DNA from: an uncultured Paraglaciecola sp.
GTDB lineage: Bacteria > Pseudomonadota > Gammaproteobacteria > Enterobacterales > Alteromonadaceae
Assembly (NCBI RefSeq): GCF_913020055.1
Contig: NZ_CAJWCF010000011.1
Location: 1-57,666 of the forward strand
Length of the DNA stretch: 57,666 bases
Direction of reading: 5' to 3'
Shown here: in pieces, positions 1 through 57,666 of the stretch
Layout: each line of letters opens with the position of its first letter
Position numbering within the stretch: the stretch's first letter is position 1
The notes under the pieces: model-generated
Databases searched by the model: none
What the model saw: the letters and a program-made list of their open reading frames with translations, nothing else
What the model was told of the DNA's origin: nothing
Made by a program: the position numbers and the translations under genes

Positions 1-181
1 CATGCATCACGATCGGGTAATTAGCACGAATTTGCTCTAAGTAATAACGCGGTTTTCCACCGGCAACCATATAATTCTCAGAGATGATTTCAAACCAATC
101 TACTTTGGGGTTGTTATCTATTACTTCGGCAAAATGTTGTGTTCTAAGGCCTAGGCCAAAACCAAGAAATTTATCTGACAT
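1..181 (-). CDS. bufB: MNIO (DUF692) family enzyme, N-terminal 60 residues only; runs off the window
   Basis: Partial gene: only the first 60 codons are inside the window. The frame is open from an ATG at 181 to the edge. Residues show the DUF692 start pattern: GFGLGLRTQHF, then a few residues on VDWFEIISENYMVAGG, and YPIVMH at the edge. DUF692 enzymes are multinuclear non-heme iron oxidases (MNIOs). In bufferin clusters they convert precursor-peptide cysteines to 5-thiooxazoles that bind copper. The gene lies 75 bp behind a bufferin-2-type precursor on the same strand, which fits a bufA-bufB pair. A DUF2063 partner (bufC) would be expected beyond the edge. The family call is strong. The symbol is inferred from context. 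Confidence 0.85.
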   Translation of the reverse strand, partial: MSDKFLGFGLGLRTQHFAEVIDNNPKVDWFEIISENYMVAGGKPRYYLEQIRANYPIVMH

Positions 182-220
182 AAAAGGTTGCTACTGATTA
201 GATTGAAATAATGAAATGTA

Positions 221-247
221 AGCCAACACAACTTGCGCCGGTTGGCT
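221..247 (-). terminator. Hairpin between the bufferin precursor and the MNIO gene
   Basis: AGCCAAC (221-227) pairs perfectly with GTTGGCT (241-247) around a 13-base loop. On the minus strand the hairpin is followed by an AU-rich stretch, not a clean U-run. It may lower expression of the enzyme gene relative to the abundant precursor, or stabilise the precursor mRNA end. Structure is seen; function is inferred. Confidence 0.3.
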
Positions 248-256
248 CACAATACT

Positions 257-715
257 CTAGCCGACTTTACCACCAACATCCGCACAAGATTTAGCAGGCA
301 TAGCGACAAAACCTTGACCTTTACATGAGGCATGCCCAGCACAAGAATTTGTAGCTGTTTTACAATCGTTATGGCCACCGCAAATATTCACATCATTACA
401 GTGCACTAAATCCGCCTTGGCAATTGTGCCAACCCAGCTATCTTTGACACTGCCACCTATATCACCACACGCCTTAGAAGGCATGGCTACAAAACCTTCA
501 CCTTTACAAGATGCTTGGCCCGCACAGGCATTGGCTGCTGTTTTACAATCATTATGGCCACCACAAATGTTGGCGTCATAACAATGTACTAAATCTGTTT
601 TTGCGCCACCTAGAGAAGATGCTGCAACATCGGTTGAATTTGTATTAGCGGTCGCACCGCAACCAGCGAATCCGGCAACCATCATTGCCATTGCTGCACC
701 AGTAAGTTTGTTCAT
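257..715 (-). CDS. bufA2: Bufferin-2-type (BufA2) precursor with two tandem cysteine-rich copies
   Basis: A 152-residue secreted, cysteine-rich protein. It resembles BufA2 bufferins, periplasmic ribosomally made metallophores that MNIO enzymes modify to bind copper. Residues 1-18 are hydrophobic and end in FAGC (Cys19), so either a plain signal peptide or a lipoprotein signal is possible. A Ser/Thr/Ala linker follows. Two copies of a 61-residue unit start at Asp41 and Asp102. Each has HC-x5[10 protein letters not shown], then C-x5-C, GFVAMP and a last Cys, giving six cysteines per copy. The unit resembles the single domain of ordinary BufA2, so this is an internal duplication. The ATG has AGGA about 8 bases upstream. 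The MNIO enzyme gene follows on the same strand. Confident on family, less so on the metal bound. Confidence 0.8.
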
Positions 716-755
716 GTTTTAATGTCCTGTAAATAAATGTGTTTAATCAAAGGTA

Positions 756-782
756 ATACCAATTAATTATTCTGTTTGGTAT
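756..782. repeat. ATACCAA/TTGGTAT palindrome
   Basis: ATACCAA (756-762) is the exact inverse of TTGGTAT (776-782) with a 13-base loop. A longer version of the same palindrome (ATACCAATC/GATTGGTAT) is at 42805-42831. Two copies of one palindrome in unrelated intergenic spaces suggest a dispersed repeat, but two is too few to be sure. Confidence 0.35.
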
Positions 783-800
783 ACATTGCAGCGTTTTTAA

Positions 801-836
801 AACTAACCAAACAACATCCTGGAGTTTAGGTTAGTT
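801..836. repeat. Inverted repeat upstream of the bufferin precursor
   Basis: AACTAACC (801-808) and GGTTAGTT (829-836) are perfect inverse copies. The stem continues inward with AAAC (809-812) against GTTT (824-827), with one bulged A. It lies about 90 bp upstream of the precursor start, so it could be an operator or a 5' leader hairpin. Unproven. Confidence 0.3.
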
Positions 837-1148
837 ATTAAAATACTGTGTTGCACTATTCACATGTGAGTACGTAACCAAAGACCACTGGACATCGAAT
901 TATCTTTCAAAGGTGAAAATAACGATTGCACAAAATAGCTTTTTAGAGCGTTTCTCTTAATACTATGAAACTTACGTGAAATATTTTAAATACATTGTTT
1001 AGGCTATTTAAAATAGGGGGGAGGATTATCAATAGCTATAATGGATTTGCAGAGAATGTCTCCACGAAATATTTAATGCATTATTTTGTAGTGATTAGTG
1101 GCCGTACACATAAATAAAACGGTTAGCTTAAAACAAGACATTAATTCC

Positions 1149-1188
1149 AAACTAATGCTGCAATTGAGAATAATTCCAGCATCAGTTT
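1149..1188 (-). terminator. Terminator-like hairpin behind the PEP-CTERM gene
   Basis: AAACTAATGCTG (1149-1160) pairs with CAGCATCAGTTT (1177-1188). The single mismatch becomes a G-U pair in minus-strand RNA, which favours a minus-strand role. The following bases include TTGTTTT but no long U-run. It ends about 60 bp past the stop of the upstream minus-strand gene. Confidence 0.35.
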
Positions 1189-1250
1189 AGTCAAAAGAAA
1201 TAGCCATTTAAATACGCTATTTTAAGTATTCATAACAAAGAGCTAGTAAC

Positions 1251-1886
1251 CTATTTTATTCTTTTTCTAACCGCACCTAGACCAAGAAAACCTAACGCCA
1301 GTAACGCTAACGAACTAGGTTCTGGAACAGAAGAGACCCTTACATCATCCAGAAAATTACCATAAGTCCAACGATGTTGGTCAATGGATGAAAAAGTTAA
1401 TGTGGCGGTATTATCATCTGCAATAAAACTATCAGAGTAAGTACTCCAATCACCTACAACATGATCGTCAAGTTCATAATATAAGCCATCAACTTGGACA
1501 CTAAAACTCTCAAGGCTTCCGCTAGCATTGGCTAACCTTGCACTATAGGCAAAAAACAAATCGTAGCTTTGGCCAGCTATCGTGTTAAATGTTTGGGATA
1601 TAGTCCAAGTACCACTATTCTGACCATGTGAATTAAGCTCTGCATGATAACTTCCTTCATAAGAGTCTATCCCTAAAGTACCCCATAATTCTAAATTACT
1701 GCCATCCCAACCAAGTACGTCATTAGAGTCATAGTATTTCCAGCCTCCGCCACCGCCGAGTGCTGAGTTAGGAGAATTATCTTCAAATCCACCATTTACA
1801 ATCAAATTGGCGTTAGCCGAAGCAGCATAAAACGCAACTAAGATTGAACCAACTATTACATCTCTTATCAGTCTTAAAATCGTCAT
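1251..1886 (-). CDS. PEP-CTERM sorting-domain protein, secreted, galactose-binding-like
   Basis: A 211-residue exported protein. A signal peptide ends near ANA (residue 26). The mature start NLIVNGGFED and the late motif GNFLDDVRV are typical of DUF642/carbohydrate-binding-like beta-sandwiches often found in PEP-CTERM proteins. The C-terminus carries VPEPSS (PEP at 188-190), a hydrophobic segment and a basic end (RKR): the exosortase recognition signal. In such systems the protein is cut after this tail and placed at the cell surface or in exopolysaccharide. No exosortase gene lies in the window. prsT, another part of the system, is 25 kb away. The ligand is unknown. Confidence 0.85.
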   Translation of the reverse strand: MTILRLIRDVIVGSILVAFYAASANANLIVNGGFEDNSPNSALGGGGGWKYYDSNDVLGWDGSNLELWGTLGIDSYEGSYHAELNSHGQNSGTWTISQTFNTIAGQSYDLFFAYSARLANASGSLESFSVQVDGLYYELDDHVVGDWSTYSDSFIADDNTATLTFSSIDQHRWTYGNFLDDVRVSSVPEPSSLALLALGFLGLGAVRKRIK

Positions 1887-2167
1887 TTTTAGTTCCTATT
1901 AACTCTGCTAGATTATCAATAGGATAACCAGACGATAAAAATTAAAATATGGCCAAACTGTCCAATCTTAGAATAATGAACAAATTTACATCATCTATAT
2001 TAAGGCTCAATAAGACAGTATTTAAGCAGGGAAAATTCAAATGGTTTAGTAAAGAGACTTAACTTGACTCTTTAATAAAATTTGTTGTTAAAGAACATCG
2101 CTAAATTAAGTGCTTGTGCATTTGTGGTTTGATCACATAATAGTGTTTTCACTATCACTTTGTGCAG

Positions 2168-3325
2168 ATGAATAAACATCAATCATCATTGTTTCTAACG
2201 GAAGCCGTTAATCGCTTACTAAGTGATTCTGAGTTACCAGCATCATTGACTATTGAGCAGAGTGCATCTGCTTTGGCCATGAGTATGACCTCGTTTAGGC
2301 GCAAACTCACTCAAGAAGAAACAAGTTTTAAACTCATTCAAAGTAAATTTTTAAATGAACTGTGCGTCAAAGTATTACTAACGATGCAAACCAAGATTGA
2401 TGATCTGGCAATTAAGTTGGGGTATTCGGAACGTGCAACATTTGAGCGAGCATTTCGGAAAAAGTTTGGGATTACACCGTCACAGTTTCGTGAACTATCT
2501 TTAATAGGTAGTGTTGAGAGTAGTTATCAGAAACTGACTGAGATAGCTGAAAATATGCCACCGATGCGTGATAGCTGTCAGCAGTTGTTGCGAGAAAAGG
2601 ACCTAGGCAGCCTAGATCTGAGCCGGGTGATTGAGATTATTGGTAAAGACGTTATTTTTTCTGGTCGAATTATGGGACTTGCGAGTAAAGCCATTTATGG
2701 TAGCACTCCGAAAACCCTAGAAGATGCGGTTGGTCGAAAATTAGGCATTGATAACGTTGTTAATTTTGCCATTGTTTATGCGGTTCAAGATGCACTACAA
2801 GAACATGTTGAGCAGGTTATTATTGACCGATATAGTCCGGCTTTATTATTGGCTCCAAGGTTGTTTCAATGTGTGAGAAGGCTGTTGGTTCCTGATATTA
2901 CATTTGATATTGGACTAACAGAACAAGTCTTGGTGTTTTCTCTATTAGGAATATTTTTGTTAAGTCATAAAAGCACATATAAGCATGAGATGATGTTATA
3001 TGCGTTACAAGGCATAGATGATCTACACTCACTAAATCAGCATATTCGCGAATCAATGGCCATAAGTCTTTATTCAGCCTCCTCATTGATGTTGTCGTTG
3101 TGGCATATTGATGCAAGTTTAGTTAAACAGCTTAACCATTTGGATAAAATTAGTAGGCTAAGAGTCAAAGGAAGCCAACAGGATGAATTGGTGTTATTTA
3201 TGTTGTCGTGTTTGTATTTTGCAGCGGCAGGGCACACTGATTTTAGTGCCTTAGAACAAAAAGCAGAGTTACTAAGTATTCGACATTTTGATGAAATAAA
3301 ACAGCTTTTGTCTGAATTAAATTGA
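2168..3325 (+). CDS. AraC-type HTH fused to an HDOD-like domain; regulator
   Basis: About 385 residues. The N-terminal ~110 residues contain two helix-turn-helix units of the AraC family: SASALAMSMTSFRRKL, then IDDLAIKLGYSERATFERAF followed by KKFGITPSQFRE. The remainder resembles an HDOD domain: MPPMRDSCQQLL, then IIGKDVIFSGRIMGLASKAIYG, TLEDAVGRKLGIDNVVNFAI and helical repeats. HDOD domains are non-catalytic relatives of HD phosphohydrolases found in signalling proteins. AraC DNA-binding domains are usually C-terminal, so this order is unusual. Start uncertain: a GTG lies two codons upstream at 2162, and neither start has a clear ribosome site. The target is unknown; the divergent PEP-CTERM gene is one possibility. 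Confidence 0.75.
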   Translation: MNKHQSSLFLTEAVNRLLSDSELPASLTIEQSASALAMSMTSFRRKLTQEETSFKLIQSKFLNELCVKVLLTMQTKIDDLAIKLGYSERATFERAFRKKFGITPSQFRELSLIGSVESSYQKLTEIAENMPPMRDSCQQLLREKDLGSLDLSRVIEIIGKDVIFSGRIMGLASKAIYGSTPKTLEDAVGRKLGIDNVVNFAIVYAVQDALQEHVEQVIIDRYSPALLLAPRLFQCVRRLLVPDITFDIGLTEQVLVFSLLGIFLLSHKSTYKHEMMLYALQGIDDLHSLNQHIRESMAISLYSASSLMLSLWHIDASLVKQLNHLDKISRLRVKGSQQDELVLFMLSCLYFAAAGHTDFSALEQKAELLSIRHFDEIKQLLSELN

Positions 3326-3386
3326 TCCCTATTGGTGTTCTGAAATCTGCCTATTATCAGGGTTGGCAACTGACCAATAAAGCCCT

Positions 3387-3662
3387 TCAATTGGTTTGTT
3401 TTTTATCTTGGTACTCGGCTACTGACATAAACAGTGCTGTTAGGCCCAAGGTTGGAAACCTAATACTTGATTGATTATATGCAGCAGCATCGCTAGGCAA
3501 AATTTGTCCAGATACGATATCCATGTAGATAAGTCTTTGTTTCATCTAGGGCAAATTTAGCTTTTTCTGGGCTGGTAAAAGTGGGGGGGGGGAAATAGCT
3601 CCATTGGTAATGACTAACCTGACGCCATAAGACATCAGGGGCATTTCATTAGTGTCTGACAA
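3387..3662 (-). pseudogene. Decayed small gene with a 10-base C-run and an in-frame stop
   Basis: On the minus strand, 40 bp behind yejM, one frame reads like protein (MSYGVRLVITNGAIS) into ten Cs, then hits TAG, then reads like protein again (SDAAAYNQSSIRFPTLGLTA) up to a TGA. Between them a different frame reads plausibly (FTSPEKAKFALDETKTYLH), as if one shift occurred at the C-run (8 or 11 Cs would join the frames) and a second about 70 bases later. I take this as a frameshifted remnant of a protein of roughly 90 residues. Alternatives: a sequencing error in the homopolymer, or phase variation. The family is not recognised. Confidence 0.4.
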
Positions 3663-3701
3663 TCAGGATAGAGAAAATAAGTCTTTTTAAATTTAGGATG
3701 T

Positions 3702-5249
3702 TTATAAGGGACGAATTGAACGCTTAGCAGAGAAGCGACTTAGGTGTTTAATACCTTGGCTAAGAATATTGGGGTCAACCTGACTAAGGGCTTCGTCACC
3801 TGTTTGTAAATCAAAAACACGTACGTTTCCATTATTCATTATCTCAATCCGTTGTTTACTGGTGAGTAACAATACTTTGCTGCCTTGTGTACTGACAATA
3901 TAGTTAAGATTGCCTTTTTGGGTAAGCGTATTGCCAGTGCTGTATGCCTTAGATTGTGCTGCACAGCCCAATAAATTTAAAGCAGTCGGGGCAATGTCTT
4001 CCAGACTAGCCATGGATTTATTAATTGTAATATTGCTTAGTAATGCATTGTTGAGAGTGTCTTGATTAACCAAATTGGTCACTATAACGTGATATTGGGC
4101 TAAGACATTTTCAGTTAAAAGCTCATTTAATTGACCAACTTGAACAAAACCAACAGATAAATTACTCGAGGCATTGAAGATATTTTGCTTAAACTGCTGC
4201 CAATCTTGCTGATAAGTAGCAAGCCGTTGACTGCTGCTATTGTCTAGATACAAAGATACGCTAAGTCCCATTGAACTGGGTAACTGTAGTAATAATGGCG
4301 CGTAGCTTTGTAAGGCTCCGTGATATAGCTCAGGTAACCCGTATAAAATAGTGGTGATGCCATTGTCTAAAGAGGATTGTAATAAATAGTGATGCTCAAA
4401 TTTAGACAGACCAGTGATGGTATTCGGCATTTCTCCTTCTACTAGAGACAGTAACAATACTCTTTTGCTGCTATCGACCGAACAATAAACGGGTTCCGCT
4501 GGATAGGTGATGCCTTTAATTGTTTTATTAAACTGCAAAGCTTTACGTTGTTGATAGTCTTCTATATCAAGCAAACTATATTTAGCCATTAACGTTTTAG
4601 CAGTCGCTGGGTAGGACAGGGGAAACATATTGTCTTGTTGAACAATTGGCTGATAGAGGTTGGCATCGGCCCAAACATGTAATGCATGGGTAATAACAAA
4701 ACAACTGACAAAAAAACTGCTTATAGGTAAACCAAATTTGCGTTTTTGTACTCTACCAATACGTTGCCATAAAGCGTTGGCAACAATTAATTGAAAAGAC
4801 AACCACACAACAAACAATAGCAGTAAGAATCCCCATTGCTGCCAACCAAACTGAGCCATAGCCGTTTGGGTTTCGTTGCGAATAAGTTCTGCCGAGTTAA
4901 GACTAAGGTGCACGCCATATTTGTTATAAAGTAAGGCATCAAAGGCTAACAAGGCCAAACCAGATGCGGCTAACACTGAACTTAGCACTTTTACCACTTT
5001 TGCATTAGGCACCAAGTAACAAAGTGGCAAAATAAGTATAACAAAACCAAAAAATGTCAGAAAACCAATATGGCTTATCCAATTGGTGAATAAGTATAAT
5101 ATGCCGATTACTGAGCCAGGAGCTGGGGAGTTGAGAATATAAATTGCAGCAATAGTGACAGCAATAACAATATTAAGCAGCGCAAACCAATGGCCCCAAT
5201 TAACTAACTGGGTAACTAATTTTCTGCGTGGTGTTTCTGCTAGGATCAT
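3702..5249 (-). CDS. yejM: YejM/PbgA/LapC-like inner-membrane protein (DUF3413 plus sulfatase-like domain)
   Basis: 515 residues. Five hydrophobic helices fill the first ~190 residues (DUF3413). The rest is a periplasmic alkaline-phosphatase/sulfatase-fold domain. In Enterobacteria YejM senses lipopolysaccharide and controls LpxC turnover through LapB/FtsH. The domain here shows no obvious sulfatase active-site signature. It is shorter than the E. coli protein (about 586 residues), mostly in the periplasmic part. The family is recognised partly from the neighbours: yejL lies 19 bp upstream and yejK is divergent, the same trio as in E. coli. The ATG start gives a short cytoplasmic lead (ETPRRKLVTQL) before helix 1. 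Confidence 0.85.
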   Translation of the reverse strand: MILAETPRRKLVTQLVNWGHWFALLNIVIAVTIAAIYILNSPAPGSVIGILYLFTNWISHIGFLTFFGFVILILPLCYLVPNAKVVKVLSSVLAASGLALLAFDALLYNKYGVHLSLNSAELIRNETQTAMAQFGWQQWGFLLLLFVVWLSFQLIVANALWQRIGRVQKRKFGLPISSFFVSCFVITHALHVWADANLYQPIVQQDNMFPLSYPATAKTLMAKYSLLDIEDYQQRKALQFNKTIKGITYPAEPVYCSVDSSKRVLLLSLVEGEMPNTITGLSKFEHHYLLQSSLDNGITTILYGLPELYHGALQSYAPLLLQLPSSMGLSVSLYLDNSSSQRLATYQQDWQQFKQNIFNASSNLSVGFVQVGQLNELLTENVLAQYHVIVTNLVNQDTLNNALLSNITINKSMASLEDIAPTALNLLGCAAQSKAYSTGNTLTQKGNLNYIVSTQGSKVLLLTSKQRIEIMNNGNVRVFDLQTGDEALSQVDPNILSQGIKHLSRFSAKRSIRPL

Positions 5250-5268
5250 TTAACCTGTCGACCTTTTT

Positions 5269-5487
5269 TTATTTTCCATTGATACTTTTTAATAGCACTT
5301 GTGTAAACTGTTCGGCCATTTGTTGGCGCTGGTTTTCTGGAACTTGTTGTTGGAAAATACTAGTTACAACATTACCTAACACCATAAGTGAGAGGTCTCG
5401 GGTCGCTTGATTCTTCTCTAACGCAATAATGACGTCATGCATGATGGCTTCAAATTGGCTGTCAGAGTATTTGGATTGTTGTGGCAT
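5269..5487 (-). CDS. yejL: YejL, DUF1414 small protein
   Basis: 72 residues, a length typical of the YejL/DUF1414 family. The sequence has the family features KYSDSQFEAIMHDVI, LEKNQATRDLSLMVLGNVVT and a helical QxxPExQRQxMAEQF segment. No signal peptide, so cytosolic. The function of YejL is not established. It is the first gene of the yejLM pair and lies opposite yejK, with about 110 bp between the divergent starts. Confidence 0.9.
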   Translation of the reverse strand: MPQQSKYSDSQFEAIMHDVIIALEKNQATRDLSLMVLGNVVTSIFQQQVPENQRQQMAEQFTQVLLKSINGK

Positions 5488-5601
5488 GTTGCTTAACTCA
5501 AAAATAATAGCAATGTGTATTGCTGCGATAGTATCAATGGTCTAGATAAAATGCGAATAAAGCAGCGACCAAATTTAATTGATTTTTGTTAAGGAAAAAA
5601 T

Positions 5602-6672
5602 GTGAGTGCGTTAATCCATCACTTTGTTGTACACCAATTAGCTGTTAACCAACAACAAGAGCTTACGCTAGTGCCAAGAGCGAGTTGTTTTGATGTGAGC
5701 CCTGAGATTGAAAACTTAGCGCAACAAATCAATCATGCTTTTAATACTAAACCCGGTAAAGGGGTAGGCGCGTTTGTGACTGAACAAGCAGAAATAGTCA
5801 GTGTAAGTAGCGAAAGTTCAGATGATGAAGAGCCTAAAGTGTTAACTCCCCACGCTGTGTCATTTAAAACATTGTTAGAAGACATGCAGTCTGAACAGAA
5901 CGACTTTGTTGAATTTAGTGTTCAAGCCAGTGAGTTGTTGAAAAAGTCTTTAATTGATACAGGTACGCTTGAAACTGGGTTTGTGGTGTTTTGCCATTAC
6001 CAATTCTTAGCCACAGATTATTTAATGATTGCGATCATTAATACTAAACATCATGTTGAGATTACTGGCGACTTAGAGCTAACCAGTAGTGACCATTTAG
6101 ATTTAGCCAAAATGCAATTGGCGGTTAGAATTGATATGACTCAATTAGCCGTGAGTGCTGAACAACTGCGTTATATCAGTTTTATTAAAGGGCGAATGGG
6201 GCGAAAAGTTTCTGATTTTTTTATGCACTTTATCGGCTGTGAAGAATTGGTTGATATTAAACAACAAAATAAACAGTTGTTGACTACAGTGGATGCGTTT
6301 TTAGCATCTGAACAACTAGACCCAACTGAAAAGCACCAAGCACGAGATACTGTGTCTGCGTATTACAAAGAAAAACTTGAGCTGGGTGAAGATATTCAGA
6401 TTCAGGAATTGGCCGCCAAGTTACCTAGTGACCATATAAGTTTTGAAGAATTTAACCAACAAGCTGAAGCGCCGGTCGAAGAACAATTTCAAGCTGACCG
6501 CAGTGCATTGAAAACCCTTGCCAAATTCAGTGGTCAAGGTGGAGGTGTTTCACTTAGCTTTGAACGTAAATTATTGGGTGATAGGGTGAGTTATGATGCA
6601 GGTTCGGACACTTTAATGATCAGAGGTATTCCACCTAATTTGAAAGATCAGCTTTTGAAGTCACAAAGCTGA
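5602..6672 (+). CDS. yejK: Nucleoid-associated protein YejK (NdpA)
   Basis: 356 residues of the NdpA/YejK family, nucleoid-bound proteins widespread in gammaproteobacteria. They are usually near 335 residues. The start is ALIHHFVVHQLAVNQQ. An acidic Ser-rich insertion (SVSSESSDDEEP, about residues 72-83) explains part of the extra length. The C-terminal part has FERKLLGDRVSYD near the end. The start is GTG with AAGGA six bases upstream. The overlapping ATG at 5600 is followed at once by TGA and cannot be used. It is divergent from yejL. Confidence 0.93.
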   Translation: MSALIHHFVVHQLAVNQQQELTLVPRASCFDVSPEIENLAQQINHAFNTKPGKGVGAFVTEQAEIVSVSSESSDDEEPKVLTPHAVSFKTLLEDMQSEQNDFVEFSVQASELLKKSLIDTGTLETGFVVFCHYQFLATDYLMIAIINTKHHVEITGDLELTSSDHLDLAKMQLAVRIDMTQLAVSAEQLRYISFIKGRMGRKVSDFFMHFIGCEELVDIKQQNKQLLTTVDAFLASEQLDPTEKHQARDTVSAYYKEKLELGEDIQIQELAAKLPSDHISFEEFNQQAEAPVEEQFQADRSALKTLAKFSGQGGGVSLSFERKLLGDRVSYDAGSDTLMIRGIPPNLKDQLLKSQS

Positions 6673-6749
6673 CATCTGGCTGCTTATCTATATAATACAG
6701 TTAATATAACAACAGACACTTTACACAGAACAGGACACAACTATTCTTT

Positions 6750-7625
6750 ATGCAATTATTCGTTAATGATTTGACCGTGATGGATTTTTCTTACCTTTGC
6801 CCTGAGCGCGGTATGGTGGGCGAAAGCTGGATAGTAGACGTGGTCCTAAGTGGTGATTTGAATGAAGAAAGCATGGTTTTGGACTTCGGTAAGGTCAAGA
6901 AACAACTTAAACATCTTATTGACGAATACATAGATCATAAGCTTTTAGTGCCTGTTGAGCATGAATACAGTCAAGTTGAGCATGACGAAAAATCAGACAG
7001 AGTAAAAGTTGATTTTATTCGCCCGAACAATAAATCTATTCATTTGAACTGCCCGGCTGAAGCCTATGCTTTTGTGTATTCTCAAAATGTCACTATGCCT
7101 TCTGTGAGCGATTATCTTAAAGATGTGATTGCCACACACTTACCTGAGAATGTAGCCGGCATTGAGTTGAATTTACGAGCGGAAGTAATCAATACGCCAT
7201 TTTACCACTACACTCACGGCCTTAAAAAGCATGATGGAAACTGCCAACGCATTGCTCATGGTCATCGTTCTAAAGTTGTGGTGTTCGAAAACCAACATGA
7301 AAGTATCAAATGGCAAGAATACTGGGCAAAAAGATGGTGTGACATATACATTGGATCTAATGAAGATATTGTAGACATTAATGAAACCGTTTTTTCGTTG
7401 TTGTATACAAAAGCAGAACAACACCATGTATTTGCATATGAATCTTCACAAGGTCGTTTTGAATTGGCTATCCCTAAATCAGAATCAGAAATGATTGATA
7501 CAGATACCACGGTTGAATGTTTAGCTCAGTATATGGCAGATGAACATAAACGTTTAGACAGTAGTAGCGCGTTCAAAGTGTTGGCTTATGAGGGCGTGGG
7601 TAAAGGAGCAATAGCGTTTGCTTAG
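6750..7625 (+). CDS. 6-pyruvoyltetrahydropterin-synthase/QueD-like protein with two domain copies
   Basis: 291 residues. The first half has the QueD/PTPS elements VMDFSYLCPERGMVGESW, MVLDFGKVKKQLKHLID and DHKLLVP. The second half has FYHYTHGLKKHDGNCQRIAHGHRS, with the His and HxH arrangement used for zinc in PTPS enzymes. So it reads as a tandem of two PTPS folds in which the zinc-site histidines are clearest in the second. QueD family members make 6-carboxytetrahydropterin for queuosine or act on related pterins. The reaction of this double form is not known to me. The downstream peptidase start overlaps its end by 8 bases, so the two are probably co-translated. Confidence 0.7.
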   Translation: MQLFVNDLTVMDFSYLCPERGMVGESWIVDVVLSGDLNEESMVLDFGKVKKQLKHLIDEYIDHKLLVPVEHEYSQVEHDEKSDRVKVDFIRPNNKSIHLNCPAEAYAFVYSQNVTMPSVSDYLKDVIATHLPENVAGIELNLRAEVINTPFYHYTHGLKKHDGNCQRIAHGHRSKVVVFENQHESIKWQEYWAKRWCDIYIGSNEDIVDINETVFSLLYTKAEQHHVFAYESSQGRFELAIPKSESEMIDTDTTVECLAQYMADEHKRLDSSSAFKVLAYEGVGKGAIAFA

Positions 7626-8430
7626 ACTTGTTTTAATTTGTTTAGTGACTGTTTGTTTTTCTACCTTCGCGGCATTCGCTAGTGACATTCAACTCAAAGG
7701 CGAAATGACTCAAGGAAGCTTGATCCGTGGCCAAGTGCCAGTCGGAAACCAAGTTTGGTTAAACGATAAGCCAATAAAAGTATCACCCGATGGATATTTT
7801 GCTTTTGGATTTGGTCGAGACGAAAAACTATCTCACGAGCTCAAATGGTCAGATAATCAAGGTACAGAACATCTCCAGTTGCTGCAATTACAAGCGAGAA
7901 CGTACGCGATTCAAAAAATTGAAGGTATTCCTAGTAAATACGTTAGCCCACCCAAAAAAGTAAGTGAACGTATCAAACTCGACAATCGACAAGTCGGTAA
8001 AGCTAGAACCTTAAATGATGAACGAACCGACTTTTTTCAAGACTTTATTTGGCCCGCTGCGGGACCCATTAGTGGGGTGTATGGCAGTCAGCGCGTATTT
8101 AATGGCACACCCAAACGCCCTCATTTTGGTGTTGATGTGGCTGCACCAACTGGTACGTCCGTATATGCTCCTGCTAACGGCATTGTAACGTTGTTTGTTC
8201 CGGATATGTATTATTCAGGTGGCACCATGATCATCGATCATGGGCATGGCGTGTCTTCTACGTTTTTGCATCTAAGTAAGGGGCATGTAGAAGCGGGAAC
8301 CATAGTAAAACAAGGAGATTTGGTGGCAGAAATTGGTGCCACAGGTCGCGCTACTGGCCCTCATCTAGACTGGCGAATTAACTGGTTTAAAGAAAGATTA
8401 GATCCCGCACTTTTGGTACCTAAGCGTTAA
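7618..8430 (+). CDS. Secreted M23 (LytM-type) peptidase
   Basis: 270 residues with a signal peptide (residues 1-~21, ending AAFA). A beta-rich region precedes a C-terminal LytM domain. Zinc-site elements are seen: HFGVD (H-x3-D), FLHLS and GPHLDW. In most LytM peptidases the last motif is HxH; here it is HLD, so Asp replaces the usual second ligand. Proteins with a complete site cut peptidoglycan cross-bridges; this one may be active with Asp or act only as a regulator. The start is TTG inside the previous gene. An ATG start would remove the signal peptide. Confidence 0.85.
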   Translation: MLRLVLICLVTVCFSTFAAFASDIQLKGEMTQGSLIRGQVPVGNQVWLNDKPIKVSPDGYFAFGFGRDEKLSHELKWSDNQGTEHLQLLQLQARTYAIQKIEGIPSKYVSPPKKVSERIKLDNRQVGKARTLNDERTDFFQDFIWPAAGPISGVYGSQRVFNGTPKRPHFGVDVAAPTGTSVYAPANGIVTLFVPDMYYSGGTMIIDHGHGVSSTFLHLSKGHVEAGTIVKQGDLVAEIGATGRATGPHLDWRINWFKERLDPALLVPKR

Positions 8431-8499
8431 ACTTAGAGTAAAAGCTTAGTAATAAACAAAAAGCTTAATATTTACCCTCGCGTTTTCCCTTAACTTCTG

Positions 8500-8516
8500 T
8501 ATAATTCGCGCCCTGC
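8500..8516 (+). promoter_or_regulatory. Probable rplM promoter -10 with GC-rich discriminator
   Basis: A perfect TATAAT (8500-8505) is followed by TCGCGCCC before the expected start point. A GC-rich discriminator after -10 is typical of ribosomal promoters inhibited by ppGpp/DksA. No good -35 is visible. The resulting leader of ~150 nt contains a CCGCTT/AAGCGG hairpin near 8527-8545. Confidence 0.5.
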
Positions 8517-8666
8517 CCAGTTGCCCCCGCTTGTGGGAAAGCGGATGAATCATACGACTCGAAGGGGTCAAGGTATTGATTTTTAGCGGTTTTGTGTAGC
8601 AGTCGGTAGTGAAATATCGAACACAAAATCATGTAACGATTATTTATATATTTCGGGTAATTTTAA

Positions 8667-9095
8667 ATGAAAACTTTTGTTGCAAAGCCAGAAACGGTAA
8701 AACGTGAATGGTATGTGGTTGACGCCGCAGACAAAACTCTTGGTCGTTTAGCGACTGAGATTGCTAGCCGTTTACGCGGTAAGCATAAGCCAGAGTACAC
8801 TCCTCATGTGGACACTGGTGATTATATAGTTGTGATCAACGCTGAGAAAGTCACTGTTACTGGCAATAAAGCTAAGGGCAAGATTTATTATTCTCACTCT
8901 GGTTATCCAGGCGGTCTTAAAGATACGACGTTTGAAAAGTTACAAGCTTTCAAACCAGAGATGATCATTGAAAAAGCGGTTAAAGGTATGTTGCCTAAAG
9001 GTCCACTTGGACGCGATATGTTCCGCAAAATGAAAGTCTTCGCTGGCCCTGAGCATAAACATGCTGCTCAGCAGCCTCAAGTCTTAGACCTTTAA
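8667..9095 (+). CDS. rplM: 50S ribosomal protein L13
   Basis: 142 residues, the normal length. Family sequence throughout: [37 protein letters not shown], then [10 protein letters not shown] and a C-terminal [12 protein letters not shown]13 is an early-assembly protein of the large ribosomal subunit. It is followed 12 bp later by rpsI, the usual pair. The SD before its ATG is weak. The pair is probably transcribed from the promoter near 8500. Confidence 0.98.
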
Positions 9096-9107
9096 GGAGC
9101 ATTACAG

Positions 9108-9500
9108 ATGGCAGATAATCAATATTACGGCACTGGCCGACGCAAAAGTTCTACCGCTCGTGTTTTTCTTCGCGCAGGTAGTGGCAACATTGTAGTTAAT
9201 CAACGTCCTCTTGACGTTTTCTTTGGTCGTGAGACTGCACGTATGATCGTGCGTCAACCGCTAGAGTTAGTTGAGATGACTGAAAAGTTTGACCTTTACA
9301 TCACCGTTGCCGGTGGTGGTATTAGTGGTCAAGCTGGTGCAATTCGTCACGGCATTACACGTGCCTTGATGGAATTTGACGAAACACTTCGTCCAGCATT
9401 ACGTAAAGCGGGCTTTGTTACTCGTGATGCACGTAAAGTTGAGCGTAAGAAAGTGGGTCTTCATAAAGCACGTAAACGTCCACAATTCTCAAAACGTTAA
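9108..9500 (+). CDS. rpsI: 30S ribosomal protein S9
   Basis: 130 residues, the standard length. It starts with [16 protein letters not shown] and ends in the typical basic tail RKRPQFSKR, which reaches the ribosomal P-site tRNA. AAGGAG lies just upstream of the ATG. Second gene of the rplM-rpsI operon, followed by a strong intrinsic terminator. Confidence 0.98.
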
Positions 9501-9523
9501 TTGTCAGACGACAAAGACTTTTC

Positions 9524-9550
9524 AAAAACCCAGCTTTTGCTGGGTTTTTT
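9524..9550 (+). terminator. Intrinsic terminator of rplM-rpsI
   Basis: AAAAACCCAGC pairs with GCTGGGTTTTT around a TTTT loop, followed by Ts. It starts 23 bp past the rpsI stop. Confidence 0.92.
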
Positions 9551-9766
9551 ATTGCCTACCTTTTGTACAAATATCCTTTATCCAATCAATATTCTCTTAA
9601 AAATCTGTTAAGTATCGGTAATTCTTCATTTTATTAACGATTTCCTTGTCTTTTATGTGGGTTTTCTTTTATCATTTTCGGTTAATAAGAAAACTTTATT
9701 TCTTAAGTCTCATATAAGTCATTTGAAATATAAAGTGTGGTCAAATTAACTCTCGGAGATTAGTGG

Positions 9767-10399
9767 ATGAGCAATGTATCTTTAGATGCGCATGATTCGT
9801 CTGAAGCCGAAAACCAACCAAGCAATAGTAATAGACGCCGATTTTTAACGGTTGCGACTTCTGTTGTTGGTGGTGTCGGTGTAGTCGGTGCTGCAGTACC
9901 CTTTATCGCATCCTGGAACCCCAGTATCAAAGCAAAAGCTGCTGGTGCTGATGTTGAAGCGGATATTAGTAAAATCCAACCAGGTCAGTTGATCAGAGTT
10001 ATCTGGCGAAGCAAACCCGTTTGGATTGCCCGCAGAACGCCTGAATTACTTGCTTCATTATCTAATGTTGAAGATCAACTGAAAGATCCCAACTCCGATG
10101 AAGAGCAGCAGCCAGCATTCGCTAAAAATCAATATCGTTCTTTAAAAGAAGAATATTTGGTATTGGTGGGAATCTGCACTCATTTAGGATGTTCACCACA
10201 ACATTTGAAAGATGGCGCATTTGAAGAATACGTTGAAGGGGTAGCGGAAGGGTTTTTCTGTCCCTGCCATGGCTCTAAGTTTGATATGGCTGGTCGGGTT
10301 TTTCAAAATGTACCAGCAGGTTTGAACTTGGTTGTACCGCCCTATATGTTTATTGACGACAATACTATTTTGATTGGTTCCGAAGAAGGGGCAGCATAA
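9767..10399 (+). CDS. petA: Ubiquinol-cytochrome c reductase, Rieske iron-sulfur subunit
   Basis: 210 residues. A twin-arginine signal/anchor (NRRRFL at 22-27, then a hydrophobic helix) exports the folded protein, which stays membrane-anchored. The 2Fe-2S ligands are visible: CTHLGC (Cys137, His139) and CPCHGS (Cys165, His168), with Cys142 and Cys167 forming the usual disulfide. It passes electrons from ubiquinol to cytochrome c1 in the bc1 complex. First gene of petABC; the stop is one base from the petB ATG. Confidence 0.97.
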   Translation: MSNVSLDAHDSSEAENQPSNSNRRRFLTVATSVVGGVGVVGAAVPFIASWNPSIKAKAAGADVEADISKIQPGQLIRVIWRSKPVWIARRTPELLASLSNVEDQLKDPNSDEEQQPAFAKNQYRSLKEEYLVLVGICTHLGCSPQHLKDGAFEEYVEGVAEGFFCPCHGSKFDMAGRVFQNVPAGLNLVVPPYMFIDDNTILIGSEEGAA

Positions 10400-10400
10400 C

Positions 10401-11669
10401 ATGTGGAAAAATTTGATGGACTGGGTTGAATATCGTCTTCCCATAATGCGCGTTGCCAATATGCACGCCATTCAATATCCCGCCCCTCGAAACATGAACT
10501 TTTGGTACATGTTTGGATTTTTAGCGACCATAGTATTAGTTAACCAAATCGTTACAGGCGTATGGCTAACTATGAGCTATACACCTACTGCTGAAGAAGC
10601 ATTTGCTTCAGTGGAATACATCATGCGTGATGTCGAATACGGTTACTTACTACGCTATATGCATAGTACGGGAGCGTCGGCGTTCTTTATTGTTGTTTAT
10701 TTGCACATGTTCAGAGGCATGATTTACGGCTCTTATCAAAAGCCCCGTGAGTTATTGTGGTTGTTCGGTATGTTTATTTACTTAGCGCTTATGGCTGAAG
10801 CCTTCATGGGATATGTACTTCCATGGGGACAAATGTCTTATTGGGGTGCTCAAGTTATTGTATCTTTGTTTAGTGCTATTCCAGTGATTGGCCCAGATTT
10901 AGTTATTTGGATCCAAGGTGATTATGTTATTTCTGGTGCCACATTAAACCGATTCTTCGCTTTGCATGTTATTGCACTACCTCTAGTGATAGTGATTTTG
11001 GTGTTCTTGCACATAGTGGCATTGCATGAAGTAGGCTCTAATAACCCTGATGGAACTGACGTTAAACGTAAGAAAGGTTCTCTAAAGGAAGATGAAAAAA
11101 CCACTTTCAAAATTCACGAATATTACACCGATAAATACGACATCGTTGACGATATAGTACCGTTCTTCCCGCATATAGTGTTGAAAGACTTAGTTGGTTT
11201 CGCTTTCTTCTTGTTGGCATTCTGCTACATCATGTTCTTCAATCCAGAAATGGGTGGATACTTCTTAGAACATCCTAACTTTGAAATCGCTAACCCGTTG
11301 AAAACGCCTGAGCATATCTTCCCTGTTTGGTACTTCACGCCTTTCTACGCAATATTGAAAGCCGTACCGCATAAATTGGGTGGTGTTATTGCCATGTTTG
11401 CAGCGATTATATTCTTAGCACTATTACCTTGGCTTGATAGAGGTAAAGTGAAGTCGTGGCGTTATCGTTGTGGATTACATAGATGGAACCTGCTTATCTT
11501 TGCAGCGGTATTTGTTTTCTTAGGTTATTTAGGTGGTACACCTCAAGAAGCTTGGAAAATTATTGCCTCGCAAATAGCGACCATCATGTATTTTGGTTTC
11601 TTTGTATTGTTATTTATCTACAGTAAAAACGAACGCACTATTCCAGTGCCTGCGAGGATTACAGAATGA
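10401..11669 (+). CDS. petB: Ubiquinol-cytochrome c reductase, cytochrome b
   Basis: 422 residues starting MWKNLMDWVEYRLP, a polytopic membrane protein. Two His pairs spaced 14 residues apart (MHSTGASAFFIVVYLH; LHVIALPLVIVILVFLH) would hold hemes bL and bH. The quinol-site motif is PVWYFTPFYA, with Val where many bc1 complexes have PEWY. A frame extending upstream into petA exists, but the ATG right after the petA stop gives the conserved N-terminus. Its last bases overlap petC (ATGA), indicating translational coupling. Confidence 0.97.
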   Translation: MWKNLMDWVEYRLPIMRVANMHAIQYPAPRNMNFWYMFGFLATIVLVNQIVTGVWLTMSYTPTAEEAFASVEYIMRDVEYGYLLRYMHSTGASAFFIVVYLHMFRGMIYGSYQKPRELLWLFGMFIYLALMAEAFMGYVLPWGQMSYWGAQVIVSLFSAIPVIGPDLVIWIQGDYVISGATLNRFFALHVIALPLVIVILVFLHIVALHEVGSNNPDGTDVKRKKGSLKEDEKTTFKIHEYYTDKYDIVDDIVPFFPHIVLKDLVGFAFFLLAFCYIMFFNPEMGGYFLEHPNFEIANPLKTPEHIFPVWYFTPFYAILKAVPHKLGGVIAMFAAIIFLALLPWLDRGKVKSWRYRCGLHRWNLLIFAAVFVFLGYLGGTPQEAWKIIASQIATIMYFGFFVLLFIYSKNERTIPVPARITE

Positions 11670-12400
11670 GAAAGTTAATTTTTGTAGTGTCCTTGTTTTT
11701 ATCCGCTGGTGTTCTAGCTGCTGGTGGTAATGTACATCTTGATAAAGCAGAGTATGACCTAACCGACAAAGCGTCTTTGCAAAGTGGTGCTCAGTTGTTT
11801 ATGAATTACTGCTTAGGTTGTCATCAAACTCAGTATCAGCGTTACCAACGTACGTTTGAAGATTTAGATATTCCATTAGAACTAGGAAGTGAAAACTTGC
11901 AGTTTACTGGTGAGAAACCTGGCGAGCATATTAAAAATGCCATGCCAGCTGAATCAGGTGCTAAATGGTTTGGTGCGCCTCCTCCAGATTTAACTTTGGT
12001 TGCTCGTGTTCGTGGTGCAGATTGGATTTACACTTATCTCAGAACATTTTATGCCGATGAGAGTACCAAGTTTGGTGTGAACAACTTAGTCTTTCCTGAT
12101 GTTGGAATGCCTCATGCATTACAAGAACTCCAAGGGGTTCCGAGAAAAACTAATGAGAAAATGTTAATCGACGGTGAGATGGTCGACCGTTATGTAGGCA
12201 TTAAAACTGATGGAAGTGGCGAATTAAGTGCCGCTGAATACGACACTGCAGTGTTGGATTTAGTTAACTACCTAGTTTATATCGGTGAACCTTCACGCTT
12301 ACAGTCTGAAAGTATCGGCCGTTGGGTAATGATATTTTTACTCGTATTGCTAGTGTTGGTGTATTTGTTGAAGAAAGATTATTGGAGAGATGTACACTAA
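11666..12400 (+). CDS. petC: Ubiquinol-cytochrome c reductase, cytochrome c1
   Basis: 244 residues with a signal peptide (1-19), a CLGCH heme-binding motif (Cys49, Cys52, His53), a likely axial Met in DVGMPHALQ and a single C-terminal membrane helix (WVMIFLLVLLVLVYLL). It is exposed to the periplasm and passes electrons to soluble cytochrome c. Start ATG overlaps the petB stop by four bases. Confidence 0.97.
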   Translation: MRKLIFVVSLFLSAGVLAAGGNVHLDKAEYDLTDKASLQSGAQLFMNYCLGCHQTQYQRYQRTFEDLDIPLELGSENLQFTGEKPGEHIKNAMPAESGAKWFGAPPPDLTLVARVRGADWIYTYLRTFYADESTKFGVNNLVFPDVGMPHALQELQGVPRKTNEKMLIDGEMVDRYVGIKTDGSGELSAAEYDTAVLDLVNYLVYIGEPSRLQSESIGRWVMIFLLVLLVLVYLLKKDYWRDVH

Positions 12401-12452
12401 ATCATCACACCTTTTAGATGAATCTAGTGTATAATCCGCAAAAATTTTTGGG

Positions 12453-12474
12453 AGGGGCTTTATGCCCCTTCTTT
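12453..12474 (+). terminator. Terminator-like hairpin between petABC and sspAB
   Basis: AGGGGC pairs with GCCCCT around TTTAT, followed by TCTTTT. A TATAAT at 12430-12435 lies just upstream, so a transcript for sspA could start near 12441 and contain this hairpin. It may therefore act as the petABC terminator, a leader structure, or both. Confidence 0.6.
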
Positions 12475-12579
12475 TCCGTTTTTAATTAGCTGATTGGCGA
12501 CGTACTAATCACTAGTAAAAGAACACTGCATAGATGCTTAGGCACGATGCGATTATGTATGAATTTAGGAGAAATATAG

Positions 12580-13212
12580 ATGGCTGTAGCCGCCAATAAA
12601 CGTTCTATAATGACGTTGTTTTCAGACACAATAGATATATACAGTCACCAAGCACGCATAGTGTTAGCCGAGAAAGGTGTAGGCGTAGAAATCAGTTTTA
12701 CGGTTCCTAATGAGTTGCCAGAAGATCTTCTTGAACTTAATCCTTATGGCACTGTGCCTACTCTTGTTGATAGAGAATTGGTTTTATATAACTCGCATAT
12801 CATCATGGAATACTTGGACGAGCGTTTCCCTCATCCACCTTTGATGCCGGTTTATCCCGTTTCTCGTGGCCAAAGTCGTTTGACTATGCATCGAATCCAA
12901 AATGATTGGTATGTATTAGCTGAAAAAATTATGGCTAAAAAGGGCGATTTAGAAGCCACTCGTAACGAATTACGTGAAGCCTTTTTGTCTTTGGCTCCAT
13001 TGTTTGCTGAAACACCTTATTTCATGAGTGAAGAATTCAGTCTAGTTGATTGTTACTTAGCACCATTGTTGTGGCGTTTACCTGCATTGGGTATCGAATT
13101 GACAGGTGCTGGTAGTAAAGATGTGAAAGCTTATATGAAGCGCATTTTTGAAAGACCTTCTTTCATCGCATCATTGACTGATCAAGAACGTGAGATACAT
13201 AACCCACTTTAA
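12580..13212 (+). CDS. sspA: Stringent starvation protein A
   Basis: 210 residues with a glutathione-S-transferase fold. The N-terminal thioredoxin-like part has FSDTIDIYSHQARIVLAEKG and NPYGTVPTLVDRELVLY; the rest is helical. SspA binds RNA polymerase and changes promoter choice in stress and stationary phase, without transferase activity. ATG with AGGAG nearby. Its stop overlaps the sspB start by one base (TAATG). Confidence 0.96.
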   Translation: MAVAANKRSIMTLFSDTIDIYSHQARIVLAEKGVGVEISFTVPNELPEDLLELNPYGTVPTLVDRELVLYNSHIIMEYLDERFPHPPLMPVYPVSRGQSRLTMHRIQNDWYVLAEKIMAKKGDLEATRNELREAFLSLAPLFAETPYFMSEEFSLVDCYLAPLLWRLPALGIELTGAGSKDVKAYMKRIFERPSFIASLTDQEREIHNPL

Positions 13213-13631
13213 TGGGTAGAACTGATATGACACCTAATCAGCCATATTTATTACGCGCATTTTACGAGTGGATTGTGGATAACAATCTCACTCCTTACAT
13301 AGTAGTCGATGCTCATTATGCTGGTACACAAGTACCGCAAGAGTTTGTCCAAGATGGGCAGATAGTGCTAAACGTGTCTCCTTCCTCTACTGGTAACTTT
13401 CAGTTAGGTATGAGTGACATTATGTTTGATGCACGTTTTGGTGGTGTGCCAAGAAATATCGTTGTACCTTGCCCCGCCGTTTTAGCTATTTATGCTAAAG
13501 AAAATGGCGCAGGTACGGTATTTACTGTAGAAGAAAATATTGGTTCAGGCGAAGTGGAAGAGCAATCTGTTGCTCATGATGCAGAACAAAAACCTAAAAA
13601 GGGCAAGCCTACTTTAACGGTTGTAAAATAA
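13212..13631 (+). CDS. sspB: ClpXP adaptor SspB
   Basis: 139 residues. The conserved core PYLLRAFYEWIVDNNLTPYI and FGGVPRNIVVPCPAVLAIYA binds ssrA-tagged peptides. An acidic/flexible linker leads to the C-terminal KPTLTVVK, equivalent to the tail that docks on ClpX. It delivers tagged proteins to ClpXP. The overlapping ATG gives a lead of the same length as E. coli SspB (six residues before TP); a second ATG at 13227 is possible. Confidence 0.95.
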   Translation: MGRTDMTPNQPYLLRAFYEWIVDNNLTPYIVVDAHYAGTQVPQEFVQDGQIVLNVSPSSTGNFQLGMSDIMFDARFGGVPRNIVVPCPAVLAIYAKENGAGTVFTVEENIGSGEVEEQSVAHDAEQKPKKGKPTLTVVK

Positions 13632-13655
13632 CCGTACGATAAAAAGTGAGCTCCC

Positions 13656-13684
13656 AAAAAAAAGCGCCCTTTCGGCGCTTTTTT
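13656..13684. terminator. Bidirectional terminator between sspB and dolP
   Basis: AAAAAAAAGCGCC pairs with GGCGCTTTTTT around CTTTC. A-runs on one side and T-runs on the other let it end both the plus-strand sspAB and the minus-strand lpoA-dolP transcripts. Confidence 0.9.
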
Positions 13685-13713
13685 CATTTTTAGAAACGAT
13701 ATTGGAATAGGTA

Positions 13714-14292
13714 TTAAGTATATTCAAACGCCTTGATGACTTGTTTAACACCTACAATATTACGCGTGATATTGACGGCAATATTCGATTCTTGTTCACT
13801 GACCAATCCCATTAGAAACACTTCGCCATTTTCGACCTCTATCTCAATGTGAAGACCATCAATTTGTTTATCAGCAATCAGTTTGGCTTTTACTTTAGAG
13901 GCAAGCCAAGCATCATTCGCCACGATACTTGCTGGAATAGGTGCACCTAAACGAATTTGGTTGTGCAACTTTTTGATGTTTTTTACTGATGAGGCTAACG
14001 TTTGGGCTTTTTGAATCAGCTCCTGAGTGGGTGCTTGACCTACTAATAAGGCTGTACCGTTAAACACCTGAATTGAGATACTGGTTTGTTCTTGTATTGC
14101 TAGGTCATTTGCCAGTGCATTAGAGATCCGACCGGCTGTAGTTGTATCGTCAACCTGCGTACCTATTGTACGTCTATCATGTGCAACGGCGGCAGCACCC
14201 ATACCCGCACCGATCAATAATCCCGCACAGCCCTGCACTAATAATGTGGTTGAGAGTAGTAATGGTAAAAATATTATTTTTGATTTAAGCAA
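13714..14292 (-). CDS. dolP: DolP (YraP)-like lipoprotein with two BON domains
   Basis: 192 residues. Lipoprotein signal with VQGC (Cys22). Two BON domains follow (about residues 45-115 and 125-190), seen as GRISNALANDLAI...VFNGTALLVGQ and VKAKLIADKQI...VENGEVFLMG. DolP is an outer-membrane lipoprotein that supports envelope integrity and binds anionic lipid at division sites. Start is TTG with AGGAGT seven bases upstream, four bases past the diaA stop. Last gene of lpoA-yraN-diaA-dolP, the order also known from E. coli. Confidence 0.93.
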   Translation of the reverse strand: MLKSKIIFLPLLLSTTLLVQGCAGLLIGAGMGAAAVAHDRRTIGTQVDDTTTAGRISNALANDLAIQEQTSISIQVFNGTALLVGQAPTQELIQKAQTLASSVKNIKKLHNQIRLGAPIPASIVANDAWLASKVKAKLIADKQIDGLHIEIEVENGEVFLMGLVSEQESNIAVNITRNIVGVKQVIKAFEYT

Positions 14293-14296
14293 TGTA

Positions 14297-14905
<609 letters not shown>

Positions 14906-14932
14906 TTAATTACTGCTGCTCGCAGCCATTGA

Positions 14933-15304
14933 TTAAACACTTTTTAACCAATTGATATTTTGTTGTTGGCCTGTTCCCTCAATACCCACCAGATCAACTC
15001 TATGTGGGATAACGCTGGGATTGAAACCTTTTTCTTGCATGTAATGTAAAACAGCAGACTCAAATTTACGTTTTTTACTGGCATGAAAAAATTCTATCGC
15101 AGAGCCGTGTTGACTCTTACTCCGGTATTTCACTTCTACAAACACCAGTTCGTCAGCGTCTTGCATGATTAAGTCTATTTCACCTGTACGGCACCGATAA
15201 TTTTGCATAATAAATGTAAGACCATTCTGTTCTAAGAAGGTTCTAGCATAACGCTCCGCCTCACCGCCAATTACCGAGGAGAGTGCTTGCTTAATCCATT
15301 GCAA
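14933..15304 (-). CDS. yraN: YraN family (UPF0102) nuclease-like protein
   Basis: 123 residues. Nuclease-fold signature of UPF0102: GEAERYARTFLEQNGL, CRTGEIDLIMQD, VFVEVKYRS, in which E, D and ExK match the restriction-endonuclease-like active site. The role is not established. Its start overlaps the lpoA end by 14 bases, so it is probably translationally coupled. Confidence 0.93.
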   Translation of the reverse strand: MQWIKQALSSVIGGEAERYARTFLEQNGLTFIMQNYRCRTGEIDLIMQDADELVFVEVKYRSKSQHGSAIEFFHASKKRKFESAVLHYMQEKGFNPSVIPHRVDLVGIEGTGQQQNINWLKSV

Positions 15305-17234
15305 GTAACTTTACTCGGTCTTGGGCTACTTGGGCCAAAGGTAAACGTCTGTGCAATACTCCCTTATCATCTATATTAATTTCTCCGGTAAGCCCTTGTT
15401 TGACTGTTTGTGGCAATGTTTTTAAAACGCGCAAATTTGGCAGTAAATTGTACGCGTCAAAACCCATAGCAAATAACCGTATTAGGGTATCTTGTCTTTG
15501 TGGCCAAAGTTGTTTGGTTTGATTGGCCAAGGGTTGCCAACTATGTTCAGGTAACATCCAAGGCATATCTGTGAATGTAAGGTTGCGCAAATCTCTAAGA
15601 CTGTTGCTGTTCAAATCTGAGCTATAACTACGGGAAGATGCAAATACTGATAATGATTGTCTGGCAAAGGGGCTCAAGCTTGCTTCTATAATAGGATTGA
15701 GCAACTTAGTTTGTTCAGGGTTGGCAAACAACACCATGGCATCGATATCTCGACGATTTCTCTCCATTCCAAACACTTCTACATCAGACATTACTTCCAT
15801 TTGCCTAATACGCTTTTTACTTTGCGCTACATCTAACATTTCAGACACACGAGTACGCATATCTTTGTTGTCAGTGAATATGGTTAAGTCAGGTTGAATG
15901 GCATTAGGTGTTTCTAACCACTGGGCAATAAATGCTTCGGCCATTCTTTTTGTTGTAGGATTGTCTGCCGCAAAAATAATTGGTCTAACTAATTGTTTTT
16001 GTTGAATATGTAGGGCCAGTTGTTGCGCTTCGTCTTCAGGTGCTAACGAAAAGTAATAATGCTCAGCTGCGGTTAAATTTGACTCTGTGACCCTATCTAA
16101 TTGTTCAATAGTGGAGGTATTTGTTTTTAATTCCACTCGATTTAACGCTAAAAGTATTTTATCTGTGGGCAAAACCGCAGTCAGGTCAATAATTTGTTCT
16201 TTGACCAAAGGCCCTAAAATTACGTCAAACTCAGCCACTGTTTCATTTAGTTGCTGTGCTGTTTTTAAGGCAGAATCAAAAAAACGTATTTCACGGTATT
16301 GTTGAATACGGCTTAAAGGTGATTTATCTAGTGACTCGTCACCTTCGGATTGGGCAATTAGGTTAAGTTCTGCCCCCGTTAAATCTTCCAAATAAGCGGC
16401 GAGTATTCCTTCTTTAATCGCTAAGCCTTGATTCGCTAGTCTGCCGGTTAATGGCAATAAAACCGCAATACGTTTTGCCTGAATAGGGGATTGCAGTAAC
16501 GACTGTTCTATTTCCTCAGGAAGGCTTGTCACCAAAGGGTGGCCCAGATGTCTACTCTGCCAACTGACGAGTTGTTGTTTAAATTGTTCTGGTGCTAATG
16601 CAAAACGTTTTACAATAATGGCTAGCTGTAACCAAGGTTGCAGTGCCGACTCAGATAGTCGCGCTTGTTCCAATTCAGCCAAGTCTAGTTTTTTAATCCA
16701 TTGCCAAGTGGTATTGGACTTCTGCAGTTCGTCAATATCAGCATTTTGCAATGCAGTAGCCGCTTTCAGCCATTGTTTTCTATTCACTTGTAATTGAGCT
16801 TGTAAAGCCGCAATTCGGGTCTGGAAACCATATGTATTGTCAAAACTAGTCAGTATGCTTTCTACACTATCAAATGCTTGGTCAGACAAAATCAAATAAC
16901 ACTCTGCTAAAATTAAATTGCTATGTGTCTTATGGCGGTTGTCTTGTAACTCTGCTTGCAGCACCTTAAGCATTCTTATGCTTTTGGCACATTGCTGTTC
17001 TGCTTGAAGTGCTTCGGCGGCTTGTAAAAGGTCATTGTTACGTTGGTATACGTCATTATTCTGTGCGTAGTTTTGTTTAGCTTGGTTCAGATAGAAATTA
17101 CTGTCTTTTGTCTCTTCGATGTTTGTTTCTAATGATTGCACTGGGGCTATTTTTGTTGGGCGAGTTGGGTCACTCGAGCAAGAAAATAAACATAAGGTAG
17201 CGATACTAAATACAATAAACGCTGGAAAACTCAT
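15291..17234 (-). CDS. lpoA: LpoA, lipoprotein activator of penicillin-binding protein
   Basis: 647 residues. Lipobox LFSC (Cys19), an N-terminal helical TPR-like half (~30-250), and a C-terminal half like a periplasmic binding protein (RIAVLLPLTGRLANQG; FDVILGPLVKEQIIDL). LpoA sits in the outer membrane and stimulates the transpeptidase PBP1a. It is divergent from rsmI with about 137 bp between, which must hold both promoters. Confidence 0.93.
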   Translation of the reverse strand: MSFPAFIVFSIATLCLFSCSSDPTRPTKIAPVQSLETNIEETKDSNFYLNQAKQNYAQNNDVYQRNNDLLQAAEALQAEQQCAKSIRMLKVLQAELQDNRHKTHSNLILAECYLILSDQAFDSVESILTSFDNTYGFQTRIAALQAQLQVNRKQWLKAATALQNADIDELQKSNTTWQWIKKLDLAELEQARLSESALQPWLQLAIIVKRFALAPEQFKQQLVSWQSRHLGHPLVTSLPEEIEQSLLQSPIQAKRIAVLLPLTGRLANQGLAIKEGILAAYLEDLTGAELNLIAQSEGDESLDKSPLSRIQQYREIRFFDSALKTAQQLNETVAEFDVILGPLVKEQIIDLTAVLPTDKILLALNRVELKTNTSTIEQLDRVTESNLTAAEHYYFSLAPEDEAQQLALHIQQKQLVRPIIFAADNPTTKRMAEAFIAQWLETPNAIQPDLTIFTDNKDMRTRVSEMLDVAQSKKRIRQMEVMSDVEVFGMERNRRDIDAMVLFANPEQTKLLNPIIEASLSPFARQSLSVFASSRSYSSDLNSNSLRDLRNLTFTDMPWMLPEHSWQPLANQTKQLWPQRQDTLIRLFAMGFDAYNLLPNLRVLKTLPQTVKQGLTGEINIDDKGVLHRRLPLAQVAQDRVKLLAMD

Positions 17235-17371
17235 CGCTGATACTCATTAAATAATGTGTTTAATAGTTTATAGTATTGCCTATAAATATCTAATGCTTTG
17301 TGACGAGGTTGAGTGATAAAACTCATACTTAGTCAAAGCTTAGATTGTTGTTTTAATTTGGAGAGTTATCC

Positions 17372-18211
17372 TTGACTGAATCAGGTACGTTGTATGTTGT
17401 TGCCACACCTATTGGCAATCTGGAAGATATTACTCACAGGGCTTTACGTATATTGGCCGAAGTCGATTTAATTGCGGCCGAAGATACTCGGCATAGTCAA
17501 CGTTTGTTGCAACACTACGATATATCCACGCGACTTACCTCTTTGCATGATCATAATGAATCTCAGCGCGCTATTCAGCTAATCGAAAAGTTGCGACTGG
17601 GTCAAAATATTGCCTTGATATCAGATGCAGGTACCCCCCTTATCAGCGACCCAGGTTATGGATTGGTCAATCAATGCCGAGATGCAGGTTTGACGGTTGT
17701 GCCATTACCGGGACCATGTGCCGCAATCACCGCATTATGTGCCGCTGGCTTAGCCACTGATAGATTTAAATTTGAGGGTTTTTTACCGGTCAAAGCTATG
17801 GCTAAACAGCAGGCACTTCAGCGCTTGCTTACCGAAACCAGTACCAGTGTTTTTTATGAGTCACCTCGAAGAGTCGCCGATACGGTCAAACTGATTGTTG
17901 CCGAGTTAGGAGAAAACCGCCAAATGGTGGTGGCAAAGGAGCTTACCAAGGCTTTTGAAACATTTTACTCAGGTAGTGCAATAGCTTGTTTAACTTGGCT
18001 TGAGGCCGATGCCAATCACCAAAGAGGTGAGTTTGTATTAATGATTGCCGGTGAAAAACAAGTTCAAACAGAGGTATCAGCCGATGCACTCAACTTACTT
18101 AAACTATTAGTCAAAGAGTTACCCCTTAAAAAAGCGGCGGCTGTGACGGCTGAACAATATGGTTTAAAGAAAAACCATCTTTATCAACTTGGTTTAGAAC
18201 TGAAGTTATGA
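17372..18211 (+). CDS. rsmI: 16S rRNA (cytidine-1402-2'-O)-methyltransferase RsmI
   Basis: 279 residues of the tetrapyrrole-methylase fold. Motifs: LYVVATPIGNLEDIT, AAEDTRHSQRLL, ALISDAGTPLISDPG, VPLPGPCAAITAL and FYESPRR. It uses S-adenosylmethionine to 2'-O-methylate C1402 of 16S rRNA. The start is TTG with GGAGAG six bases upstream. Its last four bases overlap apbE. Confidence 0.96.
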   Translation: MTESGTLYVVATPIGNLEDITHRALRILAEVDLIAAEDTRHSQRLLQHYDISTRLTSLHDHNESQRAIQLIEKLRLGQNIALISDAGTPLISDPGYGLVNQCRDAGLTVVPLPGPCAAITALCAAGLATDRFKFEGFLPVKAMAKQQALQRLLTETSTSVFYESPRRVADTVKLIVAELGENRQMVVAKELTKAFETFYSGSAIACLTWLEADANHQRGEFVLMIAGEKQVQTEVSADALNLLKLLVKELPLKKAAAVTAEQYGLKKNHLYQLGLELKL

Positions 18212-19185
18212 GAGTCCAAGGTTTAATCTCTCCCGCTTTGTTGCTAGGACTGTTGATTTATTCAGGACTCTGCGGTGCAACTTGGTTTGAAGATAACCAA
18301 GGGATAATGGGCACCAATATTCACGTAGAGCTTTGGAGTGAATCGACCCAACAAGGTGAAGAAGCAGTACAAGCTGTGATGTTTGAAATGGAGCGTATTA
18401 ATCAGCTAATGAGTCCATATATTAAAAACAGCGAGCTGAGTCAACTTAATACACATGCTGCTGAAGGAGCGGTACCCGTTTCCAAGGAATTATTCAGGCT
18501 TATTGCACTTTCGGTTGAATTAGCAAAGGAGACAGACGGTGCCTTTGATATTACTTTTGCCAGCGTAGGGTACTTGTACAACTACCGAGAGGGTCAAAAG
18601 CCCGAACAAGGCAAAATTGAAGAATTATTAAAAGCCATTGATTATCGGCATATTAAATTTGATCGAGCCCAGCACAGTATTTTTTTCGCTCATCCTAATG
18701 TAAAGATTGATCTAGGCGGCATCGCTAAAGGGCATGCGGTAGACAATGCTGTTGATATACTAAAAAAGCGTGGCATTAAACATGCTTTGGTGACGGCTGG
18801 AGGGGATACTAAATTGCTAGGTGATAGACTTGGCAAACCGTGGATGGTGGGTATTCGTGATCCTCGTAACCAAGATAAACAGGCGGTAGTTTTGCCATTA
18901 GCGGATACTGCATTATCCACTTCAGGTGATTATGAACGTTATTTTGAACAAGACGGGGTACGCTATCATCATATTCTGTCACCAAAAACAGGTTCCTCGG
19001 CCTATGAAGTACAAAGTGTGTCGATTATTGGCCAGCGCAGCACATTAAATGATGCTTTATCAACCGCAGTCTTTGTATTGGGTGTGAACAAAGGCATGGA
19101 TCTATTGAATCGTACGCCGGGCTACGATGGTATTATCGTTGATAACCAACGTAAATTGCATTATTCAAATGCCTTGAAGGAATGA
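18208..19185 (+). CDS. apbE: ApbE-family FAD:protein FMN transferase
   Basis: 325 residues with an N-terminal signal peptide, so periplasmic. Family motifs: TDGAFDITFASVG, DLGGIAKGHAVD, ALVTAGGDTKLLG, LSTSGDYERYF and DALSTAVFVLG. ApbE attaches FMN to Thr in flavoproteins such as NqrB/NqrC and RnfG. The usual nqr neighbour is not in the window. ATGA overlap with rsmI suggests co-transcription. A plain exported form is more likely than a lipoprotein, since SGLC is a poor lipobox. Confidence 0.93.
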   Translation: MRVQGLISPALLLGLLIYSGLCGATWFEDNQGIMGTNIHVELWSESTQQGEEAVQAVMFEMERINQLMSPYIKNSELSQLNTHAAEGAVPVSKELFRLIALSVELAKETDGAFDITFASVGYLYNYREGQKPEQGKIEELLKAIDYRHIKFDRAQHSIFFAHPNVKIDLGGIAKGHAVDNAVDILKKRGIKHALVTAGGDTKLLGDRLGKPWMVGIRDPRNQDKQAVVLPLADTALSTSGDYERYFEQDGVRYHHILSPKTGSSAYEVQSVSIIGQRSTLNDALSTAVFVLGVNKGMDLLNRTPGYDGIIVDNQRKLHYSNALKE

Positions 19186-19565
19186 CTTTCGTTTACCTTT
19201 AATACAAAACCTTTTTAGTGAACTGCGTGAAATTACGCTGGCATATTAAAGACCAACAGAGGTAAGTTTCTCCATTTTTTGCTATTCAACACTAGTATTT
19301 ACTCAGACAATTGGTTACTTTGGGTAACGTATTGAAAGCAATGTAATTGTTTTCAATTTGCGAAAAAAATAACCGATTATAAAACAGTGAAATAATGCAA
19401 CAAAACACTTTTATCAACACACAATTTAACGTCAATACTCTCTGGCTGCTACTTATCTAAGCGGTTAGCGTTGTGCTGGCTGCTTATATGAGTAGTCAGA
19501 CAAGTCTTTCATAAAACTCCCATCTGACTCCATATAGCAACTCACAGCAGTTTTGCGTTTTTACC
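19186..19565. other. 380-bp AT-rich gap with no gene
   Basis: I see no convincing coding frame, terminator or promoter. It separates the conserved rsmI-apbE pair from a run of accessory genes, so it may mark an insertion boundary. Confidence 0.4.
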
Positions 19566-20474
19566 ATGGATAAAGGCTCACAAGCCAAAATTAAAATTAT
19601 GTTTACACAGCAACAAAAAGGTATTTTTTATGTAGTCATGGGGACTTTGTTGTTTTCCAGCAAAGCTATTATCGTAAAAATGTTATTTCAAATTGGATTA
19701 GGTGCACTTGAATTGCAGACGTTAAGGATGCTGTTTATTTTGCCATTTTATCTAGTCATTCTTTATTGGGCTGTGTCGCGTCGGGGGTGGGGGATATCGA
19801 ATAGAGATCTAATTGGTGCAGTGTTGGCTGGAGTGGCTTGTTATCACATTGCTAGTTATCTCGATTTACAAGGGCTGTTGTACATCAGCGCGGGTTTAGA
19901 ACGGATGATATTGTTTTGTTACCCTGCAATTTCCATGTTATTTGCTTGGGTTTTTCTGAAGGAAACCGTATCACGTCGTTTATGGTTAGCTTTGGTAGTG
20001 GCTTATAGCGGTATAGGTTTATTCTTTTTTGCTGATTTAAGTTTTGGTGGAGAAAACCTTTGGTTGGGTAGTGTATTGGTGTTTATCGCCAGTGTTTTTA
20101 CTGCTTGGTATATGGTGGCTAATCAAATTTATTCTCGGCGTATTGGCAGTCAACGTTTTACTTGTATTGCTATGATTGGAGCTGCAGTTACTATGTTAAT
20201 GCACGCTACAGCTGTGGGTGTGCAGGACCTGAGTACCTTTACTGGAACCATGTATGCAGGAGCAGCAACCATTGCCATTTTTTGTACGCTTATCCCTTCA
20301 TTTTTAGTCAGCGCAGGCGTCAAAATCGTAGGGGCGAGTAAAGCTGGGATTGTCGGCGCTGTTGGGCCTTTAATGACTACCATTTTATCGAATTATTTGT
20401 TGCAAGAACCACTAGGTTGGATGCACTTTGTTGGATTAACGCTGGTTATAGTGGGGATGCGCTTGTTAAAATAA
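19566..20474 (+). CDS. EamA/DMT-family transporter, ten membrane helices
   Basis: 302 residues, nearly all hydrophobic, organised as two EamA repeats of about five helices (first ending near FFFADLSFGG, second near VIVGMRLL). Members export amino acids, nucleotides and other small metabolites; the substrate cannot be told from sequence. The start is uncertain: the first ATG adds a short polar lead, and an ATG at 19599 (MFTQQQKGIFYVV) fits most EamA proteins better. Neither has a clear ribosome site. The next gene follows 13 bases later. Confidence 0.85.
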   Translation: MDKGSQAKIKIMFTQQQKGIFYVVMGTLLFSSKAIIVKMLFQIGLGALELQTLRMLFILPFYLVILYWAVSRRGWGISNRDLIGAVLAGVACYHIASYLDLQGLLYISAGLERMILFCYPAISMLFAWVFLKETVSRRLWLALVVAYSGIGLFFFADLSFGGENLWLGSVLVFIASVFTAWYMVANQIYSRRIGSQRFTCIAMIGAAVTMLMHATAVGVQDLSTFTGTMYAGAATIAIFCTLIPSFLVSAGVKIVGASKAGIVGAVGPLMTTILSNYLLQEPLGWMHFVGLTLVIVGMRLLK

Positions 20475-20487
20475 CAAGGTTAATAAA

Positions 20488-21153
20488 TTGAAGATGAAAA
20501 CACCTGTGACTGAAAATATTTGTTTGAGTGAATTGTTGATAGATGAAATAGCGGATGCGCTACAACAGCACGGCTATATTCAGTTAACAGAATTCTTACC
20601 TGCTTGGCTTGCGACTCAATTGCAACAAGAGGCAGAGCGATTGTCTTCCATTAGTTTTAAACCCGCAGGCATTGGTCGGCAAAATAACTTGCAGCTTGAT
20701 ACACAAATAAGAACCGATACAACCTTGTGGCTTGATGGTGAGTCACTGCAACAACATGCTTATTTGCAATGTATGGAGCAGTTGCGAGTAGGTTTAAATA
20801 GACGTTTGTTTATGGGCCTATTTGATTTTGAATGTCATTTTTCTCATTATGCAGAAGGTGACTTTTATCGGCGTCACTTAGATGCATTTAAAGGGCGCAG
20901 TAATCGCATTTTAAGTACTGTGTTCTATTTGAATATAAACTGGCATAAGAATGATGGCGGAGAATTACTTTTGTATGCAGATGATCAACAGTCACCTTTG
21001 CTTGTTGTACCGCCATTGTTTAATAGCTGCATCATATTTCTAAGTGATGTTTTTCCTCACGAGGTGCTGACTAGTCATGGTGAACGATACAGTATTGCAG
21101 GTTGGTATAGGCTGAACAACAACTCCCAAGTTCATCTTGACCCCAGCCAATAA
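20488..21153 (+). CDS. 2-oxoglutarate/Fe(II) oxygenase, SM-20/PKHD-like
   Basis: 221 residues. The iron site reads His130-x-Asp132 (YRRHLDAF) and His191 (VFPHEVL), with Arg200 in ERYSIAGWYR to bind 2-oxoglutarate. These features match the prolyl-hydroxylase-like 2OG-Fe(II) superfamily. The substrate is unknown; bacterial relatives include protein and small-molecule hydroxylases. The start is TTG with AAGG eight bases upstream; an ATG two codons later also fits. Confidence 0.85.
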   Translation: MKMKTPVTENICLSELLIDEIADALQQHGYIQLTEFLPAWLATQLQQEAERLSSISFKPAGIGRQNNLQLDTQIRTDTTLWLDGESLQQHAYLQCMEQLRVGLNRRLFMGLFDFECHFSHYAEGDFYRRHLDAFKGRSNRILSTVFYLNINWHKNDGGELLLYADDQQSPLLVVPPLFNSCIIFLSDVFPHEVLTSHGERYSIAGWYRLNNNSQVHLDPSQ

Positions 21154-21243
21154 GCTAGCCTTATAAACTTCCCTTCAAATTGCTGAGTTGTGTCTATTTA
21201 CCGAAATAGGCTAAATGTAGCGCGTTTGTGATTCGAGACATAT

Positions 21244-22449
21244 ATGAGATCCCTTAAGAAATTTGTTTATTGGTTTGTATTGCCAGTTGTGGCTTTGCTT
21301 ATCATTTTGATTTTGTTTGGCCGCCAATGGGTATTCAGTTATCTTTCTCCCCCTGAAAACTTTGTATTGGCTGATGCACCTGCTGCTCCAGATTACAACA
21401 ATGCCTATTTCTGGGTTGCACATCCAGATAAAAGTGATACCTCTGATTTGGTGCCAACCACTTTGGATATCAGTGACGACTTAGCCGATAAAACAGTGGA
21501 TGTGTTTTTTGTACATTCAACGGGTTTTGTAGGGCCTGGAGGTTGGAATTCGACTATGCAAATTGAGAATTCTGAATCCCAGTCAATTGAATACATGTTA
21601 TCCAGCATGGCCAGTATTTTTAATGGATGTTGTAATATTTATGCACCCCATTACCGCGAGGCAAACATTCAATCTTTTATGCCAGAGAAGTTTGAACCTG
21701 GCACCCAAGCATTAGAATTGGCCTATCAGGATGTAGCAGCAGCCTTTGATTACTACTTACAACACTTCAATCAAGGTCGGCCTTTTATTTTAGTCGGGCA
21801 TAGTCAAGGCACCACCCATGCATTACGTCTATTAGAAGAAAAAGTCGACAACACGCCTTTATTCCAACAATTAGTGGCGGCTTATGTTGTGGGGTATTGG
21901 TTGCCTAAGGATAAATTTAGCCGAGGTTTTGAACAGATAACTCCTTGCATCGAAGCTAGTCAGACGGGTTGTATTGTCAGTTACGATACCTATGGTCAAG
22001 ACGGTCAACTAGACACTAAGGTACCCCATTGGTACAAAACAGGCTGGGAATCGAGTGAATTAGAGGATGGTTCAACAAAACCTACATTGTGTGTAAATCC
22101 ATTAAGTTGGACAGATACCTTAGTTAAGGTGGGCAAAACAGCACATTTAGGGGCCATGCCTGTAGAGTTTAAACGCACACCCGTTAATATGTTATTAGCC
22201 AATAATCCTGGGTTTGTTTTTCAAGAATTACCAGCATTAACAAATGAATTGACCTGGGCAAAATGTTCAGAGGATGGCATGCTAGAAGTGATGCAGCAGG
22301 CAGATAACGCTTTTTCAAACCACTTATCTCAACCCAATAAAAGTTATCACATACTCGACTATAGTTTGTTTTACGGCAACATTCGTCAAAACGCCATTCA
22401 GCGTGTTAGTCAATTTATGCTGACAAATAACGTGTCTCAATCAGAATAA
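21244..22449 (+). CDS. Membrane-anchored DUF3089 alpha/beta hydrolase
   Basis: 401 residues. A single N-terminal helix (about 9-25) anchors or exports it. The DUF3089 pattern is clear: VDVFFVHSTGF, NIYAPHYREA, and the nucleophile elbow GHSQGT (Ser188). These proteins are predicted esterases or lipases; the substrate is unknown. The next hydrolase gene follows 19 bp later on the same strand. Confidence 0.82.
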   Translation: MRSLKKFVYWFVLPVVALLIILILFGRQWVFSYLSPPENFVLADAPAAPDYNNAYFWVAHPDKSDTSDLVPTTLDISDDLADKTVDVFFVHSTGFVGPGGWNSTMQIENSESQSIEYMLSSMASIFNGCCNIYAPHYREANIQSFMPEKFEPGTQALELAYQDVAAAFDYYLQHFNQGRPFILVGHSQGTTHALRLLEEKVDNTPLFQQLVAAYVVGYWLPKDKFSRGFEQITPCIEASQTGCIVSYDTYGQDGQLDTKVPHWYKTGWESSELEDGSTKPTLCVNPLSWTDTLVKVGKTAHLGAMPVEFKRTPVNMLLANNPGFVFQELPALTNELTWAKCSEDGMLEVMQQADNAFSNHLSQPNKSYHILDYSLFYGNIRQNAIQRVSQFMLTNNVSQSE

Positions 22450-22468
22450 TAATCCCAAGGAATATAGA

Positions 22469-23761
22469 ATGACTGCTTTTAAAACCGTGTTTCAACAAAC
22501 ACTCAAAGCCTCTTTTTTGCTGATTTGTAGTGGCGTGGCGTGCAGCAGTTCTGCAGCCGATAGCGCGCAACAATTGTATACATCGCAACCTGATGTCACG
22601 CCCGAATTAGGTAAGCGTGGTGCTTACTCTGTTGGCGTTAGGACAATACAGGCAACTAACCCACAACAATTAAGTGCCACAGATTATCAAAGCCTAGAAG
22701 ACAGGACTTTGACCCTAGAAGTATGGTATCCAGCAGTCACTCAAGAAACGGATGCGCGCGCGACCTATAAGAATGTCACTCGCACCCATAAAGCGTTTTC
22801 ACTTCAAGGCAACAGTGTAAGAGACGCCAAAACTAATCCAGAAAAAACCTACCCGCTGGTGGTGTTATCCCATGGCTATACTGGTTACCGTACTATTATG
22901 TTTTATCTTGGTGAGCATTTAGCGAGCCACGGTTATGTAGTTGTAGGCATTGATCATACTGACTCCACCACAGGTGAAGTTGATTTTAAAAATGCGCCTT
23001 TTGCTGGTTTTCCCAGTACCTTAATCAATCGCGCCCGTGACCAACAATTTGTATTGGATTATTTCACCTCAGCCAAGTCTGACTTGGCAAAAGTGGTGAA
23101 CCCTAACCTAGCTTCTGTGATTGGTTATTCTATGGGTGGTTATGGCGCGGTGAATACAGTAGGCGGCTGCTACAACTTTAATCAGCAAGGTCTACAAGCT
23201 TTCGGTTTTCCTGAACCCGCTGCAAAAGCCTTGCTACCCGTATTTAACATTTGTAATGCGGGACGAGAGCAGGTCGATAGCCGTTGGAAAGCGATGGTGG
23301 CATATGCACCTTGGGGGCAAGAAAATAACTTACATAAATTGGATGCGATCCAAGTGCCAAGTTTATACGTTACCGGCTCACTTGATGATGTCTCTGGTTA
23401 CGAGCAAGGAGTGAAAAAGTTATTTGAACAGTCGCCAGCAAAAGATAGTTTTATGTTGGTGTATGAGAATGCCCGTCATAATATTGCCCCACATCCAGCG
23501 CCAGAAATTGCCTACGCAGCAGATGCAGACCTAGGCCATTATTACGAACCTACTTGGAGTAGTGAAACTTTTAACCGTATTAATCAACATATGACCTTGG
23601 CCTTTTTAGATTGTTATGTAAAACAACAAACATCATCTTGTGATTATCTGCCTAAAAGAGAAAATGCGACCCAATCTAAACAAGCAGACGGCAAGTTGAA
23701 TGAACCTTGGCCTGGTTTTGCAAATAGATGGGGTGTGGGTATGAAGTTTATCCGAAAATAG
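22469..23761 (+). CDS. Secreted alpha/beta hydrolase, platelet-activating-factor-acetylhydrolase/dienelactone-hydrolase-like
   Basis: 430 residues with an N-terminal signal peptide (to about residue 30). Hydrolase elements: LEVWYPA, VVLSHGYTGYRT (oxyanion side), GIDHTDSTTGE, the nucleophile GYSMGG (Ser221), LYVTGSLDD, and a late His in YENARHNI. The layout resembles bacterial PAF-acetylhydrolase-like or PET-hydrolase-like secreted esterases. The exact substrate is unknown. Next to another hydrolase, it may work on a common ester polymer or lipid (inference). Confidence 0.82.
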   Translation: MTAFKTVFQQTLKASFLLICSGVACSSSAADSAQQLYTSQPDVTPELGKRGAYSVGVRTIQATNPQQLSATDYQSLEDRTLTLEVWYPAVTQETDARATYKNVTRTHKAFSLQGNSVRDAKTNPEKTYPLVVLSHGYTGYRTIMFYLGEHLASHGYVVVGIDHTDSTTGEVDFKNAPFAGFPSTLINRARDQQFVLDYFTSAKSDLAKVVNPNLASVIGYSMGGYGAVNTVGGCYNFNQQGLQAFGFPEPAAKALLPVFNICNAGREQVDSRWKAMVAYAPWGQENNLHKLDAIQVPSLYVTGSLDDVSGYEQGVKKLFEQSPAKDSFMLVYENARHNIAPHPAPEIAYAADADLGHYYEPTWSSETFNRINQHMTLAFLDCYVKQQTSSCDYLPKRENATQSKQADGKLNEPWPGFANRWGVGMKFIRK

Positions 23762-23798
23762 CCAGCTGCATGGGCAGCTCTTTGGAGTGAAAGGCCAA

Positions 23799-24578
23799 AT
23801 GTACATAGATATTTATCAAGTTGATGCTTTTGCAGAACGAGTCTTTGAGGGTAATCCAGCCGCAGTTTACCCTTTAGATGCTTGGATAGCTGACGAGTTA
23901 TTGCAAAATATTGCTCAGGCAAACAATTTGTCTGAGACGGCTTTTTTTGTGCCTTATCAAGACAAATTTCAATTGCGTTGGTTCACTTCCTCACATGAAG
24001 TGAACTTATGTGGTCACGCCACTTTGGCCGCTGCTCATGTGTTGTTTACACATTTAAACTATCAAAAATCTGAAATATGTTTCACTACAAAAAGTGGTGA
24101 TTTATTGGTAACAAAAAGATCTAAAGGTCTAGAAATGGACTTTCCAGCATCAATGCCAAAACCCATTATTGCTCCTGATAATCTATTGTTGGGTCTAGGT
24201 ATCAAACCTAAAGCAGTACTCGCTGCTTTTGACTACATTATTGAGCTAGAGGATGAACTAGCTGTGGCCGCACTGTCGCCTGATTTAGCCTTATGGAAAA
24301 GCCTTGATCTAAGAGGTGTGGTGGTCACTGCTCCAGGGCGAAACGTTGATTTTGTTAGCCGCTGTTTTTTCCCAAAACTTGATGTGGATGAAGATGTGGT
24401 GACTGGCTCTGCCCATTGTGAATTCGCTCCGTATTGGGCACACAAGCGAGCAAAACACAAGCTGAAAGCTAAGCAGTTATCATCAAGAACGGGCTTTATT
24501 AGCTGCCAATTACAAGGCGACCGAGTGTTAATAACTGGGAAGGCGGTGGATAATATGCACGGAAAAATCACGCTTTAA
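23799..24578 (+). CDS. PhzF-family isomerase
   Basis: 259 residues. Family sequence: IYQVDAFAERVFEGNPAAVYP, catalytic Glu46 in NNLSETAFF, LRWFTSSHEVNLCGHATLA, and DVVTGSAHCEFAPYW. PhzF itself isomerises DHHA in phenazine synthesis, but no other phz gene is near, so this is one of the many general PhzF-like enzymes. ATG chosen because AAAGG lies four bases before it; a GTG four codons upstream is preceded by a poorer site. Confidence 0.9.
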   Translation: MYIDIYQVDAFAERVFEGNPAAVYPLDAWIADELLQNIAQANNLSETAFFVPYQDKFQLRWFTSSHEVNLCGHATLAAAHVLFTHLNYQKSEICFTTKSGDLLVTKRSKGLEMDFPASMPKPIIAPDNLLLGLGIKPKAVLAAFDYIIELEDELAVAALSPDLALWKSLDLRGVVVTAPGRNVDFVSRCFFPKLDVDEDVVTGSAHCEFAPYWAHKRAKHKLKAKQLSSRTGFISCQLQGDRVLITGKAVDNMHGKITL

Positions 24579-24888
24579 AAGTAGATCCCCAATTCACATT
24601 TATTAAGAATGACGTTTTACTTTACTTACTCTAAAGCTAAATTTAGAACGAGGAATAGATCAACAAGATTATCAATATAGTAATTGGATTGTAATGTATT
24701 CAGCAGTGCACATTGATTATGAACGAACAAAGGCCCTCCTAAATCGATTATGGTTCACGCTTGTTTGTTGGCATTGAAGTGCTTTACAATCGAAATATTT
24801 AAACGTGCTATCTACTACAGCTATTAATATCAGAGCTTACCGCCCTCCTCAAGCCAGAAGTTAGATATTTATTGCATTAGGGAATTAT
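24579..24888. other. 310-bp AT-rich gap with no gene
   Basis: Nothing coding is visible. It separates the hydrolase/PhzF genes from the TPR-SET gene and must contain that gene's promoter, which I cannot place. Confidence 0.4.
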
Positions 24889-26880
24889 ATGTTAACTAAA
24901 CTTGCTCAAGCTCAGCAGCTAGCAACGAATAAAAAGTTTAAGAAGGCCTTACAGATTGTTAAAAAAATCACACCAAAAACCACATTAGAAAAATATCACG
25001 TGTTAGAGATTGAAGCTTTGTGCCACTTTAATACTAAAAATTATCAAATCGCCTTACTGAAAACAGAATTGGCACTCAGTTGCACAGACAGCACCGAGAA
25101 AAAGCTGTATTCCCTAAACAATTTGGCGACCTTATCAGAAAAGTTGAATCAACAACCCAATGCTATTGAATACTTCAAGCAATACCTAGCAATCGACAAT
25201 TCTCTTAACTCAGCCAAACAGCGTTATAAGTTAATTGCCTTAGCTTTCTCAGAAGCGGATTATGCCACAGTAGAAAAATATGCTCCGCTATTAAGTAATG
25301 TTATGGAATATGCCTCTGAAGCGACCATCATACTTGCCCAAGCAGCAATAATTAACGGCCACTATGATGAGGCATTAACTTATTTATCAAAAGTATCTGC
25401 GGATATTAAAACTGAAGGAGTATTAGCTTTTAGTCAAAAACAGATCACCACAGTTTTAAACGGATTTCACAAAGTGGAGGCCTTTGTAGAAGAGGCTAGT
25501 TTGTTAAAGACATTGGAAAGTAACTATAAACATGAGTCCTGGTACGAAAATGTACAATCGCGAATTGCCAATATCGGAAAAGTAACGAAAAAAGGTGTTG
25601 AATGCCGCTATTCAGAGATTGAACCGCCCCCCCAAAATGGTCGCGTCATTGGCAATACTTCTGAAGTGGTTCATTTGGTAAAAAAATTAATAGTTGAAAT
25701 GGAATCAATGGGCGCATTTTTTCATGAAAACCTTCAAATTACTGAAAATAAGGGTGAAATTAGCGTTTGTTTTATGAAAGAAAGTCGCACTGAAGAGCTT
25801 TTAATGGAGGCTCCGATTAAATGTATGCCTTTTCTAGAAGATTATAAATTTTCCCTAGATAAAAACTACAATATTTCTTTTGCAGCAAAAAAGAATATGC
25901 TTAATCCTTATGCGAAAAAGATTTTATCTTTAGTCTTGGACCTATTTAACGCATGTAACAAAATTGAAAATTGGAAATCCAGTTACCCCTTATTTGCTCT
26001 CGCAGGGCATGAGGAATTAATCGACAATATACTTTTTGCCCGCGCAAATCGTACCGCATACGCCAATTACAAAGCGGACAAAATAGAAAACATTAGTGAT
26101 GAGGCAGTGATACAAAGCTTTTTTGGTTCCAGAACGATGTCTTTTTCGGATGCATGTTTACGACAAATTGGCTCTAAGACCAAAAATGTGTCTGAGCAGG
26201 CGATAATTCCGGTAATCGAACTTATCAATCATCATATGAGTGCACCCGCTTTTCAAAGAGATTATAAAACTAACAACCTACAAACATACTCTGGCTCAGG
26301 TAAAGCAGGGCGTGAAGTGTTTGCTCGTTATAATCTGGATGACCCATTACTTACGTTTTTAGTTTATGGTTTTGTCGATCAATCAGCACAATGGATATAT
26401 TCGGTGCCAGTGTCACTTAAAACCAAAATGGGTATTAACATTACAATCAACAATTATGTAAAAGCATTGAGCGTTGAGCTGACTCCTAATCACTTGTTAG
26501 GGGTTAATGATTACTTGCCCGCAAGTATCACTCGCAAAGGTAAATATGCGATTGTATCCAAGTTAATTATCCCGGCGGCTGGCGAAGCCAGCATTATGCA
26601 TGCTGTACTCACCCATCTATTGCAATCCATTGATTTAGAGGAAGCTTACAATAATCCTAAAAACCTAGAGCTAGAAATTCAAAACCTTGAGGAGCAATTA
26701 GTAAAACTAAATAGAATATATTGGACCAATCTAAAAGCCATGACCTTATCCAAAATGCAATCAACTAATCCTCCTCCAAAATTCGCCACCGAACAATTGG
26801 TCGAGTTAAGCGAGTTTTGCCTCAATCATATTAACCAATACTATGCCTCGACGGGGCACATAATAACGACTCGCAAATAG
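24889..26880 (+). CDS. TPR protein with a SET-like (LSMT-type) domain
   Basis: 663 residues, no signal peptide, so cytosolic. The first ~210 residues are TPR-like helical repeats (KKFKKALQIVKKI, NYQIALLKTELAL, YDEALTYLSKV). From about 250 to 510 the sequence resembles a SET domain of the Rubisco/SETD6 methyltransferase type: GEISVCF, PVIELINHHMSAP (Asn447-His448), GREVFARYN (Tyr481 in the catalytic-Tyr place) and LLTFLVYGFVDQ (493-498). In SET enzymes the NH motif binds S-adenosylmethionine. Protein lysine methylation is the inferred activity; the substrate is unknown. The C-terminal ~150 residues are helical. It lies directly upstream of prsT on the same strand, which may be chance. Confidence 0.6.
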   Translation: MLTKLAQAQQLATNKKFKKALQIVKKITPKTTLEKYHVLEIEALCHFNTKNYQIALLKTELALSCTDSTEKKLYSLNNLATLSEKLNQQPNAIEYFKQYLAIDNSLNSAKQRYKLIALAFSEADYATVEKYAPLLSNVMEYASEATIILAQAAIINGHYDEALTYLSKVSADIKTEGVLAFSQKQITTVLNGFHKVEAFVEEASLLKTLESNYKHESWYENVQSRIANIGKVTKKGVECRYSEIEPPPQNGRVIGNTSEVVHLVKKLIVEMESMGAFFHENLQITENKGEISVCFMKESRTEELLMEAPIKCMPFLEDYKFSLDKNYNISFAAKKNMLNPYAKKILSLVLDLFNACNKIENWKSSYPLFALAGHEELIDNILFARANRTAYANYKADKIENISDEAVIQSFFGSRTMSFSDACLRQIGSKTKNVSEQAIIPVIELINHHMSAPAFQRDYKTNNLQTYSGSGKAGREVFARYNLDDPLLTFLVYGFVDQSAQWIYSVPVSLKTKMGINITINNYVKALSVELTPNHLLGVNDYLPASITRKGKYAIVSKLIIPAAGEASIMHAVLTHLLQSIDLEEAYNNPKNLELEIQNLEEQLVKLNRIYWTNLKAMTLSKMQSTNPPPKFATEQLVELSEFCLNHINQYYASTGHIITTRK

Positions 26881-27055
26881 CGAATTTAGCTTTCATTCTT
26901 TTCTCTATGTTTTTTGAACCGAAATTGTTGACTTGTTTGCGTTTCATCTAATTTACGTACTTTAAAGTATCGCCAATTCAATATATGATCTTGATACCCT
27001 CGTATCATGGATTGAATGTATGCGTATCGTCCTTTATTAAAAGTTGAAGGATCAA

Positions 27056-29878
27056 GTGAAGTACGCCATGCCTTCAGTGAGCCTAATTAAAATGTTAAAT
27101 ATTAGATTAATATTACTGCTTATTCTTACTCTCATGTCTCGTTCATTGTTTGCGCAATCGGCGGTTGACTACGAAAAGGCTTTAGTTAGCTATAACCAAC
27201 AAAACTATGACGAGGCCTATATTCACCTCAAGAATGCATTGCAAGACACTCCGTCTCACTTGCAATCAAAGTTAATGATGGGTGATATATTACTTCGAAG
27301 AAAATTCCCTCATTCTGCAATAGTCGAATATGAAGAATCACTATTATTAGGCGCAGACAAAAATATTGCTTACCTTCCCCTCGCACGTGCATATATCTGG
27401 ATCAATGATTACAACAAGGTAATAAAATTAAATACATCAGAGCTTAACGAAAACAACACCTTTGAAGTAACCCTATTACAGGCCATCGCCTACGAAAATT
27501 TGAATAATATTGCAAAAGCCAAAGATAAACATATAGAGGCTTACCAGCTGTCTCCTCAAAAAGTCACTGCTATTAACGGTTTAGCCAGGTATTACCTTAG
27601 GCAAGGTGATGACCAAAAAGCACAAGAATCGGTCACCAAAGCCTTGTCTTTACAGCCACAAGATGCCCAATCGTTGCATATTCAAGGACAGATATATGAA
27701 CGACAAGATGATATCAAAAACGCCCTGAAATATTTTAAAATGTCCTATCAGCAAGCCCCCGCTGAAGCATTTATTACCCGCTCTTTAGCGAATGCTCACG
27801 TTAAGTTGAAACAATTTGATGAAGCAAGAGAGCTAGTTAATAAAATTCTGGCTATTTCCCCAGATGAACCTTTCATCATGCTTTTAAGCGCCCGCTTATA
27901 TAGTATGGATAACAACAATGAATTGGCAGTAAAAGCTTATGAAGAAATAAATGACAAGTTAGCCCTCATCCCTAACGAACGATTATTAAGACAAATTGAA
28001 TTGCTATTTCTGTCGGGTTTAGCCTCGTATATGACGGAAAATTATGAAGTCGCTCGTAACAAGTTGATCAATTATGTAAATCAAAACCCTGATAATTTAT
28101 ATGCATTAGAGCTATTAATCGATACCCATACTCGATTAGATGAAACTAAAATTGCCCTTAAATTAATGGAAACCCATTATGATGTGGTTAAAGAGAGCCT
28201 GTCATTATCCATGACCTTATGTGATTTGTACTTAAAAACACATAAAATACTTAAATGCCAAATCTTAGTATCTGAACTGAGACCAACTTATCCTAAAGCC
28301 AATCGTTTATTGGATTTAATGGAAGTCAAAACATTACAGGCTCGAGGAAAATACGTTGAGGCACTGGCGTTTTTTAATCAACACTTCTCGGATACTAAAG
28401 GGTTAGAAATTAAGAAAACGGCAGCGATCTTATATTTGCAAAATGGACAGGCACAGAAGGCATTAAATACAGTAGATGAATTGATTGATTTAGAGCCGGC
28501 GAATATCGCCCATATGTTATTGAAGATTGAAACCCTCATCGTATTGCAACGATACGACGAAGCCCTAAACGTAAACAATAAAGTATTAGAAGCAAAATTA
28601 AACATACTTGCACCTAAATATAATCAGGCTAACTTACATTTTTTAAAAGCTGATAATGAAAGCGCTCTTTCTTACGCAGAAATATTATTACCTACCTATA
28701 GTAAAGTTTTTCGCGTGCAAGTATTGCTAGGTAATATTAAAATGGCGCTAGGACAATTTGAAGACGCTAAAAATCACTTTAGAACAGCCAAGTTTTTTGA
28801 AAGAGACAATACGATTCCCTATGAAAAAACAATAAGTATTCACAGACAATTAAACGACCTACCAGCGGCACTGGCTGAATTAGACAAATTGCAAAGAACT
28901 CATATATTAGAAGCTAAATATATTCAAATTAGAGCGGAAATATACCTTAAACAAAATGAACTAGAGCTGGCGGGCGAGCAATTTCGTCAACTCTACAGCC
29001 TATGGCGTGACGACAAACAACAATTATTATATTTAGGTCAACAACAGCGTATTGCAAGGTTGTATATAGATTCAGAAACCACTTTATTACGAGCGTTACA
29101 GGTGTCTCCCAACTACCTCTTCGCAAAAATAGAATTAATGCGTCTTTACATAAAAATGAACAATATAGTTAAAGCCGAAACTATCATTGCAACACTGTCA
29201 CAAAAGACAATTGATCACTCCAATATCCAGATGGTATTAGGTGATATCTCTTTAGCGAAAAGCCAGTACGAGAAAGCTAAACGCCATTACTATAGAGCTA
29301 TCGAATTGAACAATAATTATCAAATTGCCATCATAAAAGCCTATCGATTAGCCACCATACAAAAAGTAGGACAAGAAAAATTTTCTAGTACCTTAAATGT
29401 AATCCTAACAGCATTTCCTGATTCACATTTTCACAGACATATACTAGCCGATTTTTTATACGCCCAAGGTGACATAGAAGACGCTACTCAGCATTATTTA
29501 ACACTAGAGAAAATTGAGACCTTACCTAGGTTAGAATTTGTATATAACAACCTAGCCAATATTTCATTAGCTGAAGATCCCCAAGCAGCTATTCGATACA
29601 TAGACAAAGCGTTGGATATCGAACAATCCAATGCCACTTTTATTGATACCAAAGGTTGGATTTTAACTCAGCAAGGAAAATACGTTGCTGGCTTAGATCT
29701 ACTCAGAGAAGCAATATCCATGAGTGCTGACAATCCATCTATTTATTATCATATTGCTTATAACCTGGCTAAAACCGGTCAAACTACAGCGGCTAAAAAA
29801 GCGTTACAAAAGGCTTTCTCTGCGAACTCGAACTTTCCAGAAAAAGCCCTTGCAGATGCGTTATTTAATTCTATTTAG
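27056..29878 (+). CDS. prsT: PEP-CTERM system TPR protein PrsT
   Basis: About 940 residues. A signal peptide (hydrophobic MLNIRLILLLILTLMSRSLFAQ) precedes roughly twenty TPR repeats, recognisable as YNQQNYDEAYIHLKNALQD, ALSLQPQDAQSLHIQGQIYE, AIELNNNYQIAIIKAYRLA and others. The first repeats match the PrsT pattern (dyxxAliqLKNALQ). PrsT accompanies exosortase/PEP-CTERM and exopolysaccharide systems in the periplasm. Start: GTG preceded by AAGGA, chosen over TTG at 27044 and ATG at 27068. Its two likely clients here are the exported proteins at 30092 and 1251. No exosortase is in the window. Confidence 0.8.
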   Translation: MKYAMPSVSLIKMLNIRLILLLILTLMSRSLFAQSAVDYEKALVSYNQQNYDEAYIHLKNALQDTPSHLQSKLMMGDILLRRKFPHSAIVEYEESLLLGADKNIAYLPLARAYIWINDYNKVIKLNTSELNENNTFEVTLLQAIAYENLNNIAKAKDKHIEAYQLSPQKVTAINGLARYYLRQGDDQKAQESVTKALSLQPQDAQSLHIQGQIYERQDDIKNALKYFKMSYQQAPAEAFITRSLANAHVKLKQFDEARELVNKILAISPDEPFIMLLSARLYSMDNNNELAVKAYEEINDKLALIPNERLLRQIELLFLSGLASYMTENYEVARNKLINYVNQNPDNLYALELLIDTHTRLDETKIALKLMETHYDVVKESLSLSMTLCDLYLKTHKILKCQILVSELRPTYPKANRLLDLMEVKTLQARGKYVEALAFFNQHFSDTKGLEIKKTAAILYLQNGQAQKALNTVDELIDLEPANIAHMLLKIETLIVLQRYDEALNVNNKVLEAKLNILAPKYNQANLHFLKADNESALSYAEILLPTYSKVFRVQVLLGNIKMALGQFEDAKNHFRTAKFFERDNTIPYEKTISIHRQLNDLPAALAELDKLQRTHILEAKYIQIRAEIYLKQNELELAGEQFRQLYSLWRDDKQQLLYLGQQQRIARLYIDSETTLLRALQVSPNYLFAKIELMRLYIKMNNIVKAETIIATLSQKTIDHSNIQMVLGDISLAKSQYEKAKRHYYRAIELNNNYQIAIIKAYRLATIQKVGQEKFSSTLNVILTAFPDSHFHRHILADFLYAQGDIEDATQHYLTLEKIETLPRLEFVYNNLANISLAEDPQAAIRYIDKALDIEQSNATFIDTKGWILTQQGKYVAGLDLLREAISMSADNPSIYYHIAYNLAKTGQTTAAKKALQKAFSANSNFPEKALADALFNSI

Positions 29879-30004
29879 AGGGAATCGTCTAAGTTAAAAA
29901 GAATGACAACACGATTGAAATACTGTCAAGATATTTTACAATTCTATGGGTTAAAATCATTACCGTTAAATATAGGTCTATGAAATAAAACATAAAAAAC
30001 AACC

Positions 30005-30020
30005 TGGATCGATTTTTGCT
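30005..30020 (+). promoter_or_regulatory. Possible sigma-54 (-24/-12) promoter
   Basis: TGGATCG-ATTT-TTGCT follows the sigma-54 layout TGGCACG-N4-TTGCW with two mismatches and exact spacing. It would start transcription about 60 bases before the PEP-CTERM-like gene. Some PEP-CTERM genes are controlled by PrsK/PrsR with RpoN, which makes this plausible. Confidence 0.35.
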
Positions 30021-30091
30021 TATACTCAAGATATTGTTTAAAGAACCAAGCAAACACCTTTTGGGCGCGTTTCAAAACGGATTATTAAATT

Positions 30092-31318
30092 ATGTTAAAG
30101 AAAAAATTACTTGTTACCGCTATAGCGGGATTATGCAGTTTACCTGCACACGCTTCAGACAGTTTTACTTACGATGGCCATTATGTTGAAGAGGAATATG
30201 ACATTGCCTTTGCCATCGACTATGACCTTGGCGAAGGCAAAACAGCAACGGGCGGGACACTTGCTTTTTCTAGTTATGGTGGCAAGCAATACATGTATAT
30301 TGCCCATCCGTTAGGTTTTAAGGATTTGTCTTATGCAGAAGGCTCTAGTTCAAAAGACAGCTGTGATAAAACCTGTAAAAATGAAGCCAAAGCCGCAGAA
30401 AAAGAAGCTAAAGTCGCTTATGAAAATTTAAATGGGGCCTGTGGTAAAGATAAGGCATGTAAAAATGCAAGAGATGCGGCAGGAAAAGCAGCTAAGCAAT
30501 CAGTAATTGATAGTTATTCCCCCGCTGTTTCTAGTGAAGCCGATGACTATTTAGTCGGCTGGGAAGGGTCTGAACAAAAGGACGCAGGTAATGCAATCGG
30601 AAGTGAATATTTTACACTTTCTTTTGACGATGGCACAGGTGTCAACACGTTTGTCTTTGACCCAGAAGTACTTGAGGACAAAGGTAGAAAGAACGGAGTT
30701 GGAGACGACAAAGACGCTGACAATATTGATATTGTGCATGATGCTGTCGAGGGTACCTACACTCCACAAGCTGTCGAAGTAAATGGGTTTGGGATTAGTT
30801 TCTTATCAACACTGAACTACAATGCCAGCTTGCTTAATGATGGTGATTTTTATGGTGATTTGGATGGTTTTTATGATAAATCTCCAGAAACTGTGGACTG
30901 CGGTGACGAATCAAGCAGTGCTGAAGCTTGTTATAAGCTAGCAGACACAACTAGAAATAATATTTTTACTCCTGAAAAAACGTGGGATTTCGATTTTGGC
31001 ATTGAAGTAGAAATTACAGGTAATTTATTTGGTGCTGGATTTGATATTAAATCTTTATTACCTGCTAACTTCGGTGTGAAAAATGCTGGAACTACCGTAA
31101 ATAATAATAAAATACTGGTATCTTTAGATGACCTACATGCTTCAAAACCAAAAGTGCCTTGTGATGGAGAAGGTATAAATGGTAAAAATACCCCCTGTGA
31201 TGTCACCATTACAGAAAAGCCACCTGAAAAGCCAGAACCAGTATCTGCCCCATCTGCCCTAAGTATCTTGGGTATTGGCATAGTGGCTATGTGGCACAGA
31301 CGCAGAAAATCTGCTTAG
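30092..31318 (+). CDS. Secreted protein with a PEP-less PEP-CTERM-like tail
   Basis: 408 residues. Signal peptide ends at PAHA (residue 21). The tail is VSAPSALSILGIGIVAMWHRRRKSA: a short motif, a hydrophobic helix and a basic end, just like PEP-CTERM, but with SAPSA in place of PEP. An inserted Lys/Ala-rich helical hairpin (about 85-140) has Cys91-x3-Cys95 and Cys117-x5-Cys123, able to form two disulfides across the hairpin. The rest is acidic, beta-rich and not recognised. It lies behind prsT, with a possible sigma-54 promoter and its own terminator, so it is probably a separate unit. A surface or matrix role is inferred. Confidence 0.75.
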   Translation: MLKKKLLVTAIAGLCSLPAHASDSFTYDGHYVEEEYDIAFAIDYDLGEGKTATGGTLAFSSYGGKQYMYIAHPLGFKDLSYAEGSSSKDSCDKTCKNEAKAAEKEAKVAYENLNGACGKDKACKNARDAAGKAAKQSVIDSYSPAVSSEADDYLVGWEGSEQKDAGNAIGSEYFTLSFDDGTGVNTFVFDPEVLEDKGRKNGVGDDKDADNIDIVHDAVEGTYTPQAVEVNGFGISFLSTLNYNASLLNDGDFYGDLDGFYDKSPETVDCGDESSSAEACYKLADTTRNNIFTPEKTWDFDFGIEVEITGNLFGAGFDIKSLLPANFGVKNAGTTVNNNKILVSLDDLHASKPKVPCDGEGINGKNTPCDVTITEKPPEKPEPVSAPSALSILGIGIVAMWHRRRKSA

Positions 31319-31340
31319 TCAGACAATAACATTTAGAAGC

Positions 31341-31368
31341 AAAAACTCGCCTAAAGGCGAGTTTTTTG
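31341..31368 (+). terminator. Intrinsic terminator of the PEP-CTERM-like gene
   Basis: AAAAACTCGCC pairs with GGCGAGTTTTT around TAAA, followed by Ts. It begins 22 bp past the stop. Confidence 0.92.
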
Positions 31369-31726
31369 TTTAGAGCTCACACCCAACATCTTTAAATGTC
31401 TGTAAAGACTCAGTACATGCAAGTTCTTCGATTATAACGCTTATGCGGCATCCACAATCCTTTAAAACACTGAACATCGGTTTGAATGTATCGATACAAA
31501 ATATCATGAATTAACTAGACACCCGTGATACTGACAGGAGTAGCAACTCATTTAACCGATTTGTTATCTTGGGTGAGGAGCACCATAAAACCATTTTTCC
31601 GAGCGCTACAACAGTAAATGGCACAAACTGCTCTATCAAGTTAGAACGGCGTTCATGCTTGTATTTAATTATTCCAGTGACTCGAATTAGTGGGCTTGTA
31701 AGTCATACTAAGCCCACCGCTAAAGC
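31369..31726. other. 358-bp gap with a hairpin near its right end
   Basis: No supported gene. GTGGGCTT (31690-31697) and AAGCCCAC (31710-31717) form a perfect 8-bp stem just behind the minus-strand oxidoreductase, but no U-run follows on that strand, so it is a weak terminator candidate. Small minus-strand frames exist (one at 31370-31507) without ribosome sites. Confidence 0.4.
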
Positions 31727-32902
31727 TTATTCCTGTGTAAATGTTAACCCTGCATTATCAACTAGGCGTTTGATCAACTTGTCACCCATTGCAGGCGCAG
31801 ATGTCCAAATACCACCTTGGGTATCTTTTGCGTCGTTTACTAAACAGATAGCTGCTTCGGCAATGACTTTAGAGGTTGAACCGTAACCAGGATCTCTGTC
31901 GCCTGTTACCGCAACTTTGATAGTGTTACCTTCGGCGTCTGAGCCAACATAAAGTAAATCGTAAAAGCCATTCTCGCGTTCTTCTTTGCTTGGGCCTTCA
32001 CCAGGTTTAGGTCCGCCATCGCCGCCCATGCTTTTGTCATTGGCCATAGCATTGGCAATGGCTTCGCCTTTTTCACCAGGGCCGGTCATAAACATTTCGT
32101 CATAGACAAAATCGTCGCCATATTCACTTTCTAATAAAAAGTTTGAACGTTGAACGTTGCGTGTATTAATAGCTGCCATTACAAAAGGGGTAACCCAAGT
32201 GCCCAAATCTTCCTCGTAGTATGGTTTATTGCCATAAGGTTGATCGGCGCCGGTAAATCCTGGTGTGAGAGAAAATGGGTTAAGTAACGCCTGCATTTTT
32301 GCTGGATCTTTTTTGGCCGCTACTAAGGTTGCTTTTAAACTGGCAGCTGTACCACCAGAAAATGTGCCTTTCATTTTTCGAACGCGACATCTCACTCTGG
32401 GCATAGGATGACCAAATTGTTCTTTAGCCAATTGTTGTAGTCGATACACACCTAAGTCTGAAGGAATCGAGTCAAAACCACATGAGAATACAATGCGAGC
32501 ACCACTGGCTTTAGCCGCTTCGTGATGAGCAGGGATCATTTCGCTCATCCATACTGGCTCACCACATAAGTCTACGTAATCTACTCCAGATTTGGCGCAC
32601 ATTGCCACCAGGTCAGAGCCATATAATTGATAGGGACCTACAGTTGTTAATACCAGCTTTGTGTCGTCTACCATTGCTTGGATTGTGCTTAAGTCTTCGG
32701 AGTCGGCCACCACTAAAGGTGTATCTGCAGGTGCACCTATTTCGTCGCGCACTTGTGCAAGTTTTTTATTGCTTCTTCCTGCCATCGCCCATTTTACTGA
32801 ACTATCACCGGCATATTGCTTTACCAAATACTCGGCAACTAATCGCCCTGTAAAACCAGTAGCACCATAAATAACAATATCGAATTTTTTATTTGTACTC
32901 AT
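31727..32902 (-). CDS. Saccharopine-dehydrogenase-like (trans-acting enoyl reductase family) oxidoreductase
   Basis: 391 residues. N-terminal Rossmann fold with IVIYGATGFTGRLVAEYL. Further family motifs: MAGRSNKKL, VLTTVGPYQLYGSDLVAMCA, GVDYVDLCGEPVWM and IVFSCGFDSIPSDLG. The group includes the mycobacterial trans-acting enoyl reductase and mammalian SCCPDH-like proteins. In gammaproteobacteria the reaction is unknown and may concern lipids. The ATG start has GGAG six bases upstream; an in-frame TTG four codons earlier overlaps that site and is unlikely. Confidence 0.88.
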   Translation of the reverse strand: MSTNKKFDIVIYGATGFTGRLVAEYLVKQYAGDSSVKWAMAGRSNKKLAQVRDEIGAPADTPLVVADSEDLSTIQAMVDDTKLVLTTVGPYQLYGSDLVAMCAKSGVDYVDLCGEPVWMSEMIPAHHEAAKASGARIVFSCGFDSIPSDLGVYRLQQLAKEQFGHPMPRVRCRVRKMKGTFSGGTAASLKATLVAAKKDPAKMQALLNPFSLTPGFTGADQPYGNKPYYEEDLGTWVTPFVMAAINTRNVQRSNFLLESEYGDDFVYDEMFMTGPGEKGEAIANAMANDKSMGGDGGPKPGEGPSKEERENGFYDLLYVGSDAEGNTIKVAVTGDRDPGYGSTSKVIAEAAICLVNDAKDTQGGIWTSAPAMGDKLIKRLVDNAGLTFTQE

Positions 32903-33014
32903 TACACACTCCAATTATTTTGTGCGTTGAGTGTAATAGGGATTATCTATAATTTTAATTTATTTTTGTAATGGCGAACTATATTCTTTATTAATAAAGC
33001 GTTGTATGTCGCGC

Positions 33015-33043
33015 AAAAAAAAACGAGTCAAAAGACTCGTTTT
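33015..33043 (-). terminator. Intrinsic terminator of pyk
   Basis: AACGAGTC and GACTCGTT form the stem around AAAA. On the minus strand it is followed by nine Ts. It lies about 45 bp past the pyk stop. Confidence 0.92.
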
Positions 33044-33085
33044 ATATTTTGAATATGGACTAGAGGGCTCTAGTCACTAATTTTC

Positions 33086-34519
33086 TTAAGCTGTAACAAT
33101 CTTACAGGCGTTGGTGCCACCAACAGTTTCCATTACATCACCATAAGTCATGATGAACTGGTCGCCAGATTCCAAAATACCTTTTTCTAATAAAGCGGCT
33201 ACTACGTCGTCTTTAAGTTTACCCGGATCACTGCCTCGAGAGTCAAAAAAGACAGGTTTAACACCGCGGTATAAGGCCATTTTATTTAATGTGCTTTCGT
33301 GTCTAGACATCGCATAAATAGACAGTGATGTAGTGATACGTGACATTAATAATGGTGTACTACCACTTTCGGTTAAAGCCACGATAGCCTTAATTGTACT
33401 TAAGTGATTAGCTGAATAAACTGCGCTTAATGCAACCGTTTCACTGACTGAATGAAATTTCTCGTCCATTCTATGTTTTGAAATAGTGACACTTGGATGT
33501 GTTTCTGCGCCTACGCAAACTCGGGCCATGGCTTCAACAGTTTCGACTGGGAATTCTCCAGCAGCCGTTTCAGCTGATAGCATAACGGCATCAGTACCGT
33601 CCAATACTGCGTTGGCTACGTCCATCACTTCAGCACGAGTTGGCATTGGGCTGGTGATCATCGATTCCATCATCTGCGTGGCAGTGATAACAACTTTGTT
33701 TAGCTGACGTGAACGAGCAATCAGTTTTTTCTGAACACCTACTAGTTCGGCATCACCAATTTCGACACCTAAATCACCACGTGCAACCATTACCGCATCA
33801 GATGCTTCAATAATATCGTCAATGGCTGCATCAGATGCAACGGTTTCAGCACGCTCTACTTTAGCGCAGATCATCGCATTACAGCCGGCTTTTTCAGCAA
33901 GTTGACGTGCATAACGTAAATCATCACCTGAACGCGGGAAAGACACGGCTAAATAGTCCACGCCAATTTTTGCAGCGGTAATGATATCTTCTTTATCTTT
34001 TGCCGTTAGTGCTTCAGCTGACAAACCACCACCTTGGCGGTTAATGCCTTTGTTATTCGACAATTTTCCGGCTACTGTCACTTCTGTATGTACTTTGTTG
34101 CCTTCAACACTTGTCACTACTAACTGAATACGTCCATCATCTAACAACAGTAAGTCGTCTTTTTTCACATCTTGAGGCAATGCTTTATAGTCGATACCTA
34201 CTGCTTGCTGGTTTCCGTCATCTTTGCCCATGTCAGCATCTAGAATAAAGTGGTCACCAATTTTCAATATGATAGAACCGTCAACGAATTTAGATACGCG
34301 AATTTTAGGACCTTGCAAATCACCTAAAATGGCTACGTATTTACCTAGTTTTTTCGCTGCTGCACGAACTTTTTCCGCTCGTTTAATATGATCTTCGGCC
34401 GTACCATGAGAAAAATTCATTCGAACCACATTGGTTCCGGCTTTAATAATCGCTTCAATTTGCTCCACTGTATCTGTGGATGGACCTAAGGTAGCGAGTA
34501 TTTTTGTTCGTCTTAACAT
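33086..34519 (-). CDS. pyk: Pyruvate kinase
   Basis: 477 residues. [50 protein letters not shown] and [26 protein letters not shown] are the active-site segments. Converts phosphoenolpyruvate and ADP to pyruvate and ATP. The length and N-terminus resemble PykA (type II). It lies beside hexR and is preceded by a good HexR-like palindrome, in keeping with HexR control of glycolytic genes in Alteromonadales and Shewanella. Confidence 0.96.
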
Positions 34520-34685
34520 AGTTTGGGTGCTCTGTTGTTATGGCGCAAATGTTACCTATCTTCGCAGTACACACTGCTTAGATTTGGAGGAGTTCAATAG
34601 TTTAAGCGTAGCTCGACCTCTTACTAAGGTAATCATTCCCTTAATAGAGGTTTATATAAGCAAAATAGTTGTTAATTAACAAATC

Positions 34686-34700
34686 TGTAATTTTATTACG
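34686..34700. promoter_or_regulatory. HexR-like operator upstream of pyk
   Basis: TGTAAT-TTT-ATTACG is a palindrome with 6-bp arms broken only at the outermost base. It matches the TGTAAT-N3-ATTACA form I recall for HexR sites. It lies about 170 bp before the pyk start, between pyk and hexR. Confidence 0.55.
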
Positions 34701-34742
34701 AAAATAGTAGTGCAAAACGACCAAAAAGTGAAATTATTCTAA

Positions 34743-34764
34743 TAAAAAAGAGCCTATTGGCTCT
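34743..34764 (-). terminator. Intrinsic terminator of hexR
   Basis: AGAGCC pairs with GGCTCT around a four-base loop. On the minus strand it is followed by six Us. It lies 30 bp past the hexR stop. Confidence 0.85.
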
Positions 34765-34793
34765 ATTTTACTAAAAAAAGTTAGGCTATTACG

Positions 34794-35645
34794 CTAATCA
34801 TTACGTTTATCAAACCTTGAACCACGCAAAGTATCTTTCACTCGTTTAAGGTTTTCTCTGAATTTATTACCTCGTCTGAGGGTGAAACCTGTAGCCAATA
34901 TATCTATCAGTATCAGTTGTGCAATCCTTGAAGCCATCGGCATATACATATCCGTATCTTCTGGGACTTCAAGGGATAACACTAGGTTACATTCTTTAGC
35001 TAACGGGCTGTCCTTGGAAGTAATCCCCATTACCGTTGCATCATTGCCTCGGGCGATTTGAGCTATTTCCACCAAACTTTTTGTTCTTCCGGTGTGTGAA
35101 ATTAGAACGACCACATCGCCTTCGCCAGAATTCATGCAACTCATACGTTGCATAATAATATCTTCAAAATAGATAACAGGAACGTTAAAGCGAAAGAACT
35201 TATTTAATGCATCATGAGCAACAGAGGCGGAAGCACCTAATCCAAAAAACGAAATTTTTTGCGCTTGGGTTAACAAGTCTACCGCTCGGTTAATCGTGGC
35301 TATATCTACTGATTGGCGTGCCACCTCAAGTGAAGCCATAGTGGATTCAAATATTTTATGGGTGTATTCCTCAGGCCCGTCATCTTCTTCAACATGGCGG
35401 TTTACATAAGGCGTGCCGTTAGCAAGGCTTTGAGCCAAATGTAATTTAAAATCTGGGTAACCTTTAGTATCCAACCTACGACAAAAGCGATTGACGGTAG
35501 GTTCACTTACGCCCGACATTTTTGCTAGGGTTGCAATACTGCTATGTATAGCCGTTTGCGGATTCGCCAGTATGACCTCTGCAACCTTACGTTCAGACTT
35601 ACTAAAGAGGGAGTTATGTTGAGTTATTTTTTCTAGAATATTCAT
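34794..35645 (-). CDS. hexR: HexR, RpiR-family regulator of central carbon metabolism
   Basis: 283 residues. N-terminal HTH (KSERKVAEVILANP, SIATLAKMSGVSEPTVNRFC) and C-terminal SIS domain (FFGLGASASVAHDALNKF, VVVLISHTGRTKSLVEIA). HexR senses the Entner-Doudoroff intermediate KDPG and controls zwf, edd, eda, pyk and others. It is divergent from zwf, with palindromes in the shared gap. Family and position make the call firm. Confidence 0.94.
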   Translation of the reverse strand: MNILEKITQHNSLFSKSERKVAEVILANPQTAIHSSIATLAKMSGVSEPTVNRFCRRLDTKGYPDFKLHLAQSLANGTPYVNRHVEEDDGPEEYTHKIFESTMASLEVARQSVDIATINRAVDLLTQAQKISFFGLGASASVAHDALNKFFRFNVPVIYFEDIIMQRMSCMNSGEGDVVVLISHTGRTKSLVEIAQIARGNDATVMGITSKDSPLAKECNLVLSLEVPEDTDMYMPMASRIAQLILIDILATGFTLRRGNKFRENLKRVKDTLRGSRFDKRND

Positions 35646-35727
35646 GTGCGCATCAAAAACTTCATTATAATGGTTCCACTAAAAGAGCAGTATTAACTTT
35701 GGCTCATTCCTAGCAGAGTACTATAAT

Positions 35728-35742
35728 TGTAATTTTTTAACA
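35728..35742. promoter_or_regulatory. HexR-like site 1 in the hexR-zwf gap
   Basis: TGTAAT-TTT-TTAACA, two mismatches from TGTAAT-N3-ATTACA. It lies about 85 bp from the hexR start, so it may serve autoregulation. Confidence 0.4.
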
Positions 35743-35814
35743 GGAAATCTTTCGGTTTAATGGACTAAAAACCTTCAAAAGGACATTTTTACCGGCAAAA
35801 ACGTAGTGAAAAGT

Positions 35815-35829
35815 TGTAAAATTACTACA
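35815..35829. promoter_or_regulatory. HexR-like site 2 in the hexR-zwf gap
   Basis: TGTAAA-ATT-ACTACA, two mismatches from the same 15-base form. It lies about 100 bp before zwf. A weaker related sequence, TGTTAAATTTTACGT, follows at 35835-35849. Confidence 0.4.
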
Positions 35830-35929
35830 TATAATGTTAAATTTTACGTCATGCGTTGTCGATTGGCATATAACTTTACTGTTTATGGCAATTTACACTA
35901 TCAATATAAAAAATAAGTAGGCAGAAAAA

Positions 35930-37420
35930 ATGGTTTTGGAAAATTCATTCGAACCTTGTGATTTCGTATTGTTTGGCACACAAGGTGATTTGGCCAGACG
36001 CAAACTATTACCTTCTCTATATCAACTCGAAAAAGCTGATCTGATGCACGCCGAGACAAAAGTGATCGGTGTGGCGCGTCAAGACATCAGCACAGAAGAG
36101 TATGTTGCACTTGTAAAAGAAAACATTGAAAAATTTACTAAAGAAGAGCTTTGCCAAGAGACTTGGAAACGTTTCTCTGAAAAATTAGATTATGTACAAG
36201 TCGATATGAAAAATGTTGCTAGCTACAAAGCTTTTAAAGATCATGTCGATCCCAAACGTATGATGGTTTGTTACTTTGCTACGCCTCCTTCCATTTTCGG
36301 TGATATATGTCTTGGGCTTAAAGCAGCTAAAATAATCGATAAAAGTATGCGAGTGGTGTTAGAAAAGCCAATTGGACATGACTTAGCATCATCTAAAGTG
36401 ATCAATGATCAAGTAGCAGAGTTTTTTGATGAAAGTCAGATTTACCGGATTGACCATTATTTGGGTAAAGAAACTGTTTTAAACCTTATCGCTTTACGTT
36501 TTGCTAATTCAATTTTTGCGACGAATTGGGATCACAACTGCATCGACCATGTGCAAATTAGTGTTGCTGAGTCAGTAGGGATTGAAGGTCGTTGGGGATA
36601 CTTCGACGAAGCCGGTCAGATGCGTGACATGGTGCAAAACCACTTGTTGCAAATTTTGACTCTGATTGCGATGGAACCACCTGCTAACCTTGATGCTGAC
36701 AGTATTCGCGATGAAAAACTCAAAGTACTTAAATCATTACGTCCCATTGATGCGAGTAATGTACGTCAGAATACCGTTCGTGGTCAGTATGTTGGTGGAT
36801 TTGTTAAAGGCCAAGAAGTACCAGGGTATTTAGACGAAGATGATGCAAACACCTCGAGTCAAACAGAAACCTTTATTGCTTTAAAAGTTGAATTGGACAA
36901 TTGGCGTTGGGCGGGTGTGCCATTCTATTTGCGTACAGGTAAAAGACTACCCAATAAAACCAGTGAGGTAGTTATCTATTTTAAACGTCAACCTCATAAC
37001 TTGTTTAAAGACAGTTTTCCGCAGTTACCACCGAATAAACTAACCATTCGATTACAACCTGATGAAGGGGTTGAGGTTACGGTTATGAATAAAGTGCCCG
37101 GTTTGACAGGTACGGGTTCGATGGACTTGCAAAAATCTAAGTTAAACCTGAGTTTCTCTGATACGTTCAAAGACGAACGTATCGCTGATGCGTATGAAAA
37201 ACTGCTGTTAGAAGTCATGTTGGGTAATCAAGCCTTGTTCGTACGTCGTGACGAAGTTGAGGCCGCATGGACTTGGGTTGATGGTATTCTAGCTGCTTGG
37301 AAAAACAGCAACGAGCCACCTGAACCCTATCAGGCAGGTACATGGGGGCCAGTAGCGTCAATTGCGTTACTCGCTCGTGAAGATAGAGCTTGGTATGAAA
37401 GCAGAATAGGTAAAAAATAA
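35930..37420 (+). CDS. zwf: Glucose-6-phosphate 1-dehydrogenase
   Basis: 496 residues. N-terminal nucleotide-binding segment FVLFGTQGDLARRKLLPSLY, the substrate-site motif YRIDHYLGKETVLNL, and FYLRTGKRLPNK. Makes 6-phosphogluconolactone and NADPH, the first step into both the pentose-phosphate and Entner-Doudoroff routes. First gene of zwf-pgl-edd-glk-eda; its stop overlaps the pgl ATG by one base. Confidence 0.97.
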   Translation: MVLENSFEPCDFVLFGTQGDLARRKLLPSLYQLEKADLMHAETKVIGVARQDISTEEYVALVKENIEKFTKEELCQETWKRFSEKLDYVQVDMKNVASYKAFKDHVDPKRMMVCYFATPPSIFGDICLGLKAAKIIDKSMRVVLEKPIGHDLASSKVINDQVAEFFDESQIYRIDHYLGKETVLNLIALRFANSIFATNWDHNCIDHVQISVAESVGIEGRWGYFDEAGQMRDMVQNHLLQILTLIAMEPPANLDADSIRDEKLKVLKSLRPIDASNVRQNTVRGQYVGGFVKGQEVPGYLDEDDANTSSQTETFIALKVELDNWRWAGVPFYLRTGKRLPNKTSEVVIYFKRQPHNLFKDSFPQLPPNKLTIRLQPDEGVEVTVMNKVPGLTGTGSMDLQKSKLNLSFSDTFKDERIADAYEKLLLEVMLGNQALFVRRDEVEAAWTWVDGILAAWKNSNEPPEPYQAGTWGPVASIALLAREDRAWYESRIGKK

Positions 37421-38112
37421 TGGCATTAACACAATCTAAATTTAGAACAACTGAACAACTGAATACGGCGTTTGCTCGTAAAATCACTAAGTTACTTAGA
37501 GATGGTATTGAGGAAAATGGTCGAGCAAGCTTAGTGGTTTCAGGTGGACGTACCCCTGCTGACCTTTTTAATACGTTGTCAAAGTCTAGCCTTGACTGGA
37601 CCAAGGTTGATATCAGTTTGGCTGATGAACGTTGGGTCGATAACTCTGACGATGCATCTAATGAAAAAATGCTGCGTACTAAATTACTTATTAATAACGC
37701 TGCAAATGCTAATTTTGTGCCTTTGAAAACTCAACATGGTGATGCCGAAGATGCGGTTTTGACCTGCACTGAGAATCTGCAAAAAATGCGTACCCCTTTT
37801 GACGTGTTGATTTTAGGCATGGGTGAAGATGGCCATACTGCGTCTTTGTTTCCTTGTTCAAAGCAAATTGCTGAAGGATTGGATCTTGAGTCTGGTAATG
37901 CATTTATTGCAGTTCAGCCTACAACCGCTCCGAATCAGCGCATGTCATTAACATTGCCAGCGTTATTAAATAGCAATCAAATATTTTTGCATCTCACCGG
38001 AGAAAGCAAAAAAGAAGTGTTAGATAAGGTTCTGTCAGATGACGACGCCATGGTTATGCCAATTAGAGCTGTCATCAACAACGCTGATGTTGAGCTTGTT
38101 TGGGCGCCCTGA
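37420..38112 (+). CDS. pgl: 6-phosphogluconolactonase
   Basis: 230 residues of the Pgl/DevB type: LVVSGGRTPADLF, ISLADERWV, FDVLILGMGEDGHTASLFP. Hydrolyses 6-phosphogluconolactone to 6-phosphogluconate. Start is translationally coupled to zwf (TAATG). The edd start follows 25 bp after its stop. Confidence 0.96.
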   Translation: MALTQSKFRTTEQLNTAFARKITKLLRDGIEENGRASLVVSGGRTPADLFNTLSKSSLDWTKVDISLADERWVDNSDDASNEKMLRTKLLINNAANANFVPLKTQHGDAEDAVLTCTENLQKMRTPFDVLILGMGEDGHTASLFPCSKQIAEGLDLESGNAFIAVQPTTAPNQRMSLTLPALLNSNQIFLHLTGESKKEVLDKVLSDDDAMVMPIRAVINNADVELVWAP

Positions 38113-38137
38113 TTAAATTTAAGTTATAGGAAAATCG

Positions 38138-39958
38138 ATGAACCCCGTTATCCAAGAAGTGACAGACAGAATTATTCAGCGAAGCCAGGATTCGCGTAAA
38201 AGTTATTTAGAAAAAATTGAAAGTGCGCGTTTGCAAGGTCCACATCGTGGTGTGTTGTCTTGCGGTAACTTGGCTCATGGGTTTGCAGCTTGTGGCACAG
38301 AAGATAAATCCGATTTGCGTAGTATGACTAAAGCAAACATTGCGATAGTTTCCTCTTACAACGATATGTTATCCGCTCATCAACCTTATGAAGCATACCC
38401 AGCCCAGCTTAAAAAGGCGATAAATGCGGTTGGAAGTGTTGCGCAATTTGCGGGTGGCGTACCCGCTATGTGTGACGGTGTGACGCAAGGAACACCGGGC
38501 ATGGATTTAAGTCTGATGAGCCGAGATATTATTGCAATGTCTGCTGCTGTTGCACTGTCACATAATATGTTTGACGGTACTTTGATGTTAGGTATTTGCG
38601 ACAAAATTGTCCCCGGGTTATTGATTGGTGGGCTTAGTTTTGGTCATTTGCCGACAATATTTGTCCCGGCAGGACCTATGCCTTCAGGTATTCCAAATAA
38701 AGAAAAAGCCCGTATTCGTCAATTGTATGCACAAGGTAAAGTAGGTCGAGAAGAGTTACTTGATGCTGAATCAAAATCTTATCATTCAGCTGGTACTTGT
38801 ACTTTTTATGGTACCGCCAATAGTAATCAGTTGGTTGTTGAAATCATGGGGTTACATTTGCCAGGTTCGTCATTTGTTAATCCAGGCACACCACTGCGCG
38901 ATGCATTAACTGATGCTGCAGCAAGGCAAGTGACTCGTATTACAGATTTAGGTAGCGAGTATCGCCCAATTGGTCACATAGTTGATGCTAAAGCCATTGT
39001 GAATGGTTTGGTGGGATTGTTGGCTACTGGTGGTTCAACTAACCACACTATGCACTTGGTCGCTGTAGCAAAAGCGGCAGGTTACATCATTAACTGGGAT
39101 GACTTTGCAGATATCTCCAAAGCAGTACCCTTATTAACCCGAATTTATCCTAACGGTTCAGCTGATATTAACCATTTTACCGCAGCCGGTGGTATGGCTT
39201 TGTTGATTAAAGAATTGTTAGAAGGTGGCTTGTTGCATAACGATGTGCAAACCATCTGTGGTGAAGGTTTAGAGCAATATACTAAAGAGCCTATATTAGA
39301 ACATGGCGAACTTGTATGGCGTGACGGGCCAACAGAATCATTTGATAAACAAGTGGTCGCTAGTGTGAGTGAACCCTTCAAAGCCGATGGTGGTTTATCA
39401 GTGTTGTGCGGTAATTTGGGCCGAGCAGTTATGAAAACTTCTGCCTTGCGTGAACCCCATTGTAAAATTAAAGCACCTGCTGTGGTATTTGAAGACCAGT
39501 TTGAGTTGCATGCAGCATTTCAGGCCGGTGAGTTAGATAAAGATTGTGTGGTAGTAGTGCGCTTTCAAGGCCCTTCTGCTATCGGTATGCCAGAACTACA
39601 CAGCTTGACCCCACCTCTAGCAGTATTGCAAGACCGAGGGTTTCATGTGGCACTAGTTACCGATGGGCGTATGTCCGGTGCGTCAGGTAAAGTACCTGCG
39701 GCCATTCATGTAACTCCAGAGGCCACTAAAGGTGGGATATTATCTAAAATACAAACCGGTGACTTGATTGAGTTAAACACTGAAACAGGCGCGATGGACG
39801 TATTAATTAGCGATGAAATATTAGCCAATAGAGAAGCAAAAGTAACAGACGTTGCTAAACACCAAGTTGGCATGGGCCGAGAGATGTTTGCCGGTATGCG
39901 CACAACGTTAACCGGTGCAGAGCAGGGCGCTTGCTCGTTATTTTTTGGTCAGGAATAA
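38138..39958 (+). CDS. edd: Phosphogluconate dehydratase
   Basis: 606 residues, usual for Edd. The IlvD/Edd cluster and active-site segments are visible: [41 protein letters not shown] and the late [22 protein letters not shown]. Contains an iron-sulfur cluster. Dehydrates 6-phosphogluconate to KDPG. ATG has AGGA upstream. Confidence 0.97.
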
Positions 39959-39962
39959 TACA

Positions 39963-40913
39963 ATGGCTAAATTTGTTGCAGATGTAGGTGGCACTAATAT
40001 TCGTTTGGCCGTCCTTAAAGATGGTTCGCTAAGCCATATTAAAAAATATTTGTGTAGTGATTATAAAACTATAGATGTTGTTATTGGGGCATATCTTGCT
40101 GAATTTCCAGATTTGAAATTTACAGCAGGTTGTTTAGGTGTCGCTTGCCCAGTAAATGGTGATGTGATTGCTATGACCAACAACAAATGGCAGTTTTCTA
40201 TTTCTCAATTACAAAGTGAACTTGGTTTGCAATGGTTGGGGGTGATTAATGATTTCACTGCTGTTGCCCATGCCGTCACTGTTTTGTCCATTCAACAGAA
40301 AGAACAAGTTGGCCAAGGTCAAGCAAACGCTTTAGACAATATTGCTGTATTTGGGCCAGGTACTGGCCTAGGCGTAAAACATTTAACTCATATCAGTGAA
40401 GGCTGGCTAGCGTTGGATGGTGAAGGTGGCCATGTAGATTTTGCACCAGTTGATGATGTTGATATCGCTATTTGGCAGTTTTTAACCGATAAGTTTGGTC
40501 ACGCTTCTGCTGAAGAAGTGCTTTCTGGTCGTGGTTTAGTACATATTTATCAGGCAATTGCTAAATATAAAAATCTATCAGCCGTGTTGGATGATCCTGC
40601 TGATATTACTGAACGAGCTCTTGATGGTAGTTGCGTATTAAGCGTGGCTACATTAAATCAATTCTGCAAAATATTGGGTAGTTTTGCAGGAAACCTTGCC
40701 CTTAATTTAGGGACACGTGGTGGCGTGTATATTGGAGGTGGCATTGCCCCCCGTTTCACCAATTTTATTAAACAAAGTGAATTTCGGGCTCGTTTTGAGG
40801 CCAAAGGTCGATTTCGTGATTACGTAGCTGGCATCCCGACTTTCATTATTACCGAGCCCGATCATGGTTTGATTGGTGCTATGGCTTATTTAAATCAAAA
40901 TTGTAAAGGTTAA
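39963..40913 (+). CDS. glk: Glucokinase
   Basis: 316 residues. [14 protein letters not shown] (phosphate-binding), [13 protein letters not shown] and [12 protein letters not shown] identify the bacterial Glk type. Phosphorylates glucose with ATP and supplies zwf. The ATG four bases past the edd stop gives the family N-terminus; an upstream in-frame extension lies inside edd and is rejected. Confidence 0.95.
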
Positions 40914-40918
40914 ATGCA

Positions 40919-41560
40919 ATGACAAAGAATTGGAAAATGACATCAGAAGAAATATTCAGCCAAGGGCCTGTTGTGCCAGTATTGGTAATAAAAGATGTTG
41001 AACATGCGGTGCCTTTAGCTAAAGCGCTAATCGCTGGTGGTATTCGTGTTTTAGAAGTGACTTTACGCACAGAAGCTGCGTTAGAAGTCATCGCTAAGAT
41101 TGCTAAAGAAGTGCCTGAAGCTATCATCGGTGCGGGTACAGTGACTAATCGTAAGCAACTACAACAAGTCATTGATGCGGGTGCAAAATTCGCTATCAGT
41201 CCCGGTATGACTACTGATCTTTTGAAAGCAGGTAATGAAGGCTCTATTGCACTTATTCCGGGCATATCATCGATTTCAGAACTGATGACGGCTGTTGATC
41301 ATGGTTATACCCATTTGAAATTTTTCCCCGCTGAAGCGTCTGGTGGTGTAAAAGCCCTTAAAGCTATTGGTGGTCCATTCCCTGATATCAAATTTTGCCC
41401 AACAGGTGGCATTAGCCCAAGCAACTACAACGACTATTTGGCGTTGCCTAGTGTGCGTTGTGCTGGCGGTTCATGGTTAGCGCCAGAAGAAGCCATGATT
41501 AATGGTGATTGGGATAAAATTACCGAACTTGCTAAGCAGGCTGTAGCAGGCGCTAAATAA
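40919..41560 (+). CDS. eda: KDPG aldolase (2-dehydro-3-deoxy-phosphogluconate aldolase)
   Basis: 213 residues. Schiff-base Lys in [12 protein letters not shown], with catalytic Glu in [14 protein letters not shown]. Cuts KDPG to pyruvate and glyceraldehyde 3-phosphate, completing the Entner-Doudoroff pathway; family members can also act on 4-hydroxy-2-oxoglutarate. Five bases after glk. Last gene of the operon, followed by a strong terminator. Confidence 0.97.
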
Positions 41561-41581
41561 GTTTAGTTTTTGCAGTTTTAT

Positions 41582-41605
41582 AAAAAGTCGCTTAGGCGAC
41601 TTTTT
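41582..41605. terminator. Bidirectional terminator between eda and a serine hydrolase gene
   Basis: AAAAAGTCGC pairs with GCGACTTTTT around TTAG. It lies 21 bp past eda and directly abuts the stop of the convergent minus-strand gene, so it can serve both. Confidence 0.9.
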
Positions 41606-42765
41606 TATTGTCTATGAAAAAGTGCTAACGCTTCAAGTGCCAATAAAAAAACATCGGCACTATATTCACCATCCACATTTTTCACTACGGTAATGCTGCG
41701 CTGGTGATCGCGGCACAGTATCATCATAGTGGTGCCACCATTACTGCCTCCGGAGTGCATAACAGCATTGTCGAAACTGGCCATTAGATTTTGTGCATGC
41801 AGATTATCTTTATAATAAGAACGATCTTTATGATTATCAAAATCTATCATCCAGCCTATGCCAAAACCCAAAGAATTGCCGTTATCTAGTTTGGCTCGGC
41901 TAAACATAGAGTCCAAACTAGACTGCTTTAAATAACCCTCAATCGAATGTGCGACTGCAAATCTTGAGATGTCCGCTGGACTGGCAATGAACCCTCCACC
42001 CGCGTATTTATAAGAATGATCCGATTGCGGGGCATTGAGTAGTTTCCCATCTCTTACAATGTAAGGGCGTTGGCGTAGAGCAATAATATCGGCTTGATCG
42101 TCAAATACGCTGTCTTGCATGTTCAGTGGATTAAATACTTCTTGCTGAATAATTTGTTTGAAATTCCGTTTTTTATCAGCCCCTTCCATTGCTGCTGCAA
42201 TTAAAGAGTATGCAAAAGTAGAATATTTCGAATCCGTACCTGGTTGAAATAATAAGGGGTCATCTTTGAATAAACTTAAGCTAGATGAGGTGTCGCTAAA
42301 GTGTTGGTTGAGTATGAATTCCGCATTGTCTTTGTAGCTTCTGACACCGGCTGTATGGGCAGCTAATTGCCTAAGGGTAACAGGTGCATGGCTTTTGGGC
42401 CAAGTATCAACATACTGAGTGACCGCTTTGTCTAATTGCAATTTTTCCTGTTCATACAAACGCATCATGCCGGCAACCGTAATTAGCTTAGCAATGCTAC
42501 CAATGCGCATTTTATGTTTGTTGGTCATGCTGACTTGGTTTTCTATATCAGCATAGCCATAACCTTTGGACCAAACTAAACCTTCTGCGTCTGCAATCGC
42601 TGCGCTAATCCCGGGTACCATTTCCCCTGAAACAGCTTTAGTAAACATTTGATCGATTGTTTGTATATTTTCTGAGGATTTTGCAAAGCACAAAGTCGTA
42701 AAGAAAAGAAAGCTTAAGGTTAAAAGGGGTTGGGGTAAGACAGAAAACATGGCAAGTATCCGCAT
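41605..42765 (-). CDS. Secreted serine hydrolase, beta-lactamase/DD-peptidase family
   Basis: 386 residues from the chosen ATG. Signal peptide (…LSFLFFTTLCFA). Family motifs: GSIAKL (SxxK, nucleophile Ser and Lys), YST where YxN is usual, and HSGGSNGGT in the KTG-like place. This is the class-C-like esterase/peptidase family; many members hydrolyse esters or peptides rather than beta-lactams, so antibiotic resistance should not be assumed. Start uncertain: the frame stays open upstream to 42834, but that adds a non-signal lead. ATG at 42750 is another option. Confidence 0.85.
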   Translation of the reverse strand: MRILAMFSVLPQPLLTLSFLFFTTLCFAKSSENIQTIDQMFTKAVSGEMVPGISAAIADAEGLVWSKGYGYADIENQVSMTNKHKMRIGSIAKLITVAGMMRLYEQEKLQLDKAVTQYVDTWPKSHAPVTLRQLAAHTAGVRSYKDNAEFILNQHFSDTSSSLSLFKDDPLLFQPGTDSKYSTFAYSLIAAAMEGADKKRNFKQIIQQEVFNPLNMQDSVFDDQADIIALRQRPYIVRDGKLLNAPQSDHSYKYAGGGFIASPADISRFAVAHSIEGYLKQSSLDSMFSRAKLDNGNSLGFGIGWMIDFDNHKDRSYYKDNLHAQNLMASFDNAVMHSGGSNGGTTMMILCRDHQRSITVVKNVDGEYSADVFLLALEALALFHRQ

Positions 42766-42804
42766 AGGTTTAACAAAGTTCAATGTAAGGCTTTTTGATG
42801 GGCA

Positions 42805-42831
42805 ATACCAATCGCTAAAAGTGATTGGTAT
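42805..42831. repeat. ATACCAATC/GATTGGTAT palindrome
   Basis: ATACCAATC and GATTGGTAT pair exactly; two more inner pairs (one G-T) give an 11-bp stem with a TAAAA loop. It lies between the cyclophilin and serine hydrolase genes and shares its core with the palindrome at 756-782. It is not followed by a U-run. Confidence 0.4.
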
Positions 42832-42856
42832 CAATCTAAGTTATTCGTGGTAGGGC

Positions 42857-43519
42857 TTAGTTAACCGTGAATGTGGCTTTTATTAGTTGTACTTCTTCGC
42901 TGGTTTTACCATGTCTTGAACCAAGTTTTTCGATACGTTCAAGCACATCCATGCCCTCAACAACTTGACCAAATATAGTATGTTTACCATCTAACCAAGG
43001 TGTGGCTGTAAAGGTTAAGAAAAATTGGCTGCCATCAGTGTTGGGCCCAGAGTTAGCCATACTTAAAAGACCGCCTTGTGTATGTTTGATGGTATCGCTG
43101 AATTCACCGGCGTATTTATATCCGGGATCCCCTCTACCTGTTCCTGTTGGGTCGCCACCTTGGGCCATGAATCCTGGAATGACCCGATGGAATATAGTGT
43201 TGTCGTAGTAGCCTAAAGTCGTTAAATATAGGGAGCTAGATACATGTTTAGGTGCAATGTCAGGCATTAGTTTAATGCTGATTTCACCTTGACTAGTGGT
43301 CAAATTCCACAGGTAGGATTTGTCTTGGCTAAACGTAAATTCTGCCGGTTGTGGCAAAGATGTTTTCCAGTCGCTTTTTGTTTTATCGACGTTTTGTTGG
43401 GCGATAAATTGGTTTGCTTGTTTGATGGCTTGGTCTTGAAATAAGTCGCAACCAGACAGCATTAGGCAAATAAAAAGTGGGAGTAAAAGGTGTAAAGGTC
43501 GAAATAGTGATGGACGCAT
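42857..43519 (-). CDS. Lipoprotein peptidyl-prolyl cis-trans isomerase (cyclophilin)
   Basis: 220 residues. Lipobox LSGC (Cys24), then a cyclophilin domain: [58 protein letters not shown] and [19 protein letters not shown]. The Arg (FHRV) and QGGDPTGTG site are intact, so it should be active in proline isomerisation, at an envelope membrane. Follows argA by 22 bp on the same strand and may be transcribed with the arg operon. Confidence 0.93.
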
Positions 43520-43541
43520 TTGTGGCCTATTTTTTAAATTA

Positions 43542-44852
43542 CTATACCACTAGCTTAAACACTTTGGATTTACGTTGAAAGTTGTAAAGTTGTTTTTTCT
43601 TAGTGGGTAGTTCGTCTAGGCTTACTTCAACAAAACCTTGCTCTTGAAACCAATGGGCTGTCACGGTTGTGAGCACAAAGATAGATTGCAAACCTTGTTC
43701 TCGTGCCTGTCGTTTTATGGACTCTAATAACCGTTCGCCACGATTACCGCCACGATAATCGTTATGCGTGGCAACACAAGCTAGTTCACCCATCTTATCT
43801 TCTGTATAAGGGTAAAGCGCGGCACAGGCTATAGTCATACCGTCACGTTCAATCAGGGCAAATTGAGTAATTTCTTGTTCTAAGTGTTCTCTTGAACGTT
43901 TGACCAGAATACCTTTTTCTTCTAATGGTTTGATTAGTTTAAGAATACCACCCACATCTTCAATGTTAGCTTGGCGTAGCTGCTCGTAGGATGTTTGGGA
44001 TATGAGTGAGCCTGCCCCATCACGGGTAAATAATTCTTGAAGCAATGCCCCATCTTGACGAAAGCTGACAGTGTGACAACGACTAATACCTGCTTCCAAG
44101 CTAGAAACTATGGCCTGCAATGATTGTTTTTCACTGGCGTAAAAAGGTTCATCTAACATACCGTAGAGTTCGTCTAATTCTAAATTTCTTAGCAGCCGAC
44201 CTTCCTTGCTCAAAATGCCGTCTTGATAATTAAATAATATGAGTTTGTCAGCATTGAGTGCAATCGCTGCGTTGGTAGCCACGTCCTCATGAGACAAGTT
44301 AAATACTTCGCCTGTTGAGGAGTATCCCATAGGTGATAATAACACTATGGATCCGTCATTAAGATGGTCGTTAATACCATCAACATCGATACGGCGTACT
44401 ACGCCAGTATTTTCAAAATCAACACCTTCACGCACGCCTACAGGCATAGCCACAACCAAATTGCCTGAACATACTCTGATATGTGAGCCATGCATAGGTG
44501 AGTTGGCAAGTCCCATAGTCAATAATGCTTCTACTTGGGCACGTACTGAACCCGCAGCGTCTTTCACGCATTCGAGAGTTTGTTTGTCTGTAATACGAAT
44601 GTTTTGGTGAAAGCGTGGCGGTAAATTACGTAGCGCAACGCGCTGATCAATTTGTGGTCTTGCACCATGCACTAAAACCAAACGCACGCCTAAGCTATTT
44701 AACAAAGCAATATCATGGATGATATTGGCAAAGTTGGCTTCTTCTATGGCTTCGCCACCAAACATCAATACAAAGGTTTTACCCCTGTGAGCGTTGATGT
44801 AAGGCGCCGAATTACGAATGATTTTAACGCTGTCGATATGTGAGACGACCAC
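43542..44852 (-). CDS. argA: N-acetylglutamate synthase
   Basis: 436 residues. Kinase-like N-terminal part ([28 protein letters not shown]) and a C-terminal GNAT domain ([36 protein letters not shown]). It acetylates glutamate with acetyl-CoA, the first committed step, and is usually inhibited by arginine. GTG start, ten bases after argH. Full-length and separate, whereas several marine gammaproteobacteria carry an argH-A fusion. Confidence 0.95.
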
Positions 44853-44862
44853 AAATATTTCC

Positions 44863-46236
44863 TTATTTACTTTGAGCGAGTTCAGCGTTTAACGCTGCGG
44901 TAACGGGAGCGATGCCGGTACCACCTAAAATGCTACGTTTATCCACTAAATATTCGAGCTGTAATATTTCATACACATCATCTTCAATTAGATTTGAGTA
45001 TTGCTGTAACTCAGCAACACTCATTTCTTCGATGGCTTTTTTCTGCTCTAACGCAGCTAAAACAACCTGACCGGATATATCGTGTGCGGTTCTAAATGGA
45101 ATGCCTTTCGCTACTAAGTAGTCGGCTAATTCGGTGGCGTTGGCGTAACCTTCGCGAGCGGCCTTGGCACAACGTTCTGAGTCTAACTTAATGCTATCTA
45201 TTACTTCACAGGCAATACACAAACAGATATGCCACTGAGTCACAGCATCAAGCAAACCTTCTTTGTCTTCCTGCATATCTTTGTTATACGCAAGTGGCAA
45301 ACCTTTCATTGTGACTAACATGCCCTGCAAGCTGCCGAACACACGGCCACATTTACCACGCATAAGTTCTAAGGCATCAGGGTTTTTCTTTTGTGGCATT
45401 AACGAAGAACCAGAGGTCACTTCATCACCTAAGGTAATAAAGCCAGCTTCACCAGAGTTGAAGAAAATCAAGTCTTCGGCCATACGTGACATGTGCATCA
45501 TGCTGGTACTGGCTACAAATAAAAGCTCTAGTACAAAATCACGATCCGACACTGCATCTAAACTATTTAAGCAGGGGCTATCAAAACCTAACTCACTGGC
45601 AATCTCATGACGATCAATAGGATAAGTCGTACCTGCTAGCGCCCCACAACCAAGAGGTGACTGATTTAAGCGCACCCTCAAGTCTTGTAAACGGCTAATG
45701 TCACGTTTAAACATTTCTACATAAGCCAAACACCAGTGAGGGTAACGCACCGGTTGTGCACGTTGTAAGTGGGTATAGCCCGGTAAGATAACCGTTTTGT
45801 TGTTGCTTGCGGTGCCCACTAGAGAGGCTTTCACATTTTCTAAATCGCCAAGCAATAGGTCAATATGTTCACGAGTCCAAAGTTTAAAATCTGTGGCTAC
45901 CTGATCATTTCGACTACGGCCAGTGTGCAACTTTCGAGCAATATCACCGAGCTGTTCAATTAGCGTGGCTTCGACAAAACTATGAATGTCTTCTTCGCTA
46001 CTGGCGTCAAAGTCTAAGGTGCCTGCTTCCGCTTTTACCAATAAAGCTTGTAATGCTTGTTCAAGCTGCTGTTGTTCGTCTTGGGTTAACACTCCAGCTT
46101 TAAAAATAGCTTTAGACCACGCAATAGAACCACGAATATCTTGACTAGCGAGTGCGCGGTCGAAAGGTAACGAATCGTTGACCTTTCGAAACATGGCACT
46201 GCTGCCGTCTTGGAAACGCCCGCCCCACAAGCTCAT
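44863..46236 (-). CDS. argH: Argininosuccinate lyase
   Basis: 457 residues, the ordinary single-function length with no acetyltransferase tail. The fumarase-family signature [16 protein letters not shown] is present, and the N-terminus is [15 protein letters not shown]. Splits argininosuccinate to arginine and fumarate. Starts on the last base of argG. Confidence 0.97.
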
Positions 46237-47483
46237 TATTCGATACCTGTGTTTTTAAAGGCCATACCTTTTTTGTTCATCGCTTCAATACGGCTAGATA
46301 AACTGTATAAACGGATGAAACCTTCGGCGTGGCTTTGGTCGTAAACATCATCTGCACCAAATGTGGCAAAGTCTTCAGAATACAAACTGTTTGGAGATTT
46401 TCTTTGGGTAACTGTGGCTTGCCCTTTGTACAATTTAACCATTATTTCGCCAGTGACTTTTTGGGCGAAACTTGCAGCACCAGCCAATAGTGAATCGTTT
46501 AAGGCTGTGAACCAACGGCCATCATACATAACATGTGAATACTCAAGACCGATTTGCTCACGGTATTTAAGTGATGCTTTGTCTAATACCAAACACTCTA
46601 GCGCCTTATAAGCTTTCATCATCACAGTTCCACCTGGCGTTTCGTAACAGCCACGAGACTTCATGCCAACTAAACGGTTTTCAACTATGTCGATACGGCC
46701 AACACCATGAGCTGCGGCAATTTCGTTCAACTTCATCAATACGCCGTAAGGCGTTAATTCTTCGCCATTAACCTTAGTTAATTTTCCTTCTTCGAAGCTA
46801 AGTTGAACTCGTTCTGGCTTATCTGGAGCGTCTTCCGGATCAACTGTTAATGTCCAGATCCCTTTAGTAGGTTCACACCAAGGATCTTCTAGTTCGCCAC
46901 CTTCATGAGAAATATGCCAAGCATTGGCGTCACGGCTATAAATTTTAGTTAAAGAAGCAGTACATTCAATGTCACGTTCGGCTAGGTAATCAAGTAGATC
47001 TTCACGAGACACCATGTCCCACTCACGCCAAGGGGCTATCACTGCCAATTGTGGTGCAAGAGCAGCAAAGGTGCCTTCAAAACGAACTTGGTCGTTACCC
47101 TTACCAGTACAACCATGACAAAGCGCATCAGCACCGACTTTAAGGGCAATTTCTACTTGCGCTTTAGCAATGATAGGACGAGCCATAGAGGTGCCAAGTA
47201 AGTACTCACCTTCGTATACGGCCCCAGTAGTAATAGTTGGGTAGATATAGTCAGAGACAAACTCTTCTTTTAAGTCGACGATGTAACATTCGCTTGCGCC
47301 AGTGGCGAGCGCTTTTTCACGAAGACCAATTAACTCTTCGTCGCCTTGACCTACATCTGCTGCAAAGGCGATAACTTCACAGTTATAGGTTTCGATTAAC
47401 CAAGGAATGATAGCGGATGTGTCTAAGCCACCTGAATATGCCAATACTACTTTCTTGAATTCTTTTTTTGCCTGAATAGCCAT
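46236..47483 (-). CDS. argG: Argininosuccinate synthase
   Basis: 415 residues. ATP-binding loop [31 protein letters not shown] and [10 protein letters not shown] fit the short ArgG type. Joins citrulline and aspartate using ATP. It is about 100 bp behind argF, the only sizeable gap in the operon; I see no clear promoter or ARG box in it. Confidence 0.97.
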
Positions 47484-47584
47484 GTTTTTTCCTATCTCTT
47501 AATTTTTTAATAAAACGCGATATATTTAGCGCTTTACTCAATATTTGTTCTTGATACTTTGCTACCAAATTCGTAGCCGTTTGG

Positions 47585-48520
47585 TTAATTTCTTGGTTCG
47601 AAATCGCTAGCTAGCAATTGTACCAAAATAGCGTTTTGTCCATGCATACGATTTTCAGCTTGTTGCATTAATAACGATGCTTCGCTGTCTATTAAACTGC
47701 CGCTGATTTCTAAATCTCTGTGAGCTGGTTGGCAATGTAATACATATTTTGCACCGGTTTTTTCCATCAAAGCTTCGTTAATTTCGTAACCAGCGAAGGT
47801 GTCTTTGATATCGGCCAATGGCGTTTCATCACCCATAGAAAGCCAAGTGTCTGTATATAAAACTTGTGAACCATTTGCGGCGTTAATGTCAGTGCTAACC
47901 GTTAGCTTTCCGCCGAACTGCTGTGCACGAGCTTGAGTCAGTTTTATGATGTTTTCGTCAACTTCATAACCTTCTGGTGTAATAACCACTACTTCACAGC
48001 CCAGTGCAACGCCCACTAACATAAGTGAATGGGTGACGTTATTACCGTCTCCGATGTAAGCCAGTTTTACTTTGCTTAGATCGTCGTAGTTTTCGCTGAT
48101 AGTTAAGTAGTCAGCGACCGCCTGACAAGGGTGATACATATCACACAAAGCATTGATGACTGGTACTTTGGCTGATTCAGCTAGTTGCTCTAACGTACTA
48201 TGCGCAAAGACCCGAGATACAATGGCATCTGCCCAGCAAGCTAAATTGGCGCCCATATCTTTTACGTCTTCTCTGCCAGCCAGTTTATTTGATTGGCTAT
48301 CAAGGTACACCATATGGCCCCCTAACTTATTGATACCAATGTCAAAACTGACTCGGGTGCGCAACGAAGGCTTTTCAAATAAGGCCACAATTGACTTGCC
48401 ATCTAAAGCAGTGCGATAACCCGCAGGGTTGTTTTTAATGGTTTTAGCCAAGGCTAACAAATTGTGTAATTGGTCTGCGGTCCAATCTTTAAATGAAAGA
48501 AGATCTTGTTTCATAATCAA
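47585..48520 (-). CDS. argF: Ornithine carbamoyltransferase
   Basis: 311 residues. Carbamoyl-phosphate site FEKPSLRTRVSFD (STRT-type loop reads SLRTR) and ornithine-side VLHCQPAHRD. Makes citrulline from ornithine. The start overlaps the argB end by four bases. Confidence 0.96.
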   Translation of the reverse strand: MIMKQDLLSFKDWTADQLHNLLALAKTIKNNPAGYRTALDGKSIVALFEKPSLRTRVSFDIGINKLGGHMVYLDSQSNKLAGREDVKDMGANLACWADAIVSRVFAHSTLEQLAESAKVPVINALCDMYHPCQAVADYLTISENYDDLSKVKLAYIGDGNNVTHSLMLVGVALGCEVVVITPEGYEVDENIIKLTQARAQQFGGKLTVSTDINAANGSQVLYTDTWLSMGDETPLADIKDTFAGYEINEALMEKTGAKYVLHCQPAHRDLEISGSLIDSEASLLMQQAENRMHGQNAILVQLLASDFEPRN

Positions 48521-49320
48521 GCCTTATGACTAAGTATGTTTATTTGGGATGAGATTTTGCTGCCTATTGCTTGGTGTTGCAACAAACCTAACAACTTTTC
48601 TGCATCTTTCCAGCTAGCAATAGTGACACTTCGTCCTAAGCTGTTGGCTGCTTCCAATGCTGCTTGTACTTTAACTATCATGCCATCACGGATCACATTT
48701 TCTGCGATTAGAGTGTCAATCTGTTGTGCATCTAATTGGTTAATTAAATTTTTGTTGGCATCTAACACACCAGGAACATCAGACAAAAGTAATAACTGGG
48801 CATCTAATAATTGGGCAATCACGGTGGCTGCTTGGTCAGCATTTACATTGAGTAGGTTGCCTTCACTATCCGCTCCAATTGAGCTGATAATGGGCAACAT
48901 TTGTGTGGCAGCCAAAGCTTTCAACAAAGTAGCATCACCAGGTTCAACTGAACCTACCGCGCCTAACTCTTCACGCATAACGGTTGCCTTACACATTTTT
49001 CCATCTAATAAACTAAGCCCTACTGGACTAATGCCTGCTTTGATGGCTAATCCGCAAAGCTGTTTATTCGCGGTACCAGCAAGCGCTCCTGTGATGAATG
49101 GCATATGTTCTTTAGGAGTAACACGCAAACCGTCTATTTTTTGACTGGTAAGATTAAGGGCAGACAATAAATCTTCAACCATTGCGCCGCCTCCATGGAC
49201 TAAGACCACAATATAACTTTTCTGTAATTCGCTAATGGTTGTTAGTAATGCCAAAGCGGCATCTTCGGCTTGCATAAATGCGCCGCCAACTTTAATAACC
49301 AGTATGTTTTTATTGCTCAT
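48517..49320 (-). CDS. argB: N-acetylglutamate kinase
   Basis: 267 residues of the amino-acid-kinase fold: ILVIKVGGAFMQ, VVLVHGGGAMVEDLL and the late LLSDVPGVLD. Its short length suggests the arginine-insensitive form, as in E. coli (inference). Phosphorylates N-acetylglutamate. Two bases separate its start from the argC stop. Confidence 0.95.
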   Translation of the reverse strand: MSNKNILVIKVGGAFMQAEDAALALLTTISELQKSYIVVLVHGGGAMVEDLLSALNLTSQKIDGLRVTPKEHMPFITGALAGTANKQLCGLAIKAGISPVGLSLLDGKMCKATVMREELGAVGSVEPGDATLLKALAATQMLPIISSIGADSEGNLLNVNADQAATVIAQLLDAQLLLLSDVPGVLDANKNLINQLDAQQIDTLIAENVIRDGMIVKVQAALEAANSLGRSVTIASWKDAEKLLGLLQHQAIGSKISSQINILSHKA

Positions 49321-49322
49321 AG

Positions 49323-50339
49323 TTAGTTGACTAATCCCATATGAGAGGCAAAACCAAAACGCAAGTTAGCGCATTGTAGTGCTTGAGAGGCTGCGCCTTT
49401 TAATAAGTTATCAATGGCACTGGTAACAACAAGGTAGCCGGTTTTTTCATCCAGTTTCCAGAATAGATCGCAGTAAGGTGTACCCACTACATCGTCTATT
49501 TTAGGCCAACTTTTTCTGAGCCTAACAATAGGGTTGCCTTGGTATGCCTGTTGATAAGCATCGGCAACTTGTTGAGCTGAAACATCGGTGGCTAGTTTTA
49601 CGGTAATTGTTGCCAAGATCCCGCGTTTAAAATTACCCAAATGTGGGGTGAAAATCACATCAGTGCCTAAATAATCTGCAATTTCTGGTTGGTGTCTGTG
49701 CCCCAACACTCCGTATGCCTGCAAGCTGACTTCAGTAAAACTACTATTTAATGCTGCCTTTCTACCTGCTCCCGATACACCTGATACCGCGTTGATAATA
49801 GGAAAGTGCGTAGAGTCAATTAAGCCATTTTGTTGAAGTGGTTTAAGGGCAGTTAAAGAGGCTGTTGGGTAACAACCTGGCACCGCAACCAAGTTGGCGC
49901 TACTGATCTGATCTTGATGCCAATCCGCTAGACCGTACACAGCTTGTGCTAGTAACTTATCTGCATGATGCTCAAAGCCGTAATACTCTGCGAATTTGTT
50001 TTTATCTTTGATCCTAAAGGCACCTGACAAGTCCATTATCACTGCTTTGTTACCACATAGTTCGTTCATCCATTTGTGGCTTGCTTCATGTGGTGTGGCT
50101 AAAAATATTAGATCGAAGCTTTCAGATAAGGTTGATAAGTTATCTTCATCTATTGGCTGAAGAGGCAAATCAATGGCGTTAAAAAACTTAGGATGTATTT
50201 CGCCCAAAGACTTCCACGCATCAACACTATTTGTAGAAACATACAATGCTGCTAATTCAAATTGGTTATGGCCGTGAACTAAAGCGGCCAACTCAGCGCC
50301 GGTATAACCACTGGCACCAATAATACAGGTTTTGATCAT
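49323..50339 (-). CDS. argC: N-acetyl-gamma-glutamyl-phosphate reductase
   Basis: 338 residues. IIGASGYTGAELAALVHGH (NADP site), the catalytic-Cys motif VAVPGCYPTASLTAL and VSGVSGAGR. Reduces acetylglutamyl phosphate to the semialdehyde. First structural gene of argCBFGHA, behind a leader of about 285 nt that contains a possible attenuator. Confidence 0.97.
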   Translation of the reverse strand: MIKTCIIGASGYTGAELAALVHGHNQFELAALYVSTNSVDAWKSLGEIHPKFFNAIDLPLQPIDEDNLSTLSESFDLIFLATPHEASHKWMNELCGNKAVIMDLSGAFRIKDKNKFAEYYGFEHHADKLLAQAVYGLADWHQDQISSANLVAVPGCYPTASLTALKPLQQNGLIDSTHFPIINAVSGVSGAGRKAALNSSFTEVSLQAYGVLGHRHQPEIADYLGTDVIFTPHLGNFKRGILATITVKLATDVSAQQVADAYQQAYQGNPIVRLRKSWPKIDDVVGTPYCDLFWKLDEKTGYLVVTSAIDNLLKGAASQALQCANLRFGFASHMGLVN

Positions 50340-50386
50340 AGGAAATTTCTCTGTTAGCTCATGGTGAGCGGTGTACTAATAATTGA

Positions 50387-50440
50387 GGTAAAAATAAAAA
50401 GCACTCTTTGTTCAAACTATATAGCTTAAAACAAAGAGTG
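50387..50440 (-). terminator. Terminator-like hairpin in the argC leader (candidate attenuator)
   Basis: On the minus strand, CACTCTTTGTT (50440-50430) pairs perfectly with AACAAAGAGTG (50412-50402) and is followed by CTTTTTATTTTT. This is an intrinsic-terminator layout placed 48 bp before the argC start, so it would stop transcription before the operon. An alternative stem uses TATAGCT (50447-50441) and AGCTATA (50426-50420), which cannot form together with the terminator as nested stems. Confidence 0.6.
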
Positions 50441-50461
50441 AGCTATACGCTACAGCGTCGA

Positions 50462-50527
50462 CTATCGTCGATAAAACATGCTGGCGAAGCTAGGCAGGGA
50501 AACAAACTGGAAAAAAAATAAGTACAT
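50462..50527 (-). CDS. Candidate arginine leader peptide, 21 codons ending Arg-Arg-stop
   Basis: A short frame starts at an ATG (MYLFFFQFV…), has a second in-frame ATG at 50479, and ends Phe-Tyr-Arg-Arg-stop with two CGA codons (50470-50465) just before TAG. Leader peptides rich in the regulated amino acid are the hallmark of ribosome-mediated attenuation. The Arg codons lie 15-40 bases ahead of the competing hairpins. Weak points: no good ribosome site upstream of either ATG, only two Arg codons, and no proof of translation. The codons also lie in a CGAC/GTCG mini-hairpin. Confidence 0.4.
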   Translation of the reverse strand: MYLFFFQFVSLPSFASMFYRR

Positions 50528-50650
50528 ATACGTTATCGAACCAAAACAAGTTAAAATAAAAAGTTATTACACTGAATCGACTATTTGATTTATTAGTCGT
50601 TTCTTATTGGTCTATAGAATGCCATGTGTTATATATTTATGCAATAATAG

Positions 50651-50664
50651 TGAATAATTATTTA
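50651..50664. promoter_or_regulatory. ARG box (ArgR operator), one mismatch
   Basis: TGAATAATTATTTA matches the ArgR half-site pair TGAATWWWWATTCA with a single change. It lies directly before the argE start and overlaps the likely -35 of the argC promoter, so ArgR could repress both directions. A second box 21 bp away (50628-50645) matches only in half. Confidence 0.6.
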
Positions 50665-50669
50665 ATTGG

Positions 50670-51821
50670 ATGGTTATGCCAAATTTATCTTTCTTAGAAC
50701 ACTACGAAACTATCATTAATAGCCCGTCTATTAGCGCTTTTGATGAAAAAATAGATCAGACCAATAGGCCACTTATTGACATACTATCAGGCTGGTTTAG
50801 CGATCTTGGATTTACAATAACTATTCAGAAAGTGCCCGAGACTCGAAACAAATTTAATATGTTAGCCAAAATGGGTAGCGGAGAAGGGGGATTGTTGCTT
50901 TGCGGTCACTCGGACACAGTGCCCTTTGATGAGGGCAGTTGGCAATCTGATCCTTTTAAGGTGAAACAAGAAGATGGAAAACTCTTTGGTTTGGGCAGTT
51001 GTGATATGAAAGGTTTTTTTGCTTTTATTCTTGAAGCATTAAAAACTATTCCCCTAAATAAATTGAACAAACCTTTGTATATATTGGCCACGGCAGATGA
51101 AGAAACGTCTATGGCAGGCGCTCGCTTTTTTGCTCAACAACAATTGATAAAACCCAATATGGCGATTATTGGTGAACCGACTGAGCTCATACCTATCTAT
51201 AAACATAAAGGGCATATCGCTCAAAGTTTAAATATTCAGGGTAAGGCAGGGCATTCTAGTGATCCTGATAAAGGTGTGAATGCCATCGAAATTATGTATC
51301 AGGCCATTGGTCAACTGATGGACTTGCAGACTAATTTAAAAACTAAGTTTCATGACGATGCTTTTAGTGTGCCCCATGTGACCATGAATTTAGGCCATAT
51401 TCATGGTGGAGATGGTGAAAACCGGATCTGTGGACATTGTAAATTAAACTTTGATATGCGCGCTGTACCTGAGCTAAACGATGAACAGGCCCTTGCCATG
51501 ATTGATGAGGCTTTGGCGCCAGTATTTGCTAAATATCCCAACCGTTTAAGTTTGGATTTGATGTACCCCACTGCGCCCGCTTTTGCCTGTCGCGATGAGC
51601 AAAATATTTTAGCGTTGGCTGAACAACTTACAGGTAAAAAATACCAAAGTGCCAACTACGCCACTGAAGCACCTTTTATCAATCAATTAGGTTGCGATAC
51701 TATTGTTTTGGGGCCTGGCAGTATAGAACAAGCTCATCAACCTGATGAGTATATTTCTTTGGATTACGTTAATCCTACCGTTGTCATTTTGCAGCAAATG
51801 ATCAACAAGGTGTGTTTTTAA
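50670..51821 (+). CDS. argE: Acetylornithine deacetylase
   Basis: 383 residues of the M20 metallopeptidase family. LLCGHSDTVPFDEG (metal ligand His80, then Asp82), GSCDMKGFFAF, ATADEETSMAGA and GEPTELIP give the di-metal site. Removes acetate from N-acetylornithine, so this organism uses the linear pathway, in keeping with a separate argA. Two ATGs two codons apart are possible; the second (50676) has GGA nearer. Divergent from argC. Confidence 0.95.
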   Translation: MVMPNLSFLEHYETIINSPSISAFDEKIDQTNRPLIDILSGWFSDLGFTITIQKVPETRNKFNMLAKMGSGEGGLLLCGHSDTVPFDEGSWQSDPFKVKQEDGKLFGLGSCDMKGFFAFILEALKTIPLNKLNKPLYILATADEETSMAGARFFAQQQLIKPNMAIIGEPTELIPIYKHKGHIAQSLNIQGKAGHSSDPDKGVNAIEIMYQAIGQLMDLQTNLKTKFHDDAFSVPHVTMNLGHIHGGDGENRICGHCKLNFDMRAVPELNDEQALAMIDEALAPVFAKYPNRLSLDLMYPTAPAFACRDEQNILALAEQLTGKKYQSANYATEAPFINQLGCDTIVLGPGSIEQAHQPDEYISLDYVNPTVVILQQMINKVCF

Positions 51822-51878
51822 TTTAACTGATTGTTAGGCTAATTATTTTTCAAATATCGTCATAAGGTTTCATTCAAG

Positions 51879-52286
51879 ATGCAAAAAACTATAGCATTGG
51901 TTGCTCACGACCATAAAAAACCAGATTTAGTGAAATGGTCATTGGCGCACAAAACTGAATTAACTAAACATAAATTAGTCGCAACAGGTACAACCGGTGG
52001 CATATTACAAAAAGAGTTAGATTTAGACATTCACTGTTTCAAAAGTGGTCCGTTAGGTGGGGATCAACAAATAGGCGCGTTAATAGCAGAGGGTAAACTA
52101 GATTGTTTGATATTTTTCTGGGATCCGTTAAACCCCGCTCCTCATGATCCTGATGTCAAAGCGTTACTTAGGTTATGTTCTGTATGGAATCTACCGGTTG
52201 CTTGCAATGTCTCTACAGCTGACATGTTGCTCACTTCGCCGCTATTTATAAATAACGACTACCAACGAGATATCCCTGACTTATAA
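51879..52286 (+). CDS. mgsA: Methylglyoxal synthase
   Basis: 135 residues, slightly shorter at both ends than E. coli MgsA (152). Core motifs are intact: [40 protein letters not shown] and [21 protein letters not shown], holding the catalytic Asp residues and the phosphate site. Converts dihydroxyacetone phosphate to methylglyoxal when phosphate is scarce. It ends at a hairpin shared with the next, convergent gene. Confidence 0.95.
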
Positions 52287-52290
52287 AACT

Positions 52291-52317
52291 ACAGGGCATA
52301 ATTAATTTATGCCCTGT
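52291..52317. terminator. Hairpin between convergent mgsA and the GH15-like gene
   Basis: ACAGGGCATAA and TTATGCCCTGT pair perfectly over 11 bp around a five-base loop. U-runs are weak on both sides (GTTGTT on plus), but the place between two convergent stops supports a terminator. Confidence 0.65.
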
Positions 52318-52333
52318 GTTGTTAATTGCATGA

Positions 52334-55300
52334 CTAGTTATGCTCTACTGGCCTGACAGTTAATAAGTGATTTAACGCTGAAATGATAAAGGTTGTACTA
52401 CGAGCTGGCGATTGTTGGTAAAAACGCTCCCAAGCATGACTTTTATGTTCATCGTAGTGTGATTGCCTTTCTGGAAATTCTTCGATATATGCCAGATTAA
52501 CGGCATGACCTATAGTCACGTCAATGACGATCGCTTCTTCCACTATTAAGCTAGGATTTTGTTCGAAGAAACTGGCTAAGGCGATAAGAGTTTCAATAGT
52601 AAGTTGACGATATTCGGCTGAGTGAATATTGTTAAACATATGTTCGATTAATAACGCGAAAGCTTTTTCTCCTTCGGTCATATCACTCAACACTAAGTCA
52701 CTACTGATACGGTTCCGCTTATCCATTTTATTGCCAATAACAAGGCCACTAGTGTGTTTCAATACACTCCAAATTTGGGCTAAAAACTCTGCCGAACGAC
52801 GATCGAGTATACCTTGATGTTGTCGCCAATCCAGCCAACCATCTTCCGGCGTTTCTAGCTGCTCTAAGCCCAGGTTTTGCTGCCAGTTTAGGTGTTCAGT
52901 ATTACCCTGTGCATGTAATGTTTCGAGTTTTTGTGGCAGGTCGGATAAGCTTTGATAATTTTCCAGCACTGCTTCTAAACGTGATTGAATTTCTGATGGC
53001 GGCATGTCCATCAAAATTTCGTAGGCATCATCAGTTGTGGTGTTGTGTTCTCGAGTAATTTGACTGGTTAGCAGAATGATCAACAGACTGACGCGTAAGG
53101 TTAATAATTCGCTAAATAACGCAGGCTTGGCTTTAATCAATAGACCCAGGTAAAGTAGAACTTCTTGGGTTAGGACTTGATCACGCACATCTTCACGGCA
53201 ATATAGCACAATACGTTGCATCAGCTCTTCGTCTGCTAAAGGGCGCGTGATCAGCGATTCGTCATGATAAGAACGGCCTACCTGAATAAACTTTTGTGCG
53301 ACTAATAAGTCGCTAACCGCTAGGCCTATATCGCCATCAATTTTGCCCTGTAATCCAGATGCTTGTCGCAACACTGACCACAGTCTTAGTCGTCCAGCTT
53401 GGGTATACACTTCTTCAATTAAGTCGTGCAAGCTTCGCTGTTGATTATGGATGTGAATTTTAGTGTCAATCGATTGAAGCTCAACGAGTTTAGTCAGAAG
53501 CGCTATTTGTTCATAAAGATTCGTCGCTTGGCCCAGCCCAGCTTCTAATATGTTAGTTTCTTTTTGCAAGGCGATTTCAAGTTCTTCACTTGGTGATAAT
53601 TGTTTGTGCTCACCCGCTAAGGTCAAAACACAAGATTGAGATAACAAACTAGCTAATGGCTGTTCGGGTAAAATTAGGTCTTTTAGGTGCTCGACATGTT
53701 CAACCGCTGCGGTATTGATTAATTGAGCCATAATGTCGTGCCTAACAGGAATGCCGTCAACTTCACCGCTGGCAATCTCTTTCATTAAGGCATAAAAGGT
53801 AGTGCGATCGGTATCCAACAAATTGTGAGTGAGTAGTACAGTGACAGTTGGTCGACCCAACTCAGTCCAATTGCGGTGTAAATAACTCAGTTCTGATTTA
53901 AAGCGACGCACCAAAAATTCAATATCATAACCTAGAAAAAAGTCTCTTTGGATGAAACACGGAGTCAGGCATATTGCCCTTTGTTTGCCCATCATATACA
54001 CACGGCTGGTGGTTAAGCTTTTTAGCTTTCTGGGCGTTCGTCCAGAAAGACCCAAGGCATCACATTTACCAATTTGTGCGTGAATGCTGGCAATATCTTC
54101 AGGACGATAAACCTGTACAGGAGAAATATCTTCAAGAGTTTGAGTTTGCACGCCATAAGCTTCTAACTCTTGTTGCAATATTTGATCTTCAGCCAAAAAC
54201 ATAAGCTGTACCACAGGTTTTTTAGGTATTTTATGCTGCCTGCGCCCAAGTGGATCCAAATCCCCCGGACGTAACAAACCGTCTTCGAGTAGACAGCCTA
54301 GCAAATATAAACTCTGTGCCCATACAAGTGGCACGTTGTCGTTGGGGATACGCTTTTGTGAGCCTGGTTCAAGACGTTCTTGTTCAACACACTCTTCGGC
54401 GACAAAATACAACTCTGGCAGCAACTTTTGACCATTTTGCTCGACTAAAACAGCATCAAGACGTGCGCGGTAATGACTTATTTGTTGTGTATCATCGCGA
54501 AAAATCGCGTCTAAATATAGATAGGTGTAAAACAGTGGCCATTCTGATTCGATATGTTCAAACTGCTTTAGCTCTTGTTCTTCGTAATGCAAGCGGCCTT
54601 CATCTTCGAGAGATGTTTGATGGCCATCACGTAAAAAACGTTTCAGTCCGTAGTTGCCCTCTAGTTTCGTAATGATATCGTTGCGTACTTTATCTGCCAG
54701 TGCTGGGTCATCGACAGCAAAAGCTGGATAACCCACTATGCTCAGCAGCGCTGCATCTGTCTCTTTGGTATTAGACTCACGCGGCAACATAGTGGTTAAA
54801 GTAATATTAGATTGAGCTATGTTATCGGGAATGACATGGATAACACTCGACTGTGAGCCTTTGGCGCCAAAAAGGTTAAAACCAGACAGTGCCTCAAGTG
54901 CCGCTTTGGCCATACCTAGCGAGCTGGCATTAAGCTCAACGTTACCACTGTTGCTTTTAGCGCCTCGTTCCCAAATACCAAAATCTGGCGTGCGATACGC
55001 TCGTTCAATGTAATACACTAAATTTTGTACGAAACTGACTTCTTCATCAGTCCATATAATTTCTAATCCTGAAGCAATCATTTGCGCTAACGTCAATAAA
55101 AATACCGAGGTCGCATCAACTTGTAAATGCCCCCATTCATCATCACCTACAACACTTTCACCGGTAGCAGTGTCATATTTGGCATGTAACGCGTCTATTG
55201 GCTGACGGCTTTTCTTAAACTTTTCGACTTTACTTGATTGCGCCATCATCGAACGTAATAAAGCGCGCATTAATTTAACGGTACGTTGCTGGAGCTCGAA

Positions 55301-55528
55301 ACCTCGCCCTCCATCATCGTCTAAGTTGCGATAGGCTAGTGCAAGCCCCCATACAGCCAAAATACTGTATACATTGTCGCGCACCCAAGCGTCTTGGTAA
55401 TTGCCATGCACAGTGACAGCCGTGCTGGCGGGAAGTAATCCAGAGATTGGATGTTGTTTGTCCAGAATGACCGATTGAATTTGGCCATAGTATTGGTCAA
55501 GACGACTACGTAATTCGATGTCTTGCAT
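52334..55528 (-). CDS. Glycoside-hydrolase-15-like protein related to phosphorylase kinase alpha/beta subunits
   Basis: 1064 residues, no signal peptide, cytosolic. The N-terminal ~400 residues resemble GH15 glucoamylase folds: GLLPASTAVTVHGNYQDAWVRDNVYS, DDEWGHLQVDATSVFLLTLAQ, DFGIWERGAKSNSG and SLGMAKAALEAL. The whole layout, with a long helical C-terminal part, matches the eukaryotic phosphorylase-kinase regulatory subunit family, whose bacterial members are called GH15-like. Whether it hydrolyses a glucan or only binds one is unknown. A role in glycogen or oligosaccharide handling is inferred. It is followed and preceded by terminators, so it stands alone. Confidence 0.82.
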   Translation of the reverse strand: MQDIELRSRLDQYYGQIQSVILDKQHPISGLLPASTAVTVHGNYQDAWVRDNVYSILAVWGLALAYRNLDDDGGRGFELQQRTVKLMRALLRSMMAQSSKVEKFKKSRQPIDALHAKYDTATGESVVGDDEWGHLQVDATSVFLLTLAQMIASGLEIIWTDEEVSFVQNLVYYIERAYRTPDFGIWERGAKSNSGNVELNASSLGMAKAALEALSGFNLFGAKGSQSSVIHVIPDNIAQSNITLTTMLPRESNTKETDAALLSIVGYPAFAVDDPALADKVRNDIITKLEGNYGLKRFLRDGHQTSLEDEGRLHYEEQELKQFEHIESEWPLFYTYLYLDAIFRDDTQQISHYRARLDAVLVEQNGQKLLPELYFVAEECVEQERLEPGSQKRIPNDNVPLVWAQSLYLLGCLLEDGLLRPGDLDPLGRRQHKIPKKPVVQLMFLAEDQILQQELEAYGVQTQTLEDISPVQVYRPEDIASIHAQIGKCDALGLSGRTPRKLKSLTTSRVYMMGKQRAICLTPCFIQRDFFLGYDIEFLVRRFKSELSYLHRNWTELGRPTVTVLLTHNLLDTDRTTFYALMKEIASGEVDGIPVRHDIMAQLINTAAVEHVEHLKDLILPEQPLASLLSQSCVLTLAGEHKQLSPSEELEIALQKETNILEAGLGQATNLYEQIALLTKLVELQSIDTKIHIHNQQRSLHDLIEEVYTQAGRLRLWSVLRQASGLQGKIDGDIGLAVSDLLVAQKFIQVGRSYHDESLITRPLADEELMQRIVLYCREDVRDQVLTQEVLLYLGLLIKAKPALFSELLTLRVSLLIILLTSQITREHNTTTDDAYEILMDMPPSEIQSRLEAVLENYQSLSDLPQKLETLHAQGNTEHLNWQQNLGLEQLETPEDGWLDWRQHQGILDRRSAEFLAQIWSVLKHTSGLVIGNKMDKRNRISSDLVLSDMTEGEKAFALLIEHMFNNIHSAEYRQLTIETLIALASFFEQNPSLIVEEAIVIDVTIGHAVNLAYIEEFPERQSHYDEHKSHAWERFYQQSPARSTTFIISALNHLLTVRPVEHN

Positions 55529-55552
55529 AATGGCTCCTAGTGGCCCGAATAA

Positions 55553-55597
55553 ATAAAAAAGGTAAAGCCAAAGGTCAACAGACCTTTGGCTTTACCT
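55553..55597 (-). terminator. Strong intrinsic terminator of the DUF885 gene
   Basis: GGTAAAGCCAAAGGTC and its exact inverse pair over 16 bp around AACA. On the minus strand it is followed by TTTTTTATTTATT. It separates the DUF885 gene from the GH15-like gene. Confidence 0.93.
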
Positions 55598-55622
55598 AAA
55601 TTATTGATCGCTAATGGTGTTA

Positions 55623-57494
55623 TTAGCTAGGATTTTTTGTTTTTTCAATCCAATTGTTGACCATTCTTTCTAATACTTGCAAAGGCACAGACCCACCGCC
55701 TAACACAACATCATGAAAGTCTTTTATATCAAACTTTTCACCTAGTGCTTGTTGGGCTTTAGCACGTAATTTCAATATTTCTAACATGCCAATTTTATAA
55801 CCTGTAGCTTGACTCGGCCAAACAAAATAACGCTGAACTTCAGAAATGATTTGTCCTTCTGAAATAGGTGAATTTTGTTTGAAATAGTCAATGGCTTGTT
55901 GTTCTGTCCAGCCTTTTGAGTGAATACCAGTATCGACCACTAATCGGATGGCTCGCCACATCTCCGTAACTAAGCGACCAAAGTCAGAATAAGGGGTGTT
56001 ATACGCGCCCATTTCCTTGGCGAGCAATTCAGAATATAAAGCCCAGCCTTCTACGTAGGCATTGAAAAAAGCTTGTGTACGAAATTGCGGCACACCTTCT
56101 AACTCTTGCATGATAGATATTTGCATATGGTGACCTGGATTGCCTTCATGATAAGCAATGGCTTCCATTTCGTTTTTGGGCATGGCAGTCATATCAGACA
56201 AGTGGGCGTAATAAACACCTGAACGTGAACCGTCTGGTGTGCCAGGGTTGTAGTGTTGTGCTGCGCCGGGTTGTTCTCTAAAAGATTCAACTCGTTTCAC
56301 TTCTAAGTCAGCTTTAGGTAACAATCCAAAGTATTCTGGTAATTTATTCTTGATGTAATCGAGGTAGGCTGTTGAGTCATCGAGATAACCTTGACGTCCC
56401 TCGTCTGTATCTGGATAGTAAAATAACTCGTTCTTAACATCGCTTTTAATGTAAGCAAAAAAGTCTTGTAAGCTCCCTTTAAATTCTACAGCTGTTTTAA
56501 TTTCTTGCATTAAAGCTAATATGCGGGCTACTTCACTTAGGCCAATTTGATGGATTTCATCTGCTTTCAGATTTGTAGTAGTTGCGTTGAGTAATGCCGC
56601 ATTGTAAAAGGCTTCGCCATCGGGCAGAGCTCCTGCACCAGTCGCTTGTTTTGGTACATTAACCAAGTCTTGTTCAAACCAAGCGATCAGATTTTCATAA
56701 GCTGGTTTAAAGTGTGTGAGTAATGCTTGTTGGGCTTGAGTTTGTATATCTGCCGCTTGTGTCGCATCAATTTTTTCAGCGTCGACTAAACCTTGAATTT
56801 CCTTTTTTAAGTCAGCGAACAAGGGAGAATCGACTTCACTTTGCTCAAATGGTTGGCCTTGCAGCAAGTTTTTAGATTGCTGAATCACTCCCTCATAGGC
56901 AAATAATGGAGGGCGCACACCTTCGCTGGCATGAATTTTTGCTCGTTCTAGTAATTGAGTCATAGCTCTACCTAGTGCAGCAATACGTTTGATATATGCA
57001 TGCATATCTGGCAATTCATCAACCTGGTGTAAATTAATCAAGAAATTTGGCGTACTAGCATGTGGTCCATGCATTTGAGTAAATACGTAACCTCTTCTGC
57101 GATAAGGCACTTGGGCTTTTGCGGCTTCGTATTGAAACACCCAGAGGTCATAAGAAATTTTGGCATCTTCATTTAAAGCGGCGTAATCAAAAGAGTTCTT
57201 TAACTCAGCAACAGAATCAGCCTGCCATTTTAAACTTTTATCTTCAGCTGCTTCACTGAAATCATCTAATTCATCATAACGTTCTTTACGACCTAAGGTG
57301 GTCAGGGTCATGGGGGATTGTAAAAGTTTTTCTTCGTACTTGGTCTCAAACCATTGGTTGAGACGTTGGCTTTCTGTTAGTGCCTTTTCTTGTGTAATGC
57401 TAACTTCAGAGGGGGTGTTGTTCTCACCCTCTTTTGCCGCCTGACCGCAAGCGGTCAACATGAGAAATGTAATAATACCAAGGGATTTTTTCAC
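55623..57494 (-). CDS. DUF885 family lipoprotein, probable metallopeptidase
   Basis: 623 residues. Lipobox LTAC (Cys16). A long helical protein with AYHEGNPGHHMQISIM, an HExxxGHH-type metal site, and later YVEGWALYSELLAKEMG and MWRAIRLVVDTGIHSKGW, all typical of DUF885. The family is related to helical M3-like metallopeptidases. The substrate is unknown; lipid anchoring puts it in the periplasm or outer membrane. ATG start with GGAATCC a few bases upstream. Confidence 0.9.
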   Translation of the reverse strand: MKKSLGIITFLMLTACGQAAKEGENNTPSEVSITQEKALTESQRLNQWFETKYEEKLLQSPMTLTTLGRKERYDELDDFSEAAEDKSLKWQADSVAELKNSFDYAALNEDAKISYDLWVFQYEAAKAQVPYRRRGYVFTQMHGPHASTPNFLINLHQVDELPDMHAYIKRIAALGRAMTQLLERAKIHASEGVRPPLFAYEGVIQQSKNLLQGQPFEQSEVDSPLFADLKKEIQGLVDAEKIDATQAADIQTQAQQALLTHFKPAYENLIAWFEQDLVNVPKQATGAGALPDGEAFYNAALLNATTTNLKADEIHQIGLSEVARILALMQEIKTAVEFKGSLQDFFAYIKSDVKNELFYYPDTDEGRQGYLDDSTAYLDYIKNKLPEYFGLLPKADLEVKRVESFREQPGAAQHYNPGTPDGSRSGVYYAHLSDMTAMPKNEMEAIAYHEGNPGHHMQISIMQELEGVPQFRTQAFFNAYVEGWALYSELLAKEMGAYNTPYSDFGRLVTEMWRAIRLVVDTGIHSKGWTEQQAIDYFKQNSPISEGQIISEVQRYFVWPSQATGYKIGMLEILKLRAKAQQALGEKFDIKDFHDVVLGGGSVPLQVLERMVNNWIEKTKNPS

Positions 57495-57540
57495 GTGGAT
57501 TCCTTATTAACCTTAAGCTGAATATTCGATTCGAAAGTAC

Positions 57541-57666
57541 TAGGGGCTGTTGATCTTTCATATGTCACCGAGATTTTCCTCAAAATGTGCTTAATCAAGG
57601 CGAAATCTGTGAAGTTTGGTCATCCAAATAAACAGGTTTCAACGCCGAGTAAGTGCGTTTTGAGGA
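57541..57666. mobile_element. Possible end of a MITE or insertion sequence, cut by the window edge
   Basis: After CTAG, the segment GGGGCTGTTGATCTTTC begins a non-coding stretch. Inside it, TCCTCAAAATGTGCTTAATC (57575-57594) recurs in inverted, diverged form at the edge (…GAGTAAGTGCGTTTTGAGGA). Such an end plus an internal inverted repeat looks like a dispersed element, but the other end is outside the window. Terminal repeats and target duplication cannot be tested here. Confidence 0.3.

Follow-up and report, generated by a model that had tools for sequence, protein, structure and literature searches.

Is the argC operon of an uncultured Paraglaciecola species controlled by a repressor only, or does the transcribed leader ahead of argC add a second control which responds to arginine? 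Arginine biosynthesis in the gammaproteobacteria is usually presented as an ArgR system. In the stretch of DNA analysed here, referred to as the window (57,666 nt, contig NZ_CAJWCF010000011.1), the region upstream of argC contains elements which suggest that transcription of the argC operon is subject to ribosome-mediated attenuation in response to arginine, at a step downstream of ArgR control. Based upon sequence comparison we put the probability of this reading at about 0.8.

The argE-argC intergenic region

The first gene of the operon, argC (49323..50339, minus strand), scores above the cut-off of NCBIfam TIGR01850; it starts at 50339 and forms a divergent pair with argE, which starts at 50670. 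The argB, argF, argG, argH and argE genes likewise exceeded their NCBIfam cut-offs, argA being outside this check, and the named relatives in an ArgC-based comparison were all Paraglaciecola (7/7 loci). Reading along the minus strand from argE to argC one meets an ARG-box-like block, a plausible sigma-70 promoter, a 21-codon ORF and, at 50440-50389, a hairpin of 39 nt followed by a U-rich tail. An earlier, sequence-only reading had described here an Arg-Arg frame followed by four pairing segments and a U-rich tract; its description was correct, all of the elements lying on the minus strand at the coordinates which it gave.

Two putative ARG boxes, the operators of ArgR, fall in a block (50628..50665, minus strand) which is conserved in the genus alignment and appears to resemble the ARG-box consensus, and a gene of the ArgR family is present in the same genome. 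The putative argC promoter (50616..50644, minus strand) consists of a -35 element TTGCAT, a 17-nt spacer and an extended -10 element TGGCATTCT, recognized by eye in conserved columns; transcription is predicted to start near 50609. A promoter scan of the window did not return this promoter among its sites and gave another minus-strand site at 50682-50654, while an Rfam scan of the window yielded no family at gathering score.

The leader ORF and its arginine codons

The leader ORF, MYLFFFQFVSLPSFASMFYRR*, occupies 50462..50527 on the minus strand and reads ATG TAC TTA ... TAT CGA CGA TAG, that is, 21 codons and a TAG stop, with a peptide C-terminus of Tyr-Arg-Arg. The frame ending in Arg-Arg-stop noticed previously is hereby confirmed (50527-50462), as is the admitted weakness that no clear Shine-Dalgarno sequence can be seen before its ATG. 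The tandem CGA CGA codons, which are putatively regulatory, lie at 50465..50470 (minus strand). They and the stop codon are enclosed by a small hairpin, TCGAC-GATA-GTCGA (50458..50471, minus strand), which is present in the minimum free energy fold; a similar hairpin is still seen by eye in the leader of L016, in which the Arg reading has been lost.

Relatives were compared by means of A2, a hand-picked alignment of 21 sequences from the genus and its sister genera. Upstream of the Arg codons the string TCCCTGCCT (50492..50500, minus strand; A2 columns 11-19) is invariant in 21/21 A2 sequences, and its identity extends to the third codon positions. No consistent pairing partner for this string was found in the 330 nt upstream or in the 90 nt extending into argC. 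Within the genus, inspection of the alignment by eye indicates that the position of the ORF start is shared by most members and that changes in length between the start and the Arg codons are of whole codons, those of one or two bases appearing just past the leader stop.

The terminator hairpin

The hairpin CACTCTTTGTTTTAAGCTATATAGTTTGAACAAAGAGTG (50402..50440, minus strand; -17.2 kcal/mol) has a covarying stem with arms CACTCTTTGTT (50440-50430) and AACAAAGAGTG (50412-50402). The latter is followed by CTTTTTATTTTT, and the U-rich tail CTTTTTATTTTTA occupies 50389..50401 (minus strand), its T tract being conserved in A2. A 71-nt stretch around the hairpin folds with a z of -4.0 relative to shuffles. 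A simple terminator scan of the window reported no site at the hairpin, probably because the stem is bulged and closes no loop of 3-8 nt without a bulge.

In A2 the terminator helix shows changes on both sides in 11 of its 14 pairs, with 92.9% of cells paired, and the whole structure scored above every one of 500 shuffles by each of the five measures used, in a control which ignores relatedness. When only the genus is considered (11 sequences) the terminator pairs form in 94.2% of cells and 7/11 have changed on both sides. Over 32 clusters the terminator arms of a leader outdo permuted arms with a z of -14, and RNAalifold, run on A2 with no structure supplied, recovers the terminator stem together with five pairs between the segments which we call region 1 and region 2. 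The terminator-like stem (CACTCTTTGTT:AACAAAGAGTG) and U tract of the sequence-only reading are present, and the stem covaries across genera; it is AT-rich, as had been conceded. That reading had proposed an alignment of related argC leaders as a check: the compensatory changes in the terminator stem are kept, and the Arg-codon leader recurs across genera.

A covariance model built from A2 gave one clear match in the window's own genome (E 1.6e-23), the next candidate having an E of 0.45 (150 of 1401 first-look candidates scored). Of 98 relatives, 28 gave a single match each at an E of no more than 0.01. All but one of these (27/28) lie immediately upstream of argC, the exception being a weak match elsewhere in G033 (E 0.008); 14 of the 27 argC-linked matches were training sequences and 13 came from outside the training set. 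In this search 37 candidates per genome were scored under strict filters, and weaker copies elsewhere are possible.

A probable helix between the leader ORF and the terminator

Region 1, AGCTTCGC (50484..50491, minus strand), lies inside the ORF, 13 nt from the first Arg codon, and pairs with region 2, GCGTATAGCT (50441..50450, minus strand), which is situated directly against the terminator. The earlier scheme does not include this helix, one side of which is formed by ORF sequence. The window itself possesses the weaker form found in this genus, of 3+3 bp (CGC:GCG and GCT:AGC) separated by an internal loop. Its counterpart in sister genera has 7-9 bp which change together, as in GCTATGC:GCATAGC and GCTACGC:GCGTAGC.

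Measured by energy, the pairing of region 1 with its own region 2 is better than that with permuted ones (p 0.0012, 32 clusters); by longest helix the permutation p is 0.018 (31 clusters), and against shuffled region 2 sequences the mean z is -0.46 (SE 0.23). Of its eight pairs in A2 three never vary and two have changed on both sides; pairing is missing at columns 20-72 in 7 of the 21 sequences, at 24-68 in 11 and at 25-67 in 10. We regard with moderate confidence the helix as real.

The 13-nt distance between region 1 and the Arg codons is constant in 21/21 A2 sequences, that between the codons and the terminator being variable; given the size of a ribosome footprint, this spacing fits a stalled ribosome covering region 1. 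Ten leaders of the L092 type were compared in this respect: the distance could not be taken in one, and in the other nine it is either identical or longer by a single codon. The comparison also backs the helix and the constant spacing between region 1 and the codons, less firmly than it does the ORF, the tandem CGA codons and the terminator. When the ribosome was masked in folding the 32 cluster representatives, region 1:region 2 pairing was 0.35 in the free RNA, 0.08 in the stalled state and 0.19 with the ribosome at the stop codon. As a separate observation, in L092, L095, L103, L107 and L114 the leader frame extends some 8-10 codons beyond CGA CGA and ends with CGG TAG within region 2, so that its last Arg codon abuts the terminator.

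Distribution and codon specificity

An initial collection of argC upstream regions numbered 70; in 36 of them an ORF beginning with ATG had tandem Arg among its final four codons, relative to a mean of 1.5 and a maximum of 5 in shuffles (40 runs). When all residues were compared over 117 regions, tandem Arg near the stop of short ATG-started ORFs occurred in 60, the runner-up being Leu with 13; on the antisense strand of the same regions Leu led with 9 and Arg was outside the top eight. Under a stricter rule, which called for a short ATG-started ORF with CGA-CGA, 89 of 144 regions in 8/20 families possessed a leader and 55 did not, the shuffles giving a mean of 0.41 and a maximum of 2 (100 runs). 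By family the counts were f1 69/99, f2 2/3, f6 3/3, f10 1/2, f12 3/3, f15 2/2, f16 8/9 and f25 1/2, with 0/21 in twelve other families; since this sample is skewed towards ArgC-similar genomes, these are not frequencies. In 51/117 regions the leader was found together with a hairpin that ends in a T-rich tail, the two in the correct order.

The choice of codon is also biased. The 60 regions contain 67 tandem Arg pairs, among which CGA-CGA accounts for 56, and CGA makes up 121/134 of the Arg codons in the 67 pairs, while its share in the window is 96/613 Arg codons (40 mechanically found ORFs). A Salmonella study found strong relief of his attenuation where an Arg-Arg pair included CGA (PMC4046918).

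Within the genus 18/22 members carry the strict leader. The others are L005, which has CGA CGG, L009, in which the start would be TTG, L012, which has lost the element, and L016, in which a stop precedes the Arg codons. The element appears to be decaying in places within the genus, with a premature stop in L016, the whole of it gone from L012, and a degenerate hairpin in L013, where none was found. L039, L099, L109 and L112 retain a terminator-like hairpin before argC and lack the tandem Arg codons. Very short leaders, such as MLLFRRR and MHTLKLRR, whose Arg codons precede argC by some 110-180 nt, were observed in L064, L065, L067, L068, L075 and L077; no convincing intrinsic terminator was found after these leaders, and Rho or another mechanism may act there. 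In L067, L072, L073, L075 and L077 a string like TGAATAAAATTGCA, presumably ARG-box-like, recurs by eye near the argC start, separate from the upstream box-like sequence.

Arginine codons within the terminator stem

A different layout is found in genus g53, which belongs to another family. Its leaders end in RRR (RQR in L126), and in 8/9 species the Arg codons lie within the 5' arm of a U-tailed hairpin, with 8 or all 9 of the codon bases included. The energies of these hairpins, computed with no shuffle control, range from -6.8 (L126, weak) to -20.7 kcal/mol; in L128 no hairpin with a U-rich tail was found. In the window's own family L086 has a comparable arrangement, GCGACGAC...GTCGTCGC followed by eight T, in which 7/9 codon bases are paired (again with no shuffle control). 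In g53 and L086 a ribosome stalling at these codons would itself block the hairpin and so act as the antiterminator. With the codons in the terminator arm a separate antiterminator would not be needed. The differing RNA layouts around the same codons lend support to arginine sensing at the level of the codon.

We think it fairly likely that these leaders constitute a so far unrecognised kind of arginine-specific attenuator, present in many gammaproteobacteria (8/20 sampled families of the order) and existing beside ArgR. Their shared core would be a short ORF carrying CGA CGA(CGA) close to its end, and the RNA switch around it would have been remade several times over; in one minimal version the codons would serve as the 5' arm of the terminator and the stalled ribosome as the antiterminator.

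Proposed mechanism

The short leader peptide would be translated while RNA polymerase moves on. With ample Arg-tRNA the ribosome would pass the CGA CGA codons and leave, region 1 would pair with region 2, and the adjoining hairpin and U tract would terminate transcription. With Arg-tRNA scarce the ribosome would stall on the CGA codons with its rear covering region 1; region 2 would then be free and the polymerase would read through. In this scheme we infer the translation of the leader, the stalling, the direction of the response, and the prevention of terminator folding by the freed region 2. In the window's own genome TATAGCT:AGCTATA could keep the terminator open, a pairing which its relatives do not keep.

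The antiterminator and alternative explanations

That pairing was the core of the sequence-only reading, in which TATAGCT (50447-50441, minus strand) and AGCTATA (50426-50420, minus strand) form an antiterminator in competition with the CACTCTTTGTT:AACAAAGAGTG terminator, by the logic of the his, trp and leu attenuators. The four segments and both pairings do exist in the window's own genome, and when a stalled ribosome is masked on its leader, with the 3' arm yet to emerge, pairing between region 2 and the terminator loop increases from 0.24 to 0.57. Masking a ribosome at the stop codon gives 0.58, however, so that the fold fails to tell the stalled and stop states apart, and the 32 cluster representatives show no clear gain (0.07 free, 0.10 stalled, 0.03 at stop). 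Over 11 genus sequences 58.7% of the TATAGCT:AGCTATA cells are paired with none changed on both sides; the compensatory changes which had been looked to for this stem are missing within the genus, and the pairing is largely private to the window's genome. Pairing of region 2 with the loop has no own-sequence specificity (32 clusters; permutation p 0.46, shuffle mean z +0.11). Permutation of region 2 with the loop, the 5' arm and the 3' arm, and of region 1 with the loop and the 3' arm, disclosed no specific antiterminator; shuffles were run for regions 1:2, 2:3 and 1:3, and only 1:2 was specific to its own sequence. Two leaders have lineage-private pairings, namely a strong match between region 2 and the loop in L040 alone (z -4.7), and GAGGTCTG:CAGACCTT in L019, against the 5' arm of the terminator. 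What survives of the proposed logic is an Arg-codon leader and a covarying terminator which recur across genera; the particular antiterminator lacks comparative support, and we consider the switch in exactly that form unlikely.

The sensor might instead be the nascent peptide, which, as with TnaC or SpeFL, would both stall the ribosome and sense arginine in place of Arg-tRNA sensing by codons. A motif resembling SLPxYA-x4-RR does recur by eye across genera of the family, but the third positions of TCC CTG CCT nGC are invariant in 21/21 A2 sequences, which points to a constraint on the RNA; the leaders of other lineages (MLLFRRR, MHTLKLRR) share only RR, and a biosynthetic operon needs stalling at low rather than high arginine. 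Such arrest strikes us as quite improbable. Rho-dependent termination, or translational coupling through the leader as in speF orf34, could replace the hairpin, and would accommodate L063, L065, L070 and L075, which carry the leader with no intrinsic terminator found after it. A portion of the work on the Salmonella speF leader describes two consecutive Arg codons which act via Rho, unfolding of the ribosome binding site and RNase G (PMC6386406). Against this the covarying U-tailed hairpin is maintained in the window's genus and in the sister genera, and for this locus we hold the explanation to be very improbable. The least probable of those weighed is that ArgR is the sole control, and that the leader ORF and hairpin are a device for translation coupling or insulation with a constitutively leaky terminator. 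It agrees with the presence of an ArgR gene and a conserved ARG-box-like block, and with a proteobacterial regulon study which, in the part cited, places the arg biosynthesis genes in the ArgR core (PMC5343134), but it leaves the specificity for Arg and the choice of CGA unexplained.

Comparison with known systems

An attenuator sensing Arg-tRNA remains the preferred reading. ArgR repression would act on the same operon in response to the same signal, and an ARG-box-like block lies upstream here; it depends on a DNA-binding protein at the promoter, whereas the argC attenuator would be a separate layer. The arg T-boxes likewise sense the charging of Arg-tRNA, as outlined in part of PMC1262725; they bind the tRNA directly, and the window has no Rfam T-box match at gathering score. 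The Pseudomonas carAB leader also encodes a leader peptide upstream of an arginine/pyrimidine gene, its attenuation being tentatively ascribed to pyrimidines in the section cited (PMC4997734). Salmonella speF orf34 shares with the argC leader consecutive Arg codons in a leader ORF, and its ribosome pauses at low arginine; according to the same portion of PMC6386406 it controls ornithine decarboxylase via Rho, exposure of the ribosome binding site and RNase G, whereas here an intrinsic terminator precedes argC. The gene downstream is argC and not an ornithine decarboxylase gene. The part cited of a survey of 16 Shewanella genomes gives six attenuators (branched-chain, his, thr, trp and phe), none of them for arg (PMC3223726). 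Among the literature matches listed there was no arg-operon attenuator of proteobacteria, in a search that covered mainly openly available papers, so that priority is unproven.

If the reading is true, the same operon carries a second layer of control in several families, one which senses Arg-tRNA instead of free arginine, and argR mutants should keep responding to arginine. Since CGA is used almost to the exclusion of other Arg codons, these leaders also lend themselves to a natural test of whether sensing is codon-specific. The form with its codons in the stem would be about the simplest attenuator possible, of use in understanding the evolution of RNA switches and in building arginine sensors.

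The his, trp, thr, leu, ilv and phe attenuators of gammaproteobacteria have a leader ORF containing codons for the end product, a 1:2 pairing, and a terminator before the first gene. The argC leader shares with them the short ORF with repeated codons, the 1:2 pairing and the terminator; in it were found repeated Arg codons in a short leader, a covarying intrinsic terminator, and a 1:2 helix to which the ORF contributes one strand close to the Arg codons, the last with moderate statistics. It differs in that arginine would be sensed, in that the codons are few (2-3), nearly all CGA and in most cases near the end of the ORF, in that no conserved 2:3 antiterminator was found for the arg leaders, and in that the operon is probably an ArgR target as well. 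With an antiterminator that is possible in this genome but not conserved, the argC leader is not classed here with the full members of the classical group, but, to judge from its sequence, it works in the manner of the his, trp and leu attenuators and has most of their defining features.
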